The position numbers and the translations under genes were made by a program. From Clavibacter capsici (GTDB lineage: Bacteria > Actinomycetota > Actinomycetes > Actinomycetales > Microbacteriaceae), in the NCBI RefSeq assembly GCF_001280205.1, contig NZ_CP012573.1, forward strand, positions 2,728,001 through 2,792,000: 64,000 nt of DNA. Direction: 5' to 3'. This document shows, one piece after another, positions 1 to 64,000 of this stretch. How positions within the stretch are numbered: position 1 is the first letter of the stretch; every line of letters begins with the position of its first letter. The notes beneath the pieces were generated by a model. That model made no database searches. It was given only the letters and a program-made list of their open reading frames with translations, and was not told the origin of the DNA.

Positions 1-4362
<4,362 letters not shown>

Positions 4363-4389
4363 GCGGCGCCCGACAGACGGGATCCGCCC

Positions 4390-5193
4390 GTGCCTGAGGG
4401 CGACACCGTCTACCGCACCGCCGCGCACCTGCACGAGGCGATCGGCGGCCAGGTGCTCACGCGCAGCGACTTCCGCGTGCCCGCGTTCGCGACCCTCGAC
4501 CTCACAGGCCAGGAGGTCGACGAGGTGGTCAGCGTCGGGAAGCACATCCTGCACCGCGTCGGCGACCTCACCATCCACAGCCACCTGAAGATGGAGGGCT
4601 CCTGGCACATCTACCAGCACGGCACCGCGTGGCGGCGGCCGGCGTTCGAGGCCCGGGTCGTGCTCGAGACGGCGGAGCGCGTCACGGTGGGGTTCTCGCT
4701 GGGGGTGCTCGAGGTGATCCCGCGCGACCAGGAGCACACGCTCGTGGGTCACCTAGGACCGGACATCCTCGGGCCGGACTGGGGCGACGAGGCGGCCGCG
4801 GAGGTCGTGCGGCGCATCGAGGCGCAGCCCGACCGGGCCATCGGCCTGGCGCTCCTCGACCAGCGGAACGCGGCCGGCATCGGCAACGTCTACCGGGCCG
4901 AGCTCTGCTTCCTGCGCGGCGTGCTGCCCACGCGGCCGGTGCGCGAGGTGCCGGACCTGCCCGCGATGGTCGCCCTCGCGCGCCGCACCATGCGCGCCAA
5001 CCGCGACCGCATCGAGCGCACCACCACGGGTGACCTCCGGCGCGGCCGCACCGACTGGGTCTACGGGCGCAAGGGGAAGCCGTGCCTGCGGTGCGGGACG
5101 CGCATCCAGCAGGGCCAGCTCGGCGACCCCGTGCGTCCCGGCATGGGCGCGCAGGACCGGGTCACCTACTGGTGCCCGCGCTGCCAGACCTGA
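4390..5193 (+). CDS. nei: Nei/Fpg-family DNA glycosylase-AP lyase (endonuclease VIII)
   Basis: Base-excision repair enzyme that removes oxidised bases and nicks the abasic strand. The GTG start gives MPEGDT, placing the catalytic Pro2 and Glu3 immediately after the initiator. The conserved Asn-containing segment GIGNVYRAE lies in the helix-two-turn-helix domain. The C-terminus carries a zinc finger with CLRC and CPRC knuckles. At 267 aa it has the length of actinobacterial Nei2-type proteins. It lies 27 bp after lhr with no strong Shine-Dalgarno, so cotranscription and partial coupling are likely. Which oxidised bases it prefers cannot be read from the sequence. Confidence 0.93.
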   Translation: MPEGDTVYRTAAHLHEAIGGQVLTRSDFRVPAFATLDLTGQEVDEVVSVGKHILHRVGDLTIHSHLKMEGSWHIYQHGTAWRRPAFEARVVLETAERVTVGFSLGVLEVIPRDQEHTLVGHLGPDILGPDWGDEAAAEVVRRIEAQPDRAIGLALLDQRNAAGIGNVYRAELCFLRGVLPTRPVREVPDLPAMVALARRTMRANRDRIERTTTGDLRRGRTDWVYGRKGKPCLRCGTRIQQGQLGDPVRPGMGAQDRVTYWCPRCQT

Positions 5194-5212
5194 CGCGCGG
5201 GCACCGGGCGGA

Positions 5213-6745
5213 TCAGTCCCGCGGCGTCGACGCCGACGGCAGCTCGGGCGCGGGCTCGCCGCCCGCCGCGATCCGCGCCTCCTCCTGGCCGAGCACCGAG
5301 TGGCGGCGGCCGTAGAGGAAGTAGATCGCGAAGCCGAGCACGAGCCACACGAGGAAGCGCACCCAGGTGAGCGTCGTGAGGTTGAGCATCAGCCACACGC
5401 ACAGCACGGCCGAGAGGATCGGCAGCCACGGCATGAACGGCACGCGGAACGACGCGCGGATGTCCGGCCGCTTCTTCCGCAGCACGATCACGCCGATGCT
5501 CACCAGCACGAAGGCGGAGAGCGTGCCGATGTTGATCATCTCCTCGAGCACGCCCACGTCCGTGAACCCGGCGAGGGCCGCGACCACGACGCCCGCGATG
5601 ATCTGCACCCGCACCGGCGTGCGGCGCTTGGCGCTCGTGCGGCTGAGGCCACGCGGCAGCAGACCGTCGCGGCTCATCGCGAAGACCACCCGGGCGAGGC
5701 CGAGCAGCAGCACCATGAGCACGGTGGTGAGCCCGAGCAGCGTGCCGATGGAGATGACCTGCGCCGCCCATCCGGCGCCCACCGCGGTGAACGCGGTCGT
5801 GAGCGACGGGTCCTCCGCGTCGGCGAGCACCGTGTAGGGCACCATGCCGGTGAGCACGAGGGTCACGAGCACGTAGAGCACGGTGACGACCGCGAGCCCG
5901 GCGAAGATGCCGCGCGGCAGGGTGCGCTGCGGGTCCTTGACCTCCTCGGCGCTCGTGGCGACGACGTCGAAGCCGATGAACGCGAAGAACACGAGCGAGG
6001 CGCCGGCGAGCAGTCCGTAGAGGCCGTACTGCGTGGGCTCCTGGCCGCTCGCCCAGGAGAAGAGGGACTGGGTCCAGACGTCGGCGGACGCGCCCTCGGC
6101 GGGACGCTGCGGCGGGATGAAGGGCGTGTAGTTCTCGGCCTTCACGTAGAAGGCGCCCACGACGATCACGAAGAGGACGACCGCGACCTTCAGCACGGTG
6201 AAGACGCTCGACACGCGGCTGGAGAGCTTGGTGCCGAGCACGAGGAGCACGGTGAAGATCGCGGTGATGAGCACGGCGCCCCAGCTGATCCCGAGGCCGA
6301 GGACCGTGATGGTGGAGGGGATGTCGAGCCCCGCGAGCTCGAGCGCCGACTCCAGGTAGATGCCCCAGTACTTCGCGATGACCGCGGCGGCCGTGAGCAT
6401 CTCGAGGATGAGGTCCCAGCCGATGATCCACGCGAGCAGCTCGCCCATGGTCGCGTAGGTGAACGTGTACGCGCTGCCCGCCACGGGCACGGCGGAGGCG
6501 AACTCGGCGTAGCACATGATCGCGAGGCCGCACGTGACGGCGGCGAGCACGAACGCGAGCGTCACCGACGGACCCGCGTAGTTGCCCGCGGCCTTCGCGC
6601 CGACCGAGAAGATGCCGGCGCCGACCGCGACGGCGACGCCCATCAGCATGAGGTCCCAGGTGCCGAGCGACCGGGTGAGGCTGCGTTCGCCTCCCGCGGC
6701 GTCGGCGAGCGACGACTCGATGCTCTTGGTGCGGAACAGGCTCAT
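5213..6745 (-). CDS. APC-superfamily amino-acid permease (cationic amino-acid transporter type)
   Basis: Integral membrane amino-acid transporter of 510 aa with about 12-14 hydrophobic segments. The N-terminal TM1 signature GAGIFSVG (about residues 40-50) and the following stretch are typical of the APC family, and two extra C-terminal helices resemble the CAT subgroup, which often takes lysine/arginine or acts as an exchanger. The C-terminus is cytosolic and acidic. It converges on nei with a 19-bp gap. A TAGGCT -10 box at 6787-6792 on the minus strand would give a 5' UTR of about 35 nt. Substrate is not determinable from sequence alone. Confidence 0.9.
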   Translation of the reverse strand: MSLFRTKSIESSLADAAGGERSLTRSLGTWDLMLMGVAVAVGAGIFSVGAKAAGNYAGPSVTLAFVLAAVTCGLAIMCYAEFASAVPVAGSAYTFTYATMGELLAWIIGWDLILEMLTAAAVIAKYWGIYLESALELAGLDIPSTITVLGLGISWGAVLITAIFTVLLVLGTKLSSRVSSVFTVLKVAVVLFVIVVGAFYVKAENYTPFIPPQRPAEGASADVWTQSLFSWASGQEPTQYGLYGLLAGASLVFFAFIGFDVVATSAEEVKDPQRTLPRGIFAGLAVVTVLYVLVTLVLTGMVPYTVLADAEDPSLTTAFTAVGAGWAAQVISIGTLLGLTTVLMVLLLGLARVVFAMSRDGLLPRGLSRTSAKRRTPVRVQIIAGVVVAALAGFTDVGVLEEMINIGTLSAFVLVSIGVIVLRKKRPDIRASFRVPFMPWLPILSAVLCVWLMLNLTTLTWVRFLVWLVLGFAIYFLYGRRHSVLGQEEARIAAGGEPAPELPSASTPRD

Positions 6746-6786
6746 GGGATGTCCGTTCGGGGTCGGGCGGCGGGGAACGGGGATCG

Positions 6787-6792
6787 AGCCTA
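6787..6792 (-). promoter_or_regulatory. Candidate -10 box of the APC permease gene
   Basis: TAGGCT read on the minus strand fits the actinobacterial TANNNT consensus and lies about 40 bp before the permease ATG (6745). No clear -35 element is visible. Confidence 0.45.
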
Positions 6793-6873
6793 CCGGCGTG
6801 GGGCCCGCGCCCCCGGACGGGGGCGCTGCTCCGAGCTGGTGCGGATGCGCGGGGCATCGACACGCCCGGCCGA

Positions 6874-6957
6874 CGGAGAAGTCGGAGAAGCGCCGAGGAG
6901 AAGTGCTCGCCCGACCTAGGCACCCCCGAGAAGCAGTGCTTCTCTGGAGGAGCGGTC
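6874..6957 (+). promoter_or_regulatory. Multi-box GAGAAG element upstream of the sigma factor (copy 1)
   Basis: Three boxes are shared with 37901-37961: CGGAGAAGT (6874-6882), a 16-nt box CCGAGGAGAAGTGCTC (6893-6908) and GGAGGAGCGGTC (6946-6957). This copy also has a further GGAGAAG at 6884 and a perfect palindrome GAGAAGCA-G-TGCTTCTC (6928-6944) between boxes 2 and 3. It lies 40-125 bp before the upstream ORF and sigma gene. Function unknown: operator array, RNA element or small repetitive element. Confidence 0.5.
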
Positions 6958-6997
6958 AAGCAGCGTGCCGCATCCGTCCCGATCCGGAGGGTCCCGA

Positions 6998-7144
6998 GTG
7001 ACCGACACGCTGCGCTCCCGCGCCCTCGCCGCCGCGCCCCCGCCTCCCGCGGGACCGCCTCGACGCGCCCGCCCGCGACCCTGCCGCGCACGGCCGCCGT
7101 GCCGTCCGGCCTCGCCGCCGCGCGGGAGGAGAAGCGCCGGGTGA
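6998..7144 (+). CDS. Upstream ORF (48 codons) overlapping the sigma-factor start
   Basis: GTG preceded by GGAGG with 7-nt spacing opens a 48-residue Pro/Arg/Ala-rich ORF whose TGA (7142-7144) overlaps the sigma gene's GTG (7141) as GTGA. This is the geometry of translational coupling. The peptide is low in complexity and has no family resemblance, so it may be a regulatory leader rather than a functional protein. Alternatively it is the true N-terminus of the sigma protein, separated by a frameshift. A chance ORF is possible in DNA this GC-rich, but the good RBS and exact overlap argue for use. Confidence 0.45.
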   Translation: MTDTLRSRALAAAPPPPAGPPRRARPRPCRARPPCRPASPPRGRRSAG

Positions 7145-7968
7145 CCCACGACCGGTTCGTGCGCGCGGCCGCCGCGACCGAGGATCCGACGGGCGAGGCC
7201 GAGCGCCGCCGCCTGCACGACCAGATCGTGCTCGACCACCTCGAGCTCGCCGACCAGCTCGCGCGCCAGCACTCCGGCCGCGCCCACGACTGGAGCGACC
7301 TGCGCCAGGTCGGCTACCTCGGCCTGGTCAAGGCCGCGCGCCGCTACGACCCGGGCTTCGGCGCGCCCTTCGTGTCGTTCGCGATCCCCACCATCTCCGG
7401 CGAGATCAAGCGCCACCTGCGCGACAACGGCTGGGTGATCCGCCCGCCGCGGCAGGTGCAGGAGCTGCGGCACGCGCTGCTGGCCGTCGTGCCCGCGCTC
7501 ACGCAGCGGCTCGGCCGCACGCCCACCGACGCCGAGCTCGCGGCCCACACCGGGCACACGCGCGACGAGGTGGCCGAGGCGCTCGCCGCGCACACCAGCC
7601 TCCGGCCCGCCTCGCTCGACTTCACGGTGCACGAGGAGGAGGGGACCTCGCTCGCCGAGACCCTCGGCGACGACGACCCCGGCTACGCGCGCGCCGAGCG
7701 CACCGTGCTGCTGGACGCGGCCCGCGGGATCCTCAGCGACCGCGACCGGCGCATCCTCCACCTGCGCTTCGTCGACGAGTGCAGCCAGAGCGAGATCGCG
7801 GCCGAGCTCGGCGTGACGCAGATGCAGGTGTCGCGGCTGCTCGCGCGGATCCTCGGGGCGTTGCGCGCAGAGCTCACGCGCGGCGAGCCCGAGGCGCTGC
7901 CGGAGGCCGCGCCGCTCGCCGCGGTGTCGCCGATCCGCGCGCGCGTGGCGGACCGGCGCTCGGCCTGA
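7141..7968 (+). CDS. Alternative sigma factor, SigB/SigF/SigG subfamily of sigma-70
   Basis: Group 3 sigma factor of 275 aa from GTG 7141, chosen because GGGAGGAG lies about 9 nt upstream; the same frame is open further 5' (GTG 7099). Region 2 is recognisable by DLRQVGYLGLVKAARRYDP and the following SFAIPTISGEIKRHLRD. Region 3 follows, and region 4 has the helix-turn-helix SQSEIAAELGVTQMQVSRLL near the C-terminus. The family directs general stress or stationary-phase transcription and is usually controlled by an anti-sigma/anti-anti-sigma pair; none is encoded next to it. Translation appears coupled to the overlapping upstream ORF. It converges on the ANTAR gene across a hairpin. Confidence 0.93.
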   Translation: MTHDRFVRAAAATEDPTGEAERRRLHDQIVLDHLELADQLARQHSGRAHDWSDLRQVGYLGLVKAARRYDPGFGAPFVSFAIPTISGEIKRHLRDNGWVIRPPRQVQELRHALLAVVPALTQRLGRTPTDAELAAHTGHTRDEVAEALAAHTSLRPASLDFTVHEEEGTSLAETLGDDDPGYARAERTVLLDAARGILSDRDRRILHLRFVDECSQSEIAAELGVTQMQVSRLLARILGALRAELTRGEPEALPEAAPLAAVSPIRARVADRRSA

Positions 7969-7975
7969 GGTCCGG

Positions 7976-7995
7976 CGGTCGCCGCCCGGCGACCG
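7976..7995. terminator. Hairpin between convergent sigma and ANTAR genes
   Basis: Perfect 8-bp stem CGGTCGCC/GGCGACCG with a GCCC loop. It has no U-tract, as usual in GC-rich actinobacteria. It can serve both converging genes. Confidence 0.5.
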
Positions 7996-8003
7996 AGGCG
8001 CCC

Positions 8004-8582
8004 CTAGGACGTGGGCAGCGCGCCCGTCTCGATGACGCGGCGCGCGACCTCGACGAGCTTCACGTTGCCGTCCTGCGAGTGGCGGCGGAGCACCTGGAAC
8101 GCGCGGTCGGCGTCGAGGGAGAAGCGCTCCATGAGGATCCCCTGCGCCTGCCCGATGACGGAGCGCGACGCGAGGCCGCGGGCCAGGTCGTCGGCGGAGT
8201 CCCACGCGGCGAGCGCGACGCGCGCGTGCACGGCGACCTCCTCGGCGACGGCCAGGTCGCCCTCGCCGAGGGCGGCGGATCCGCGGTGCAGCGCGACGGC
8301 GCCGGCGGCGTCCGGGCGCGCGGCCGGGTCGTCGCCCATGCCCACGACCAGGAGGCCGGATCCGACGGCCGGCGCGGGCGACCGCAGCAGCTCGGCGAGC
8401 GCGGGCCCGGTCTCCCCCGCCACCGCGACGCCGGCCCCACGCGGCAGGACGACGGCGGCCCCCGTCGCGGACGTCGCGTCGAGGAGCGCGGCGAGCAGGA
8501 GGTCGACCCCGGCGGACCGGCTCGGGGCGGAGTGGAACGCGGCGACGACGCGGGCGGGCAGGGCGGACCGGCGCTGCTCCAT
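8004..8582 (-). CDS. GAF-ANTAR domain RNA-binding antitermination regulator
   Basis: Protein of 192 aa with a GAF-like sensory region (about residues 15-120) and a C-terminal ANTAR domain. The ANTAR is recognised by SVIGQAQGILMERFSLDADR, followed by AFQVLRRHSQ, the three-helix RNA-binding fold that binds paired hairpins in leader RNAs to prevent termination. The ATG at 8582 is preferred over an upstream in-frame start because GGGAGGA precedes it at good spacing. There is no histidine kinase nearby, so the signal would enter through the GAF domain. Targets are unknown; the ligand pocket looks degenerate. Confidence 0.88.
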   Translation of the reverse strand: MEQRRSALPARVVAAFHSAPSRSAGVDLLLAALLDATSATGAAVVLPRGAGVAVAGETGPALAELLRSPAPAVGSGLLVVGMGDDPAARPDAAGAVALHRGSAALGEGDLAVAEEVAVHARVALAAWDSADDLARGLASRSVIGQAQGILMERFSLDADRAFQVLRRHSQDGNVKLVEVARRVIETGALPTS

Positions 8583-8794
8583 CCCGTTCCTCCCGCGGGT
8601 CAGGGGGCGTGGCGGCTCGGCGGGCGCCTGGGCGACCGCGACCCGCGGCATCGCGAGGAGACGCCGAGCCCCGGCTCGACCGTTCGAGTATCGCACCATG
8701 GCTTTGCGCCCTAACCGACCGCCGGGAGAACTCACGGGGAGCCGTTCGCTCGGTCCGACGGGAGCCGCCCACCCGCGCCTGCCATGCTCGATGC

Positions 8795-8977
8795 ATGGCC
8801 ACCCTCATGCGTCCCCGTCGCGGGAAGATCATCGCCGGCGTCTGCGCCGCCCTCGCCGACCGCTTCGGCATCAGCCGCTTCCTCGTCCGCCTGCTCTTCG
8901 TGATCTCGATCGTGCTGCCGGGCCCGCAGGTGCTGCTGTACCTGATCCTCTGGATCGTCTTCCCCAAGCAGCGCTGA
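8795..8977 (+). CDS. PspC-domain small membrane protein
   Basis: A 60-aa protein that is essentially one PspC domain: the N-terminal GKIIAGVCAALADRFGIS followed by two hydrophobic stretches (about residues 29-40 and 45-57). PspC domains are found in membrane proteins tied to envelope stress and, in actinobacteria, in some sensor kinases. There is no Shine-Dalgarno. CATGCT lies 6 nt before the ATG, suggesting a leaderless mRNA. ATG 8791 is in another frame. A stand-alone role is inferred from the intact domain. Confidence 0.85.
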   Translation: MATLMRPRRGKIIAGVCAALADRFGISRFLVRLLFVISIVLPGPQVLLYLILWIVFPKQR

Positions 8978-9107
8978 CCCGGCAGGTGGGCACACCGCCC
9001 GCGGGCCGGCCGTCGCGCGACGCCGGATCGTCCCGCGCCCGAAACGCCGCCGCAACACCCGGTTCCCAGACTGGGGAGACGCCTCTCCCCCGTCCGGAGG
9101 AACCCGC

Positions 9108-11018
9108 ATGCCCGCACGCCGACGTCCCCGCGCGCGGATCCGCCGCGCATCCCGCCGCCTCGCCGGCGCCCTCGCGACCGGAGCGCTCGCGGCCGCGCTC
9201 GCGCTGGGCGGGGTCGGGGTCGGCGTCGCGTCGCCGGCCCGGGCGTCCGTCGACGGCTCGGCCGCGGATGACGTCGCGGCGGGCGCGCCCGTGACCGCCC
9301 CCGCCGTCGTCGACCTCGGCGTCGCCGACGCGCTCGCGCTGCTCGCCTCCGGCGCCACCACGTCCGTCGAGCTCACCCGCGCCTACCTCGCGCGCATCGA
9401 GGCGTACGACGACCGGCGCGGCGACCGGAAGGGCCTCCAGGCCGTCATCACCACGAACGAGGACGCGCTCGCGACCGCCGCGGAGCTCGACGCGGAGCGC
9501 GCGGCCGGCACGATCCGCGGCCCGCTGCACGGCGTCCCGATCGTCGTCAAGGACAACCTCGCCACCGCCGACATGCCCACCACCGCGGGCAGCGCGGCGC
9601 TCCGCGAGTACCGCACGGCCGACGACGCGACCGCCGTGGCGCGGCTGCGGGCGGCCGGCGCGATCATCCTCGCGAAGACGAACATGTCGGAGTTCGCGTG
9701 GCACGGCACCTACACGCTGAGCTCCGCGCGCGGCCGCACGGCGAACCCCTACGACCTGTCGTGGAGCGCGAGCGGATCCAGCGGCGGCACGGGCGCGGCG
9801 GTCGCGGCCGCGTACGCGCCGGCGGGCCTCGGCACCGACTCGTGCGGATCCGTCCTCGGGCCCGCCGCGCACCAGAGCCTCGTGGGCTTCCGGCCCACCC
9901 TCGGGCTCGTGAGCACGGCCGGCGTCGTGCCGCTCTCGCCCCGGCAGGACGTCGTCGGGCCGCTCACCACCACGGTCGCCGACGCGGCGCTGCTGATGGA
10001 GGTGCTCGCGGGGCGCGACCCCGCGGATCCGCTCACCGCCGTCGCCGACGACCAGGTCACCGACGCGTACGTGGCGGGCCTTGGCCCCGACGCGCTCGCG
10101 GGGAAGCGGATCGGCGTGGTGCGCTGGTCGTTCGAGGAGGATCCCGAGAAGCCCGGCCTCGCGGAGACGACCGCGCTGATCGAGCAGGCCGTGCGCGACC
10201 TCGAGGCGCAGGGCGCCGAGGTGGTGGACGTGCCGTTGACCCGCGAGTTCGTGGAGGGGACGCTGCAGAGCGGCGGCTGGATGGACATGCGGCCGTCCAT
10301 CGACCGCTTCCTCGCCGAGACGCCCGCCACGTGGCCGGCGCGCGTCGCCGCCCGTACCGCGCCCGAGGACGTGCTCTCGTTCGCCGACGTGATGGCCGAC
10401 CGTCCAAGTGCGCTCACCGACGGCGACATCGCCCACTTCCTCGGCCAGCGCGACGTGCCGAACCCCGAGTACGACGCGGCGATCGCCGAGCAGGACGCGG
10501 GGAGGGCCGCGATGGATGCGTTCTTCGTCGAGCACGGCGTCGACGCGCTCGCGATGCCGACGAGCGCCACCAGCGCCACGCCCACCTGGGCCGGCACCAC
10601 CTTCTGCGACATCGGCGCGAACACCGGCATCCCCACGATCTCCGTGCCGGCCGGCTTCACGTCGGCGGGCGCGCCCGTGGGGCTCGAGCTCGCCGCCCCG
10701 CGCAGCCGCGACGGCGACCTGCTCGCCATGGCCCACGCGTACGAGCAGGCGACGCGGCACCGGGTCGCGCCCGCGGCGACGCCGGAGCTGACGGCGGTCG
10801 AGGAGCCGGCCGCGGACGACGTCCCCGCGGCGACCGACGAGGTGGGCCAGGCCAGCGCCGCCGGATCCCCCCTCCCGGCGGCCGGTGCCGCGCGGATCGC
10901 GGGCGTCGGCGTGAACACGCTCGGGCAGAACGCGGCCATCGCCGCGGTGCTCGCGCTCGTCGGCGGGATCACGGTCGCGGTCGGCGTCCTCCGTCGCCGC
11001 CGCCCGCACGCCGGCTGA
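9108..11018 (+). CDS. Secreted, membrane-anchored amidase-signature family hydrolase
   Basis: 636-aa amidase (Ser-cisSer-Lys triad). A signal peptide covers about residues 1-45, ending in ASPARAS. Catalytic Lys lies in PIVVKDN, the cis-Ser in [10 protein letters not shown], and the nucleophile Ser in GTDSCGSV, where Cys replaces the usual first Gly. The C-terminus has a single transmembrane helix followed by RRRR and no LPXTG, so the enzyme is probably a membrane-tethered extracytoplasmic protein. ATG 9108 has GGAGG 8 nt upstream. The natural amide substrate is unknown; glutamyl-tRNA amidotransferase is excluded by the secretion signal and absence of gatC/gatB. Confidence 0.9.
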
Positions 11019-11125
11019 GGCGACGGGACCCGCACCCGTCCGCATCCACTGGGAGTCGCCGCGCGGCCCTGGGCGTGTCGTCCGCGCGTCGGCAGGGTGG
11101 GGGGACGACGACGAAAGGACGCACC

Positions 11126-12790
11126 ATGACCGACGTCTCCTCCCAGGGCCCCGCCGACGGCGACGACCGCGAGGTCCTCACCAACCGCCAGGGCCACCCC
11201 GTCCACGACAACCAGAACTCCCGCACCGTGGGCGACCGCGGCCCCGCGACGCTCGAGAACTACCAGTTCCTCGAGAAGATCAGCCACTTCGACCGCGAGC
11301 GGATCCCGGAGCGCGTCGTGCACGCGCGCGGCGCCGTCGCGTTCGGCTACTTCGAGGCCACCGGCACGTGGGGCGACGAGCCCGTCTCCCGGTACACGCG
11401 CGCGAAGCTCTTCCAGGAGGCCGGCAGGCGCACCGACGTCGCGATCCGCTTCTCCACCGTGATCGGCGGCCGCGACTCCTCCGAGGCCGTCCGCGACCCG
11501 CGCGGCTTCGCCGTGAAGTTCTACACGGAGGACGGCAACTGGGACCTCGTCGGCAACGACCTCGGCGTCTTCTTCGTCCGCGACGCGATCAAGTTCCCCG
11601 ACGTGATCCACGCGTTCAAGCCCGACCCCGTGACGTTCCGCCAGGACCCGGGCCGCATCTTCGACTTCATCTCGCAGACGCCCGAGTCGATGCACCTGAT
11701 CGTCAACCTGTTCAGCCCGCGCGGCATCCCGGCGGACTACCGCCACATGCAGGGCTTCGGCGTGAACACCTACAAGTGGGTGGACGCCGAGGGCGGCACG
11801 AAGCTCGTGAAGTACCACTGGATCCCGAAGGTCGGCGTGAGCAGCATGACGGCGGCCGACGCGGCCGTGGTGCAGGGCGGCGACCTCGGCCACGCCTCCA
11901 AGGACCTCTACGACGCCATCGAGCGCGGCGACCTCCCCGAGTGGGAGCTGCGCGTGCAGCTGATGGACGACCACGACCACCCGGAGCTCGACTTCGACCC
12001 GCTCGACGACACGAAGCTCTGGCCCGAGAACGACTTCCCGCCGAAGACGGTCGGGAGGATGGTGCTCGACCGGAACGTGACCAACCACTTCGCCGAGAAC
12101 GAGCAGCTCTCCTTCGGCACCGGCGTGCTCGTGGACGGCCTCGACTTCTCCGACGACAAGATGCTCGTCGGCCGCACGTTCTCCTACTCGGACGCGCAGC
12201 GCTACCGCGTGGGCCCGAACTACCTCCAGCTGCCGGTGAACGCGCCGCAGCACGCGAAGGTGGCGACGAACCAGCGCGACGGGCAGATGACGTTCCACCA
12301 GGATCACGGGGGTCAGAACCCTCACGTGAACTACGAGCCCTCCCTCGACGGCGGGCTGCGCGAGGGCCAGTACGCGACGGTGGACGAGCAGGGTCCGGAG
12401 ATCACCGGTCGCCTCACGCGGAAGCGGATCGCCCGCACCGACGACTACACGCAGGCCGGCCAGCGGTACCTGCTCATGGAGCAGTGGGAGCGCGACGACC
12501 TCGTCGCCAACCTCGTGGAGCTCATCGGGCAGGCCTCGCGCGGCGTGCAGGAGCGCATGGTCTGGCACCTCTACCTGGTGGAGGACGAGCTCGGGCAGCG
12601 CGTGGGCGGCGGCCTCGGGATCGCGCTCGACGAGGTGAAGGACCTGCCGCCGCTGCAGTCGCAGACGCTCTCCGAGGACGAGCTGGCACGCCTGGCGAAC
12701 CTCGGGCACAACGGGCCGCGCGACGTCACGGGCTTGGTGCTGACGCACTGCGTGCCGGACGCGCGGCGGAACCTGGTCGACGCGGCCTAG
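11126..12790 (+). CDS. katA: Monofunctional heme catalase
   Basis: 554-aa small-to-medium subunit catalase converting H2O2 to water and oxygen. Catalytic His sits in [14 protein letters not shown], the active-site Asn in [17 protein letters not shown], and the proximal heme-ligand Tyr in the [17 protein letters not shown] region. The start is ATG 11126 behind AAAGGA; the open frame extends much further upstream but only as shadow of the amidase. A strong hairpin follows the stop. It is probably monocistronic and no OxyR or Fur-type gene lies next to it. Confidence 0.95.
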
Positions 12791-12814
12791 CCTCCGCGAC
12801 CGACGCGAGACGCC

Positions 12815-12852
12815 GAGAGGGGCGGGTGGCCATGCGGCCGCCCGCCCCTCTC
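12815..12852. terminator. Strong hairpin between convergent catalase and PAP2 genes
   Basis: Perfect 12-bp inverted repeat GAGAGGGGCGGG/CCCGCCCCTCTC around a 14-nt loop, placed between converging stop codons. Confidence 0.75.
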
Positions 12853-12874
12853 GCGTGCGCGCATCCGGATCCGG

Positions 12875-14149
12875 TCAGCGCTTCCCGTGCTTGACGAGCG
12901 AGACCGTGCCGTCGGCCGTCACGACCACCTTCGCGGCCATGGCCGCCGGGAGGTCGATGCGCTGCCAGCTGCCCTGGGTGCCCGCGTCAAGCGGCTCGCC
13001 CGAGTCGATCGCGGTGAGGGCGAGCACCTGGCGGCGCTGCTCGGGCGTGAGGTCGGGGTGGCTGGTGATGAGGAGCGACTCGGCGCCGGTGGGGACCGTG
13101 ATCGGCTGGCCCGTGTCGCCCACGCGCGGGAAGTCGTAGCTCATGCGCTGCTCGTAGACCTTCAGCGCCTGCTTCGTGGTCAGGTACGGCTTGTCCTTCG
13201 CGATGCAGACGGCGAGCGCTGCGCCGCACTTGGCCTCGAGCACCGTGCGCAGCTCGGTCGACGCCTGCTCGAAGAGCGTGCGGAACTCCGGGTCGGACCA
13301 GCGGCGCTCGACGATCTTCTGGCCCATCATGCGGCCGGCCATCACGTCGAGCGGGTAGTGGGCGCCCATGATGATGCGGTTGTTGCCGGCGTCGGAGGCG
13401 CGGGCGAGGATCTGCGGCGCGAGCTCCGGCAGCATCGTCGCGAGCGCCGTGCCCTGCCAGAACGCCTGCGAGGTGTGCCCGCTGGGGTACGAGCCGTCCT
13501 GACCCGCCCACGCGTTGCCGCCCGGCTTGTCGCGGTACTTCAGCTTCAGCGGGAACGCGACGTAGGGCCGCGGGTTCGCGAAGTGCGTCTTCACCGGGTT
13601 GGTGGACGAGTACTTGCCGACGAGGCCGCCGTTCTTCGCGAGGAGCGCGTCGGTCTTCGGGAGCTGGCCCGCCTCGCGCGCCGTGCGGTAGATCGCGCCC
13701 AGGTTCCTGCCGAGGCCGTCGCTCATGGTGATCGACATGTCGGCGTACTGGTCGATGATCGCCCGGGCCGACTGCGCCTTCGTGGCGGCCTGGTTGATCC
13801 TCACGGTCTTCTTGTCGTTCAGCTTCAGGATGTCGGGGCGGTTCGCCTTGAGCGCCGTGAAGGAGTCGAGCATCGGCACGAAGTCGTAGGTGCTGTTCGA
13901 CGGGTAGGGCGCGTCGAGCGTGGCCTGGTCGAAGGGGGCGACGGCCGGGGCGGTCGCGGTGCCGGTGGCGGTCGGTGCGTCCGCGGCGGTCGCGGCGGTG
14001 ACGCCGGTGCCGGTGATCAGGAGGCCGAGGATCGCGGTGGTCGACAGCAGCGTCGCGGTGCGGGCGCGGGACGCCGGGACGGGGTGGGGATGATGATGGT
14101 GCCTCTCGTCGGGAGCGGGCGGCCGTGCGGCCTCCGGCACCGTAGGCAT
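12875..14149 (-). CDS. Secreted PAP2-superfamily (class A type) acid phosphatase
   Basis: 424-aa secreted phosphatase. The three-part PAP2 signature is complete: K-x6-RP in VKTHFANPRP, PSGH with the catalytic His, and SR-like NRIIMGAHYPLDV with the nucleophile His and its Asp. A signal sequence (about residues 28-56) follows a His-rich N-terminal stretch (HHHHPH), so the true start may be a little downstream, although no better codon is visible. It is longer than enterobacterial PhoN proteins because of an extra C-terminal ~110 residues without recognised domain. Likely role is release of phosphate outside the cell. Confidence 0.87.
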   Translation of the reverse strand: MPTVPEAARPPAPDERHHHHPHPVPASRARTATLLSTTAILGLLITGTGVTAATAADAPTATGTATAPAVAPFDQATLDAPYPSNSTYDFVPMLDSFTALKANRPDILKLNDKKTVRINQAATKAQSARAIIDQYADMSITMSDGLGRNLGAIYRTAREAGQLPKTDALLAKNGGLVGKYSSTNPVKTHFANPRPYVAFPLKLKYRDKPGGNAWAGQDGSYPSGHTSQAFWQGTALATMLPELAPQILARASDAGNNRIIMGAHYPLDVMAGRMMGQKIVERRWSDPEFRTLFEQASTELRTVLEAKCGAALAVCIAKDKPYLTTKQALKVYEQRMSYDFPRVGDTGQPITVPTGAESLLITSHPDLTPEQRRQVLALTAIDSGEPLDAGTQGSWQRIDLPAAMAAKVVVTADGTVSLVKHGKR

Positions 14150-14221
14150 CGCGCGTGACGCGGGTCCCTCGGGGAGGTGGAGCGGAGGTGGCCGGGCGGT
14201 GCGCGCCGGCCACCCGTCGGA

Positions 14222-15604
14222 TCAGCCGCGCGACCTCGGGACCCACGCGCGCGTCTCGGGCTCCAGCGTCATGCCGCCGCCGCCGCGCAGCCGGTCGACC
14301 GATCCGTCCGCCGCCCGGTCGGCCGTGACCTCCTCGCCGACCGATCCGAACCCCTCGCCCTCGACGATGCGCGCCGAGGAGTCGCCCGTGGCCTCGAGCA
14401 CGTCCACCGACTCGAGCGGGTGCTCGGCCGTCGGGTCGATGCGGAGGAAGCGGTCGCCGACGACCTGGAAGTCCTGCAGGCCCCACATGTTGCCGAAGCG
14501 TCCGGTGAAGGGCGCCTTGACGGCGGCGCGCTCGGCGTCGTTCGCGGCGGAGTCGGCGAGGAGCAGCTCGAGTATGCCCGTGCTGAGCGCGCTCGCCGGG
14601 CCGTCGATGGCGTTCGTGAGCACGGTGACGGCCCAGCCGCTCGCGGGATCCACCGCCGTGCGCGTGATGTGGCCGGGGTACCCGCCCGAGTGGCCGAGGA
14701 CGGTGGCCTCGTGCGCGCCGGATCCCACGCGCTCGACGATGAGGCCGTAGCCGTAGCGGCGGGTGCCGGCCGGATCCGCGCTCGTCCCGTACCGCGGCCG
14801 CTGCTGGAGGCGCTTGGACGCCGCCGACAGCAGCCGCTCGTCCTCGGGCAGCACCAGCGCGGAGAAGAAGGAGACGAGCTCGGACGCGGTGCTCGTGACG
14901 CCGGTGGCCGCCGCCATCGCGCGGGTGTCGACGTGCGGGAGGACGGTGCGCTCGCGCGAGGTGCGGAGCGAGGTGGAGGCCGCCGCGTACTCGGCCGCGC
15001 GCGCCGGCACGTACTCCGCGGTGGTGTCGCGGAGGCCGAGCGGCGCGACGATCCGCTCGGCGAGGTAGTCCGCGAAGGAGAGGCCGGACGCCGCCTCGAC
15101 CACGAGGCCGAGCAGCGCGTACCCGACGTTCGAGTAGTTGAACGCGGTGTCGGGCGCGACCTTGGCGACGCCGGGCGTCGTCGCGATGGCGAGGAGGTGG
15201 CGCCGGTCGGGGAAGGGGCCGGAGTGCTGCCAGTGGTCGCCGTCGAACCCGTCGCGCAGCACGCCCGCGCCGTGCTCGAGGAGCGCGGCGATCGTGACGT
15301 CGGCCAGCTCGGATCCGCCCTCGGCCAGCTCGGGCACGTGCTGGCCGAGCCGGTCGTCGAGGCGGAGGGCACCCCGCTCGGCGAGCTGGAGGATGGCGGT
15401 GGCGGTGAACGTCTTCGAGTGCGACGCGACCCGGAACAGATGGTCGGGGGTGAGTGGCGCGTCGGTCGTGGGATCCGCGACGCCGAACGCCTCCGACAGC
15501 ACGACCTGGCCGTGCCGGGCGATGGCGACCTGGGCGCCGGGGACGCGGGTCTGCCAGACGCGGAGGTCGAGCCAGGTGCGGACGTAGTCGAGGATCTCGG
15601 TCAT
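14222..15604 (-). CDS. Serine hydrolase of the beta-lactamase class C / esterase EstB-like family
   Basis: 460-aa penicillin-binding-protein-like hydrolase. The SxxK motif appears as SHSK (about residue 65), the YxN motif as YSN in FNYSNVGYALLG, and the third motif as HSGGYPGH. No signal peptide is evident, so a cytoplasmic esterase or D-amino peptidase role is as likely as lactam hydrolysis. The start is ATG 15604, with GGAG 7 nt upstream; an upstream in-frame ATG (15652) lacks an RBS. The C-terminal ~140 residues form a lipocalin-like tail common in this family. Confidence 0.85.
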   Translation of the reverse strand: MTEILDYVRTWLDLRVWQTRVPGAQVAIARHGQVVLSEAFGVADPTTDAPLTPDHLFRVASHSKTFTATAILQLAERGALRLDDRLGQHVPELAEGGSELADVTIAALLEHGAGVLRDGFDGDHWQHSGPFPDRRHLLAIATTPGVAKVAPDTAFNYSNVGYALLGLVVEAASGLSFADYLAERIVAPLGLRDTTAEYVPARAAEYAAASTSLRTSRERTVLPHVDTRAMAAATGVTSTASELVSFFSALVLPEDERLLSAASKRLQQRPRYGTSADPAGTRRYGYGLIVERVGSGAHEATVLGHSGGYPGHITRTAVDPASGWAVTVLTNAIDGPASALSTGILELLLADSAANDAERAAVKAPFTGRFGNMWGLQDFQVVGDRFLRIDPTAEHPLESVDVLEATGDSSARIVEGEGFGSVGEEVTADRAADGSVDRLRGGGGMTLEPETRAWVPRSRG

Positions 15605-15780
15605 GGCGGGGCTCCGGCTCGTGTCGGTGTCGGTGTCGTCGTTCGCGGGCATGCGCGACCGGCAGTCGCGGGCGGCGGGTGGACGCCCGGATCCGGGTCG
15701 CGCGTGCCGGACTCTACGCGAGCGGCGCCGGCCCGCGTCCGTCCCACCCCGGGCCGGGCCGGCCCGCTCCGGACGCACGA

Positions 15781-15810
15781 GCGGCCGCCGACCCGGAGGT
15801 CGACGGCCGC
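15781..15810 (-). terminator. Hairpin downstream of the nitroreductase gene
   Basis: GCGGCCG-C-CGACC paired with GGTCG-A-CGGCCGC, 12 bp with one mismatch and a CGGA tetraloop. Confidence 0.55.
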
Positions 15811-15826
15811 GGGCGTGCGGGTGGGA

Positions 15827-16435
15827 CTACTCCCGGACGAGCACCAGCTCGGAGAGCGGCAGGCGCGAGCGCGGCGCGGTCTCGCGCTCGGCGAGCGGGC
15901 CCTCGAGCGCGTCGGCGGGCGCGACCGTGCCCACGGCGGTGACGGTGAGGGGCTGGAGGTTCTCGGGCAGGTCGAACGCGGCGGACAGCTTGTCGAACTC
16001 CACGCCGGCCATCTGGTGCGTGTGGAGGCCCTCGGCCTGCGCCTGCACGGAGAGGTGGGCGACGGCCTGGCCGAGGTCGTACGCGGCGTAGGGGCGCTTC
16101 TCGCCCTCGACCGTGGAGGTCTCGGCGATCGCGACGACGAGCGCGGAGGCGTTCACGGCCCAGGCGGCGTTGAAGCCGACGAGCGCGTCGACGATCGTGT
16201 CGAACGCGTGCGTGCCGCGGCGGGCGACGATGAAGCGGCGCGGCTGCTGGTTGCTGCCGGACGGCGCCCAGCGCGCGGCCTCGAGGAGGGCGTCGAGCTG
16301 CTGGTCGGAGACGGTGGCGTCCCGGTCGAAGGAGCGCGGGCTCCAGCGGGCGTCGAGCTCGCGCACGATCGGCACGGACGTGTCGGCGGTGCGGACGGTG
16401 GATGCGGGGGTGGCGGTGTCCTCGGTGAGGGTCAT
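15827..16435 (-). CDS. Nitroreductase-family FMN oxidoreductase
   Basis: 202-aa flavin enzyme. The N-terminal signature RWSPRSFDRDATV and the following ARWAPSGSNQQPRRF are the classic nitroreductase FMN- and dimer-contact segments. A further conserved piece is AYDLGQAVAHLSVQA. It would use NAD(P)H to reduce nitro compounds, quinones or similar acceptors; the physiological substrate is unknown. The ATG follows GAAGGA at good spacing. It is divergent from the tandem lipoproteins across about 145 bp and is followed by a hairpin. Confidence 0.9.
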   Translation of the reverse strand: MTLTEDTATPASTVRTADTSVPIVRELDARWSPRSFDRDATVSDQQLDALLEAARWAPSGSNQQPRRFIVARRGTHAFDTIVDALVGFNAAWAVNASALVVAIAETSTVEGEKRPYAAYDLGQAVAHLSVQAQAEGLHTHQMAGVEFDKLSAAFDLPENLQPLTVTAVGTVAPADALEGPLAERETAPRSRLPLSELVLVRE

Positions 16436-16581
16436 GGCGGTTCCTTCGGTCGATGTCGGGGATGCGGCACTCCGTCGGGCCTCGCGGATCACAATGCGGG
16501 ACGCCGTCCGGCTATTCCTGGGTGACGTGCGCCCCGAGCGGGGGCCTGGCGCTGCCCGGGCCCGCCCCCGAGACTGGGCCC

Positions 16582-17205
16582 ATGAGATCCGGATCCGCGA
16601 TGCTCGCACTGGCGGGTTCCGCGCTCCTCCTCGCGGGCTGCTCCCCCGTCGCCCTCACAGGGCCCACGATGCCGCCCGCGGACGAGCTGACCGCGACGGC
16701 GACCGTCCTCCAGCGCACCGCCGACGAGAGCCCGATGCTCTGCGCAGGCGCGATCGCCGAGTCCCTGCCCCCGCTCTGCGGCGGCCCGGTCATCGCCGGA
16801 TGGGACTGGGACGCGGTCGACGACGAGGAGACCGAGAACGGCGTCACGTGGGGCGAGTACGACGTCGTCGGCACCTGGGACGGGACGACGTTCACGCTCA
16901 CCCGGGGTCCCGTGCCGACGCCGGAGCCGACGGGGAACCCGGCGCTCCCGACGCCGTGGCCGAATGCCGCCGACGCGGAGACGATGGCCCGCGCGACGGC
17001 CGACTACGCCGAGGCGATGAGCGCGCAGCTGCAGGATCCGGACGCCGCAGGCACGGGGATCTTCGGCATGGGCGACGCGGGCGGCCGTCTGGTCGTCGAC
17101 GTCCTCCACGACGACGGCGCGATGCAGGCCGAGGCGGACGCGCTCTACGGCGAGGATGTGGTGGTCATCGAGTCGGCGCTGCGGCCGGTCGGCGAGGAGC
17201 GGTGA
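16582..17205 (+). CDS. Lipoprotein, first of a tandem paralogous pair
   Basis: 207-aa exported lipoprotein with lipobox LLAGC (Cys about residue 19). No family recognised. It shares with the next gene a distinctive core (GWDWDAVDDEE, GEYDVVGTWDGT, MQAEADALYGEDVVVIESALRPVG) and two Cys after the lipobox in MLCAG and PLCGG. GAGACT lies 6 nt before the ATG and there is no Shine-Dalgarno, so it may be leaderless. Its stop overlaps the next start as TGATG. Tandem duplication is evident from near-identical length and motif order. Confidence 0.8.
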   Translation: MRSGSAMLALAGSALLLAGCSPVALTGPTMPPADELTATATVLQRTADESPMLCAGAIAESLPPLCGGPVIAGWDWDAVDDEETENGVTWGEYDVVGTWDGTTFTLTRGPVPTPEPTGNPALPTPWPNAADAETMARATADYAEAMSAQLQDPDAAGTGIFGMGDAGGRLVVDVLHDDGAMQAEADALYGEDVVVIESALRPVGEER

Positions 17206-17828
17206 TGACCCGGCGCATCGGATCCGGCGCGGGTCGCGCAGCGGCTCCGGCCGTCAGCGCCCTCGTCGCCGTGCTCGCCCTCGCGGGGTGCGCCGCGGCA
17301 TCGGGAGCCGAGTCGCCGTTGAGCCCCGACGAGCTGACCGCGACCGCCCTCGTCCGCGAGGAGCCCGGTACGAGCGGGCCGACGATGTGCGTCGGCGTCA
17401 TCGACACGTCCTTCCCGCCGCAGTGCGGGGGAGCGCCGCTCGTCGGATGGGACTGGGACGCGGTCGACGACGAGGAATCCGCCGTCGGCGTGATCTGGGG
17501 CGAGTACGACCTCGTCGGCACCTGGGACGGGACCGACTTCACCCTGACGCGTGCGCCCGCGGCCCCCACCCGTCCCGAGGTCGCCGACGGGTACACGCCG
17601 TGGCCGGATCCCGCGGACCAGGCCACGGTGGACCGCGCGCTGGCGGACTACGACGCGCGCGGGATGAGCGTCACGGGCGTCTTCGAGATGGGCGACGGAG
17701 CCGGCCGCGCGATGGTCTCCGTCTTCCACGACGATGGATCCATGCAGGCCGAGGCGGACGCGCGCTACGGCGAGGACGTCGTGGTGATCGAGTCGGCGCT
17801 GCGGCCGGTCGGGTCGCCGCGCGACTGA
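17205..17828 (+). CDS. Lipoprotein, second of a tandem paralogous pair
   Basis: 207-aa paralogue of the preceding lipoprotein, starting at the ATG of TGATG and hence translationally coupled to it. Lipobox LALAGC; the two conserved Cys recur in TMCVG and PQCGG, followed by the shared GWDWDAVDDEE and IESALRPVG segments. Middle parts have diverged in the Pro-rich linker (PAAPTRPEV here). Function unknown. Surface localisation follows from the lipobox. A hairpin (17862-17884) separates it from the converging oxidoreductase. Confidence 0.8.
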   Translation: MTRRIGSGAGRAAAPAVSALVAVLALAGCAAASGAESPLSPDELTATALVREEPGTSGPTMCVGVIDTSFPPQCGGAPLVGWDWDAVDDEESAVGVIWGEYDLVGTWDGTDFTLTRAPAAPTRPEVADGYTPWPDPADQATVDRALADYDARGMSVTGVFEMGDGAGRAMVSVFHDDGSMQAEADARYGEDVVVIESALRPVGSPRD

Positions 17829-17861
17829 GCTGCACGGAGCGGCGGCCGGGATCCGCGCCGT

Positions 17862-17884
17862 ATCCCCGCGCGTCGCGTGGGGAT
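17862..17884. terminator. Hairpin between convergent lipoprotein and Gfo/Idh genes
   Basis: ATCCCCGCG and CGTGGGGAT pair around CGTCG (one G-T wobble). Confidence 0.5.
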
Positions 17885-17895
17885 GCGGCGGGGGC

Positions 17896-18999
17896 CTACC
17901 CCGCCAGCGGGTCGCGCACGTCCTCGAAGCGGCCCGACTCCGCCGAGCGGCCCGCGGCCTCCATGAGCGCGAGGCTGCCGAGGTTGTCGCGGCCGCTGGT
18001 CTCGGGCGGCGGGCCGCCGAGGATCGAGAGGGCGAAGGCGCGGAGGCCGGCGGCGCGGCCCTTCAGCGGCAGCGTCTCGAGGTCGAGCTCGCGCTCGGTG
18101 CCGTCGGCGTCGCGGATCCCGACCCGGTCGGCCGAGACGCCCTCGCCGCGGCTCGTGAAGGTCAGCTCGCCGTCCTCTCCGGAGATGCGCCACTCGCCCG
18201 CCCACGGCGTCGCCGGCCCGCGGTGCAGCCAGCTGCCGCGGTAGTCGACGACGAGGCCGCCCTCCAGCTCGATCACCATGCTCGCGACCGCGGGGTCGCG
18301 GTAGTGGCTGAACGACGGGTTGCTCGTGCGCGCGAACACCCGGACGGCCTCGCGGCCCGTGACCATGCGGATCAGGTCGAAGTGGTGGATCGCCATGTCG
18401 TTGATGATCGGCTGCGGGAACCGGTAGTGCGGGTAGTCGTCGGGCTCGTCGTTGTCCCACTGGCGGAAGTCGATCTCGATGGTCGCGACCTCGCCGAGCG
18501 CGTCGGCCGCGAGCAGCTCGCGCACGCGCCGCGGCGCCGGGTACCAGCGGTAGTTCTGGCTGACCTGCACGATGAGGCCGAGCTCCTCGCCCCGGCGGAC
18601 GACGGCCGCGGCCTCGGCGGTCGAGTTCGCGAACGGCTTCTCGACGATCACGTGCTTGCCCGCCTCGAGCGCCTCGAGCGCGAGCGGCGCGTGCGTGACG
18701 GCCGGTGCGGTGACGATGACGGCGTCCGCGTCCACCGCCGCGAGCGCGTCGGCGAGCGAGGCGAACGCGGCGGACTCCGGGAGGCCGAGCAGCGCGCGGA
18801 CCCTCTCGCGGGTGGGCTCGCTCGGATCCACGATCGCGGCCACCTCGATCTCGGCGACCTGGGGCACGGCGTTGCGCGCCCAGTCGCCTCCCCAGCCGCC
18901 GAGGCCGACGTGGATCACGCGCACGCGGCGGCCGGCGGAGGCGGGAGCAGCGGGCGCAGCGGATGCGGCGGACGCGGCCGGCTTCTTCGCGGCGCTCAT
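17896..18999 (-). CDS. Gfo/Idh/MocA-family NAD(P)-dependent oxidoreductase
   Basis: 367-aa sugar or inositol dehydrogenase-type protein. The Rossmann motif [12 protein letters not shown] is near residue 33, after an Ala-rich N-terminal tail. The family hallmark EKPFA ([12 protein letters not shown]) carries the catalytic Lys, and the C-terminal alpha/beta domain includes [12 protein letters not shown] with the conserved His. Start overlaps the ThuA stop (ATGA), so the two form one unit. With ThuA and a divergent xylose-isomerase-type barrel next door, a role in oxidising a sugar or polyol derivative is inferred; the substrate is not known. Confidence 0.9.
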
Positions 19000-19727
19000 C
19001 GGGCGAGGAACCAGTCGCGCGGGTGCTGGTCGGCCGTGAGGTCGGCGCGGCCGTCCGTGGGCGCGACCCAGCGGGCGGCGTTCGCGAGCACGCGGCGGAT
19101 GTCGGGGTGGTGGTACACGGGGTACTCCTGATCGCCCGGCGAGAAGTAGAAGACCCGGCCGCGCCCGCGGTGGTACGCGACGCCGGAGCGGAAGACCTCG
19201 CCGCCCGCGAAGGTGGAGAGGAACACCTCCTCGTCGGGGCGCGGGATGTCGAACTGCTCGCCGTACATCTCCTGCCGGTCGATGACGATCGGGTGCGGGA
19301 TCCCCTCCGCGATGGGGTGCTGCGGCGCGATCGTCCAGACCAGCTCGCGCTCGCCGTCGTTGCGCCACTTCAGCGAGCACGTCGTGCCCATGAGGCGCGT
19401 GAACACCTTCGAGTAGTGGCCGGAGTGCAGGACGACGAGGCCCATGCCGGCGTGCACGTGGCGGATCACGCGCTCGACGACCTCGTCGGACACCTCACCG
19501 TGCGCGACGTGCCCCCACCAGCACAGGACGTCGGTGGCGGCGAGGCGCTCCTCGGTGAGGCCGTGCTGGTCCTCCTGGAGGGTCGCGGTGCTCACGCGCG
19601 CGTCGTCGCCGAGCAGCTCGCGGAGGCCGTCGGCGACCACGGCGTGGATCCCGTCCGGGTAGTGCGACAGGACCGTCGCATCCCCCCGGCTCTCGTGCAC
19701 GTTCTCGTTCCAGACGACGATGTCCAT
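18996..19727 (-). CDS. ThuA-like domain protein (trehalose-utilisation family)
   Basis: 243-aa protein of the ThuA family, a glutamine-amidotransferase-like fold associated with disaccharide or ketosugar metabolism. Typical segments are [12 protein letters not shown] at the N-terminus, [24 protein letters not shown] and the C-terminal [20 protein letters not shown]. The ATG 19727 is preceded by GAGGAG. It overlaps the downstream Gfo/Idh start by 4 bp. Exact chemistry of this family is poorly defined, so only a sugar-metabolism role is claimed. Confidence 0.88.
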
Positions 19728-19819
19728 GGCGCTCCTCGTTCCGCGATGATCGGGGGATCGGGCGCGTGCCGCGGGGGTCGGGCCCGAGATCGGCCGTGAC
19801 GACGCGGCGTGCCCGCGCC

Positions 19820-19829
19820 TACGATCGTA
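19820..19829. promoter_or_regulatory. Palindromic TACGATCGTA: candidate bidirectional -10
   Basis: The palindrome supplies TACGAT on both strands in the region between the divergent ThuA and isomerase units. On the plus strand it lies 7 nt before ATG 19833. On the minus strand it would start a ~90-nt leader for ThuA. It could also be an operator half-site pair. Confidence 0.45.
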
Positions 19830-19832
19830 CGC

Positions 19833-19907
19833 ATGCCCCGCGCCGATGCGGGCGACCCGGGAGGCCGCATGAACGCCATCGCCCACGACCGCGGAGCGAT
19901 CCGGTGA
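19833..19907 (+). CDS. Predicted leaderless 24-codon leader ORF of the isomerase gene
   Basis: ATG 19833 lies 7 nt after TACGAT, so it would be the 5' end of a leaderless mRNA. The 24-codon ORF ends in a TGA overlapping the downstream GTG as GTGA. It also contains an internal in-frame ATG (19869) preceded by GGGAGG. This matches the leaderless small-ORF/overlap arrangement described in mycobacteria. No conserved peptide motif is recognised. Confidence 0.4.
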
Positions 19908-20740
19908 CCGGCCCGACCGGCACCACGCGCCCCACCGACAAGGCCGTCCACGCCTGGTCCCTCGACGGCACGCTCGGGCATCCGCGCGTCCCCGGGCCCG
20001 ACGGATCCGGCTCCCCCACCCGCGCGGACGGCGCCCTCGACCTCCTCGACCTGCCCGCCGAGCTCGCGCGCCGCGGCTACGTCGCCGTGCAGCTCGCCCA
20101 CTTCCAGCTGCCCACGCGCGACGCGTCGTACCTCGAGGAGCTGCGGTCGTCGCTCGAGTCGTCGGGAATCGTGCTCGACGCGTTCCTCGTCGACGACGGC
20201 GACCTCGTGCACCCCGCCGACGCCGACCTGCACGAGCGGTGGATCTCCGACCGGCTCGACGACGCCCTCGCCCTCGGCGCGCACCACGCCCGCGTCGGCG
20301 CCGGCCGCAGCGCGCCCACCCCGGAGCTGATCGCGGCGAGCGCCCGGCGGCTGTCGCGGCTCGCGGACGGGCACCCGGGCGTCCAGGTCGTCGTCGAGAA
20401 CTGGCGCGAGATGATGCCCGACGCCGACTCCGTGCTCGCCCTGCTGGCCGACGCGGGCGACATCCGCCTCCTCATCGACCTCGGCAACTGGACCATGCCC
20501 GACAAGCACGAGCAGCTCGCCCGCATCGCCCCGCACGCGGTCACCTGCCACGCCAAGGCGCACCGCCACGAGGACGGCCGCCTCGACGACGTCGACTACG
20601 CGCGCTCCCTCCGCGTGCTGCAGGACGCCGGCTTCGCGGGCGCGCTCGCGATGGTGAACGAGTCGAGCCGGCCGGACGGATCCGACGAGTGGGACGGCCT
20701 CGAGCAGGAGCACGAGGTGGTGCGGCGGGTCTTCGGCTGA
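19904..20740 (+). CDS. Xylose-isomerase-like TIM-barrel (AP endonuclease 2 fold) sugar epimerase/isomerase
   Basis: 278-aa protein with a TIM-barrel pattern of the AP_endonuc_2 family. Segments carrying probable metal ligands are VVVENWREM (Glu), LLIDLGNW (Asp), [12 protein letters not shown] (His) and ALAMVNESS (Glu), as in sugar-phosphate isomerases and epimerases. GTG 19904 has GGAG 7 nt upstream and overlaps the leader ORF stop. Divergence from ThuA-Gfo/Idh suggests shared control in one carbohydrate pathway. True AP endonuclease activity is unlikely because of this context. Confidence 0.82.
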
Positions 20741-20752
20741 GGCGAGCCGGGG

Positions 20753-22648
20753 TCAGCCCAGCGACGCCTCATCGGCCGCGACGGCCTTCCGCACCGCGAA
20801 CTGCGTGCGGTGCAGCTCCTCGTACCGGCCGCCCGCGGCCAGCAGCTCGTCGTGCGTGCCGCGCTCGACGATCGCGCCGTCCTCGACCACGAGGATCATG
20901 TCCGCGCTGCGGATGGTGGAGAGGCGGTGGGCGATCACCAGGGCCGTCCGCCCCTCGAGCGCCTCGCTGAGGGCGGCCTGCACCGCGGCCTCCGACGTGG
21001 AGTCGAGCGCGGCCGTGGCCTCGTCGAGGATGACGACGCGCGGCTGGGCGAGCAGGAGCCGGGCGATGGTCATCCGCTGGCGCTCGCCGCCGGACAGCCG
21101 GTAGCCGCGCTCCCCCACCATGGTGTCGAGCTGGTCGGGCAGGGAGCGGACGAGCGGCTCGAGCCGGGCACGGCGGACCGCGTCCCACACCTCGTCGTCG
21201 GTAGCGTCCGGCCTGGCCAGGCGCAGGTTGGACAGGATCGTCTCGTGGAACAGGTGGCCGTCCTGCGTCACCATGCCGAGGGTGTGCCGCATGGAGGCGA
21301 AGGTGACGTCGCGCACGTCCGTCCCCGCGAGGCGCACGGCGCCGCTGTCGACGTCGTACAGGCGCGACAGCAGCTGCGCGATCGTGGACTTGCCGGCCCC
21401 GGACGTGCCGACGAGGGCCACGGTCTGCCCCGCCTCGATGCGGAAGGACACGCCGTGCAGCACCTCCTCGCCGCCGCGGGTGTCGAGCGTCGAGACCTCC
21501 TCGAGGGAGGCGAGTGAGACCTTGTCGGCGGACGGGTAGGCGAAGCGCACGTCGTCGAACTCGACGGCCACCGGGCCCGCCGGGACGGCGACCGCGTCGG
21601 GCTTCTCCTGGATGAGCGGCTCGAGGTCCAGCACCTCGAAGACGCGCTCGAAGCTGACCACCGCGCTCATGATCTCGACCCGCGCGTTCGCGAGGCTGGT
21701 CAGCGGCGCGTAGAGGCGCGTCAGGAGGAGCGCGAGGGTGACCACCTCGCCGGTGTCGAGCTGCCCGGCCAGCGCGAGGAAGCCGCCGAGCCCGTACACG
21801 AGCGCCAGCGCGAGGGCGGAGACGAGCATCAGCGCGGTGACGAAGACGAACTGCAGCATCGCGGTGCGGACCCCGATGTCGCGGACGCGGGCGGCGCGGA
21901 CGCGGAACTCCGCGGACTCCTCGTCGGGCCGGCCGAACAGCTTGACGAGGGTCGCGCCCGGCGCCGAGAAGCGCTCGGTCATCTGCGTGCTCATGGCCGA
22001 GTTGTGGTCGGCGGCCTCGCGGCGGAGCGCGGCGAGGCGACCGCCCATGCGGCGCGCGGGCACGAGGAACAGGGGCAGCATGATCACCGCGAGGACCGTC
22101 ACGAGCCACGACGTGCTGAGCATGACGGCCAGGGTGAGGATCAGCGCCACGAGGTTCGTGACCACGCCCGACAGCGTGCCGCTGAAGGCCTGCTGCGCGC
22201 CGATCACGTCGTTGTTGAGGCGGCTCACGAGCGCGCCCGTGCGCGTGCGGGTGAAGAACGCGATCGGCATCCTCTGCACGTGGTCGAAGACGGCGGTGCG
22301 GAGGTCGAGGATCACGCCCTCGCCGATGCGCGCGGAGTACCAGCGCGTCACGAGCGACACCCCAGCGTCGGCCACGGCCACGAGGGCGATGACGACGGCG
22401 AGCCGGACGATCGTGCCGACCTCGCCCCGGGCCACGATGACGTCGACCACCTGGCCGGCGAGCACCGGCGTCGCGACCGCGAGGAACGCGCCCACGACGG
22501 ACAGCGCGATGAAGAGCAGCAGCTTCGCCCGGTACGGCACCGCGAAGGTCAGGATCCGCTTCACGGACTCGCGGGAGATGCCGCGCGACCCGTTCCGCGC
22601 GCTCGAGATCTTGTAGAGCGAGCTCCAGGCGACGCCTTCCATGCTCAT
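20753..22648 (-). CDS. ABC transporter, fused permease-ATPase (multidrug/lipid exporter type)
   Basis: 631-aa half-transporter: six-helix exporter membrane domain (about residues 35-330) then ATPase. The ATPase has Walker A GTSGAGKST, signature LSGGERQR, Walker B VVILDEATAALD and the H-loop VIAHRLSTI. An unusual ~20-residue insertion (around KVSLASLEEVSTLDTRGG) precedes the A-loop region. The ATG has AGAGGA at good spacing. It is a single gene, so it probably works as a homodimer. Substrate unknown; it resembles the MdlB/MsbA-like exporters of actinobacteria. Confidence 0.92.
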   Translation of the reverse strand: MSMEGVAWSSLYKISSARNGSRGISRESVKRILTFAVPYRAKLLLFIALSVVGAFLAVATPVLAGQVVDVIVARGEVGTIVRLAVVIALVAVADAGVSLVTRWYSARIGEGVILDLRTAVFDHVQRMPIAFFTRTRTGALVSRLNNDVIGAQQAFSGTLSGVVTNLVALILTLAVMLSTSWLVTVLAVIMLPLFLVPARRMGGRLAALRREAADHNSAMSTQMTERFSAPGATLVKLFGRPDEESAEFRVRAARVRDIGVRTAMLQFVFVTALMLVSALALALVYGLGGFLALAGQLDTGEVVTLALLLTRLYAPLTSLANARVEIMSAVVSFERVFEVLDLEPLIQEKPDAVAVPAGPVAVEFDDVRFAYPSADKVSLASLEEVSTLDTRGGEEVLHGVSFRIEAGQTVALVGTSGAGKSTIAQLLSRLYDVDSGAVRLAGTDVRDVTFASMRHTLGMVTQDGHLFHETILSNLRLARPDATDDEVWDAVRRARLEPLVRSLPDQLDTMVGERGYRLSGGERQRMTIARLLLAQPRVVILDEATAALDSTSEAAVQAALSEALEGRTALVIAHRLSTIRSADMILVVEDGAIVERGTHDELLAAGGRYEELHRTQFAVRKAVAADEASLG

Positions 22649-22920
22649 GGTGGTTCCTCTCGTGGGCGCCCGGATCGATGCGGGCGGGTTGCGCCCGGGG
22701 TCGGACGTCCCGGCGTCGAGCCGGGCGGTGCCCGGGTCGATGCTCCGACGGCGGCGTCGTGCCCGGATCCCGACGGGCGTGGACGGGTCGTCCTGCCGGT
22801 GGGCGCATGCCCATCATGAGCCACGGACGGCGCGATCACGTCCTCGGTCAGGGAGCCGACACCGGTCGCGGCCGGAGCGGGTGCGGGAGGCCCGTGTCCC
22901 TCGCACCCCCGCGCACGCCG
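22649..22920. other. Non-coding spacer upstream of the ABC exporter
   Basis: GC-rich stretch with no ORF of convincing composition and no clear -10 box. It should contain the exporter promoter. Open frames crossing it lack RBS and family resemblance. Confidence 0.4.
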
Positions 22921-22955
22921 GAGGGGCGGGCCGCCTCCTCGGCGACCCGCCCCTC
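22921..22955 (-). terminator. Hairpin downstream of the GlsB-like gene
   Basis: Perfect 10-bp arms GAGGGGCGGG/CCCGCCCCTC around a 15-nt loop. Confidence 0.65.
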
Positions 22956-23019
22956 GGCGGCTCCACTACCGGCGATCCTCCGGGGCGCGCCAGCGCGTCC
23001 AGGGCTCGCCCGGCCGTGT

Positions 23020-23298
23020 TCAGCGGCGCACGGACTTGCGGCCGCCGACCTTCACGTAGATGAGCAGCACGATGATCGAGCCGATGATCGAGCCGATGAT
23101 GCCGGCGGGCTGGAAGAAGCCCTCCATGGCGTCGTGCTGGAAGAGCAGGAAGCCGAGGAAGCCGCCGACGAACGAGCCGACGATGCCGAGCACGATGGTC
23201 ATGAGGATGCCGATGTTCTGGCGGCCGGGCACGACCGCGCGGGCGATGAAGCCCGCGATGAGGCCGACGACGATGAGGCTGATGATGAGTCCGAGCAT
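23020..23298 (-). CDS. GlsB/YeaQ/YmgE-family small membrane protein
   Basis: 92-aa protein made of three glycine-rich hydrophobic segments (about residues 2-22, 30-53 and 67-84). The family pattern is GLIAGFIARAVVPG followed by a glycine-zipper GIVGSFVGGFLG. Members are 'transglycosylase-associated' or general-stress envelope proteins; no catalytic residues are present. ATG 23298 has GAAGGA 4 nt upstream. It is divergent from the LuxR-type regulator across about 117 bp and followed by a hairpin. Confidence 0.88.
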   Translation of the reverse strand: MLGLIISLIVVGLIAGFIARAVVPGRQNIGILMTIVLGIVGSFVGGFLGFLLFQHDAMEGFFQPAGIIGSIIGSIIVLLIYVKVGGRKSVRR

Positions 23299-23374
23299 GG
23301 TGTCCTTCTCTCTGCTGAGCGCGTGTTCGCGCTGCGGTGCCCGGTGGGGCGATGACTTCAACCAACCACCCTCC

Positions 23375-23394
23375 GGGGTGTGGGAGCACACCCC
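23375..23394. promoter_or_regulatory. Inverted repeat in the GlsB/response-regulator divergent region
   Basis: GGGGTGTG-GGAG-CACACCCC, perfect 8-bp arms, 21 bp before the regulator ATG. Possible autoregulatory operator or 5' hairpin. Confidence 0.4.
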
Positions 23395-23415
23395 TGGGGG
23401 TGGGATCCTGGATCC

Positions 23416-24084
23416 ATGCCCGCCACCCGCACCCGCCCCGTCACGATCGCGCTCGTCGACGACTACGACGTGGTGCTGAAGGGCCTCGCCCACATGTTCG
23501 ACGACTACCGCGACCGCGTGGTCGTCGCCGAGATCGACGCGAACGCGGCCCTCTCCGACGAGATCGACATCGTGCTCTACGACTCGTTCGCGCAGCCGGA
23601 GTCCGACCACCACGAGATCGCGGAGCTGGTGCGGAACCCGCGCGCACGCCGCGTGGTCGTCTACACCTGGAACTTCCAGCCCGAGCTGATCGCCGACGCG
23701 CGCCGGCAGGGCGTGCAGGGCTACCTCTCGAAGGCGCTGCCGGCGAGGGAGCTCGTGGAGGCGCTCGAGCGGATCCACTCCGGCGAGGAGCTCTTCAACG
23801 AGGCGCCGCTGCGGGCCGCGAGCGCGCCGTCGCTCGACTGGCCGGGCAAGCGCGAGGGGATCACGGACCGCGAGTCGGAGATCCTCGCGCTCATCACGCA
23901 GGGCAAGAGCAACCAGGAGGTCGCGGCGCTCACGTACCTCTCCCCCAACACGGTGAAGAGCTACATCCGCTCGATCTACCGGAAGATCCAGGTGCAGAGC
24001 CGCACCCAGGCGGTCATCTGGGGCGTGGGGCACGGGTTCAGCCCGGACCACCACCGGATCGACCACTGGCTGGGTGGGCCGTAG
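23416..24084 (+). CDS. LuxR/NarL-family response-regulator-like transcription factor
   Basis: 222-aa protein with an N-terminal receiver-like domain (IALVDDYDVVLKG, with the acidic pair; LYDSFAQPE at the phospho-acceptor strand) and a C-terminal LuxR helix-turn-helix (GITDRESEILALITQGKSNQ, then YLSPNTVKSYIRSIYRKI). The strand-3 region reads LYDSF, so Asp is present. No sensor kinase is adjacent. ATG 23416 lacks a Shine-Dalgarno but GATCCT lies 6 nt before it, which fits leaderless expression. Its 3' end is duplicated at the far side of the adjacent AT-rich islet. Confidence 0.85.
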   Translation: MPATRTRPVTIALVDDYDVVLKGLAHMFDDYRDRVVVAEIDANAALSDEIDIVLYDSFAQPESDHHEIAELVRNPRARRVVVYTWNFQPELIADARRQGVQGYLSKALPARELVEALERIHSGEELFNEAPLRAASAPSLDWPGKREGITDRESEILALITQGKSNQEVAALTYLSPNTVKSYIRSIYRKIQVQSRTQAVIWGVGHGFSPDHHRIDHWLGGP

Positions 24085-24087
24085 GGG
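24055..24087 (+). repeat. Left copy of 33-bp direct repeat flanking islet 1 (LuxR gene 3' end)
   Basis: Covers the last codons and stop of the response-regulator gene (…RIDHWLGGP, stop, then GGGG). It matches 25754-25786 at 31 of 33 positions. Confidence 0.85.
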
Positions 24088-24210
24088 CGACATCTTTTGA
24101 TATGGGGACAAATACAGTCTTGCAAACTGCGCTTTTCTCTAGCGATGCCTACTGAGCGGCTCCCGAAATGTCGCACCTACATGGCACAGTGGATGCTCCT
24201 AGACCAAACG

Positions 24211-25110
24211 TTACGCCGTTCGCATTCCCCTACAAGGGCCTAGATCATCATCACAATTTATATCTGCCTTTATCAGCATCTCGCGGCTCATTTCGGGCGT
24301 TACTAGCTGGTCGACATCAAGCGTCATTCGAACTATTCGCGCTTGGGGATACCTCGGTCTACTTACAAGCGACACTTCATGAAGCACAGCATTTTTTACC
24401 TCCTGCGTTGCTACAACGGAGTAAGACGCTCCTTCTTCGTGATGGCACTCAACGGCTCCGCATATGGTACAGCCGAGTTCTTCGTTTCGTGATGCCGTCT
24501 TCTCATATGCGATGCCCGGTACATGCTCGCAGTCTTCGATCGCCTTGCCGCAGAACGTACATACAAATTCGCTAATCATTCCCACCGACAGGCCCCGACG
24601 GATATGTCCCAATCTGCATCGACAAGATGTCCAAAATCGATCTTGCTCAAATTCAATCTGACACCCAAAGAGGCCGCGTTTTAGAAACGAGGCATCATGA
24701 AGCGCCGCATGCGCCTCTTCTGCCCGCGGATGATCTTCAAGGTAGTTAAATGCTGCAAGCGCGGCTTTCTCTGACGCCATAACCGCTTCGTGCAACTCAG
24801 CTAGATCCTGGTCGCCTAGGCTGAGCCGCGCGTTGTACCTCTTCCACTCCTCGACCTTGAACAACTGGATGGCTCTAACGGCATTCTCATCATAATTTTC
24901 TGCGACGGCCTCTCGTTTCGGCAAAGAGGTCGGCTCCCGCCCAAGCACCATAACGGCATTATCGTAGGTTTCCTTGGCCTCACGCAGGGCATGAAGCCCA
25001 TTCGCCTCAAGCCAATCGCTCCTGGCAGGTCCCCCCGAAGGAGGAACGTCGCCGTAAGTCAGAATCTGAGCGGTAATCCGCATCCCATTATCAGAGGTTT
25101 CCTCACCCAT
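24211..25110 (-). CDS. Zinc-knuckle protein of unknown function, prohead-protease-like segment (islet 1)
   Basis: 299-aa protein in AT-richer DNA, not assigned to a named family. Residues about 170-235 hold Cys/His clusters: CRCRLGH, then CTFCG with DCEH, then CTICG with ECHH, suggesting two zinc sites. The following LHEVSLVSRPRYPQARI resembles the EVSLV…P…A strand pattern seen in caudoviral prohead proteases, so a phage ancestry is possible (inference). ATG 25110 overlaps the upstream gene's stop by 8 bp; an in-frame TTG at 25137 is an alternative. With its partner gene it forms a two-gene cassette. Confidence 0.65.
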   Translation of the reverse strand: MGEETSDNGMRITAQILTYGDVPPSGGPARSDWLEANGLHALREAKETYDNAVMVLGREPTSLPKREAVAENYDENAVRAIQLFKVEEWKRYNARLSLGDQDLAELHEAVMASEKAALAAFNYLEDHPRAEEAHAALHDASFLKRGLFGCQIEFEQDRFWTSCRCRLGHIRRGLSVGMISEFVCTFCGKAIEDCEHVPGIAYEKTASRNEELGCTICGAVECHHEEGASYSVVATQEVKNAVLHEVSLVSRPRYPQARIVRMTLDVDQLVTPEMSREMLIKADINCDDDLGPCRGMRTA

Positions 25111-25627
25111 GGTCTCTCGGTCTTCCCTCTTGCTCAAGCCTAAGAGCTTCTAGAACGTCTTTGCCAGCTCCCTTGATCTGAACACTGCGCTCGGTCTCGT
25201 TCTCGTATATAGATATCTCTAAAGGAAGATCCAACGCCTCCTCCGGCGTCCACCTCTGCAACTCAGCCCGTAGCAGGACGTACTGTTGCACAGTATGCAA
25301 TAGCCAGTCATTGGCCAAGGTAAGACAAGTCAGTCCCAGAGCCCAAATATCAGGGTCAATGCTGTACTCCTGTAAGAACTCCCGTTTTCCCTCCGGCAAG
25401 GAAAATTGCACAGGCAGGCCGGCGGCTCGTGCGGTCTTGGCCAGATACCTGACGTGCTCTGTGTAACGAGGCGCACCGGCTGAATCAGCGTCCTTGCTCC
25501 CATTGCGAGTCGGCAAGATATAGACTACGTTTTCCTCCAGGACGTCGGGAATGCTATTCGCCAATGGGAACCACTTGTCGTACTCAACACTTGCTACCAT
25601 GCGCAAATGGTACCGCGGATGTGACAC
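25103..25627 (-). CDS. Hypothetical protein, first gene of the islet 1 pair
   Basis: 174 aa from GTG 25627, or 165 aa from ATG 25600; neither has a clear RBS. No family recognised. It is soluble and mixed alpha/beta in character. A central Trp/Leu-rich segment (ALGLTCLTLANDWLLHTVQQ) could form a buried helix, and the C-terminus is Glu-rich. Codon use is clearly less GC-biased than in neighbouring core genes. The 8-bp overlap with the zinc-knuckle gene implies coupled translation and perhaps a complex. Confidence 0.6.
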   Translation of the reverse strand: MSHPRYHLRMVASVEYDKWFPLANSIPDVLEENVVYILPTRNGSKDADSAGAPRYTEHVRYLAKTARAAGLPVQFSLPEGKREFLQEYSIDPDIWALGLTCLTLANDWLLHTVQQYVLLRAELQRWTPEEALDLPLEISIYENETERSVQIKGAGKDVLEALRLEQEGRPRDHG

Positions 25628-25753
25628 AAGAGCGATGGCGGCGCCTGAAATAGCTGGCCCTATTGCAACTCATGCGGACGCCGTAGACCCCCAACTTGGT
25701 AGCCATGCGACTTAGACTGGTTCTGGCGCGTGATGTTCGCGACTCCTTCAGCG

Positions 25754-25786
25754 CGGATCGACAACTGGCTGGGCGGGCCGTAGGGG
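25754..25786 (+). repeat. Right copy of 33-bp direct repeat flanking islet 1
   Basis: Duplicate of the LuxR gene 3' end, encoding …RIDNWLGGP and its stop out of context, 22 bp before the LD-carboxypeptidase gene. Two substitutions separate it from 24055-24087. It marks the right edge of the low-GC islet. Confidence 0.85.
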
Positions 25787-25808
25787 GACCCCGGCCGCCT
25801 CTGGGAGC

Positions 25809-26882
25809 ATGACCCGCATGATCCCCTCCACCTCCTCCCGGTTCCGCAAGTCCGTGCCCAAGGCGAAGGCGGGAGATCGGGTGGCCGTGCTGAGCCCCGC
25901 GTTCGCCGCGCCGGGCATGGCGCCCGAGGTGCACGAGCAGGCGATGCGGCGGCTGCAGGAGGCGACCGGGCTGATCCCCGTCGAGTACCCGACCACGCGA
26001 CGCCTCGGCGCGAGCGCCCGCGACCGCGCCGCCGACATCACGGCCGCGTTCGCCGACGACTCCATCCGCGCGATCGTCTCGACCATCGGCGGCGACGACC
26101 AGGTCACGGTGATCCCGCACGTCGACATCGAGGAGCTGGCCCGGAACCCCAAGCCCTTCCTCGGCTACAGCGACAACACGAACCTGCACAACCTGCTCGC
26201 GGGGCTCGGCATCCCCTCCTTCTACGGCGGATCCACGCAGGTCCACATCGGAGCCGGGCCCGGCATCGACGACGTGCACCTGCGGTCGCTGCGGGCGGCG
26301 CTGATCGAGGGCGGCACGCTCGAGATCACCGAGCCCGGGGAGTCGGAGGACTTCGGGATCGACTGGACGGATCCTCGCGCGCTCACCGAGCACGGCGAGC
26401 GGTCGGCGACCGAGCCGTGGAAGTGGGCCGGCCCCGCGACGACGGTGGAGGGGCCGACGTGGGGCGGCTGCATCGAGGTGATCGACCAGATCGCGATGGC
26501 CGGGCGCATGCCCGAGGTCGCGAAGCTCGAGGGCGGGATCCTGCTGCTGGAGACGAGCGAGGAGGTGCCGTCGGCCGACAGCGTGCGCCGCTGGGTGCGC
26601 GGGCTCGGCGAGCGCGGGATCCTCGACGTCGTCGCCGGCGTGCTCGTCGCCCGGCCGGTGACCACCGTGATGGGTGCGCCGGTGCCGCCGCCCGAGGAGC
26701 GCGCGCGGCTGCGGGCGGAGCAGCGCGACACCGTCATCGAGCAGGTCGCCCGCTACAACCCGGGCGCCGTGGTGTGCGTGGGCGTGCCGTTCGGGCACAC
26801 GCGTCCGCAGTGGATCCTGCCCCACGGCGGGACGGTGCGGCTCGACGGGGCGGCGCGGACGGTGCACGCGGACTACAGCTGA
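25809..26882 (+). CDS. S66-family LD-carboxypeptidase / MccF-like peptidase
   Basis: 357-aa serine peptidase. The nucleophile Ser lies in FLGYSDNTNLH, the catalytic Glu in the LLLETSEEVPSAD segment, and the His in GVPFGHTRPQWILPHG; the WGGCIEVID turn is also typical. Homologues trim tetrapeptides in peptidoglycan recycling (LdcA) or cleave microcin C-type aminoacyl nucleotides (MccF). The longer loop and GGDDQV motif lean towards the MccF-like branch. No signal peptide, so it is cytoplasmic. Its last 18 coding bases recur at 28014-28031 at the edge of islet 2. Confidence 0.9.
   Translation: MTRMIPSTSSRFRKSVPKAKAGDRVAVLSPAFAAPGMAPEVHEQAMRRLQEATGLIPVEYPTTRRLGASARDRAADITAAFADDSIRAIVSTIGGDDQVTVIPHVDIEELARNPKPFLGYSDNTNLHNLLAGLGIPSFYGGSTQVHIGAGPGIDDVHLRSLRAALIEGGTLEITEPGESEDFGIDWTDPRALTEHGERSATEPWKWAGPATTVEGPTWGGCIEVIDQIAMAGRMPEVAKLEGGILLLETSEEVPSADSVRRWVRGLGERGILDVVAGVLVARPVTTVMGAPVPPPEERARLRAEQRDTVIEQVARYNPGAVVCVGVPFGHTRPQWILPHGGTVRLDGAARTVHADYS
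26861..26878 (+). repeat. Original of 18-bp repeat (LD-carboxypeptidase 3' end)
   Basis: GGTGCACGCGGACTACAG encoding …VHADYS; an exact copy lies at 28014-28031. Confidence 0.85.
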
Positions 26883-26930
26883 GGCGTCGTGGCCCCCGAT
26901 GCGGGCGGTGGCGCGGATCCGACCGCTGGC

Positions 26931-26936
26931 TAGGCT
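26931..26936 (+). promoter_or_regulatory. -10 box of a leaderless transcript (DUF1266-like gene)
   Basis: TAGGCT, 6 nt before GTG 26943, with no Shine-Dalgarno between them. Confidence 0.6.
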
Positions 26937-26942
26937 CGCAGG

Positions 26943-27980
26943 GTGACGCTCCAGAACCACCCCGGCGATGCCGAGTTCCCCGTCCGGATGCGGAACCGGC
27001 ACGCCCGCGCCGCCGACGCCGCGCGGCGCTCGTCGCCCGCGGCCCTCCGGAAGCGCGCCCTGCTGATCACCGCGTGGTCGGCGCCCTTCGCCATCGTCGC
27101 GCTCGTGATCGCGGTGCCGCTCGCCGACCGGCAGGACATGACCGGGCCGCCCGTGGTGGCGGCGCTCGCGTTCATGCTCGGCGTCACGATCGTGAGCGTG
27201 GCGTTCCACCTCCGCGACGCCCGCGCGCCGCTGACGCACCAGCGCGCCTACATCGCCGCCGCCGGCCGCTCGGCGTTGACGCTCGAGCAGCAGCAGATCC
27301 TGGCGCTGGACGCGGTGAGCGACTTCTCCTACCGGCTCTGGAACTCCTCGCTCGCCTTCCAGCCCACCTTCGCCGAGCTCCCCGCGGAGCATCGCACCCG
27401 GCATGCCGACGGCGCCGAGGGGACGGGTCGCTGGGCGGCCCTGCCCATCGCGTCGCTCGCCCAGCAGCGCGCGGCCCTCGACTCCCAGTTCCGGATCGCG
27501 TCGCGCGTCGACCTCGAGCTGTTCGTCGCGGATGCGCTCGCGCAGGGCCTCATCTCGGAGCGGTTCGCGGAGGTCGCGGCCGGCCCGGACGCCGAGCGGA
27601 TGCTCTCGCGGATGGCCGCGCTCACCGGGCGGAGCGAGTTCGAGATCATCGAGCGCACCCGGCCCACCGGCGACCGTCCGCCCGTGCTGCTGCTCGCGGG
27701 CGACAGCGAGCGGACGATCGGCGCGATCCGGTTCGCGTACCTCGCGGGCTATCTCCCGGCGGACGACGCGTGGACGCTCCTCCGCCAGGTGGCCGCGCGC
27801 GTGTTCGCCGCGTACGACGGCTGGGACGCGTACTGGGCGGACGTCGCGCTCACCCTCGCCTTCCGCACCGACAGCCTGGAGACCGTGCAGGCGGCGCAGC
27901 GCGTGCACGAGGGCCTGCGCACATCGGGCTGGCCGGCGGCGAAGGTGCCGTGGCCGGGGACGGACGCGCGGGTCGGCTGA
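26943..27980 (+). CDS. Membrane-anchored DUF1266-like protein
   Basis: 345-aa protein. Two hydrophobic helices near the N-terminus (about residues 38-60 and 67-86) are followed by a cytoplasmic alpha-helical region. The C-terminal ~150 residues (IRFAYLAGYLPADDAW through AYDGWDAYWADVALTLAFRT) resemble DUF1266, a family of unknown function. GTG 26943 is inferred from the TAGGCT box 6 nt upstream, giving a leaderless mRNA. In an ancestral layout its stop would have been only a few bp from the converging GT9 stop, before islet 2 inserted. Confidence 0.7.
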   Translation: MTLQNHPGDAEFPVRMRNRHARAADAARRSSPAALRKRALLITAWSAPFAIVALVIAVPLADRQDMTGPPVVAALAFMLGVTIVSVAFHLRDARAPLTHQRAYIAAAGRSALTLEQQQILALDAVSDFSYRLWNSSLAFQPTFAELPAEHRTRHADGAEGTGRWAALPIASLAQQRAALDSQFRIASRVDLELFVADALAQGLISERFAEVAAGPDAERMLSRMAALTGRSEFEIIERTRPTGDRPPVLLLAGDSERTIGAIRFAYLAGYLPADDAWTLLRQVAARVFAAYDGWDAYWADVALTLAFRTDSLETVQAAQRVHEGLRTSGWPAAKVPWPGTDARVG

Positions 27981-27985
27981 CCCGG

Positions 27986-28015
27986 CCGGATCAGTCGCGC
28001 GGCTCGCCCGTGAGG
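27986..28015 (+). repeat. Copy of the GT9 gene 3' end at the left edge of islet 2
   Basis: 30 nt identical to 29878-29907 (minus-strand end of the GT9 gene including its stop). It abuts, with a shared GG, the LD-carboxypeptidase-end copy. Confidence 0.85.
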
Positions 28016-28031
28016 TGCACGCGGACTACAG
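28014..28031 (+). repeat. Copy of the LD-carboxypeptidase 3' end inside islet 2
   Basis: 18 nt identical to 26861-26878. A single T following it turns the original TACAGC into TACAGT, a possible -10 for the next gene. Confidence 0.8.
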
Positions 28032-28040
28032 TTGGCGGCC

Positions 28041-28547
28041 GTGGAGCACTCGAACCTGCCAAGTGGCGCGACTTTTCGCGGCAACCTGTTGTCCAGATTG
28101 ACACTCGTTGAGCGCTCTCAACCAGAGGGTGCGTACATAGTCGACGGTATCCTTTTCGAGCAGGACTTCACTCGCTTGACAACAACAGCCGGACGCGACG
28201 TTTCTGTACCCGCGTGGTCGACGCCTGAAGAGACCCATCGAGCGATTAGCACGGTGATGCACCTGGCGCCCCTGAACCCCAATTCGTGGACAAGCTTCCC
28301 TCCGAAGATGACACCGTGGGCTATATGGCTAACGCTTCACTACGACCTCGCTTCAGCCGAGCGAGATCTCGATCTCAACGTGGCGGGGCTGCACCTTCGC
28401 GAAATTCGCAAGCACGGACAAACGGCACAAGTTGTAACCGCTTTGGGCGTGGATTGCTATCACCACACGGTGCCCCTGAACGAACAGCCACTAGCAGTAA
28501 CGGTTGACCTCGCTTTCGAGGTGATGCGACAGCGGCGAGGTAGATAG
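28041..28547 (+). CDS. Hypothetical protein (islet 2, gene 1)
   Basis: 168 aa from GTG 28041; an in-frame TTG (28032) is an alternative. No family recognised and no signal peptide or membrane helix. Composition is acidic-neutral with two His-rich spots. TACAGT at 28027-28032, derived from a duplicated gene end, sits 8 nt before the GTG and may be its -10. Codon use is less GC-biased than in core genes. A 14-bp perfect palindrome follows 18 bp after the stop. Confidence 0.5.
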   Translation: MEHSNLPSGATFRGNLLSRLTLVERSQPEGAYIVDGILFEQDFTRLTTTAGRDVSVPAWSTPEETHRAISTVMHLAPLNPNSWTSFPPKMTPWAIWLTLHYDLASAERDLDLNVAGLHLREIRKHGQTAQVVTALGVDCYHHTVPLNEQPLAVTVDLAFEVMRQRRGR

Positions 28548-28564
28548 TCCGGTGGCCCACCAGG

Positions 28565-28578
28565 CCATAGGCCTATGG
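28565..28578. terminator. Perfect 14-bp palindrome CCATAGGCCTATGG in islet 2
   Basis: Lies just after the gene 1 stop and before the converging gene 2 stop. It has no loop, so it could be a protein-binding or recombination site rather than a terminator. Confidence 0.35.
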
Positions 28579-28618
28579 AGTCCTCACATCTTATCTCGGC
28601 CACGACCCCAATAGCTGT

Positions 28619-29014
28619 TTAGTCAAGCCACCTGAATCTGCGGCCACCATGGCCCTCGCGACACTTTCGCCAACTCAACAGACGTCGAATCTCTTCCGAA
28701 AGCAGTACATAACCCACACACCAATGGCCCCATTTGGTCAGAAAACCAAGATATTGTCGGCCGAAATGCTCATATATTAATATCTCGCATTCGCAACTCA
28801 TGCGTTCTACTCGGATGCCGGTGCCGTCACTCAGAACCGGAAACGGCGCAAGGAAGAAACTGGGTCGCGCACCGACTATGGGGTCCGGGTACCGGGTGCC
28901 AGCATCCACCGGAGTAAGAGCTTTGTCATCGACTTCTCGCCTCAACGTTCGCGTCCTGGCGGAGCGGCGGAGGAACTCATCAATGCCTGTGGACAAAACT
29001 CGTTCTCGATTCAT
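28619..29014 (-). CDS. Hypothetical protein (islet 2, gene 2)
   Basis: 131 aa, basic, with no family recognised. A short aromatic stretch (YEHFGRQYLGFLTKWGHWCVGY) could pack as beta-strands and the tail is Arg-rich. AGGA lies about 12 nt before the ATG, a weak RBS. Lower GC than core genes. It converges with gene 1 and is divergent from the secreted-protein gene. Overlapping plus-strand frames are poorer candidates. Existence is moderately supported. Confidence 0.4.
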   Translation of the reverse strand: MNRERVLSTGIDEFLRRSARTRTLRREVDDKALTPVDAGTRYPDPIVGARPSFFLAPFPVLSDGTGIRVERMSCECEILIYEHFGRQYLGFLTKWGHWCVGYVLLSEEIRRLLSWRKCREGHGGRRFRWLD

Positions 29015-29096
29015 ATTGCTGAGTATCCTGCCAGCGTTCTCGCATACCCCCTCCAGCGAATGACTGGTTCATGCAACACGCACGAAAGGCACCAAT

Positions 29097-29636
29097 ATGC
29101 CAAGGAAGCTCACCATCATTGCGAACCTCGCCATTGCGATGGCCGTCACAGCAGGTGCACCAACTGCCGCCTACGCATCCACGGCCGCTTCGAACCAAAA
29201 TGCCCCCCATCACTACGTCGTAGTAACAGCAGCTATGCCCAAGAATATGGTCGACGCAGCATTGCGACATGAGGTCATTTCACATCCCGACGAGGCCAGC
29301 CAGGTCAGTACTCGCTGGCAGGACTACATGGACCGGCTCGTCGTCATGAGAATTGCGGCACAGTCAAAGATCTACTTCAAGCATAACTTGAACTACACAG
29401 CAGTTCGCGTCGCGACCCAACAGCCTGACACTGGTCGCCAGGAGTACGGATCCACGTGGGAGTACATCACCACTTTTGAAAAAATAGAAGAGAACGGGGA
29501 AATCTCTGACTCTCAGCAGGTCAGGACACTAGTGGACTTTCGGAATGTGGACGGCGACCCACAGGGGGTAGTCACGTCGTATTGCCTCGGAATTGACGGA
29601 GCATGTCCCTCTTGGATAAATGAAACCGTAGGCTAG
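29097..29636 (+). CDS. Secreted protein of unknown function (islet 2, gene 3)
   Basis: 179 aa with a clear signal peptide: MPRKL, a hydrophobic core to about residue 25, and cleavage near AYAS-TAAS. The mature part is mixed and soluble, with two Cys near the C-terminus (SYCLGIDGACPSW) able to form a disulphide. No domain recognised. AAAGG precedes the ATG by 7 nt, the same style of RBS as used by the solute-binding-protein gene at 53797, so the donor was probably an actinobacterium. Lower GC than neighbours. Confidence 0.65.
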   Translation: MPRKLTIIANLAIAMAVTAGAPTAAYASTAASNQNAPHHYVVVTAAMPKNMVDAALRHEVISHPDEASQVSTRWQDYMDRLVVMRIAAQSKIYFKHNLNYTAVRVATQQPDTGRQEYGSTWEYITTFEKIEENGEISDSQQVRTLVDFRNVDGDPQGVVTSYCLGIDGACPSWINETVG

Positions 29637-29877
29637 GACTGTCTCCCCTAAAGACCTTGGTCGTTAGGGCAGATCCGACCCAGCACGACTTTGATACACC
29701 TTCGCACACGCTGGCGCCACCCGCTCACCCCGCTTCACGACCCTGACCGAGTAATTACAAAGCCACGCACGTCGCACGATGCTGCCCGGGGCGGCAGCGA
29801 AAGCGCGATCTGCGCGGCCTGTCGACAGCTGGCGACTGACCTGAGCGATACATGATGCCGTCGCCACACACCGACCG
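29637..29877. other. Right end of islet 2, no gene seen
   Basis: About 240 bp of AT-richer DNA with no convincing ORF. It ends at the GT9 3'-end repeat. Confidence 0.4.
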
Positions 29878-29907
29878 CCGGATCAGTCGCGCGGCTCGCC
29901 CGTGAGG
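29878..29907 (-). repeat. Original of the 30-bp repeat (GT9 gene 3' end)
   Basis: Covers the last codons (…GEPRD) and stop of the GT9 gene; identical to 27986-28015. Confidence 0.85.
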
Positions 29908-30935
29908 GGGCGGATCACGCGGTGGCCGTCGAGACCGCGCGCAGCCTCGAGGACGTGGGCCGGGGTGATCGCGAGGAGCGCCGGATCCGGGACGCTCGAG
30001 AACGTGTCGCCGAGGCGCTGCGACGCGTCGGTCAGCACGATGTGCGGGCCGGAGGCGGGCGGGCCCCACTCCTCGGGCGGGGCCGGGCCGAAGATCACGA
30101 CCGACGGGATGCCGTAGGCGGTCGCGAGGTGGGCGGCGCCGGTGTCGGCGGAGATCACGAGGTCGGCGGCCGCGATGATCCCGGCGAAGGCGTCGAGGGC
30201 CAGCTCGCCCGCGAGCACGGTCTCCGTGGGCATGCCGGCGAGGGCGGCGACCTCGAGCGCGCGGTCGCGCTCTTTGTCGGATCCGGTGAAGACGACCGTG
30301 CGGCCCTCGTCGGCGAGCGCGCGGGCGACCTCGGCGAAGCGGTCGACGGGCCACTGGCGGGATCCGTAGGCGGCGCCCACGTGGATCACGACGGCGTGCT
30401 CGGCGACGGGCGGCGCGTCGGGCACGAGGATGCCGACGTCCTCGGGATCCGCGGGCATGCCGTGCCAGGAGACGAGCCGGGCCCAGCGGTAGCGCTCGAG
30501 GACGTGGTCCTCCCACGCGGGGCCGTCGGCGGCGGGCATCCCGTCGAGCTCGGGCGCCGCGTGGCCGAGCGTGCGGTGCGCGCGCAGCTCGTGGAGGAGG
30601 GTGCGGCTCTCGATGCCCGCGCCGTGCAGGTTGATCGCGAGGTCGACCGTGCCGGGCTCGCGCGCGATCGGGTGGTCGAAGCCCTGCTGCGGGAGGTGCT
30701 CGTCGACCATGCCGAGGAGCTTGACGACCGGCGCGAGCCAGCCGGTGGTGGCGAGCGCGATGCGGGCGTCGGGGTGCGCGCGGCGGATGGCGCGGAGCGC
30801 GGGGACGGCCACGAGGATGTCGCCGAGCTTGATGGCGCGGAGGACGAGGATCTCTTCCGGGTGCGGGGCGTCGTCGGTGCCGGTCGCGGGGCGGGCGTCG
30901 TCGGGGAGGGCGGCGGGGTCGCCGGGGGTCTGCAT
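29883..30935 (-). CDS. Glycosyltransferase family 9 (heptosyltransferase-like)
   Basis: 350-aa GT-B enzyme. The N-terminal domain begins ILVLRAIKLGDILVAVPALRAIR, the typical acceptor-side loop of ADP-heptose:LPS heptosyltransferases. The C-terminal nucleotide-sugar domain contains VIHVGAAYGSRQWP and ISADTGAAHLATAYGIPSVVIFGP, where D-x-G-x-x-H is the GT9 hallmark. There is no Shine-Dalgarno; CAGGCT lies 7 nt before the ATG. The acceptor in a Gram-positive is unknown. Two other GT9 modules occur in the window. Confidence 0.88.
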   Translation of the reverse strand: MQTPGDPAALPDDARPATGTDDAPHPEEILVLRAIKLGDILVAVPALRAIRRAHPDARIALATTGWLAPVVKLLGMVDEHLPQQGFDHPIAREPGTVDLAINLHGAGIESRTLLHELRAHRTLGHAAPELDGMPAADGPAWEDHVLERYRWARLVSWHGMPADPEDVGILVPDAPPVAEHAVVIHVGAAYGSRQWPVDRFAEVARALADEGRTVVFTGSDKERDRALEVAALAGMPTETVLAGELALDAFAGIIAAADLVISADTGAAHLATAYGIPSVVIFGPAPPEEWGPPASGPHIVLTDASQRLGDTFSSVPDPALLAITPAHVLEAARGLDGHRVIRPLTGEPRD

Positions 30936-30981
30936 GGGTTCCAGCCTGGCAGAGGGGAGGCGCGACGGTCGGGCGGCGGCG

Positions 30982-31647
30982 TCAGGCCGCCCGCACCCGC
31001 CGGATCAGCCGCGACACCACGAACCACAGCACGAGCAGCGCGATGACGCCGACGGCCGCGTACGAGATCAGTCCGCTCCACTCCTCCAGCACCGGGCGGA
31101 TCGCCGGGCCGAACGCGAAGCCGAGGCCCACCCAGATGGCGTTCCAGGCGCCGGATCCGATGACCGTGTAGAGCGAGAAGCGCCAGATCGGCATGCGCTC
31201 GATGCCCGCCGGGATGGAGATGAAGGAGCGCACGAGCGGCACGCACCGGCCGACGAGCACGGCGGTGCCGCCCCAGCGCTGGAAGAAGGCCTCGGCCTTG
31301 TCGAAGTCGGCGTGGTCGAGCAGCGGGATCCGGCCGACGAGGCGGCGCGTGCGATCCCGGCCGAGCGCGGCGCCGATCGCGTACCAGATGAGCGCTCCCA
31401 GGAGCGCGCCGACGGTGGCCGCGGCCCACGCGCCCCACGCGCTCATCCGGCCCTCGTAGGCGAGGAAGCCGGCGACGGGGAGGATCGCCTCGGAGGGGAT
31501 CGGCGGCACGAACGTCTCGATGAGGACCGCGAGGCCCACGCCCACCTCCCCCAGCGTCTCGATGAGCGAGAGGACCCAGCCGACGAAGCCGTCGTACCCC
31601 TCGCTCGGATGGATCTCGCCGGGGGTCACTGCCTGGATGGCGCTCAT
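30982..31647 (-). CDS. DedA-family membrane protein
   Basis: 221-aa integral membrane protein with four or five hydrophobic segments. DedA signatures are the N-terminal FVPPIPSEAILPVAGF with the conserved Glu, the FFQRWGGTAVLVGRCVPLVRSFISIPAG block with conserved Arg residues, and the Trp-containing NAIWVGLGFAFG. Family members act in undecaprenyl-phosphate or phospholipid flipping and membrane-potential maintenance. ATG 31647 has AGAGG upstream. It is 46 bp upstream of GT9 on the same strand and may be cotranscribed. Confidence 0.9.
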   Translation of the reverse strand: MSAIQAVTPGEIHPSEGYDGFVGWVLSLIETLGEVGVGLAVLIETFVPPIPSEAILPVAGFLAYEGRMSAWGAWAAATVGALLGALIWYAIGAALGRDRTRRLVGRIPLLDHADFDKAEAFFQRWGGTAVLVGRCVPLVRSFISIPAGIERMPIWRFSLYTVIGSGAWNAIWVGLGFAFGPAIRPVLEEWSGLISYAAVGVIALLVLWFVVSRLIRRVRAA

Positions 31648-31915
31648 GCGGCCTCTCGTTCGGTCGGGGGGTCGGGCGTCGTGGTGCGGCGGCAGGTGGA
31701 TCAGGTCACCGCCGCGGATCCCCGCGAGCCTAGGGAACGGATTTCCACAACCGCTGAATCGGTGGCGTCGTCCGAGCGGCGGACGGACGTCGACCCCGCG
31801 GGGGACGACGGATGGGCGCGGTCGCGGGAGGCTGGATGCGCGAGCGCGCACCGTGCACATCCCCGTGCCCGCACCTCGCATCCCCCGCACCCGCCGTCTC
31901 CCGAGGAACCCCGCC

Positions 31916-32911
31916 GTGATCCACCCCGCCGCCCGCGCCGTCTCCTCGCGCCCCGCCCGCCCCGCCCGCCTCGCCCTCGCCCTCGCCGCAACCCTCTCCA
32001 CGACCCTCCTCGCCGGATGCGCGGCCCCCGCCGCCGAGGCCCCGACCGCCCCGCCCGCCTCCGCCGCGCCCTCTGCATCCGCCGCCCCGGAGGTCGACCA
32101 GGCGGCCGCCGACGCCGCCTTCGCCGCCCTCGAGGAGCGCTTCGGCGCCCGCCTCGGCGTCCACGCCGTCGACACCGGCTCGGGCGCGGAGGTCTCCTGG
32201 CGGGCGGACGAGCGCTTCGCGTACGCCTCCACCATCAAGGCGCCGCTCGCGGCCGCGCTGCTCGACCGCGTCGGCATCGCGGGGATGGAGCGCGCCGTGC
32301 CGATCGAGGCGGCCGACATCCTCTCCTACGCGCCCGTCACCGAGACCCGCGTCGGCGGCACGATGACCCTCCGCGAGCTGGCCGACGCCGCCATGACCCG
32401 CAGCGACAACACCGCCGCGAACCTCCTGCTCGAGGCGCTCGGCGGCCCTGCCGAGCTGGATGCGGCGCTCGCGGCCCTCGGCGACGACACGACCGTCGTC
32501 TCCCGCACCGAGCCCGACCTCAACGAGGCGACGCCCGGCGACGACCGCGACACCACGACCCCGCGCGCGGCCGCCGCGTACCTGCGCGCCTACGCGCTCG
32601 GCGATCCGGGCGCCCTCGCGGATCCCCTCGACGCCGACGAGCGCGCCCTGTTCACCGGCTGGCTGAAGGCGACGCAGACGGGCGGCACCCTCGTGCGCGC
32701 CGAGCTGCCGGCGGACTGGACGGTCGGCGACAAGTCCGGCAGCGGCGCCTACGCGAGCCGCGGCGACATCGCCGTCATCTGGCGGCCCGACGCCGCGCCC
32801 CTCGTGATCGCCGTCCACTCGTCGAAGGACCAGCAGGACGCGGACGCCGACGACGCCCTCATCTCGGGAGCGGCGAAGGCCGCGGTCGAGGCGCTCGGCG
32901 CGCTGGGCTGA
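31916..32911 (+). CDS. Class A beta-lactamase, lipoprotein form
   Basis: 331-aa enzyme with lipobox LLAGC (about residue 37), then a ~30-residue Ala/Pro linker. All class A motifs are present: S-x-x-K as STIK, SDN in TRSDNTAAN, the omega-loop Glu in RTEPDLNEATPGD, and KSG in place of the common KTG (GDKSGSGAY). GTG 31916 has GAGGA upstream. It would hydrolyse beta-lactams at the cell surface; the spectrum cannot be predicted. No blaI/blaR regulator is adjacent. Confidence 0.9.
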   Translation: MIHPAARAVSSRPARPARLALALAATLSTTLLAGCAAPAAEAPTAPPASAAPSASAAPEVDQAAADAAFAALEERFGARLGVHAVDTGSGAEVSWRADERFAYASTIKAPLAAALLDRVGIAGMERAVPIEAADILSYAPVTETRVGGTMTLRELADAAMTRSDNTAANLLLEALGGPAELDAALAALGDDTTVVSRTEPDLNEATPGDDRDTTTPRAAAAYLRAYALGDPGALADPLDADERALFTGWLKATQTGGTLVRAELPADWTVGDKSGSGAYASRGDIAVIWRPDAAPLVIAVHSSKDQQDADADDALISGAAKAAVEALGALG

Positions 32912-32933
32912 CGGACGCGGGGGCGGGCGATCA

Positions 32934-32960
32934 GGACGGCGGGATCAGCGCCCGCCGTCC
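32934..32960. terminator. Hairpin between convergent beta-lactamase and TetR genes
   Basis: Perfect 10-bp arms GGACGGCGGG/CCCGCCGTCC around a 7-nt loop; it overlaps the TetR stop codon. Confidence 0.6.
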
Positions 32961-33568
32961 TCCGCGAGCAGCGCCAGCGCCCGGGACAGGTCGTCGACCG
33001 CCCGCTCGGCCGCCGCATCCGCTCCCGCGTCGCGGCGCGCGAGCCACGCGCCGACGATCCCCTGCATGCCCGCCACCGCGAGCGCCGCGCAGCGACCGGC
33101 GCGCGCGGCGTCGAGGCCGGCCGCGGCGAAGCGGCGACGGGTCTCCTCGACGTAGCGGCCGTGCTCCCAGGCGGGCAGGTCGGCGAGCGCCGGGATCCGC
33201 TGCACGGTCGCGGCGAGGTCGAGCAGCACCCGCTGGCGGTCGGGCTCGCGGCGCACCCGGTCGAGCTCGGCGCGGAGGGTCGCGGCGACGACCTCCCCGA
33301 GCGGCGCGCCCGCGGGATCCTCGGCGGCCTCCAGCTGCGCGACGACCGCGTCGACCTCCTGCCGCAGCAGCGCGCCGAGCAGCTCCTCCCGCACGCCGAA
33401 GCAGTAGTGGAAGGCGCCGTGCGCGAGGCCCGCCTCCGCCGTGATCGCGCGCGTGCTCGCTCCGGCGACGCCCACGACGGCCATCACCCGCACCGCCGCG
33501 TCCAGCAGCTCGGCCCGCCGGGCGTCCCGCGAGCCGTACGCGCGGGTGCTCTCGGAGGCGGCCTTCAT
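32945..33568 (-). CDS. TetR-family transcriptional regulator
   Basis: 207 aa. The N-terminal helix-turn-helix is typical: ARRAELLDAAVRVMAVVG, then STRAITAEAGLAHGAFHYCF. The ligand domain is alpha-helical with no identifiable inducer. The ATG has no Shine-Dalgarno but TAGCTT sits 6 nt upstream, implying a leaderless mRNA. It is divergent from a GNAT acetyltransferase across only 65 bp, which is therefore its likely target along with itself. Confidence 0.9.
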   Translation of the reverse strand: MKAASESTRAYGSRDARRAELLDAAVRVMAVVGVAGASTRAITAEAGLAHGAFHYCFGVREELLGALLRQEVDAVVAQLEAAEDPAGAPLGEVVAATLRAELDRVRREPDRQRVLLDLAATVQRIPALADLPAWEHGRYVEETRRRFAAAGLDAARAGRCAALAVAGMQGIVGAWLARRDAGADAAAERAVDDLSRALALLAEDGGR

Positions 33569-33633
33569 GGGAGAAAGCTACCAAGCGAGGTGAATTGGGC
33601 CAGGTGGCCGAATGTTGGCCGTACCGTCGGAGC
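33569..33633. promoter_or_regulatory. Overlapping divergent promoters of TetR and GNAT with putative operator
   Basis: Minus strand: TAGCTT (33575-33580) lies 6 nt before the TetR ATG. Plus strand: TACCGT (33622-33627) lies 6 nt before the GNAT ATG. Between them is GGCCA-GG-TGGCC (33598-33609), followed by another TTGGCC at 33614-33620, a plausible TetR site. Confidence 0.5.
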
Positions 33634-34272
33634 ATGAGCACCGATCGCCCCTCCTCCCCCGCCATCCGCACGGCCCGTGCCGCCGATCTCGAGGACGTGA
33701 CCCGCGTGCTCGCCGAGGCGTTCGCCGAGGATCCCGTGATGACCGCCTTCGTGCCCGCAGGTCCTGGGCGGCGCGAGCGCCTGGCGCTGCTGTTCGCCGC
33801 GCTCCTCCGCAGCGGCCCGCTCCCCGCGGGCACGGTCGACGTCGCGGTCGACGCCCGCGGGCGGATCCTCGGCGCGGCCGTCTGGGAGGCCCCCGGCGGC
33901 ATCGCGGCGCACCGCACCCTCGCGCAGGCGCCGACGTTCCTCCGCGCGCTCGGCGTCACCGGCGCGATCCGCGCGGCCGGCCGCCTCCGGGACCTCGACC
34001 GCGCGCGGCCCGGCCTCGCGCACTGGCGCCTCGCCGAGGTCGGCGTGGGCGCGGCGGCACGCGGCCTCGGCGTCGGATCCGCGCTCCTCGACCACGGCCT
34101 CGCGCGGGTCGACGCCGACGGATCCGCGGCGTACCTGGAGTCGTCGACGGAGCGAAACCGCGCGCTCTACCGGCGGAACGGCTTCGTCGAGCTGGGCATC
34201 CTGCCGGGCGTCACGGGGGCGCGACCGGCGGCGATGTGGCGGCCGGCGCCGATGGAGGCGCTCACGCCCTGA
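33634..34272 (+). CDS. GNAT-family N-acetyltransferase
   Basis: 212 aa. The acetyl-CoA-binding motif A is AEVGVGAAARGLGVGSALL (R/Q-x-x-G-x-G/A type), followed by the motif B piece AAYLESSTERNRALYRRNGFVELG. The N-terminal IRTARAADLEDVTRVL is a standard GNAT opening. The ATG 33634 is leaderless by the TACCGT box. The acceptor is unknown; control by the divergent TetR suggests an inducible detoxification or small-molecule modification role. Confidence 0.88.
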   Translation: MSTDRPSSPAIRTARAADLEDVTRVLAEAFAEDPVMTAFVPAGPGRRERLALLFAALLRSGPLPAGTVDVAVDARGRILGAAVWEAPGGIAAHRTLAQAPTFLRALGVTGAIRAAGRLRDLDRARPGLAHWRLAEVGVGAAARGLGVGSALLDHGLARVDADGSAAYLESSTERNRALYRRNGFVELGILPGVTGARPAAMWRPAPMEALTP

Positions 34273-34294
34273 CGCGCCGGCGCGGATCCCCGGA

Positions 34295-34531
34295 TCAGAC
34301 GGGGCAGTGCACCTGCGTGCGCGCGCCCGACCGGTCGATGTCGTGGTCGGGCATGGGCTTGCCGCACATGGGGCAGAGGCGCGACTGCGGCTCGGGCACC
34401 GGGTCGTCGGTGTACGGACCGAGCGGGGGCGCACCGAGGTAGGGGCGGAGCCGCTGGTTGAACCGCTCGACGGCCGCTCCGAAGCCGCGCTCGCGGCGCG
34501 GGCCGTCCGCCTCACCTTTACCTCGTGTCAT
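34295..34531 (-). CDS. 78-aa zinc-ribbon-like small protein
   Basis: Small basic protein with the C-terminal motif CPMCGKPMPDHDID then VHCPV (Cys-x2-Cys…His…Cys), consistent with one bound zinc. The rest is Pro/Arg-rich and probably flexible. The start is ATG 34531, because TACACT lies 7 nt upstream, making a leaderless message; the open frame upstream is shadow. It is divergent from the MarR gene, and its start codon and -10 lie within the putative MarR operator, so it is probably co-regulated. Function unknown. Confidence 0.7.
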   Translation of the reverse strand: MTRGKGEADGPRRERGFGAAVERFNQRLRPYLGAPPLGPYTDDPVPEPQSRLCPMCGKPMPDHDIDRSGARTQVHCPV

Positions 34532-34552
34532 AGTATTCAGTGTACGCGGTAA
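34518..34552. promoter_or_regulatory. Putative MarR operator with overlapping divergent promoters
   Basis: Imperfect inverted repeat with ends TTACC (34518) and GGTAA (34552). It contains TAGTAT (34531-34536), the -10 for MarR on plus, and TACACT (34544-34539), the -10 for the zinc-ribbon gene on minus. Confidence 0.5.
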
Positions 34553-34577
34553 TTCCCCGGGCGGCGAGGAGCAGAGC

Positions 34578-35060
34578 ATGGCACACGAGCACGCGACGCG
34601 CACGGATCCGCTGGCGCTCGAGAGCCAGGTCTGCTTCGCGGCCGTGCTGGCGGCGCGATCCGTGGTCGCGCTGTACCGGCCGATCCTCGAGCCCCTGGGC
34701 CTCACGCATCCGCAGTACCTCGTGATGCTCGCCCTGTGGGAGCGCGACGGCCGGTCGATCTCCGACCTCGGCGGCGCGCTCGCGCTGGAGCCCGCGACCG
34801 TGACGCCGCTGCTCAAGCGCCTCCAGTCGGCCGGCCTCCTCGAGCGGTCGCGCAGCGACGAGGACGAGCGCGTCGTGCGCGTCACCCTCACCGACGCGGG
34901 CCGGGCGCTCCGGCGCGAGGCCGAGCGCGTGCCCGCCCGGGTGGCCGAGCGGACCGGCATGACCCCGTCGGAGCTCGGCCGGATCCGCGACGACCTGCAC
35001 GCGTTCCTCGCGCGCATCGACGCGGCCCCGGATAGTGCGTCGGAGACCGCTTCGGCATGA
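34578..35060 (+). CDS. MarR-family regulator, OhrR-like
   Basis: 160 aa. The N-terminal ESQVCFAAVLAARSVVALYRP matches the OhrR pattern in which the Cys (about residue 17) senses organic hydroperoxides. The winged helix is SISDLGGALALEPATVTPLL then DERVVRVTLTDAGRALR. ATG 34578 has GAGGAG 8 nt upstream. No ohr gene is adjacent; the divergent zinc-ribbon gene is the only obvious local target. The peroxide-sensing role is inferred from the Cys context. Confidence 0.85.
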   Translation: MAHEHATRTDPLALESQVCFAAVLAARSVVALYRPILEPLGLTHPQYLVMLALWERDGRSISDLGGALALEPATVTPLLKRLQSAGLLERSRSDEDERVVRVTLTDAGRALRREAERVPARVAERTGMTPSELGRIRDDLHAFLARIDAAPDSASETASA

Positions 35061-35122
35061 CCGTCGCGCCGGACCGCTTTCCCGCCGGAAGCGTCGACAC
35101 GCCATAGCGACCGCGCCGGCAC

Positions 35123-35962
35123 TCAGTCCGAGATGGTCGCGAACGTGACCTTGAAGGGAAGAGAACCGACGAGCACGCTGTCGAGCCGCACTTCCACCAC
35201 CAGGTCGCCGGGGACCATGATCTGCGGGGCGACCTGGAATTGGAACGTCGAGGGCATCAAGCCCTCCGGGTGGTGTTCATGACCGCCCCTCACCGGCGGG
35301 GCGAGTTCGTGACGCGCATTGTTCCGTCGGGGCGGATTCATCGAACCCGGGTCTCGCGGGACAACGGAAATCGCGAGCACATGGCCATAAACCATGTCCT
35401 CCTCGCGCCAGTGGATCTTGCCGCAAACGAACACCGGTTCGGCATACGGGGGTTTGGCCCCTCGGGGATCGACCACTTTGCCTGCGATGCCAACGCCGTA
35501 CCAGTCGGTCAGGAATCCGTGCTCCTCAACATGCCCGACGAGCATCAGGTACTCGATCCTCGGATCCACCGCGCTCCCCCGCTGGCGTCGCTCGTGCACA
35601 CTGCGGAACCACTCGGCGACGCGAGACGTCTCGACGGCCCCCGCGGCGACTGCGAGCGTGAACACCTCCGCCTCGACCGGCTCGACGACCCCGAGGACGA
35701 CCCCATTGAGCTCCAGGAACGCGACCGCGGAGAGGAAGGCGGTCCGCTTGTTCCCGTCGTGGAAGTACTGCGTCGTCGCCAACCCGTGCATCAGGGCGGC
35801 GGCCTTGTCGAACGTGCTGGGATAGGGATCGACGCCGCCGAATCCGTTGAACGCCCTGCCGACTGCCGCATGCACGCCGTTGGCATCCCGAACCCCGGCC
35901 CCACGCCCGCCGAACTCCAGGTTGATCTGGACGACCGCCTCGAAGGAGAGGGCGACGACCAT
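35123..35962 (-). CDS. Doc/Fic-like protein with C-terminal extension (toxin of TA module)
   Basis: 279 aa. The N-terminal ~125 residues are Doc-like, with the motif QYFHDGNKRTAF: the loop DGNKR is intact but the position usually held by catalytic His is Gln. The extra C-terminal ~150 residues, rich in predicted beta-strands (LMLVGHVEEHG…, PGDLVVEVRLDSVLVGSLPF), are not part of Doc and resemble DUF6941-type domains in style. The start overlaps the antitoxin stop as TGATG. The local DNA is somewhat lower in GC. Either an altered-activity toxin or a Doc scaffold with a new role. Confidence 0.75.
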   Translation of the reverse strand: MVVALSFEAVVQINLEFGGRGAGVRDANGVHAAVGRAFNGFGGVDPYPSTFDKAAALMHGLATTQYFHDGNKRTAFLSAVAFLELNGVVLGVVEPVEAEVFTLAVAAGAVETSRVAEWFRSVHERRQRGSAVDPRIEYLMLVGHVEEHGFLTDWYGVGIAGKVVDPRGAKPPYAEPVFVCGKIHWREEDMVYGHVLAISVVPRDPGSMNPPRRNNARHELAPPVRGGHEHHPEGLMPSTFQFQVAPQIMVPGDLVVEVRLDSVLVGSLPFKVTFATISD

Positions 35963-36123
35963 CAGGCCAGGCGGCGGAGCAGCTCTGCGTGTCGCTTCGC
36001 GAGGATGCGGGCGACCCTCATGGTCTCCTCGACCGACGCGACACGGTCGTCGCGAGGGGAGTCGACCGCGGAGTCAGGCTGGCTGAAGCCGACCACCTGC
36101 TGCTCGCTCTCCCGGACATCCAT
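35962..36123 (-). CDS. Small antitoxin-like protein paired with the Doc-like gene
   Basis: 53 aa, acidic N-terminus and basic helical C-terminus (VEETMRVARILAKRHAELLRRLA). Upstream position, tiny size and TGATG overlap with the Doc-like gene are the standard antitoxin-toxin arrangement. No DNA-binding domain is obvious. TACCGT lies 7 nt before the ATG, so it is leaderless. An upstream in-frame start at 36225 is rejected because it would bypass this promoter. Confidence 0.65.
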   Translation of the reverse strand: MDVRESEQQVVGFSQPDSAVDSPRDDRVASVEETMRVARILAKRHAELLRRLA

Positions 36124-36130
36124 GGCATCA

Positions 36131-36136
36131 ACGGTA
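36131..36136 (-). promoter_or_regulatory. -10 box of the leaderless antitoxin-toxin transcript
   Basis: TACCGT on the minus strand, 7 nt before the antitoxin ATG. Confidence 0.55.
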
Positions 36137-36344
36137 GTCGACCGAGGTAGGGAGGTCCATGGATCTGATCGCACCCGCGGACGAACGGCAGGCTGGTACG
36201 TTCTCCGCGTGTGCCCCAGGACCATTCGGCCACGCCGGACTCCTGGGGCGATCGTATTCTCCGGCCTCCGGGAGCGAGCAACCGCACCGTGACGGTTCCC
36301 CGGCAGCCGCGGTCGCGGTCCGCGCGCTGGGGGACGATGGATCC

Positions 36345-37190
36345 ATGACCATGCGCGCCGACGGCACCCTCCAGGACGGACGGGCGCTCGTCGGCCCGGT
36401 CGACGCCCCCGAGCTGCACGTGATGACGTACAACATCCGGCGCCTGTTCCGTCGCTACCGGCCGGGCAGCCCCGACCGCTGGGCCGACCGCGCGCCGCTC
36501 ATCGCCGAGGTCCTCCGGCGCGAGCAGCCCGCGCTCCTCGGCACGCAGGAGGCGATGCCCACGCAGGGGCGCGCGCTGTCGCACGCGCTCGGGCGGCACT
36601 ACCGGCGGATCGGGCACGGCCGCAACGCCGACGGCCACGGCGAGGGCTGCCCCACCTTCTACGACACGCGCCGCCTCGAGCTCACGAGCTGGCGGCAGGT
36701 CGCGCTGTCGGACACGCCCGCGGTCGCCGGATCCCGCAGCTGGGGCAACATGGTGCCGCGGATCGCCGTGGTCGCCGACTTCACGGATCGCGCCACGGGC
36801 CTGCCGCTCCGGCACGTGAACACGCACTTCGACCACCTCTCGCGCCGGTCGCGCGAGGAGTCGGCGCGGATGATGCTCGAGATCGTCGCCGAGGCGCAGG
36901 TGCCCACGATCGTCTCCGGCGACACGAACGCGGGCGTCGACACGGAGCCGCACCGGCTGCTCGTGGAGTCGGGCGCACTCGTCGACGCGTGGGACGGCGC
37001 CCGCGAGCGCCTCACGCCCGAGTGGGGCACGTGGTCGAACTACAAGGCGCCGAAGCGCACCACCCGCCGCATCGACTGGATGCTGGTGACGCCCGACATC
37101 GAGGTGGAGCGGGTCGGCATCAACACGACGCGCATCGGCGGGCGCGCGCCCAGCGACCACGAGGCGCTGCAGGCGGTGGTGCGGTGCTGA
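36345..37190 (+). CDS. Endonuclease/exonuclease/phosphatase (EEP) family protein
   Basis: 281-aa metal-dependent phosphoesterase. EEP motifs are HVMTYNIRRLF, LGTQEAM (Glu ligand), HVNTHFDHLS, IVSGDTNAGVD (Asp/Asn) and RRIDWMLVTPD followed by the terminal SDHEAL (Asp-His pair). No signal peptide. The start ATG 36345 is chosen because GACGAT lies 6 nt upstream; the frame is open to 36159. Nuclease versus lipid or sugar phosphatase cannot be resolved. It overlaps the next gene by 7 bp. Confidence 0.88.
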   Translation: MTMRADGTLQDGRALVGPVDAPELHVMTYNIRRLFRRYRPGSPDRWADRAPLIAEVLRREQPALLGTQEAMPTQGRALSHALGRHYRRIGHGRNADGHGEGCPTFYDTRRLELTSWRQVALSDTPAVAGSRSWGNMVPRIAVVADFTDRATGLPLRHVNTHFDHLSRRSREESARMMLEIVAEAQVPTIVSGDTNAGVDTEPHRLLVESGALVDAWDGARERLTPEWGTWSNYKAPKRTTRRIDWMLVTPDIEVERVGINTTRIGGRAPSDHEALQAVVRC

Positions 37191-37843
37191 CGGATCCCAC
37201 CGCGCCCACCCCGCCGGACGCGCCGGCGCCGCCCGAGGACGTCGCGGCCTTCGCCGGGCTGGCCGGGCTCACCTTCCTGCAGCCGCCCCGCGGGATCACG
37301 GCGGTGCTCGCCGACGCCGTACGGGTGATCGGGTTGCTCACGTTCCTCTTCTCCGTGTTCGCGTGGACGGGCACGACGTCGGCGATGTTCGCGCTCGCGC
37401 TGCTCGGCCTCGTCGCGCCGCGCGGCCTCGGGGCGCGGCCGGGGCTCGACCTCGGCATCGGGATCACGACGCTCGTCTCCGCCGCGAGCAACCGGCTCGA
37501 CCTGTACGAGACGCTGCCGTGGTGGGACATCCCCGCGCACCTCGTCACGACGGCGGCGCTCGCCGCGCTCGTGATCCTGCTGGCCGACCGCGCGGGCGTC
37601 ATGGTCGACCGGCGGCCGCTGCCCCTCGGGATCCTCAGCCTCACCGTCGGCCTCGCGCTCTCGGCGCTGTGGGAGCTCGGCGAGTGGGCGGGGCAGACGT
37701 GGCTGGATCCGGAGATCCTCACCGGGTACTCGGACACCATCGGCGACATGGCGGTCGGCGGGCTGGGCGCTCTGCTCATCGCGCCGCTCATGCCGATGCT
37801 GCTGGCCAGGTCGCGGTGGATCACGGAGGCGCCCCGGCGCTGA
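37184..37843 (+). CDS. Integral membrane protein, YjdF/DUF2238-like
   Basis: 219 aa with about six hydrophobic helices after a Pro-rich N-terminus. The segment YETLPWWDIPAHLVTTA and the later LWELGEWAGQ…GYSDTIGDMAVGGLGALL resemble the conserved acidic and His positions of the YjdF (DUF2238) membrane family of unknown function. GTG 37184 overlaps the EEP gene by 7 bp, so the two are translationally coupled. Function not inferred. Confidence 0.72.
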   Translation: MLTDPTAPTPPDAPAPPEDVAAFAGLAGLTFLQPPRGITAVLADAVRVIGLLTFLFSVFAWTGTTSAMFALALLGLVAPRGLGARPGLDLGIGITTLVSAASNRLDLYETLPWWDIPAHLVTTAALAALVILLADRAGVMVDRRPLPLGILSLTVGLALSALWELGEWAGQTWLDPEILTGYSDTIGDMAVGGLGALLIAPLMPMLLARSRWITEAPRR

Positions 37844-37900
37844 CGGCGCGCGCGGTCCCGCCGTCGCGCCCCCATCCGAGGGCGCTGCTCCCCCAGCGCG

Positions 37901-37961
37901 CGGAGAAGTGTGACGCCCCGAGGAGAAGTGCTCCGGGGCGGGTTTGGGAGGAGGAGCAGTC
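37901..37961 (+). promoter_or_regulatory. Multi-box GAGAAG element upstream of heptose operon 1 (copy 2)
   Basis: Same three boxes in the same order as 6874-6957: CGGAGAAGT (37901-37909), CCGAGGAGAAGTGCTC (37918-37933) and GGAGGAGCAGTC (37950-37961). It ends 15 bp before the GmhB-GT9 start codon. The palindrome of copy 1 is absent. Confidence 0.5.
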
Positions 37962-37976
37962 GGGTACTGGCCGATC

Positions 37977-39590
37977 ATGCGCTCGCCCGGGAACGACCTC
38001 GAGGCCGTCCTGTTCGACCGGGACGGGACGCTCGTCGTCGACGTGCCGTACAACGGCGACCCCGACCTCGTCACGCTCATGCCCGGCGCCCGCGAGGCGA
38101 TCGACGCCGTGCGCGCCGCCGGCCTCCGCGTCGGGATGGTGACCAACCAGTCCGGCATCGCGCGGGGCCTCATCACCCGGGAGCAAGCCGACGCCGTCAA
38201 CGCGCGCGTGCAGGAGCTGCTCGGCGCGTTCGACCTCGTGCTGCTGTGCCCGCACGGATCCGACGACGGCTGCGACTGCCGGAAGCCGCAGCCCGGCATG
38301 GTGCTCGAGGCCTGCCGGACATGGGGCGTGGATCCGTCGCGCGTCGCGGTCGTGGGCGACATCGCCGCCGACATGGGCGCCGCACGGGCCGCGGGCGCGC
38401 GCGGCGTGCTCGTGCCGACGCCCGTCACACGCGAGGAGGAGGTGGCCGAGGCGGAGCTCGTCGCCCCGACGATCCTCGACGCCGTGCACCTCCTCATCCA
38501 CGACCCCGCGCCCCGCCGCGTGCTCGTCGTGCGGCTCGACTCCGTGGGCGACGTGCTCATCTCGGGGCCCGCGGTGCGCGCCGTCGCCGCCGATCCGCGC
38601 GTCGAGGTCCACCTGCTCTGCGGCCCGCGCGGCGCGTCCGCCGGCCGGCTGCTGCCCGGCGTCCACGCGGTGCACGTGTGGGACGCGCCGTGGATCTCCT
38701 CCCCCGCGCCCGCCGCCGACGCCGCCGCGGTGGACGCCCTGCACGCGATCCTCGCGGAGGTCGACGCCGACGAGGCTGTCATCCTCACCTCCTTCCACCA
38801 GTCGCCGCTCCCGCTCGCGCTGCTGCTGCGGCTCGCCGGTGTGCGGCGGATCACGGGTGCCAGCGTCGACTACGCCGGCTCCCTCCTCGACGTGCGGCTG
38901 AAGCCGGGCGAGGACCTCGACGAGGACCAGCCCGAGCCCGAGCGCGCCCTCCGGATCGCGGCCGCGGCCGGCCACGCGCTGCCCGCCGACGACGACGGCC
39001 GGCTCGCCGTGCGCGACGCCGAGCTGCCGTCCGACGTGGACGCGCTCCTCCCCGACGGCCCGTTCGCGCTCGTGCACCCGGGCGCCGCGGTCGGCGCGCG
39101 CTCGTACCCGGCCGACCAGCACCGGGATGCCGTCGCGCTCCTCGCCGCGCGCGGGATCCCCGTGGTCGTCACCGGCGGGCCGGACGAGCGCGAGCTCACG
39201 GCGCACGTCGCCGGATCCGCCGGCATCGACCTCGGCGGACGCACCGACCTCGCCGGCCTCGGCGCGCTCATGCGCCGCGCGGCCGTGCTCGTGAGCGGCA
39301 ACACCGGGCCCGCGCACCTCGCCGCGGCGGTCGGCCTCCCCGTCGTCAGCCTGTTCTCGCCCGTGGTGCCGCCGATCCGCTGGGCGCCGTACCGGGTGCC
39401 CGTGATCCTGCTCGGCGACCAGGACGCGGCATGCAGGCTCAGCCGCGCGCGCGACTGCCCGGTCCCCGGCCACCCGTGCCTCGCCGGCGTCTCCCCCGCG
39501 GAGGTCGCCGACGCCGTCGAGCGCCTGCTCGCGACCACCGGCGGCACGGGCGGCACCGGCTCGCGATCGACCTCGGAGGTGCCCGCATGA
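37977..39590 (+). CDS. GmhB-type HAD phosphatase fused to GT9 glycosyltransferase
   Basis: 537-aa fusion. Residues ~1-175 are a histidinol-phosphatase/GmhB HAD domain: [11 protein letters not shown] (nucleophile Asp), [11 protein letters not shown] and the zinc loop [18 protein letters not shown] typical of D-glycero-D-manno-heptose-1,7-bisphosphate 7-phosphatase. Residues ~180-520 are GT9: [21 protein letters not shown], then [13 protein letters not shown] and [18 protein letters not shown] heptose phosphatase joined to a heptosyltransferase-type domain links precursor synthesis and transfer. ATG 37977 has TACTGG 6 nt upstream and no Shine-Dalgarno. It is the first gene of a five-gene operon. 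Confidence 0.88.
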
Positions 39591-40639
39591 GGATCCTGAT
39601 GTGGCACGTCCACGGCGGCTGGACCGACTCGTTCGTCCTCGGGTCGCACGAGATCCTGTTCCCCACCACCCCCGCGCGCGACGCGTGGGGCCTCGGCCGC
39701 GGCGGCCGCGCCTGGCCCGCGAGCGCCCGCGAGGTGGATCCGTCGTCCCTGCACGACGCCGACGTCGACCTCGTGCTGCTCCAGCGCGTCGCCGAGATCG
39801 AGGAGGCGGAGCGCCTGCTCGGCCGCCGCCTCGGGTCCGACGTGCCCGCCGTCTTCCTCGAGCACAACACCCCGCGCGGCGCCCCGACCGAGACCGTGCA
39901 CGCGCTGGCCGACCGCGACGACATCCCCGTGATCCACGTCACGCGCTTCAACGCGCTCATGTGGGACACCGGCGTCGCGCCCACGACGGTCGTCGAGCAC
40001 GGCGTGCCCGACCCCGGCGCGCTGTACACGGGCGCCTCGCGGTCGTTCGGCGCGGTGATCAACGAGCCCGTGCGCCGCGGCCGCATCACCGGCACCGACC
40101 TGCTGCCCGCGTTCGCGGCGGTCGCGCCCGTCGAGGTGTTCGGCATGGGCACGGACCTGCTGCCCGGCGCCTTCCCGACGCTCGGCGACCGGATCGTCCC
40201 GCGCGGCGACCTGCCGACCTTGGCGCTGCACCCCGAGCTCGCGCAGCTCCGCGCCTACATCCACCCGCACCGCTGGACCTCGCTCGGCCTGTCGCTGCTC
40301 GAGGCGATGCACATGGCGATGCCCGTGCTCGTGCTCGACGCGACCGAGGCGTCGCGCGCGGTGCCGGCGGACGCGGGCGCGATCTCCTCCGACCCGGCCG
40401 ACCTCGTGCGCGTCGCCCGGCTGCTGCTCGAGTATCCCGACGAGGCCGCCCGCCGCGGACGCGTCGCCCGCGAGGCCGCGCTCGCCCGGTACTCGCTCGG
40501 CCGCTTCCTCGCCGACATGGACGCCGCGCTGCACGACGCGGTGGACGCCGCCGCCGCGCGCCGCTCCCGTCGCGCACCCGCCGGATCCAGCCCCACGCAC
40601 TCCCCGCACCACCCGCTCGACGAGAGGACGACACGATGA
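39587..40639 (+). CDS. Glycosyltransferase (GT-B, GT1/GT4-like)
   Basis: 350 aa. It opens with [12 protein letters not shown] and has the C-terminal GT4-like segment [28 protein letters not shown], corresponding to the nucleotide-sugar E-x7-E region. The C-terminal tail is Arg/Pro-rich and disordered. The ATG overlaps the upstream stop (ATGA) with GGAGG in front, and its own stop overlaps the next start, so expression is tightly coupled to the heptose genes. Donor and acceptor unknown. Confidence 0.83.
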
Positions 40640-42585
40640 GGATCGCGATGATCTCGGAGCACGCCAGCCCGCTGGCGACGCTCGGCGGCGTGGACGCCGG
40701 CGGCCAGAACGTGCACGTCGCCGCGCTGTCGGCCGCGCTCGCGGACGAGGGCCACACCGTCACCGTCTACACGCGCCGCGACGACGCGTCGCTGCCCGCC
40801 CGGGTCGCCTTCGCGCCCGGCGTGGAGGTCGTGCACCTCGACGCCGGACCCGCGCGCGCCGTGCCCAAGGACGAGCTGCTGCCGCACATGGGCGAGCTCG
40901 CCGACGGCCTCCTCGCCGACTGGCGCACCAACCGGCCCGACGTCGTGCACAGCCACTTCTGGATGTCGGGCGTCGCGGCCCTCGACGCCGCCGCCCGCCT
41001 CGCGTCCTCCCCGGTCGGCGCCGCCGCGGCCCCGCCCGTGCTGCACACCTTCCACGCGCTCGGATCCGTGAAGCGCCGCCACCTCGGCGCCGAGGACACG
41101 AGCCCCGCCGAGCGCGCCGAGCTGGAGCCCGGCGTGGGCCGCCGCGCCGACGCCGTCGTCGCGACCTGCTCCGACGAGGCCGCGGAGCTCGTGCGCGCGG
41201 GCGTCGACGCGGCCCGCATCACCGTGATCCCCTGCGGCGTCGACATCGAGCACTTCACGCCGCGTTCGTACGCGGACACGGACGCCGACACGGACGCCGG
41301 CTCCGGCGCCCCGATGCGCGTCATGGTCGTCGGCCGCCTGGTGCCGCGCAAGGGCGTGGACCTCGCGATCACGGCCCTCGGGATCCTCGCCGACCGCGGC
41401 CAGCGGGACGTCGAGCTCGTGATCGTCGGCGGATCCGGCGACGCCGCGGGCGCCACCGAGGACGCCGAGGCCCGCCGCCTGATGGACGCCGCCCGCGCCG
41501 CCGGGGTCGCCGACCGCGTGCGCCTGCACGGCCGCGTCTCCCAGGCCGACATGCCCGCCGTGATGCGCTCGGCCGACGTCGTGGTGTGCGCGCCCTGGTA
41601 CGAGCCGTTCGGCATCGTGCCGCTCGAGGCGATGGCCTCCGGCGTGCCCGTCGTCGCGTCGGCCGTGGGCGGCCTCACCGACAGCGTGGTCGACGGCGTG
41701 ACGGGGATCCTCGTCCCGCCGCGCGACCCCGCCGCCATCGCGGACGCCCTCGGGATGCTCCTCGCGGATCCCGCCCGCCGCCGCGCGCTCGGCCGCGCCG
41801 GCCGCGACCGCATGGAGCACGGCTACTCGTGGGCCACCGTCGCGGCCCGCACAGCAGACGCCTACCGCTCCGCGATCCAGTCCGCCGCGATCGACGACCT
41901 CCCCGACGACCCGACCGTGGTCGACGCGCACCTCGACGCGCTCGGCCCGGTGCTCGACGCCCTCCGCACGCACGCGCCGCGCCTCACCGCGTGGGGCAAC
42001 GAGATGGCCGACCGCCTCAGCCACGGCGCGCGCCTCATCGCGGCGGGCAACGGCGGATCCGCGGCCGAGGCCCAGCACCTCACGAGCGAGCTGGTGGGCC
42101 GGTTCGACGGCGACCGCCGCCCGTTCTCCGCCATCGCGCTGCACTCGGAGTCGTCCGCGGTCACCGCGATCGGCAACGACTACGGCTTCGACGAGGTCTT
42201 CGCCCGGCAGGTGCACGCGCATGCGCGATCGGGCGACATCGTCGTGCTGCTCTCCACGAGCGGACGCAGCGCCAACCTGCTCCGGGCCGCCGCTGCCGCG
42301 CGCGCCGCCGGCGCCACGACCTGGGCGATGACGGGACCCGGCCCGAACCCGCTGGTGGAGGCGTGCGACGAGTCCATCGCCCTCGACGGGCCGTCGGCCA
42401 ACGTGCAGGAGGCGCAGCTCGTCGCCGTGCACGCGATCTGCCGCTCCTTCGAGAGCAGGTTGCAGGCGAACGACCGGGCCGCCGCGCGCGCGTCGGCGAC
42501 GGCATCGCCCGGATCCGCCGCCTCCGTCCCCGTGACGGTCGCGCCCGCGACCACCACGACCGCTCCCGCGGAGGTGCCGGCATGA
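40636..42585 (+). CDS. GT4 glycosyltransferase fused to GmhA sedoheptulose-7-phosphate isomerase
   Basis: 649-aa fusion. Residues ~1-415 are GT4: [19 protein letters not shown] at the N-terminus and [20 protein letters not shown] (E-x7-E). Residues ~430-630 are a SIS-domain Gmh[21 protein letters not shown] with the catalytic Glu, [16 protein letters not shown], and [14 protein letters not shown] with the Gln and His of the active site. GmhA makes D-glycero-D-manno-heptose 7-phosphate. ATGA overlaps at both ends. The pairing in one chain is unusual. Confidence 0.88.
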
Positions 42586-43958
42586 GGATCGTCGTGGTCG
42601 GCGACGTCCTGCTCGACGTCGACATGACCGGAGCCGCGCACCGCCTCAGCCCCGACGCGCCCGTGCCCGTCATCGAGGTCGAGGAGTCGCTGCCCCGCGC
42701 GGGCGGCGCCGGCCTCGTCGCGACGATGCTCGCGCGCGACGGCCACGACGTGCGCCTCGTCACCGTGCTCTCCGACGACCATCACTCCGCGACCCTCCGC
42801 GCGTGCCTCGACCGGATCGAGGTCGTCGCCGGCCCGTCCGGCGCACCCACGCCCGTGAAGACCCGCGTCCGCGCCGACGGCCACGCCATCGCCCGCATCG
42901 ACGAGGGCTGCGCGCCGCCGCCCACGCCCGTCGCGACCGACGCGATGCTCGACGCGATCGCCACGGCCGACGCCATCGTCGTCGCCGACTACGGCCGCGG
43001 CGTCACGCGCGACCCGCGCCTCCGCGCCGCCCTCGACGCGCGCGCCGCCGACGTGCCGCTCGTGTGGGATCCGCACCCCGCGGGCGAGCCGCCCGTCCCG
43101 AACACGACGCTCGCCACCCCGAACCTCGCCGAGGCGCGCGCGTTCTCCGGGCTAGCCGGCCGCGACGTCGCCGCGGCCGCCGACGCCGCCCGCCTCCTCC
43201 AGGAGCGGTGGGGCGTGGGCACGGTCGCCGTCACGATGAGCGAGCGCGGCGCGCTGCTCGTCTCGGCGCCGTCGGGTGGATCCCCGTCCATGCCCGTCAT
43301 CGTCCCCGCCCCGCTCGTCGCGACCGGCGACCCGTGCGGCGCCGGCGACCGCCTCGCCGCCACGGCACTCGCGGCCCTCGCCGGCGGATCCGCGGTGGAC
43401 GACGCCATGCGCGACGCCGTCGCCTCCGCCGCCGAGTACGTGGACGCGGGCGGCGTCGCCACCCTCACGGGTCCGCCCGCCGCGCGCCCCATCGGCGGGC
43501 ACGCGGCGAGCGCCCTCCAGGTGGTCCGCGCGACCCGGGCCGCCGGCGGCACCGTCGTCGCGACCGGCGGCTGCTTCGACCTCGTGCACGCCGGCCACGC
43601 CCGCACGCTGGCCGCGGCCCGCGCGCTCGGCGACTGCCTCGTCGTGCTCCTCAACTCGGACGACTCGGTGCGCCGCCTCAAGGGACCCGAGCGCCCGATC
43701 ATGACCGAGGAGGACCGCGTCGACCTCCTCATGTCGCTCGGCGTGGTGGACGCGGTCGTGCTCTTCTCCGAGGACACCCCCGAGGAGGCGCTCCGCTCCA
43801 TCAAGCCCGACCTCTGGGTCAAGGGCGGCGACTACCGCGCCGAGGACCTCCCCGAGTCGGCGGTCATCGCCGAGTGGGGCGGCCAGGCCGTGACCGTCCC
43901 GTACCACCCCGGCCGCTCGACCACGAAGCTCGCGGGCGCCCTCGCCCGCGTCGGCTGA
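42582..43958 (+). CDS. hldE: HldE-like bifunctional heptose kinase / adenylyltransferase, copy 1
   Basis: 458 aa. A PfkB-type kinase domain (residues ~1-310) has [11 protein letters not shown] and [14 protein letters not shown]-terminal cytidylyltransferase-fold domain has [11 protein letters not shown] (HxGH), [19 protein letters not shown] and VKGGDY. The kinase departs from canon: the usual GGAANVA is GGAGLVA, and the GAGD loop is followed by RL rather than T. It should phosphorylate heptose-7-phosphate at C1 and adenylylate it. ATGA overlap and GGAGG couple it to the GT4-GmhA gene. Confidence 0.87.
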
Positions 43959-44031
43959 GCCCGCTGATCCGCACCACTCCCCTGAACCACCGCGCCCACC
44001 AGGCGCGATCCGCTCCACGGAAGGAACACCC

Positions 44032-44736
44032 ATGACCGACTCCCCCCGCCCCAGCACCGGCCGCGTCCTCATCACCGGAGGCGCGTCCGGGCTCGGCGCC
44101 GCGGTCGCGCAGGCGGTCCTCGCGGCCGGCGGCGAGCCCATCGTGCTCGACCTCGACACCTCGAGCGTCACCGGCATGGAGGCGCACCGCATCGACGTCT
44201 CCGACACCCGCGCCACCGAGGCGCTCGTCACCGAGATCGCGCAGAAGCACGGCGGGCTGGATGCCGTCGTCACCGCCGCGGGCATCGACCGCTGCGGCCG
44301 CCTCGTCGACGTCGCCCCCACCGAGTGGGAGAAGGTCATCGGCGTGAACCTCATGGGCACGGTCGCCGTCGTCCGCGCGGCGCTGCCGTTCCTCACCGAG
44401 TCGCACGGCCGCGTCGTGACCGTCGCGTCGTCGCTCGCCATCAAGGCCGTCTCCGACGCGACCGCCTACTGCGCCTCCAAGTTCGGCGTGCTCGGCTTCA
44501 CGCGTGCCCTCGCCGCCGAGACGAAGGGCGAGGTCGGCGTGACCACGCTGATCCCCTCGGGCATGAAGACGCACTTCTTCGACGACCGCGACCCGAAGTA
44601 CAAGCCCGGCTCCGACGCGAACCTCAACGACCCGGCCGCCGTCGCCGACTCGGTGATGTTCATCCTCGGCCAGCCCCGCGGCTGCGAGATCCGCGAGCTC
44701 GTCATCACCCACGAGCTCGAGGACAGCTGGCCGTGA
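44032..44736 (+). CDS. Short-chain dehydrogenase/reductase (SDR)
   Basis: 234-aa classical SDR. The cofactor loop is TGGASGLGAAVAQAV, with an acidic residue after strand 2 (LDLDTS) favouring NAD(H). NAG is replaced by AAG in VTAAGID, and the active-site pair is Y-C-A-S-K. It is too short for the extended SDR HldD, so it is not the usual ADP-heptose 6-epimerase. GGAAGGAA precedes the ATG. It lies 73 bp after hldE and before a strong terminator, so it is probably the last gene of the operon. Confidence 0.88.
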   Translation: MTDSPRPSTGRVLITGGASGLGAAVAQAVLAAGGEPIVLDLDTSSVTGMEAHRIDVSDTRATEALVTEIAQKHGGLDAVVTAAGIDRCGRLVDVAPTEWEKVIGVNLMGTVAVVRAALPFLTESHGRVVTVASSLAIKAVSDATAYCASKFGVLGFTRALAAETKGEVGVTTLIPSGMKTHFFDDRDPKYKPGSDANLNDPAAVADSVMFILGQPRGCEIRELVITHELEDSWP

Positions 44737-44765
44737 GTCGCGGCTGATCCGCGCCACCCGCGCAT

Positions 44766-44809
44766 GAGACGAGCCCGGCCCCGCATCACACGGAGGCCGG
44801 GCTCGTCTC
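44766..44809. terminator. Strong terminator after heptose operon 1
   Basis: Perfect 15-bp stem GAGACGAGCCCGGCC/GGCCGGGCTCGTCTC around a 14-nt loop. Confidence 0.8.
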
Positions 44810-44825
44810 GTCTGTCGGGGACCCG

Positions 44826-45203
44826 TCAGTGCATCGTCGCGAACCTCGTCATGATCTGCGCCGCCACGTTGATCCCGACGATCAGCCCGATGCCCGTCGC
44901 CGGCGCCCACCACGCGTCCACGCGTCGCGTGCGGCAGACGACCGTCGCGATGATCGAGAGGACGAGGACGCCGATCGTGCCCATCACCCAGAGCCGCGAC
45001 GCCAGCTCGCCGAGGGGGTAGTCGCAGCCGGGCACAGCGCAGACAGCGGGGGTCCAGCTCGCGACCACCATCGCGATGAGACCCGCGAAGGCGAGCACCC
45101 CCTCGATCACGAGCAGGATCATGGCGAGCCGCGCGTCGTACGGCGGACGGATCGGGTCGGGCCCCGCGAGGCTCGGGCGCTGCGCGGTCTGCTGCTGGCT
45201 CAT
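44826..45203 (-). CDS. Small integral membrane protein, unknown function
   Basis: 125 aa with three predicted membrane helices (about residues 28-48, 71-92 and 100-116). Two Cys in the first loop (PAVCAVPGCDYP) could form a disulphide outside the membrane. No family is recognised. ATG 45203 has GGGGGA 4 nt upstream; an in-frame ATG at 45215 lacks one. It converges on the SDR operon across the shared hairpin. Confidence 0.72.
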   Translation of the reverse strand: MSQQQTAQRPSLAGPDPIRPPYDARLAMILLVIEGVLAFAGLIAMVVASWTPAVCAVPGCDYPLGELASRLWVMGTIGVLVLSIIATVVCRTRRVDAWWAPATGIGLIVGINVAAQIMTRFATMH

Positions 45204-45414
45204 GGTGTCCCCCATCGGTCTCGATGCCCGCGCGTCGGCGGGTGTGCGCGACGCTAGCGGTCCGGCGTCCCGCGCGGAAGGGCCTTGCGACGCGGTCGGT
45301 CCCGGCGGCGGGCCCGATCAGACCGGCCGGCCCAGCGCCACGGCCGCTCGGGGCACCGGATCTCCGACGACGCCGGCACCTCCGCACCCGATCATCGCCT
45401 GACCATCCGGCCGT

Positions 45415-45474
45415 GAGCGGACATCGGGCGACGGATCGCGACGAGCGTCGCCTAGCTTCCAGGGAGCGGACATC
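45415..45474 (+). promoter_or_regulatory. Promoter region of GH26 gene 1 with paired GAGCGGACATC motifs
   Basis: Two exact direct copies of GAGCGGACATC at 45415-45425 and 45464-45474 bracket a TAGCTT -10 (45453-45458). The second lies in GCGGA-CA-TCCGC, a palindromic context. The motif recurs upstream of GH26 gene 2. Confidence 0.55.
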
Positions 45475-45492
45475 CGCAGGAACCTGGACACC

Positions 45493-46500
45493 ATGCAGCA
45501 CCACCCCCGCCCCATCCGCCTCGCGACCACCCTCCTCCTGGGCGCCGCCCTCACCGCCGGGATCATCACCGTGGCATCTCCCGCCAGCGCCGCGACCACC
45601 GGCACGGCCTCCACCGTCGCGGGCGCCGCCCCGGCCGTCTCCGACGCCCGGCTCCGCTTCGGCGTCGCGACGCCCGGCGGGCTGACCGCGGGCGGCGAGC
45701 TCGACCAGGTCGCCGCGCAGGTCGGCGAGAGCCCGAGCATCGTGCTCTCCTACGCCGACTTCCCGCAGGCGCCGCCCATCCCGGCCCTCGACTCCGTCGC
45801 CGCCCGCGGCGCCGAGACGCTGCTCACCTGGGAGCCGTGGAAGGCGGGCGCCGGCACCGACCAGCCCGCGTACTCCAACGCGAGCATCGCCGCGGGCGAC
45901 CACGACGCGCACCTCCGCCAGTGGGGATCCGAGCTGGCCGCGTGGGGCGGTCCGGTCTTCCTCCGCTACGCGCACGAGATGAACGGCGACTGGTACCCGT
46001 GGGCCGAGGGCGTGAACGGCAACGCGCCGGGCTCCTACGCGGCCGCCTGGCGTCACGTGCACGACGTGGTCGTGGGCCAGGGCGCCAGCAACGTGCGCTG
46101 GGCGTGGACGCCGAACGTGCCCTACACCGGATCCACCCCGCTCGCGGGCCTCTACCCGGGCGACGCGTACGTCGACGTCGTCGGGCTCGACGGCTACAAC
46201 TGGGGCACCGGCGTCGCCGGCCATGCCTGGGTGTCGCCCTCCGACCTCTTCGCCCCCGGGCTCGAGCGGCTGCGCGCCGTCGCGCCGGGCAAGCCGATCA
46301 TCATCGCGGAGACCGCGTCGTCCGAGATCGGCGGATCCAAGGCCGACTGGGACCGCGACCTCGTCGCGTTCCTGCAGGCCCAGCCCGACGTCGTCGCCTT
46401 CGTCTGGTTCGACATGGACAAGGAGGCGGACTGGCGCATCGGCAGCTCCGCGTCGTCCGCCACCGCCGTCCGCGACGCGCTCGCCGCCCGTCGCGTCTGA
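45493..46500 (+). CDS. Secreted GH26-like glycoside hydrolase (copy 1)
   Basis: 335 aa with signal peptide (cleavage near ASPASA-ATT). The catalytic pair fits GH26: acid/base Glu in LRYAHEMNGDWYPW and nucleophile Glu in IIIAETASSE. YTGSTPLAGLYPGD and VWFDMDKEADWRI match the tandem partner. GH26 enzymes are mainly beta-mannanases, with some beta-1,3-xylanases and lichenases, so a plant hemicellulose is the likely target. AGGA precedes the ATG by 10 nt. Its paralogue follows 112 bp downstream. Confidence 0.85.
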   Translation: MQHHPRPIRLATTLLLGAALTAGIITVASPASAATTGTASTVAGAAPAVSDARLRFGVATPGGLTAGGELDQVAAQVGESPSIVLSYADFPQAPPIPALDSVAARGAETLLTWEPWKAGAGTDQPAYSNASIAAGDHDAHLRQWGSELAAWGGPVFLRYAHEMNGDWYPWAEGVNGNAPGSYAAAWRHVHDVVVGQGASNVRWAWTPNVPYTGSTPLAGLYPGDAYVDVVGLDGYNWGTGVAGHAWVSPSDLFAPGLERLRAVAPGKPIIIAETASSEIGGSKADWDRDLVAFLQAQPDVVAFVWFDMDKEADWRIGSSASSATAVRDALAARRV

Positions 46501-46552
46501 TGTCCGCTCAGCCCTCGCCATCGGATCCCGTCGCCAGACGGACATCCGATGG
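46499..46552. promoter_or_regulatory. Inverted CGGACATC motifs and hairpin upstream of GH26 gene 2
   Basis: GATGTCCGCTC (46499-46509) is the reverse complement of the 11-nt motif found twice before GH26 gene 1. CGGACATC recurs at 46539-46546. A separate perfect 9-bp inverted repeat CCATCGGAT/ATCCGATGG (46518-46552) overlaps the second copy and could terminate gene 1. Confidence 0.5.
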
Positions 46553-46612
46553 ACGGAGGGCGCCGAAGAACATACGCTTGCATACATCCATCGGGGGAAG
46601 GACCCAATCACC

Positions 46613-48010
46613 ATGCCCACTCGTCGCCGCCTGAAATGCGCAGTCGTGAACGCCGTCGCCCCTGCGGTCGTCACCGCCACCGTCCTCGCCGCACCCGCGG
46701 CCGGCGCGCGCGCCGCCTCGGCGCAGGCCGTGCCCGCGGCGCCCGCGGCGATCGTCCTCTCCGTCGCCTCCGGACCGGTCGGCACGGCCGTGACCGTCAC
46801 CGGCACGGGCTTCCCCGCGAAGAAGGCCGCGGTCGTCGCCGCCGGATCCGCCGCGAAGCGCATCACGACCACCGCGACCGGGCGCTTCACCACCGCGATC
46901 ACGATCCCCCGCACCTCGCTCTCCACCGTCCGCATCACCGCGACGGCCGGCACCCGCTCGGCCGCGGCGCCGTTCACCGTCACCGCGGCGAAGTCGAACG
47001 GATCCGCGCGCCTGGGCGCGCCCGCACCGGCCCCCACGACGGCACCGGCCCCGACACCGGCCCCCGCTCCCACGAGCGCGCCCACGTCCACCGCCGCTCC
47101 GGCCCCCACGACCTCCTCGCCCGAGCCCGCCGCATCCGCCGCTCCCGCCATCAGCTCCGCCCGCCTCCGCCTCGGCCTCTCGACCCCCGGCGGCCCGACC
47201 GCGAACGGGGAGCTCGACGCCGCGTCGTCGACCCTCGGCGAGAGCCCCTCCATCGTCATGAGCCACGTCGACTTCACGCACCCGGCGCCCATCGCGGGGA
47301 TCCAGAGCGTCGCCGCGCGCGGCGCCGACAGCCTCATCACCTGGGAGCCGTGGCAGGGCGGCGCGGGCGTCGACCAGCCCGCCTACGCCAACGCGCGCAT
47401 CATCGCGGGCGACCAGGACGCCTACATCCGCTCGTGGGGCGCCGACCTCGCGAAGTACGGCAAGCCCGTCTACCTCCGCTTCGCCCACGAGATGAACGGC
47501 AACTGGTACCCGTGGTCGGACGGCGTCAACGGCAACGCGCCCGGCTCCTACGTCCAGGCGTGGAAGCACGTGCACGACCTCGTCGCCGCCCAGGGCGCGA
47601 CCAACGTGAAGTGGGTGTGGAGCCCGAACGTGCCCTACCCGGGATCCACCGACCTCGCCTCCCTCTACCCCGGCGCCGACTCCGTCGACGTCGTGGCGCT
47701 CGACGGCTACAACTGGGGATCCGCGCCCGGCCAGCGGTGGACCGAGCCCGCCGCCCTGTTCGGCCCCGGCATCGACCGGCTCCGTGCGATCGCGCCCGGC
47801 AAGCCGCTCATCGTGGGCGAGGTCGCGTCGAGCGAGGACGGCGGATCCAAGTCCGCCTGGAACCTGGACCTCGTCTCGTACCTGCAGGCGCAGCCCGACG
47901 TGCTCGGCTTCGTCTGGTTCGACTTCCGGAAGGAGGAGGACTGGCGGATCGACAGCTCGGCCACCTCCGCCGCCTCCCTCCGCGACGCGCTCGCCCTCCG
48001 GCGGGGCTGA
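46613..48010 (+). CDS. Secreted GH26-like glycoside hydrolase with N-terminal IPT/TIG-like domain (copy 2)
   Basis: 465 aa: signal peptide (to about residue 36), an Ig-like beta domain (residues ~45-125; VASGPVGTAVTVTGTGFPA is IPT/TIG-like), a Pro/Ala/Thr-rich linker (~130-175) and a GH26 module. Catalytic residues are in LRFAHEMNGNWYPW and LIVGEVASSED. The module is strongly similar to copy 1 in order and spacing, so the pair arose by duplication followed by gain or loss of the accessory domain. GGGGGAAGGA precedes the ATG. Probable role: extracellular hydrolysis of a plant mannan-type polymer. Confidence 0.85.
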   Translation: MPTRRRLKCAVVNAVAPAVVTATVLAAPAAGARAASAQAVPAAPAAIVLSVASGPVGTAVTVTGTGFPAKKAAVVAAGSAAKRITTTATGRFTTAITIPRTSLSTVRITATAGTRSAAAPFTVTAAKSNGSARLGAPAPAPTTAPAPTPAPAPTSAPTSTAAPAPTTSSPEPAASAAPAISSARLRLGLSTPGGPTANGELDAASSTLGESPSIVMSHVDFTHPAPIAGIQSVAARGADSLITWEPWQGGAGVDQPAYANARIIAGDQDAYIRSWGADLAKYGKPVYLRFAHEMNGNWYPWSDGVNGNAPGSYVQAWKHVHDLVAAQGATNVKWVWSPNVPYPGSTDLASLYPGADSVDVVALDGYNWGSAPGQRWTEPAALFGPGIDRLRAIAPGKPLIVGEVASSEDGGSKSAWNLDLVSYLQAQPDVLGFVWFDFRKEEDWRIDSSATSAASLRDALALRRG

Positions 48011-48085
48011 CGCTCCCCGAGGTCCGCGTGCGCGCACCCGGCCGGCGCTCAGCCCGCGCACGGGCGGCGTCCGAGGAGCGGGCCC

Positions 48086-48091
48086 TACGAT
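48086..48091 (+). promoter_or_regulatory. -10 box of the secreted alpha/beta hydrolase gene
   Basis: TACGAT, 49 nt before GTG 48141; the leader would contain the AGGAGG Shine-Dalgarno. Confidence 0.45.
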
Positions 48092-48140
48092 CTGATGCGC
48101 CCCGGGCCCGACCGGCGGCACGCGGCAGGAGGAGGCGGCG

Positions 48141-49451
48141 GTGACCCGAGCCCACCGGCGGCGCGAGACCGCGCTCGCGCTGGCCGCCGTGCTCGTCGGC
48201 CTCGTGATCCTGCCCGCCCCGCCCGGCTCCGGCGTCGAGGGCGGGTTCGCCCAGCTCGACCGCTACGCCGCCCTCACCCCGGTGCAGGCCGAGCGCATGA
48301 TCGCCGCCCATCCCGCCCTCGAGCTGCAGGTGATGGACGCGTCGCCCGAGCGCGTCGTCACCTGGTGGGCGGCCAAGGACCGGAAGCGCCAGCGCACGCT
48401 GATCCGCACCTCGCCCGAGCTCATCGGCAACCTCGACGGGGTGGACTACGCGTCGCGCGACGCCGCCAACCGGCGCCAGCTGCACGCGGAGATCCGCACC
48501 GAGCGGGCCGCGGTCGCCGCGCGCCCCGACGACGCGGATGCGCGGAACCGCCTCACCGCCCTCACCGCGATCCGCGCCGCCCTGCACCCGAAGCCGCGCG
48601 CGGGCGCCGGCGCCCAGCCGAGGCGGACGCTCGTGTCGCTCAGCCACCGGGATCCGCCGCTCGCCGCCATCGCCGTGGGCGACCTCGACACCGCGCGCCA
48701 GGTGACGTTCACGGTGCCCGGCATGGGCACCTACACGGACGACATGCAGCTCTGGACCGAGACCGCGCAGAACGTCTACGACGCGCAGGCGTCGGTCGGC
48801 GCGCCGGCCGCGCACGCCGTGGTCGCGTGGATCGGCTACCGCACGCCGCCGCCCGGCGTGGACGCGACCCTCGGCGACTACGCGGAGCGCGGCGCCCCGC
48901 TGCTGGCCAGCGAGCTCGCCGGCCTCCGGGCGGCTCGGGCGGGCGGCGACCTCTCGACGGTCAGCGTCATCGCGCACTCGTACGGATCCACCATGGCCGC
49001 CGACGCCCTCGCGGCCCGCGACCTCGGGGTCGACGCGTTCGTCATGCTCGGCTCGGCCGGCATCGAGGACGGCATCGACGACGCCCGCGACCTGCACGCC
49101 CGGCACGTCTACGCGGGCGAGGCGGCCGACGACGACGAGGCCGCGTGGGGGCGGCTCTCCCGGCAGGATCCGCGCGCGCCCGGCTTCGGCGCCACCGTGA
49201 TCCAGGTGGACGGCGATCCCGCGCGCGGCCTCCTGCCCGTCACCGGCCACGCGCCCGTGCTGCACTCCCCCTGGAACGACGACCCGGACTCGCGCGCCTG
49301 GACGACCATCCGCGACAAGGCCGAGCGCGCCGCCGAGTTCCGGGCGCACGAGAAGACCTACGGCTACCTCGACGCGGGCACCGAGTCGCTGCTCAACGCG
49401 TCGATCGCGACGACGCCGCACGCGACGTCCCCGCTCGTCACCGCCGGCTGA
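48141..49451 (+). CDS. Exported alpha/beta-hydrolase (DUF1023-like)
   Basis: 436 aa. A single N-terminal hydrophobic segment (about residues 10-25) acts as signal anchor. The nucleophile elbow is VIAHSYGSTM, preceded by HAVVAWIGYRTPP; Asp and His later (VYAGEAADDDE; VTGHAPVLHSPW) could complete the triad. The layout is that of actinobacterial DUF1023 alpha/beta-hydrolases of unknown substrate. GTG 48141 has AGGAGG upstream. It lies 130 bp after GH26 copy 2 with its own probable promoter. Confidence 0.8.
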   Translation: MTRAHRRRETALALAAVLVGLVILPAPPGSGVEGGFAQLDRYAALTPVQAERMIAAHPALELQVMDASPERVVTWWAAKDRKRQRTLIRTSPELIGNLDGVDYASRDAANRRQLHAEIRTERAAVAARPDDADARNRLTALTAIRAALHPKPRAGAGAQPRRTLVSLSHRDPPLAAIAVGDLDTARQVTFTVPGMGTYTDDMQLWTETAQNVYDAQASVGAPAAHAVVAWIGYRTPPPGVDATLGDYAERGAPLLASELAGLRAARAGGDLSTVSVIAHSYGSTMAADALAARDLGVDAFVMLGSAGIEDGIDDARDLHARHVYAGEAADDDEAAWGRLSRQDPRAPGFGATVIQVDGDPARGLLPVTGHAPVLHSPWNDDPDSRAWTTIRDKAERAAEFRAHEKTYGYLDAGTESLLNASIATTPHATSPLVTAG

Positions 49452-49458
49452 GCGGGCG

Positions 49459-50595
49459 TCAGGCGGAGACGCGCTCCCCGAGCGACGCCCGCCGCAGCTG
49501 CTCGACGTCCGCGTGCACGTCGTCGACGCGCACCTCGGCGACGTGGGACGGGTCGTGCGCGCAGCGCTCCGCGGTCCAGCCGACCTGGGTCACGTCGACG
49601 CCGCAGACGGGGCAGCGCGTGGTCCAGCCGATGTGGATCCGGTGCCGCGTGCGCCCGAACGCCGCCGCGTTCACGACGTTGCCGAACCAGAAGACGCCGA
49701 CCGTGCGCGCGCCGACGGCCTGCGCGAGGTGGCGCGGGCCGCTGTCGTTGCCGAGCACGACGTCGGCGTGGGTGAAGAGGCCGGCGAGCTCGCCGAGCGT
49801 CAAGGAGTCGGCGAGCGAGGTGATCCGCTCGGCCCGCTCCGCCGGGAGCCCCTCGCGACCCAGCGCGACGATGCGGTCCGCGTCGGCCGCGTCCGTCGCG
49901 TCGCCCACGACGACCACCTGCGCGTCGTCCGCGGCGGCCCGACGCGCGACCTCCGCGAACGACTCGACCGGCCAGCGGCGGCGCGGGTCGGTGGCGCCCG
50001 GGTGGATCACAACGAGCCCGCCCGGCGCGCCCGTCACGCGCCCGGCCGCCGCGGCGCGCTCCGCGTCGGTCACCTCGACGACCGGCTCCAGGTCCGCGAC
50101 GGGCGCGCCCGCGAGCCCCGCGACCTCGAGCCCGCGCAGCACCTCGTGCTGGTAGTAGACGTAGGGGATCACGCGCTCGAGCCGCTCGGCGTCGTCGGTC
50201 GCGGTGCCCACGGTGTGCCGCGCGCCGAGCCGCAGCAGGAACGGGTTGGAGTTGCGGCCGCCGCCGTGCACCTGCACGGCGAGGTCGAAGCGGCGCTCGC
50301 GCATGCGGGCGGCGAAGGCCTCGATCTCGTCGGGGTCGGGATCCGTGCCCGGCACGTCCCGCACGCCGTGCGCCACCGGCAGCACCTCGATCTCGTCGGG
50401 CCCGCCGGGCCGCCCGCCGAGGAGCGCGCGGTGCAGGGGCGTGCCGAGCAGCGTGATCCGGGCGCCCGGGTACGCGGCCCGCAGCGCCGCCATCGCGGGC
50501 AGCGCGAAGACCAGGTCGCCGAGCCCACCGCCGCGCAGCACGGCGATGGAGCGGACGTCGGGGAATCTCTCGTGGAGCGGGGCGACGACGGGCAC
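49459..50595 (-). CDS. Glycosyltransferase family 9 (heptosyltransferase-like), third copy
   Basis: 378 aa. GT9 landmarks: IAVLRGGGLGDLVFALPAMAAL, VVIHPGATDPRRRWP, and VVLGNDSGPRHLAQAVGARTVGVFW carrying D-x-G-x-x-H. The C-terminus has CPVCGVDVTQVGW…CAHDPSHV, a Cys/His cluster that may bind zinc and is common in GT9 proteins of this type. GTG 50595 is preceded by GGAGG. It converges with the alpha/beta hydrolase, 7 bp apart. Donor probably ADP-heptose or a related nucleotide sugar made by the two hld operons. Confidence 0.88.
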   Translation of the reverse strand: MPVVAPLHERFPDVRSIAVLRGGGLGDLVFALPAMAALRAAYPGARITLLGTPLHRALLGGRPGGPDEIEVLPVAHGVRDVPGTDPDPDEIEAFAARMRERRFDLAVQVHGGGRNSNPFLLRLGARHTVGTATDDAERLERVIPYVYYQHEVLRGLEVAGLAGAPVADLEPVVEVTDAERAAAAGRVTGAPGGLVVIHPGATDPRRRWPVESFAEVARRAAADDAQVVVVGDATDAADADRIVALGREGLPAERAERITSLADSLTLGELAGLFTHADVVLGNDSGPRHLAQAVGARTVGVFWFGNVVNAAAFGRTRHRIHIGWTTRCPVCGVDVTQVGWTAERCAHDPSHVAEVRVDDVHADVEQLRRASLGERVSA

Positions 50596-50672
50596 GGGGC
50601 GGCCTCCAGTTCGGGCGGTCGGGTCCCCCCTCCCGTTCCCCGCGGCGGCCGGGTCGAAACGCCGTCCGCGGA

Positions 50673-51731
50673 TCAGCGCGCGTCGGCCCGCGGCGCCCCC
50701 GCGCTCTGGCGCACCACGAGCCGCGTCGGCACGATGCGGTCGCCCGACGGCTCGCGGCCGTCGAGCATCTCCAGCAGCACCTGCATGGAGCGGCGGCCGA
50801 TCTCGGTGAAGTCCTGGTGCACGGTGGTGAGCGGCGGCCAGAACGAGCTCGACTCCTCGGTGTCGTCGAACCCGACCACGCTGATGTCGCCCGGCACGTC
50901 GCGGCCGAGCTCGTGCAGCGCGTGCATGATCCCGAGGGCCATCTGGTCGTTCGCGGCGACGATGCCGGTGATGTCGGCGCGCTGCCCGAGCTCCTTCCCG
51001 ATGCGGTAGCCGGACGCCGTGGTCCAGTCGCCCTGCGCGGGATCCTCCGGGTCGAGCCCCGCGTCGAGCATGGTCGCCCGCCACTCGGCCGCGCGCCGGG
51101 CCGCGGAGTACGAGGTGGAGGGGCCGGCGACGTGCACGATCGCGGTGTGCCCGAGATCCAGCAGGTGCTGGGTGGCGAGGCGCGTGCCCTGCTCCTGGTC
51201 CGTGTCGACGACCACGAACGGGTCGCCCGCGTCGGAGTCGATGATCACCACGGGCAGTCCCGCGGGGATGATCACGTCGGCCCGGTCGAGCATGTGCGCC
51301 TCGATGATGATGACGACGCCGTCGACCGCCTCCTCCTGCAGCCGGCTGAACGCGCCGGCCACCTCGCCCTCGGTCGGATGCGGCACCGGCATGAGCGTGA
51401 TCGTGTACCCGGCGCCGGACGCGGCCGTCACGATCGCGTCGAGCGTGCGCATGTTCCCGAGGGTCGAGAGCGTGAACATGATGATCCCGATGCTGCGGAA
51501 CCGCCCGGTCTTCAGCGCCCGGGCCGCGCTGTTGGGCCGGTACCCGAGCTCGGCCATCGCGTCCATCACCCGCTGCCGGGTCGAGGCCTCCACGTTCTGC
51601 GCGCCGTTGGAGACGCGGGAGACGGTCTGGGCGGACACGCCGGCGTGCGCCGCGACGTCCGCCATCGACACGGTGCGGCCGCCGGGCGTGCGCCGGCCAC
51701 CCGACTTGACGGCCGACGGTGGAGATGTCAT
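50673..51731 (-). CDS. LacI-family transcriptional repressor
   Basis: 352 aa. The HTH is SMADVAAHAGVSAQTVSRVSNG, starting about residue 22, followed by the hinge GYRPNSAARALKTGR and a periplasmic-binding-like sensor domain. ATG 51731 is used because GATGCT lies 7 nt before it; another in-frame ATG at 51743 is possible. It is divergent from a sugar ABC importer/GH35 operon, and a perfect TGTTTGCGCAAACA site lies between. Inferred role: repressor released by an oligosaccharide from plant cell wall galactan or similar. Confidence 0.92.
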   Translation of the reverse strand: MTSPPSAVKSGGRRTPGGRTVSMADVAAHAGVSAQTVSRVSNGAQNVEASTRQRVMDAMAELGYRPNSAARALKTGRFRSIGIIMFTLSTLGNMRTLDAIVTAASGAGYTITLMPVPHPTEGEVAGAFSRLQEEAVDGVVIIIEAHMLDRADVIIPAGLPVVIIDSDAGDPFVVVDTDQEQGTRLATQHLLDLGHTAIVHVAGPSTSYSAARRAAEWRATMLDAGLDPEDPAQGDWTTASGYRIGKELGQRADITGIVAANDQMALGIMHALHELGRDVPGDISVVGFDDTEESSSFWPPLTTVHQDFTEIGRRSMQVLLEMLDGREPSGDRIVPTRLVVRQSAGAPRADAR

Positions 51732-51749
51732 GGTTGCGAGCATCACAGA

Positions 51750-51763
51750 TGTTTGCGCAAACA
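51750..51763. promoter_or_regulatory. LacI-type operator
   Basis: Perfect 14-bp palindrome TGTTTGCGCAAACA with central CG, as bound by LacI/GalR-family proteins, 19 bp before the repressor's own ATG and in the divergent promoter. Confidence 0.8.
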
Positions 51764-51839
51764 CCCAATCCTCTCGAGCGGGTGGCAGCCCCTCCCCCTG
51801 GGCTGATCGCGCCGCGATCCCCCGACGAAGTGGAAGCAC

Positions 51840-52781
51840 ATGACGACGATGTCACCCTCGGCCGCCCGGCCGAAGGCGCCCGACGCGGGCCGCCCGAGCG
51901 GTCCCCCGATGCGACGCGACAAGCGACGCTGGACCGGGCTGGGCTTCGTCGCCCCGTTCCTCGTGGTCTTCCTCGTCGTCCTCATCGCGCCCGTCGGCTA
52001 CTCGATCTACCTCAGCCTGTTCCAGGAGCGGATGATCGGCGGCAACTCGTTCGTCGGCATCGCCAACTACACGCGGGCGTTGCAGGACGCGCAGTTCTGG
52101 GAGGCGCTCGGCCGCGTCGCGCTGTTCCTCGTGGTGCAGGTGCCGATCATGCTCCTCATCGCCCTGTTCGCGGCGCTCGCGCTCGACTCCGCCCGCCTGC
52201 ACCTCACGGCGTTCTTCCGCATCTCGATCTTCCTGCCGTACGCCGTCCCCGCGGTGGTCGCGGCCCTCATGTGGGGCTTCATCTACGGCAACCGCTTCGG
52301 CCTCGTCGGCAACGTCGAGCAGGCCACCGGCTGGGACCTCCCCGACCTGCTCTCGCAGAGCTGGATCCTCGCGTCGATCGGCAACATCGTCACGTGGGAG
52401 TTCGTCGGCTACAACATGCTGCTGTTCTACGCGGCCCTCCGGGTCATCTCGCCCGACCTCTACGAGGCCGCCGAGCTCGACGGCGCCGGGCCCTTCCGCA
52501 TCGTCACCGGCATCAAGCTGCCCGCCATCCGCGGCGCGCTCGTCATCGGCGTGATCTTCTCCATCATCGGCAGCTTCCAGCTCTTCAACGAGCCGAACAT
52601 CCTGCAGACCCTGGCGCCGAACGGGATCAGCTCGTTCTTCACGCCGAACATGTACGCCTACAACCTGTCCTTCGCGGGACAGGAGTTCAACTACTCCGCC
52701 GCCATCGCGATCATCATGGGCGTCCTGACGATGGTGGTCGCCTACGTGGTGCAGCTCGTCGGCACCCGGAAGGACAGCTGA
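51840..52781 (+). CDS. Sugar ABC transporter permease 1 (MalF/UgpA type)
   Basis: 313 aa with six membrane helices. The ATPase-contact EAA loop is EAAELDGAGPFRIVTGIKLP. The start is ATG 51840 behind a weak GTGGAAG; it lies about 75 bp downstream of the LacI operator. It forms a heteromeric importer with the next gene and the solute-binding protein. No ATPase is encoded in the operon, so a shared MsiK-like ATPase elsewhere in the genome is expected, as usual for actinobacterial CUT1 systems. Confidence 0.93.
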   Translation: MTTMSPSAARPKAPDAGRPSGPPMRRDKRRWTGLGFVAPFLVVFLVVLIAPVGYSIYLSLFQERMIGGNSFVGIANYTRALQDAQFWEALGRVALFLVVQVPIMLLIALFAALALDSARLHLTAFFRISIFLPYAVPAVVAALMWGFIYGNRFGLVGNVEQATGWDLPDLLSQSWILASIGNIVTWEFVGYNMLLFYAALRVISPDLYEAAELDGAGPFRIVTGIKLPAIRGALVIGVIFSIIGSFQLFNEPNILQTLAPNGISSFFTPNMYAYNLSFAGQEFNYSAAIAIIMGVLTMVVAYVVQLVGTRKDS

Positions 52782-52783
52782 CC

Positions 52784-53734
52784 GTGTCGACCCTCACCGG
52801 TACCCCCCTCGCCGCGCCCGACGCCGGCACGCCCGTCCGGGACGCTCCGGCGGACCGCTCCCCGAAGCGCCGCAAGAGCGCCGGCGCACCCCGCGAGCGC
52901 CGCAGCATCGTGCTCACGCTCGTCATGGCGCTGCTGCTCATCTACTCCGTGCTCCCCCTGTTCTGGCTCCTGGTCAACTCGACCAAGACGCAGGACGCGC
53001 TGTTCAGCTCGTTCGGCCTCTGGTTCGCGGGCGACTTCGCGCTGTGGGACAACATCCAGGGCGTGCTGACGTACGGCAACGGCGAGTTCGTCCGCTGGCT
53101 CGGCAACACGCTGATCTACGTGGTCGTCGGAGCGGGCGGCGCCACGCTGCTCGCCACGCTCGCGGGCTACGGCCTGGCGAAGTTCGACTTCCCCGGCAAG
53201 AAGATCGTGTTCGCGGTGGTGCTCGGCGCCGTCGCGATCCCCGGCACGGCCCTCGCGGTGCCGACCTTCCTGCTGTTCAGCCAGATGGGCCTCACGAACA
53301 CGCCGTGGGCGATCATCCTGCCGTCGCTCATCAGCCCGTTCGGCCTGTACCTCATCTGGACCTACGCGGTCGACTCGGTGCCCACCGAGATCCTCGAGGC
53401 GGCCCGCATGGACGGCTCGAGCGAGATCCGCACCTTCTTCACGATCAGCCTGCGGCTCCTGTCGCCCGGCCTCATCACGGTGCTGCTGTTCTCGATCGTC
53501 GCCACCTGGAACAACTACTTCCTGCCCCTGATCATGCTGAGCGACTCCCGCTGGTACCCCCTCACGGTGGGCCTCAACCAGTGGAACGCGCAGTCCACCA
53601 CCGTGGGCGGCCAGCCGATCTACAACCTCGTCATCACGGGCTCGTTCCTCGCGATCATCCCGATCGTGATCGCGTTCCTCTTCCTCCAGCGCTACTGGCA
53701 GTCCGGCCTCTCGGCCGGCGGCGTCAAGGCGTAG
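52784..53734 (+). CDS. Sugar ABC transporter permease 2 (MalG/UgpE type)
   Basis: 316 aa with six hydrophobic helices after a polar N-terminal tail. EAA loop: EAARMDGSSEIRTFFTISLRL. The AKFDFPGK and NNYFLPLIMLSD segments are typical of the MalG branch. GTG 52784 starts 2 nt after the upstream stop, with only a short GGA RBS, so it depends on translational coupling. Partner of the preceding permease in carbohydrate import. Confidence 0.93.
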   Translation: MSTLTGTPLAAPDAGTPVRDAPADRSPKRRKSAGAPRERRSIVLTLVMALLLIYSVLPLFWLLVNSTKTQDALFSSFGLWFAGDFALWDNIQGVLTYGNGEFVRWLGNTLIYVVVGAGGATLLATLAGYGLAKFDFPGKKIVFAVVLGAVAIPGTALAVPTFLLFSQMGLTNTPWAIILPSLISPFGLYLIWTYAVDSVPTEILEAARMDGSSEIRTFFTISLRLLSPGLITVLLFSIVATWNNYFLPLIMLSDSRWYPLTVGLNQWNAQSTTVGGQPIYNLVITGSFLAIIPIVIAFLFLQRYWQSGLSAGGVKA

Positions 53735-53796
53735 CGCCCTCCGACAGCTCCACCCGCACCTCCCCTCACCACCACGAAGAAGTGAAAGGCACCACC

Positions 53797-55149
53797 ATGT
53801 CCCTCTCGTTCCCCCGCAGGGCGAAGCGCGTCGTCGCGCTCGGCCTCGGCCTCGTCCTCGCGGGCTCGCTCGCGGCCTGCTCCTCGGGATCCGGCGGCGC
53901 CAGCGGCGACACCGCCTCGGCCGACGACCTCGCGAAGGCGCTCGACACGCAGTCCTCCATCACCGTCTGGGGCTGGGCCCCGGCCATCGAGCCGATCGCG
54001 GAGGCGTTCGAGAAGGAGCACCCGAAGATCACGGTCGACGTGCAGAACGTCGGCACCGGCGCCGACCAGTACACGAAGCTCCAGAACGCCATCAAGGCGG
54101 GCAAGGGCGCTCCCGACGTGGCGCAGATCGAGTACTTCGCGATCCCGCAGTTCGCGCTCGGCAAGTCCCTCGCCGACCTCTCGGGCTACGGCTACACGGA
54201 CCTCGAGGACCAGTTCACGGCGTCCACCTGGAACGCCGTCACCGAGGGCGACGCCCTCTACGCGCTGCCGCAGGACTCGGGCCCCATGGCGATGTTCTAC
54301 CGCCAGGACGTCTTCGACAAGTACGGCATCGCGGTCCCCACCACGTGGGACGAGTACGTGGCCGCCGCGGAGAAGATGCACGCCGCCGACCCGAACCAGT
54401 ACATCACCAGCGACTCCGGCGACGCCGGCTTCACCACGAGCATGATCTGGCAGGCCGGCGGCCACCCGTACAAGGTCGACGGCGACAAGGTCACCATCGA
54501 CATGCAGGACGCGGGCGCCAAGAAGTACACGGCCATGTGGAACCAGCTCGTCGCGAACGGCTCGCTCGCCCAGACCCCCGGCTGGACCGACGAGTGGTTC
54601 CGCGGCCTCGGCGACGGATCCATCGCGACCCTGATCACCGGCGCCTGGATGCCCGGCAACCTCACCGCGCAGGCCACCGAGGGCTCGGGCAAGTGGCGCG
54701 TCGCCCCCATGCCGCAGTACACCGCGGGTGACACCGCGACCGCGGAGAGCGGCGGATCCTCCATCGCCGTCATGCAGCAGTCGGAGAACAAGCTCGTCGC
54801 GGCGGAGTTCGCGAAGTTCACCACGGCCGACGAGCAGGGTCGCCAGATCTCGTTCGACGCCGGCGGATTCCCCTCCACCACGGCGGACCTGGACAGCCCC
54901 GAGTTCCTCGCCGAGGCCCCCGAGTACTTCGGCGGCCAGAAGATCAACGAGGTGCTCAGCGCCGCCTCGAAGGAGGTCGTGCCGGACTGGCAGTACCTGC
55001 CCTTCCAGGTCTACACGAACAGCGTCTTCAGCGACTCGGCTTCGTCCGCGTACTCCAACGGCACCTCGCTCGACCCCGTCCTCGAGGCATGGGGCCAGGC
55101 GGCTGCCAAGTACGGCACGCAGCAGGGCTTCACCGTCGACGTGAAGTAG
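53797..55149 (+). CDS. ABC transporter sugar-binding lipoprotein
   Basis: 450-aa extracellular solute-binding protein (family 1). Lipobox LAAC (about residue 28) then a Ser/Gly spacer. The mature protein opens ITVWGWAPAIEPIAEAFEKE, and aromatic residues such as GAWMPGNL and WQYLPFQVY would line the sugar site. AAAGG precedes the ATG. It is followed by a strong hairpin before the GH35 gene, which would favour excess of the binding protein over the enzyme. Confidence 0.93.
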   Translation: MSLSFPRRAKRVVALGLGLVLAGSLAACSSGSGGASGDTASADDLAKALDTQSSITVWGWAPAIEPIAEAFEKEHPKITVDVQNVGTGADQYTKLQNAIKAGKGAPDVAQIEYFAIPQFALGKSLADLSGYGYTDLEDQFTASTWNAVTEGDALYALPQDSGPMAMFYRQDVFDKYGIAVPTTWDEYVAAAEKMHAADPNQYITSDSGDAGFTTSMIWQAGGHPYKVDGDKVTIDMQDAGAKKYTAMWNQLVANGSLAQTPGWTDEWFRGLGDGSIATLITGAWMPGNLTAQATEGSGKWRVAPMPQYTAGDTATAESGGSSIAVMQQSENKLVAAEFAKFTTADEQGRQISFDAGGFPSTTADLDSPEFLAEAPEYFGGQKINEVLSAASKEVVPDWQYLPFQVYTNSVFSDSASSAYSNGTSLDPVLEAWGQAAAKYGTQQGFTVDVK

Positions 55150-55164
55150 CGACACCCGTACGAC

Positions 55165-55198
55165 GAGGGGAGGTGCGACGCGAGTCGCGCCTCCCCTC
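55165..55198 (+). terminator. Intra-operon hairpin between binding protein and GH35 genes
   Basis: GAGGGGAGG/CCTCCCCTC with an inner GCGAC-GCGA-GTCGC stem. Probably a partial terminator or 3'-end stabiliser. Confidence 0.7.
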
Positions 55199-55230
55199 TC
55201 CCATGCCCCGCCCTCACGCAAGGACACGAC

Positions 55231-57027
55231 ATGCCCGGCCTCCCCGACACCCGCACCCGCTTCCGCATCGGCGCCGACGACTTCGAGCTCGACGGTCGCC
55301 CGCACCGCGTCATCGCGGGCGCGCTCCACTACTTCCGCGTCCACCCCGACCAGTGGGCCGACCGGATCCGCAAGGCCCGCCTCATGGGGCTCGACACCAT
55401 CGAGACGTACGTCGCCTGGAACGCGCACTCGCCCGAGCGCGGCGCCTTCGACATGAGCGCCGGGCTCGACCTCGGCCGCTTCCTCGACCTCGTCCACGCG
55501 GAGGGCATGCACGCGATCGTGCGCCCCGGCCCCTACATCTGCGCCGAGTGGGACGGCGGCGGTCTGCCCGGCTGGTTGTTCGAGGATCCCGCGGTGGGCG
55601 TCCGCCGCAGCGAGCCGCTGTACCTCGCCGCGGTCGACGAGTTCCTCCGCCGCGTGTACGAGATCGTCGCGCCGCGGCAGATCGACCACGGCGGGCCCGT
55701 GATCCTCGTGCAGATCGAGAACGAGTACGGCGCGTACGGCGACGACGCCGACTACCTCCGCCACCTCGTCGACCTCACGCGCGAGTCCGGCATCATCGTG
55801 CCGCTCACGACCGTCGACCAGCCGACCGAGGAGATGCTCTCCCGCGGCAGCCTCGACGAGCTGCACCGCACCGGATCCTTCGGGTCGCGCGCCACCGAGC
55901 GCCTCGCGACCCTGCGCCGTCACCAGCCGACCGGCCCGCTCATGTGCAGCGAGTTCTGGGACGGCTGGTTCGACCACTGGGGCGAGCACCACCACACGAC
56001 CTCCGCGGCCGACGCCGCCGCCGAGCTCGACGCGCTGCTCGCCGCGGGCGCGTCCGTGAACATCTACATGTTCCACGGCGGCACGAACTTCGGCTTCACG
56101 AACGGCGCCAACCACAAGGGCACGTACCAGTCGCACGTCACCTCGTACGACTACGACGCCCCGCTCGACGAGACCGGATCCCCGACGGAGAAGTACTTCG
56201 CCTTCCGCGACGTGATCGCGCGGTACCGCGCGGTGCCCGACGAGGTGCCCGCGCAGCGCGGCGACGCGCCCGCCTTCCGGGTGGCCTTCGACGCGGTCGC
56301 CCCGCTCGCGGAGCTCGTCGCGGGCGCCGGCTCCGACGCCTTCCGCACGACGGAGACGGTGCCGTCGATGGACGCGCTCGGCGCCTTCCGCGGCTTCGCG
56401 CTGCACCGCGTCGCGCTGCCCGCGTCCGACCGCACGCGCGTGCTGTCCTTCGGCGAGGTGCGCGACCGGGCCGTGGTGTCGGTGGACGGCGTGCGGGTCG
56501 GCGTGATCCAGCGCGACCAGCACGAGACCGCGATCGCCGTGCCGCCCGGGCGGATCCTCGAGGTGCTCGTGGAGGACCAGGGGCGCGTGAACTACGGCGT
56601 GCGGATCGGCGAGGCCAAGGGCCTCATCGGGCCGGCGACCCTCGACGGCGTCGAGCTCACGGGCTGGGAGAGCATGCCGCTCGACCTCGTCGCGATGGCC
56701 GCCGCCGTCTCCTCGGCCGCGTCCTCCGCCGAGGCGGCCGACCCGGTCGCGTCCCTCGACGGGCCCGTGCTCGCGCACGCGTCCTTCGACATGGACGCGC
56801 CCGCCGACCTCTTCCTCGACACGCGCTCCTGGGGCAAGGGCGTCGCGTTCGTCAACGGGTTCGCGCTCGGCCGCTACTGGACCCGCGGGCCGCAGCACAC
56901 GCTCTACGTGCCGGGCGCGCAGCTCCGCGCAGGCCGGAACGACCTGGTGGTGTTCGAGACGGGGGCGGCGGCCGATCCGGTCGTGTCGTTCCTGGCGCAG
57001 CCGGAGCTGGGGCACCTGGAGTCGTAG
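55231..57027 (+). CDS. GH35 beta-galactosidase
   Basis: 598-aa GH35 enzyme without signal peptide, so it acts on imported oligosaccharides. The acid/base Glu lies in the GH35 signature GGPVILVQIENEYGAYG and the nucleophile Glu in LMCSEFWDGWFDHWG. IVRPGPYICAEWDGGGLPGWL and YMFHGGTNFGFTNGA are further family blocks, and a C-terminal jelly-roll part includes NGFALGRYWTRGPQ. Last gene of the LacI-controlled operon. Likely releases terminal beta-galactose from galactan, arabinogalactan or xyloglucan fragments. Confidence 0.93.
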   Translation: MPGLPDTRTRFRIGADDFELDGRPHRVIAGALHYFRVHPDQWADRIRKARLMGLDTIETYVAWNAHSPERGAFDMSAGLDLGRFLDLVHAEGMHAIVRPGPYICAEWDGGGLPGWLFEDPAVGVRRSEPLYLAAVDEFLRRVYEIVAPRQIDHGGPVILVQIENEYGAYGDDADYLRHLVDLTRESGIIVPLTTVDQPTEEMLSRGSLDELHRTGSFGSRATERLATLRRHQPTGPLMCSEFWDGWFDHWGEHHHTTSAADAAAELDALLAAGASVNIYMFHGGTNFGFTNGANHKGTYQSHVTSYDYDAPLDETGSPTEKYFAFRDVIARYRAVPDEVPAQRGDAPAFRVAFDAVAPLAELVAGAGSDAFRTTETVPSMDALGAFRGFALHRVALPASDRTRVLSFGEVRDRAVVSVDGVRVGVIQRDQHETAIAVPPGRILEVLVEDQGRVNYGVRIGEAKGLIGPATLDGVELTGWESMPLDLVAMAAAVSSAASSAEAADPVASLDGPVLAHASFDMDAPADLFLDTRSWGKGVAFVNGFALGRYWTRGPQHTLYVPGAQLRAGRNDLVVFETGAAADPVVSFLAQPELGHLES

Positions 57028-57046
57028 GGGCGGCGGGCGGGGGCGC

Positions 57047-57442
57047 TCAGCTGACGAGCTTCTCGGCGACGAGGAGCTCGTGCACAGCGCGACGCACCAG
57101 CTCCGCCTGCTCCAGACCGCTGCGCCGTTCCAGCTCGCGGAAGGCGGCGAAGTCGGCGGCGGGGATGACGGCGTGGACGACCGGCTCGGAGGCGGGGATC
57201 GCGTCCGGGTCCAGGTCCGCGTCCGTGTCCGCTGTCGCGCGCTTCCCGGCCTCGTAGCGCCGGGCGTCCTCGATCGCCTGCTCGATGGCCTCCATGGAGC
57301 CGTACTCGCGGAGCATGAACGCCCGCCCGTGGGCGGCGGCGGCCTCGCCCGTGAGGATCGGGCCGACGCCGAGGACCGGCGTGTCAGGATCTGTCAGACG
57401 CCGCGCCAGTTCCTCGTACTCGTCCTCGGTCATGTCAGTCAC
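57047..57442 (-). CDS. Antitoxin-like protein with C-terminal ribbon-helix-helix-type segment
   Basis: 131 aa. The C-terminal ~40 residues (HAVIPAADFAAFRELERRSG, then LEQAELVRRAVHELL) look like a ribbon-helix-helix DNA-binding unit; the N-terminal part is acidic. GTG 57442 is preferred to ATG 57433 because GAGGAG lies 7 nt upstream. It overlaps the stop of the upstream small gene by 8 bp. Together they resemble a toxin-antitoxin pair with toxin first. Family not identified with certainty. Confidence 0.65.
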   Translation of the reverse strand: MTDMTEDEYEELARRLTDPDTPVLGVGPILTGEAAAAHGRAFMLREYGSMEAIEQAIEDARRYEAGKRATADTDADLDPDAIPASEPVVHAVIPAADFAAFRELERRSGLEQAELVRRAVHELLVAEKLVS

Positions 57443-57716
57443 CGGGGTGCTCCTCTCGATATCGGCGGTACTTCGGCCCGAGCGGCATCGCGTGGAACAC
57501 GATCGCCTCCCGCGTGGTCCCCGGGAAGGTCCTCACCAGGATCTCCACCTCACGGTCGGTCTGTCCATGCGGATGGCCGATGTACAGGGTGATGCACTCG
57601 CGGGCCGCATCCTCGACATGCAGATCCCTCCTGTACGTCGGATGCAGCAGCACGTGGATCTGATCGTCCCGGGGGACCCCGTGCTTGTCCGAGGAATGCG
57701 CCCATCGCGGTGTCAT
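57435..57716 (-). CDS. Putative small toxin of the adjacent RHH pair
   Basis: 93 aa, basic, His-rich. A central stretch (RECITLYIGHPHGQTDREVEILVRTFPGTTREAIVFHAM, given by its ends) reads as beta-strands, and the ending LGPKYRRYREE resembles small RelE/BrnT-like toxins only in style. Position upstream of a likely RHH antitoxin with overlapping genes supports the TA reading. It could instead be a stand-alone regulator. No clear Shine-Dalgarno; CACGAT is 6 nt before the ATG. Confidence 0.55.
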   Translation of the reverse strand: MTPRWAHSSDKHGVPRDDQIHVLLHPTYRRDLHVEDAARECITLYIGHPHGQTDREVEILVRTFPGTTREAIVFHAMPLGPKYRRYREEHPGD

Positions 57717-57720
57717 GCGG

Positions 57721-57751
57721 GCATCGTGCGGATCGATGCGCGATCAATGTA
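57721..57751 (-). promoter_or_regulatory. Promoter/operator of the small TA-like pair
   Basis: Inverted repeat GCATCG…CGATGC (57721-57739) lies just upstream of the toxin-like ATG. TACATT (57746-57751, minus strand) is a candidate -10, so the repeat would sit at the transcription start. Confidence 0.4.
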
Positions 57752-57909
57752 GCCGAGCGATGGATCCGTGGACCAGAGGTGGCGGCGATCATCCAGGAAG
57801 AGACGTCGCCCCGTGTGGGAAGCCCGGGAAGTGGGTACGGGCCGGGTGGCGCGCGAGCGCCCCCGCCCGCGCCGCACCGCGCGGGCCGCCGACCCGCACG
57901 AGGAGACCT

Positions 57910-59400
57910 GTGACCACGGACACCGCACTCGACCTGGACGCCCTGATCGACCCCGAGGAGCCCGAGGCCGGACCCGGGACGCTGCGGATCACGGATCCGC
58001 GCGACGGCTCGCCCGTGGGCGACATCGACGCGTCCAGCCCCGACGAGGTCGACGCCGCGGTGCGCCGCTCGGTCGCCGCGTCCGCCGCCTGGGCCGCGAT
58101 GCCGCCCGCCCAGCGCGGCCAGGCCGTGCGCCGCGCCGCCCACGCGCTCACCGAGCACGCGGAGGAGCTCGCCGAGCTGAACGAGCGCGAGACCGGCAAG
58201 CCCCACGGCGACGCGCTCGGCGGCGTCGGCGCGGGCGTCGACACGCTGCTGCAGTACTCCGAGCTCGGGCCCGTCCACCGCGGGAAGAGCCTGCTCGGCA
58301 CGCTCCCGAACGTCGACTTCTCGGTGCCGCGGCCGCGCGGCGTCACGGTCGCGCTCACGCCGTGGAACGACCCGGTCGCGGTCGCAGCCGGCATCATCGG
58401 CGCGGCGCTCGTGATGGGCAACACCGTGGTCCACAAGCCGAGCGAGCGCTGCCCGCACACGGGCGAGCTGCTCGGCAGGGTCCTCGCGGACGCGCTACCC
58501 GAGGGCGTGCTCGTCTCCGTGGTCGGCGGCGGCGACGTCGGCGACCGGCTGGTCGCGCACGAGGACACGCGCGTGGTCGCGCACGTCGGATCCACCGCCG
58601 CGGGCGAGGCCATCGCACGCCGCGCCGCCGGTACCCCCACCCACGTGATCCGCGAGAACGGCGGCAACGACCCGCTCCTCGTCGACGCCGGCGTCGACCC
58701 GGAGTGGGCCGCCGCGCAGGCCGCCCTCGGCTCCTTCGCCAACGCCGGCCAGATCTGCACCTCGGTCGAGCGGATCTACGTGCACCGCGACATCGCCGAC
58801 CGCTTCACCGCCGCGCTCGTCGCGGAGGCCGAGCGCTGGAACTCCTCCGGCGACCTCGGCCCGCTGGTCGACGAGCGCATGCGCGACGCCGTGCACGAGC
58901 AGGTGTCCGAGGCGCTCACCGAGGGCGCCCGCGCGCTCGTCGGCGGGCACGTGCCCGACGGCCCCGGATCCCGCTACCCCGCCACCGTGCTCGTCGACTG
59001 CACCGACGACATGACGGTGATGACGGCCGAGACGTTCGGCCCGGTCGCGGCCGTGCGCGTGGTCGAGGACTTCGACGAGGCGCTCGCCCGCGCCGCCGAC
59101 GACCGCTACGGCCTCGCCGCGAGCGTGCTCACGGCGTCGATGGAGCACGCGCAGCGCGCGGCGGCCGAGCTGCCCGTCGGCACGATCAAGGTCAACGGCG
59201 TCTTCGGCGGCGCTCCCGGCGGCGCCGCGCAGCCCCGCGGCCGCAGCGGATCCGGCTTCGGCTACGGCCCCGAGCTCCTCGACGAGATGAGCACCACGAC
59301 CGTCGTGCACCTCGGGCTCCCCGTGCTCGACGCGGGCGCGGCCACCCCGGCCGAGGACGCCTCCGGCTCCGTCAGCACCGACGCGGGCGACGCCCGATGA
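57910..59400 (+). CDS. Aldehyde dehydrogenase family protein
   Basis: 496-aa NAD(P)-dependent ALDH. Rossmann-domain anchors are TPWNDPVAVAAGI and VVHKPSERCPHT; the general base Glu is in IRENGGNDPLLV (ELGGK usual) and the catalytic Cys in FANAGQICTSVERIYVH. GTG 57910 follows GAGGAG. It is fused by ATGA overlap to hldE copy 2, so it may oxidise an aldehyde sugar of the heptose pathway, though a general role cannot be excluded. The Asp in GGND where Lys or Ser is common may bear on cofactor preference. Confidence 0.9.
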   Translation: MTTDTALDLDALIDPEEPEAGPGTLRITDPRDGSPVGDIDASSPDEVDAAVRRSVAASAAWAAMPPAQRGQAVRRAAHALTEHAEELAELNERETGKPHGDALGGVGAGVDTLLQYSELGPVHRGKSLLGTLPNVDFSVPRPRGVTVALTPWNDPVAVAAGIIGAALVMGNTVVHKPSERCPHTGELLGRVLADALPEGVLVSVVGGGDVGDRLVAHEDTRVVAHVGSTAAGEAIARRAAGTPTHVIRENGGNDPLLVDAGVDPEWAAAQAALGSFANAGQICTSVERIYVHRDIADRFTAALVAEAERWNSSGDLGPLVDERMRDAVHEQVSEALTEGARALVGGHVPDGPGSRYPATVLVDCTDDMTVMTAETFGPVAAVRVVEDFDEALARAADDRYGLAASVLTASMEHAQRAAAELPVGTIKVNGVFGGAPGGAAQPRGRSGSGFGYGPELLDEMSTTTVVHLGLPVLDAGAATPAEDASGSVSTDAGDAR

Positions 59401-60959
59401 CCAGCGAGCTGCGCGGGATCATCGGCCTCCTCGCCGAGCGCCGGCCCACGATCACGGTCATCGGCGACGTCATCCTCGACGAGTGGTGGCGCGGCCACAG
59501 CGACCGGATGACCCGCGAGGCCCCGGCGCCCGTCGTGGACGTGACCGAGCGGATCCAGTCGCTCGGCGGCGCCGCGAACACCGCCGTGAACCTCGCGAGC
59601 CTCGGCGGCACCGTGCGGATGGTCGGCCTCGTCGGCCAGGACGCCGCGGGCGACCGCGTGCGCGACCTGCTCCTCGCGGCCGGCGTCGACGTCACCGGCC
59701 TCGTGCACTCGCCGCGCCTGCGCACGACCACCAAGACGCGCATCGTGGGCGACGACCAGGTGATCGTGCGGGTCGACGACGTGCACCGCGGATCCGTGCA
59801 CCGGGACGACGCGCGGGCCCTCGCCCGCGCCGCGCTCGAGGCCACCGCGGGCGTCGACGCCGAGATCGTCTCCGACTACGGCACCGGGACGCTGCACGGC
59901 GTGGTGCTCGAGTCGCTCGCCGCGCGCACCAGCCGGCCCGGCCTCACCGTGGTGGACGCGCACGACCCCGCCATGTGGGCGCCGCTGCGCCCCGACCTCA
60001 TCACCCCGAACGCCGGGGAGACCGGCCGCCTCATCGACCGGCCGCTCGGCCGCGACGAGGACCGCGCCGCCGTCGTCGCCGGGCTCGCCGACCGCGTGCT
60101 CGCCGCCTCCGGATCCGCGACCGCCGTCGTCACGCTCGACCGCGACGGCACCGTGGTGCTCGGCGCGGGCGAGCCGTACCGCACGCGCGCGCACCCGGTG
60201 CCCGAGAAGCAGGCGTCCGGCGCGGGCGACACCTTCGTCGCCGCCCTCACGCTCGCGCGCGCCGTCGGCCTCCCGCTCGCCGTGAGCGCCGACTTCGCGC
60301 AGGCCGCGGCCGACGTGGTCGTGCGCCTGCCCGGCACCTCCGTCTGCTCGGCCGCGACCCTCGCCGACCACCTCGGCGAGACGCGCTCGCGCACCGTCAG
60401 CCAGGCCGAGCTCGTCGACCTCGTGGCCGCCGAGCGCGACAGGGGCCGCCGGATCGTCTTCACGAACGGCTGCTTCGACGTGCTGCACCGCGGCCACACC
60501 ACCTACCTCCGCCAGGCCAAGCGGCTCGGCGACGTGCTCGTGGTGGCGCTCAACAGCGACGACTCCGTGCGGCGGCTCAAGGGATCCGACCGCCCGGTGA
60601 ACACCGCCGAGGACCGCGCGGGCGTGCTCGCTGAGCTGTCGTGCGTCGACGTGATCACCGTGTTCGACACCGACACCCCGATCCCGCTGCTCGAGGCGGT
60701 GCAGCCCGACGTGTACGCGAAGGGCGGCGACTACACGCCCGAGATGCTCGACGAGACCGCGGTCGTGCGGGGGTACGGCGGCGAGGTGTCGATCCTCGGC
60801 TACGTGCCGTCGCAGTCGACGAGCTCGATGGTCGACCGGATCCGCGCCTCGGCGCCCGACCCCGGGTTCACGCGGCCGGCCGGCACGGCGACGTCCGCGC
60901 CCGCCCCGGGCCCCACGACCCCGGAGACGGAACCGGAGCCCGCTCCGGGCGGCCCCTGA
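59397..60959 (+). CDS. hldE: HldE bifunctional heptose kinase / adenylyltransferase, copy 2
   Basis: 520 aa, closer to the canonical enzyme than copy 1. Kinase domain (residues ~1-320): VIGDVILDEWWRG, SLGGAANTAVNLASLGG, EIVSDYGTGTL and EKQASGAGDTFVAAL. Nucleotidyltransferase domain (~340-480): FTNGCFDVLHRGH (HxGH), [35 protein letters not shown] Pro/Thr-rich tail ends the protein. ATGA overlap with ALDH and TGATG overlap with the GT2 gene show one translational unit. Predicted product: ADP-D-glycero-beta-D-manno-heptose. Confidence 0.92.
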   Translation: MTSELRGIIGLLAERRPTITVIGDVILDEWWRGHSDRMTREAPAPVVDVTERIQSLGGAANTAVNLASLGGTVRMVGLVGQDAAGDRVRDLLLAAGVDVTGLVHSPRLRTTTKTRIVGDDQVIVRVDDVHRGSVHRDDARALARAALEATAGVDAEIVSDYGTGTLHGVVLESLAARTSRPGLTVVDAHDPAMWAPLRPDLITPNAGETGRLIDRPLGRDEDRAAVVAGLADRVLAASGSATAVVTLDRDGTVVLGAGEPYRTRAHPVPEKQASGAGDTFVAALTLARAVGLPLAVSADFAQAAADVVVRLPGTSVCSAATLADHLGETRSRTVSQAELVDLVAAERDRGRRIVFTNGCFDVLHRGHTTYLRQAKRLGDVLVVALNSDDSVRRLKGSDRPVNTAEDRAGVLAELSCVDVITVFDTDTPIPLLEAVQPDVYAKGGDYTPEMLDETAVVRGYGGEVSILGYVPSQSTSSMVDRIRASAPDPGFTRPAGTATSAPAPGPTTPETEPEPAPGGP

Positions 60960-61990
60960 TGCCCGCCGGTGCAGGCGCGGGAGCGAGCCCGAGCGCCGGC
61001 GCCGGCCGCCGCAGCCGCCGCTGGTCCGGCGAATGGGGAGCCCGCCGCGCCCCGGACGCCCCGCGGATCGACGTGCTGATCCCGAGCGCCGGCCGCGCGG
61101 CCGAGCTCGCCGTGACGCTCTCGGGCCTCGCCGGGCAGGACGACCCGCCGTTCCGGGTGATCGTCAGCGACCAGTCCCCCGGCTTCCGCGCGTCCGTCGA
61201 ACCCAGCGTGCAGGGCATGGTCCGCGTGCTCCGAGCGCAGGGCCGCGAGGTCGAGGTGGTGGCGCACCTCCCGCGCCGCGGGATCGCCGAGCACCGGGCG
61301 TCGCTGCTCGCGCGCGCCACCGCCGACGCCGTGCTGTTCCTCGACGACGACGTGTGGCTCGAGCCCGGCATGCTGCGCCGGATGCACGACGCCCTCGTGA
61401 CGCTCGACATCGGCTTCGTGGGCGCCGCCGTGCAGGGCCTCAGCTACCTCGACGACCGCCGGGTGCACGAGGCCGCCGCCTTCACGCCGTGGGGCGACGC
61501 GGTCGAACCGGAGCGCATCCGCCGCGGCACCCCGGGCTTCGACCGATGGCCGCTGCACAACGCCGCGAACCTGGCCCACATCGCGGCGGACCTCGACCTC
61601 GAGGTCGACACCTGGCTCGCCTACCGGATCGCGTGGGTCGGCGGCTGCGTGCTCTACCGCCGCGACGCGCTCGTGGGCACCGGCGGCTTCGACTTCTGGG
61701 AGCGGCTGCCCGAGCGGCACTCCGGCGAGGACGTCGCGGCGCAGTGGCGGGTGATGGAGCGCTTCGGCGGCGCGGGCATCGTCCCGAGCGGTGCCGTGCA
61801 CCTCGAGGCGCCGACCACGCTTCCCGTCCGCGAGGTCGACGCGTTCGACGTGCTGTTCGCCGAGGAGCAGCCGGAGCCGCCCGTGGCGCACGAGTCGTCG
61901 GATCCCCAGGAAGAGCACCTAGGCGACGTGCCGCCGGAGGAGTCGACTCGATACGTGGGCGGTGCGGACCTCCGCGCCGACCGCTCCTGA
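60959..61990 (+). CDS. Family 2 glycosyltransferase
   Basis: 343 aa GT-A fold. After an Ala/Gly/Arg-rich N-terminus, IDVLIPSAGRAAELAVTL starts the nucleotide-binding half; the metal-binding DxD is in AVLFLDDDVWLEPG; WERLPERHSGEDVAAQW provides the ED acceptor-side motif. No membrane helix. It is coupled by TGATG to hldE copy 2, suggesting transfer of a heptose or a sugar onto the same glycan. The acidic C-terminal tail (residues ~305-343) is probably disordered. Confidence 0.88.
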   Translation: MPAGAGAGASPSAGAGRRSRRWSGEWGARRAPDAPRIDVLIPSAGRAAELAVTLSGLAGQDDPPFRVIVSDQSPGFRASVEPSVQGMVRVLRAQGREVEVVAHLPRRGIAEHRASLLARATADAVLFLDDDVWLEPGMLRRMHDALVTLDIGFVGAAVQGLSYLDDRRVHEAAAFTPWGDAVEPERIRRGTPGFDRWPLHNAANLAHIAADLDLEVDTWLAYRIAWVGGCVLYRRDALVGTGGFDFWERLPERHSGEDVAAQWRVMERFGGAGIVPSGAVHLEAPTTLPVREVDAFDVLFAEEQPEPPVAHESSDPQEEHLGDVPPEESTRYVGGADLRADRS

Positions 61991-62012
61991 TCACCGACGA
62001 GAGGACACCCCC

Positions 62013-62204
62013 ATGGCCATCAACCCCATCGAGCTCCAGAAGCACCTCAGCGGCCTCGACTACCCGGCGTCCAAGGACGCGATCGTGACGAAGGCGGAGG
62101 AGTCGGGCGCCGACTCCGACACCCTCGACGCTCTCCGCGGCATCGCCGACAAGGAGTACGACGCTCCCACGGCGATCAACTCGGCGGTCTCCGACGCGAG
62201 CTGA
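62013..62204 (+). CDS. DUF2795 small protein
   Basis: 63 aa. INPIELQKHLSGLDYPASKDAI and the following Asp-rich helix are typical of DUF2795, a small actinobacterial family of unknown function. AGAGGA precedes the ATG. It begins 22 bp after the GT2 stop and may share its transcript; a strong hairpin follows. Confidence 0.85.
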   Translation: MAINPIELQKHLSGLDYPASKDAIVTKAEESGADSDTLDALRGIADKEYDAPTAINSAVSDAS

Positions 62205-62220
62205 TCCACCGCATCACGCC

Positions 62221-62257
62221 GACGGCCCCGGTCCTCCTCGCGAGGACCGGGGCCGTC
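62221..62257. terminator. Strong terminator after heptose operon 2/DUF2795
   Basis: Perfect 16-bp stem GACGGCCCCGGTCCTC/GAGGACCGGGGCCGTC around CTCGC. Confidence 0.85.
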
Positions 62258-62294
62258 CGGCTGCGCGGCGCGCGGCGCACGGCGCACGGCAGGG

Positions 62295-62552
62295 CTACAC
62301 GGCGAGCGCGTGGCGCTCCGCCTGCTGCTCGGCCATCTCCTCCGACACGGTCGCGAGCGCGTCGTCGACGGAGCCGAACCAGTCGCAGAGGCCCGGCACC
62401 GGCCGCATCCGCATGAGCTCGACCCGGTCTCCGTGCTGCTGCACGTAGGCGAGGAGGCGGCTCGCGTCGGACTGGGGGATGCGCGCGTCGCACACCCGCC
62501 ACTCCGTGCCGCTGAGCGCGACGACCTCGAGGCGTCCGTCGGTGTGATGCAT
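62295..62552 (-). CDS. Small soluble protein, unknown function
   Basis: 85 aa. No family recognised. An alpha/beta pattern is suggested by RLEVVALSGTEWRVCDARI and VELMRMRPVPG, with a C-terminal amphipathic helix (DALATVSEEMAEQQAERHAL). ATG 62552 has AGGGGGG upstream, so it is translated from a leadered mRNA. The open frame extends upstream without support. It converges on DUF2795 across the hairpin. Confidence 0.65.
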   Translation of the reverse strand: MHHTDGRLEVVALSGTEWRVCDARIPQSDASRLLAYVQQHGDRVELMRMRPVPGLCDWFGSVDDALATVSEEMAEQQAERHALAV

Positions 62553-62692
62553 GAGGCCCCCCTCTTCTCCGCACGGGGAAACCCCCGTGCGGACGACCGT
62601 AGGCCGGACGACCGACGGCGACCACGCCCGCGACATGAACCGTCAGTTGCCGGGATGCGGCGAGTCCGTGGAGGAGGGGCGGGATCCGGCGC

Positions 62693-62833
62693 TCAGGGCC
62701 GGTGGTCCCGAGGCCTCGCGAACCCCATCGGGTCGCCGTTCGCGGGGTTCTGCCCGTCACTCGTCATGCGGACCTTGCCGAGCACGTGCAGGATGCGGGC
62801 CAGGGCGCGGCCGAGGAGGCGGAGGGCGGTCAT
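62693..62833 (-). CDS. 46-aa small protein from a predicted leaderless transcript
   Basis: An amphipathic basic N-terminal helix (MTALRLLGRALARILHVLGK) is followed by a polar tail. No Shine-Dalgarno, but TACGGT (62840-62845, minus strand) lies exactly 6 nt before the ATG. No homologue is known to me. The helix could associate with the membrane. Supported mainly by promoter geometry. Confidence 0.4.
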   Translation of the reverse strand: MTALRLLGRALARILHVLGKVRMTSDGQNPANGDPMGFARPRDHRP

Positions 62834-62921
62834 GTCCCGACCGTATCCACGCGGTGCGCGCCGACGCCAGGCGCGCGGGCGGACGGGGGCGCAGCGCGCA
62901 GGCCGGACGCCCCTCGACGAG

Positions 62922-62960
62922 GGACGGCCCCGGCCCTCGCGATGAGGGTCGGGGCCGTCC
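62922..62960 (-). terminator. Terminator after the MT0933-like gene
   Basis: 17-bp stem GGACGGCCCCGGCCCTC/GAGGGTCGGGGCCGTCC with one wobble. Confidence 0.75.
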
Positions 62961-62975
62961 GTCCGTGATGCGGGA

Positions 62976-63149
62976 CTACTGGCCGAGCTTCTGGTCGGCG
63001 ACGTCGCCGGCCTTCTCCGCGGCGCCGTCGGACTTGCCGCCGGTCGCGTCGCTGGCGGCGTCCTGGCCCTTGTCGATGGCCGCGTCCGTCGCCTTCTCGC
63101 CCTTGTCGCTGTCGATGAGTCCCTTGGCCTCGTCGGTGAGATCCGCCAT
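62976..63149 (-). CDS. MT0933/Rv0909-like antitoxin-family small protein
   Basis: 57 aa, highly charged, Ala/Asp/Lys/Gly-rich: KGLIDSDKGEKATDAAIDKG then ASDATGGKSDGAAEKAGDVADQ. This repeats the pattern of the MT0933 antitoxin family (PF14013), also reminiscent of CsbD-type stress proteins. GGAGG sits 5 nt before ATG 63149. No toxin gene lies next to it, so it may be a stand-alone abundant stress protein. Confidence 0.8.
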   Translation of the reverse strand: MADLTDEAKGLIDSDKGEKATDAAIDKGQDAASDATGGKSDGAAEKAGDVADQKLGQ

Positions 63150-63258
63150 GTGCGCCTCCTGTCGTCTGCGTCGCGCCCCGCTGCTGCGGCGCGAACCTCC
63201 ACCCTGCTCCCCTCCCGGGCGCGAGACCGGATCCTCGGGGATGCGGGAGGCTGGGGGC

Positions 63259-63771
63259 ATGGACCTGATCGACCCCCGACGCCTCGCCGGCGTCCTCGCC
63301 GACCCGGAGATGCGCGCCGCGTACGCGCGCGTCGTGCTCGGATCCGATCTCGACGACGCCCTCGCCCACCTCTCCCCCGCTCGCCGGAGGAAGGCGCAGG
63401 CCGCGCTCACCGGCTCGGGCCTCGTCGCGGTCGACGCCGACGGCACCGCGTCCGCACCCGACGCCGTCTTCCGCGCGATCCTCGCCCAGCAGCCCGCGAC
63501 CCCGCCCGCCCAGGGCGTCGAGCGCTTCCTCCGCGACGGCCGCATCGCGCAGTGGCCGGCTGGCCCCGCCGACCTCGACGCACTGCTCCGGCACGTCGTC
63601 GCCCAGGTGCTGGATCCGCACGAGGTGCTCGACGAGAAGGCCCTGACCGAGCGCCTGCTGCGCATCACCGACGACCACGCGCTGCTCCGCCGCCACCTCG
63701 TGGACGCGGGCCTCGTGCTGCGGACGCGATCGGGATCCGAGTACGCGCGGCCGGCGGACGAGCCGGCCTAG
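63259..63771 (+). CDS. DUF2087-like protein
   Basis: 170 aa. The N-terminal half looks like a degenerate winged helix (LAGVLADPEMRAAYARVVLG through AALTGSGLVAVDADG). The C-terminal half resembles DUF2087 (VERFLRDGRIAQWPAGPADL…RLLRITDDHALLRRHLVDAG), a domain often joined to ArsR-type regulators. The ATG 63259 has both a GGGAGG at long spacing and GAGGCT 6 nt upstream. Inferred role: transcriptional regulator. Confidence 0.75.
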   Translation: MDLIDPRRLAGVLADPEMRAAYARVVLGSDLDDALAHLSPARRRKAQAALTGSGLVAVDADGTASAPDAVFRAILAQQPATPPAQGVERFLRDGRIAQWPAGPADLDALLRHVVAQVLDPHEVLDEKALTERLLRITDDHALLRRHLVDAGLVLRTRSGSEYARPADEPA

Positions 63772-64000
63772 CGCCCGCGATCGACGCGCACCGGTCCGGC
63801 CCGACCCGGTGCTGTCCTGCCCGCTCGCGTGATCCCGGGCAGCGGCCTCGCCTGCGGCACGTCCGCCGCCGGCACCGACCGCGTCGGCACCAGCGGCCCA
63901 CCCCGGATCGCCCGCGTCATGTCCGTCTCCAGGGTCGCCGGCGCACGCGGATCCTCCCGCTCCTGCTCCGCCGTCTTCCAGTACACGCGGTACCGCGACA
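63768..64000 (-). CDS. C-terminal part of an unidentified protein (runs off window)
   Basis: The minus-strand frame is open from the window edge to TAG at 63768-63770, overlapping the DUF2087 gene's TAG (CTAG). Visible residues include YRVYWKTAEQEREDPRAP followed by a Pro/Arg/Gly-rich low-complexity tail. No family recognised. GTG 63986 could be an internal start. Composition alone does not prove coding. Confidence 0.35.
   Translation of the reverse strand, partial: SRYRVYWKTAEQEREDPRAPATLETDMTRAIRGGPLVPTRSVPAADVPQARPLPGITRAGRTAPGRAGPVRVDRGR

What the first reader, a model, noticed from the sequence alone, without database searches (positions are those of the whole stretch)
27986..29907. Islet 2 carries abutting copies of two different gene ends (GT9 and LD-carboxypeptidase)
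Left edge: 30 bp identical to the GT9 3' end (real one at 29878-29907), joined through a shared GG to 18 bp identical to the LD-carboxypeptidase 3' end (real one at 26861-26878). The islet's left flank therefore looks taken from an arrangement LD-carboxypeptidase–islet–GT9, then inserted beside DUF1266–GT9. This suggests that islet 2 and the DUF1266 gene were alternatives at one site and were combined by microhomology joining, or that the islet moved from one gene end to another.
Basis: partly seen in the sequence, partly recalled or inferred. Interest (0 to 1): 0.74.

Follow-up and report, generated by a model that had tools for sequence, protein, structure and literature searches.

The report
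Two alternative inserts fused together
At one variable spot in this Clavibacter chromosome, two inserts that related species carry separately have been joined end to end, and short scraps of neighbouring gene ends at the seam show how the pieces were put together.

Summary
In detail: the islet's left edge is 31 bp identical to the GT9 3' end, sharing GG with 18 bp identical to the LD-carboxypeptidase (LD-CP) 3' end, and neither copy is a common sequence in the genome. The genus is Clavibacter. In 18 species genomes the LD-CP|GT9 gap is a variable slot: empty in 4, DUF1266 alone in 4, islet gene E alone in 1, other contents or mixtures in 9. All 8 E copies lie in this slot. In one relative E directly follows LD-CP, and the window's seam aligns to that junction without a gap. 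So the window holds a DUF1266 allele, still ending in old GT9 sequence, fused to an LD-CP-E-S allele. Three relatives carry other fusions, with gene-end scraps of different lengths. S resembles the C-terminal tip of a 2322-aa PA14/RHS protein, and E-like genes follow S-like genes in two other genera: S and E look like a toxin and its immunity protein (function untested). Islet 1 and a ychF site in the same genome show gene-end scraps too. Most likely mechanism: recombination anchored in a conserved flanking gene, with illegitimate joining at the other end. That is a known kind of event, here with an unusually legible record.

The parts
25809..26882 (+). LD-carboxypeptidase (peptidase S66), left border of the slot; its real 3' end matched by the seam is 26861-26878
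   Evidence: Pfam PF02016 and PF17676; conserved in 18 of 18 genus genomes
26943..27980 (+). DUF1266 protein gene, the first slot allele (D)
   Evidence: Pfam PF06889; present in the slot in 11 of 18 genomes
27985..28015 (+). old GT9 3' end left at the right edge of the DUF1266 allele, 31 bp identical to 29877-29907
   Evidence: same DUF1266-GT9 junction in L038
28014..28015 (.). GG shared by both gene ends: the seam (2-bp microhomology)
28014..28031 (+). LD-CP 3' end, 18 bp, left edge of the E-S allele
   Evidence: colinear without a gap with the LD-CP-E1 junction of L046, 93 of 120 identical
28041..28547 (+). gene E, candidate immunity protein (GTG start where relatives have MEHSNLP; the mechanical ORF begins at TTG 28032)
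   Evidence: all 8 genus copies lie in this slot; E-like gene next to S-like gene in G237 and G381
28548..29096 (.). spacer between E and S; holds a 131-aa minus-strand ORF (28619-29014) without family support
   Evidence: poorly conserved against L046
29097..29636 (+). gene S, 179-aa protein with a signal-peptide-like N terminus (by reading), candidate toxin
   Evidence: 37% identity over 109 aa to the C-terminal tip of a 2322-aa PA14/RHS protein
29877..29907 (-). real GT9 3' end (second copy of the 31-bp repeat)
29883..30935 (-). GT9 family glycosyltransferase, right border of the slot
   Evidence: Pfam PF01075; found next to the slot in 17 of 17 relatives

Best explanation
The gap between LD-CP and GT9 is a variable slot in Clavibacter. 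Two slot alleles, LD-CP-DUF1266-GT9 and LD-CP-E-S-GT9, were fused in tandem. The seam joins a point 31 bp inside the GT9 end of the first allele to a point 18 bp inside the LD-CP end of the second, over a shared GG. Shown by sequence: the composite seam, its uniqueness, both component arrangements in relatives, and independent fusions. Inferred: incoming DNA paired by homologous recombination in GT9 and was joined illegitimately at its other end. GT9 stayed whole because the donor supplied its end; the old end stayed behind as a scrap. Repetition of such events stacks modules between a conserved gene and older scraps. Also inferred: the cargo is a toxin (S) with its immunity gene (E), which gives a reason to keep stacked or orphan E genes.
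For: Uniqueness and exactness of both gene-end pieces. Slot contents in 18 of 18 genomes. Seam and E colinear, without a gap, with the LD-CP-E1 junction in L046. LD-CP-end scraps in front of E in L031 (102 columns, 79%) and L046 (113 columns, 82%), and a GT9-end scrap (108 columns, 81%) followed by DUF1266 in L038. Gene-end scraps also at islet 1 (33 bp, 94%) and a two-step ladder at ychF (211 bp 88%, 105 bp 75%). Ku is present, so end joining is available. S-like and E-like genes adjacent in two other genera and in L038.
Against: Only one genome per species, so no event was caught in progress. Two bases of microhomology are weak evidence for a specific route. A tandem duplication followed by deletion, or integration of a circle by the 31-bp repeat, gives the same product. 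The competence domain found also occurs in 10 of 14 control genomes, including E. coli, so it says little. In 11 relatives with an insert of at least 100 bp at the LuxR|LD-CP site, none has a LuxR-end copy. The islet's S lacks an immunity gene directly downstream. No enzyme activity was shown, and fold searches gave no clear match.
Confidence: 0.72

Rival explanations
1. Site-specific integration: the islet is a passive element that a tyrosine recombinase supplied elsewhere inserts at gene 3' ends, leaving a gene-end direct repeat (31 bp here, 33 bp at islet 1).
For: Both AT-rich islets of the window have direct repeats of similar length that cover a gene's stop codon. The ychF ladder looks like tandem accretion.
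Against: Repeats at the same gene differ in length: GT9 31 bp in the window and 108 columns in L038; LD-CP 18, 102 and 113; ychF 105, 131 and 211. The islet itself carries an LD-CP end piece. None of the slot proteins scanned matched a recombinase family.
Confidence: 0.13
2. Tandem duplication of the whole LD-CP-slot-GT9 region with two alleles (a merodiploid), followed by deletion from GT9 of the first copy to LD-CP of the second.
For: Predicts exactly the observed order and a short-homology deletion joint.
Against: Needs two steps and no intermediate was seen among 18 genomes. It cannot be separated from the favoured route by the product alone.
Confidence: 0.12
3. The two short matches are chance or generic gene-end motifs.
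For: None found.
Against: Uniqueness, random test with maximum 16, gap-free homology with a relative's LD-CP-E1 junction.
Confidence: 0.01

Closest known systems
Displacement of T6SS effector-immunity modules and orphan immunity arrays in Vibrio cholerae (Kirchberger et al. 2017, PMC5361080; passages seen)
   Same: New toxin/immunity modules added at a conserved border, older immunity genes kept, remnants of gene ends left behind; homology-facilitated illegitimate recombination proposed there as the mechanism.
   Different: Here the borders are unrelated core genes (LD-CP, GT9), not a secretion-system gene. The host is an actinobacterium, and the scraps are ends of the flanking core genes.
Homology-facilitated illegitimate recombination (Prudhomme 2002, de Vries 2002, Meier 2003: seen only as reference-list entries; PMC2884548 passages; PMC3240628 listing)
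   Same: One homologous anchor plus one joint with little homology.
   Different: Described experimentally in transformation or conjugation; here inferred from sequence, with a short duplication where that process often deletes (the latter recalled).
Polymorphic toxin systems and polyimmunity loci (Zhang et al. 2012, PMC3482391; passages seen)
   Same: S-like domain as the tip of long RHS-type proteins and as a stand-alone cassette; adjacent small ORFs; orphan immunity-like genes.
   Different: No Pfam family for S or E. In the window E lies upstream of S, with 549 bp between them.
Genomic islands at gene 3' ends with direct repeats (general knowledge)
   Same: Intact gene, islet, displaced gene-end copy.
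   Different: No recombinase found in the slot, and repeat length varies at the same gene.

Membership tests
Homology-facilitated illegitimate recombination product | homologous anchor in a conserved flank on one side | tested here: met
   GT9 intact and aligned over its length to relatives beside the slot, about 89-96% identity; that it served as anchor is inferred
Homology-facilitated illegitimate recombination product | other joint with only a few bases of shared sequence | tested here: met
   GG only, 28014-28015
Homology-facilitated illegitimate recombination product | event observed as donor to recipient transfer | not testable with these tools
   one genome per species; no experiment
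Polymorphic toxin system | toxin domain at the C-terminal tip of long secreted multidomain proteins | tested here: met
   S matches the tip of a 2322-aa PA14/RHS protein and of 756- and 638-aa proteins in G545
Polymorphic toxin system | immunity gene directly beside the toxin gene | tested here: inconclusive
   met in L038, G237 and G381; in the window E is upstream with a 549-bp spacer
Polymorphic toxin system | toxicity neutralised by the partner | not testable with these tools
   needs experiment
Known toxin fold (BECR ribonuclease type) | fold match | tested here: inconclusive
Recombinase-driven island at a gene 3' end | recombinase gene in the element | tested here: not met
   no such family among the window slot proteins scanned; a recombinase acting in trans is not excluded
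Recombinase-driven island at a gene 3' end | constant attachment core at one gene | tested here: not met
   GT9 31 vs 108; LD-CP 18, 102, 113; ychF 105, 131, 211; decay of older copies could shorten some
Known anti-phage defence system | PADLOC model match | tested here: not met
   0 of 5 proteins at E 0.01

The most novel reading that the evidence does not exclude
In Clavibacter, recombinase-free cargo islets (toxin/immunity pairs, restriction genes) accrete at the 3' ends of conserved genes by a one-sided recombination ratchet. Each insertion keeps the core gene whole and pushes its old end outward as a scrap, so the chromosome holds a readable stratigraphy of past insertions (two steps at ychF, a two-allele seam here). 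S and E would be a new toxin and immunity family.
Probability: 0.4. Interest if true: 0.65.

Novelty: new variant of a known kind. Interest (0 to 1): 0.52.

Why it matters
The seam is a base-level record of how two alternative inserts became one allele, and its parts still exist separately in named relatives. It suggests that small antagonism and defence modules can enter and pile up in actinobacterial genomes without integrases, using conserved genes as anchors. It also points to an unclassified pair of protein families (S and E) that probably work in competition between bacteria. If the gene-end scraps prove general, they would let the order of past insertions be read from a single genome.

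Tried and rejected

Pfam scans of 13 S-family members found 7 families, each in a single member and none shared. For E, 4 of 8 members gave a weak match to INCENP_ARK-bind (best E 0.015), taken as chance. PADLOC found nothing.

A class-wide search with the E profile also gave three short matches (about 45-50 aa, E 3e-4 to 6e-4, inside 555-556-aa frames in G397, G567 and G606) that I did not interpret. An S-like gene outside the slot in G013 (28%) was not pursued.

Tree of flanking genes: 18 rows, 3 of 15 inner branches well supported in the joined tree. Fewest changes: 13 for the full slot state (10 states, minimum 9) and 5 for presence of E. No shuffled control was run, so I draw no statistical claim from it.

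Gene-end repeats as a general rule: of 5 low-GC runs of at least 800 bp in 464 kb of the own genome (4 distinct loci, two runs being neighbours), 3 have a strong flanking repeat. The first control used a stricter cut-off than the islets (0 of 300 draws, some of them skipped). Repeated over 400 tested segments: 2 with E at or below 1e-9, 1 with at least 30 bp at 85% or more, and 57 with at least 18 bp at 85% or more. So short repeats are uninformative and long ones rare. Against generality: 0 of 11 relatives with an insert of at least 100 bp at the LuxR|LD-CP site has a LuxR-end copy, and extra ychF-end copies occur in 2 of 18 genomes.

Literature: listings showed no paper on this locus; I saw listings and abstract beginnings only, so absence from print is not claimed.

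Full report
Observation. 27985-28015 equals 29877-29907 (31 bp), and 28014-28031 equals 26861-26878 (18 bp); they overlap in GG. In the own genome the 18-mer has 2 exact places and 7 with three mismatches, none between; the 30-mer has only its 2 exact places within three mismatches. Of 20,000 random 80-mers none shared more than 16 consecutive bases with either gene end.

Where it is. LD-CP is a peptidase S66 protein, the right-hand neighbour a GT9 glycosyltransferase, and the middle gene carries a DUF1266 domain.

A variable slot. LD-CP and GT9 flank the same gap in 18 of 18 genomes searched. Contents (D = DUF1266, l and g = scraps of the LD-CP and GT9 ends): empty, 36-46 bp up to the GT9 match, in L032, L033, L035, L044; D alone in L034, L037, L039, L045; D plus other genes in L036, L042; E alone in L047; E-D in L040, L043; S-l-E-D plus another gene in L031; E1(broken)-S-l-E2 in L046; S(broken)-E-g-D in L038; D-g-l-E-S in the window; unrelated genes in L041. 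That is 4+4+2+1+2+1+1+1+1+1 = 18. All 8 matches to E in the 18 genomes lie in this slot. Of 5 matches to S, 4 lie here and 1, weak, lies elsewhere in G013.

The seam. DUF1266 ends against GT9 in L038 as it does in the window, so the left 31 bp are the old GT9 end of a DUF1266 allele. The right part, from the LD-CP end into E, aligns without a gap to L046, where E1 directly follows the intact LD-CP (93 of 120 identical). Blocks matching E and S continue to the end of S, with a poorly conserved spacer between. The window is therefore allele D-GT9 joined to allele LD-CP-E-S-GT9 over GG.

Other fusions. L031 and L046 carry LD-CP-end scraps (102 columns at 79%, 113 at 82%) between S and E. L038 carries a GT9-end scrap (108 columns at 81%) between E and D. 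Lengths at the same gene differ (GT9 31 and 108; LD-CP 18, 102, 113), which argues against a fixed attachment site, though decay of older copies could contribute. L031 and L046 share similar scraps and may descend from one event.

The same trace elsewhere in this genome. Islet 1, between LuxR and LD-CP, has a 33-bp repeat (94%) of the LuxR 3' end, stop codon included. In 20 sampled stretches plus the window (464 kb) there were 5 low-GC runs of at least 800 bp, 2 of them neighbours; 3 have strong flanking repeats. The third is at ychF (Pfam YchF-GTPase_C): modules with N6_Mtase and Methylase_S genes and with a 495-aa protein of no family are separated and bordered by ychF-end copies of 211 bp (88%) and 105 bp (75%). 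One relative, G010, has a further ychF-end copy (131 bp, 91%); 16 of 18 genomes have none. In 400 control segments 2 had repeats of comparable significance. At the LuxR site 0 of 11 relatives with inserts of at least 100 bp show such a copy, so the trace is not universal.

The cargo. S is 179 aa with a signal-like start. It matches the last 109 aa of a 2322-aa PA14/RHS protein in G071 (37%) and the ends of 756- and 638-aa proteins in G545. S-like genes were found in 6 of 299 family genomes and 9 of 394 class genomes. E-like genes lie next to S-like genes in G237 (with 17; the S-like gene has a stop) and in G381, and next to the broken S in L038. The other S-like genes that I read are followed by small ORFs of other sequence (by reading, not tested). 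Nothing in Pfam, NCBIfam or PADLOC names S or E. Structure prediction was fair for E (mean pLDDT 83.2) and poor for S (53.9), with no clear fold match. Toxin and immunity are the best reading, not a demonstrated function.

Mechanism. The most economical account is one-sided: homologous pairing in a conserved border gene and illegitimate joining at the other end, as proposed for Vibrio immunity arrays (PMC5361080, passages) and discussed for small variable segments (PMC2884548, passages). Ku is present. The competence domain is present too, but also in 10 of 14 control genomes. A circle integrating through the 31-bp repeat, or duplication followed by deletion, would leave the same product and is not excluded.

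Verdict. A real, informative seam between two alternative inserts. The process is of a known kind; the setting (core-gene ends in an actinobacterium) and the S/E families appear new to the libraries searched.

Noticed in passing
24055-24087 and 25754-25786: Islet 1 (about 24088-25753, AT-rich) is flanked by a 33-bp, 94% direct repeat of the LuxR-type regulator's 3' end. No homologue of the islet was found in the fetched relatives.
   Followed up: partly
L189:10427-16005 (own genome C1 2310427-2316005): Two-step ladder of ychF-end copies bordering AT-rich modules, one with type I restriction-modification genes.
   Followed up: partly
between LuxR and LD-CP in relatives: A second variable slot: about 1.3-1.4 kb of GC-rich sequence in five relatives (L032, L034, L041, L042, L043), shorter forms in others, nearly empty in some, and AT-rich in L031 and the window.
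   Followed up: partly
L041:2255-4124: In G011 the slot holds unrelated AT-rich genes, one with a DUF4365 domain.
   Followed up: no
L141:8138-10709: In G237 a secreted DUF4258 protein gene lies near the S-like remnant and the E-like gene, suggesting a cluster of such modules.
   Followed up: no
28619-29014: 131-aa minus-strand ORF between E and S; no family at a meaningful level; real gene or not unknown.
   Followed up: no
26943-27980: DUF1266 genes come in two kinds: the window and L038 are 88% identical, the other nine about 73-75% to the window.
   Followed up: no
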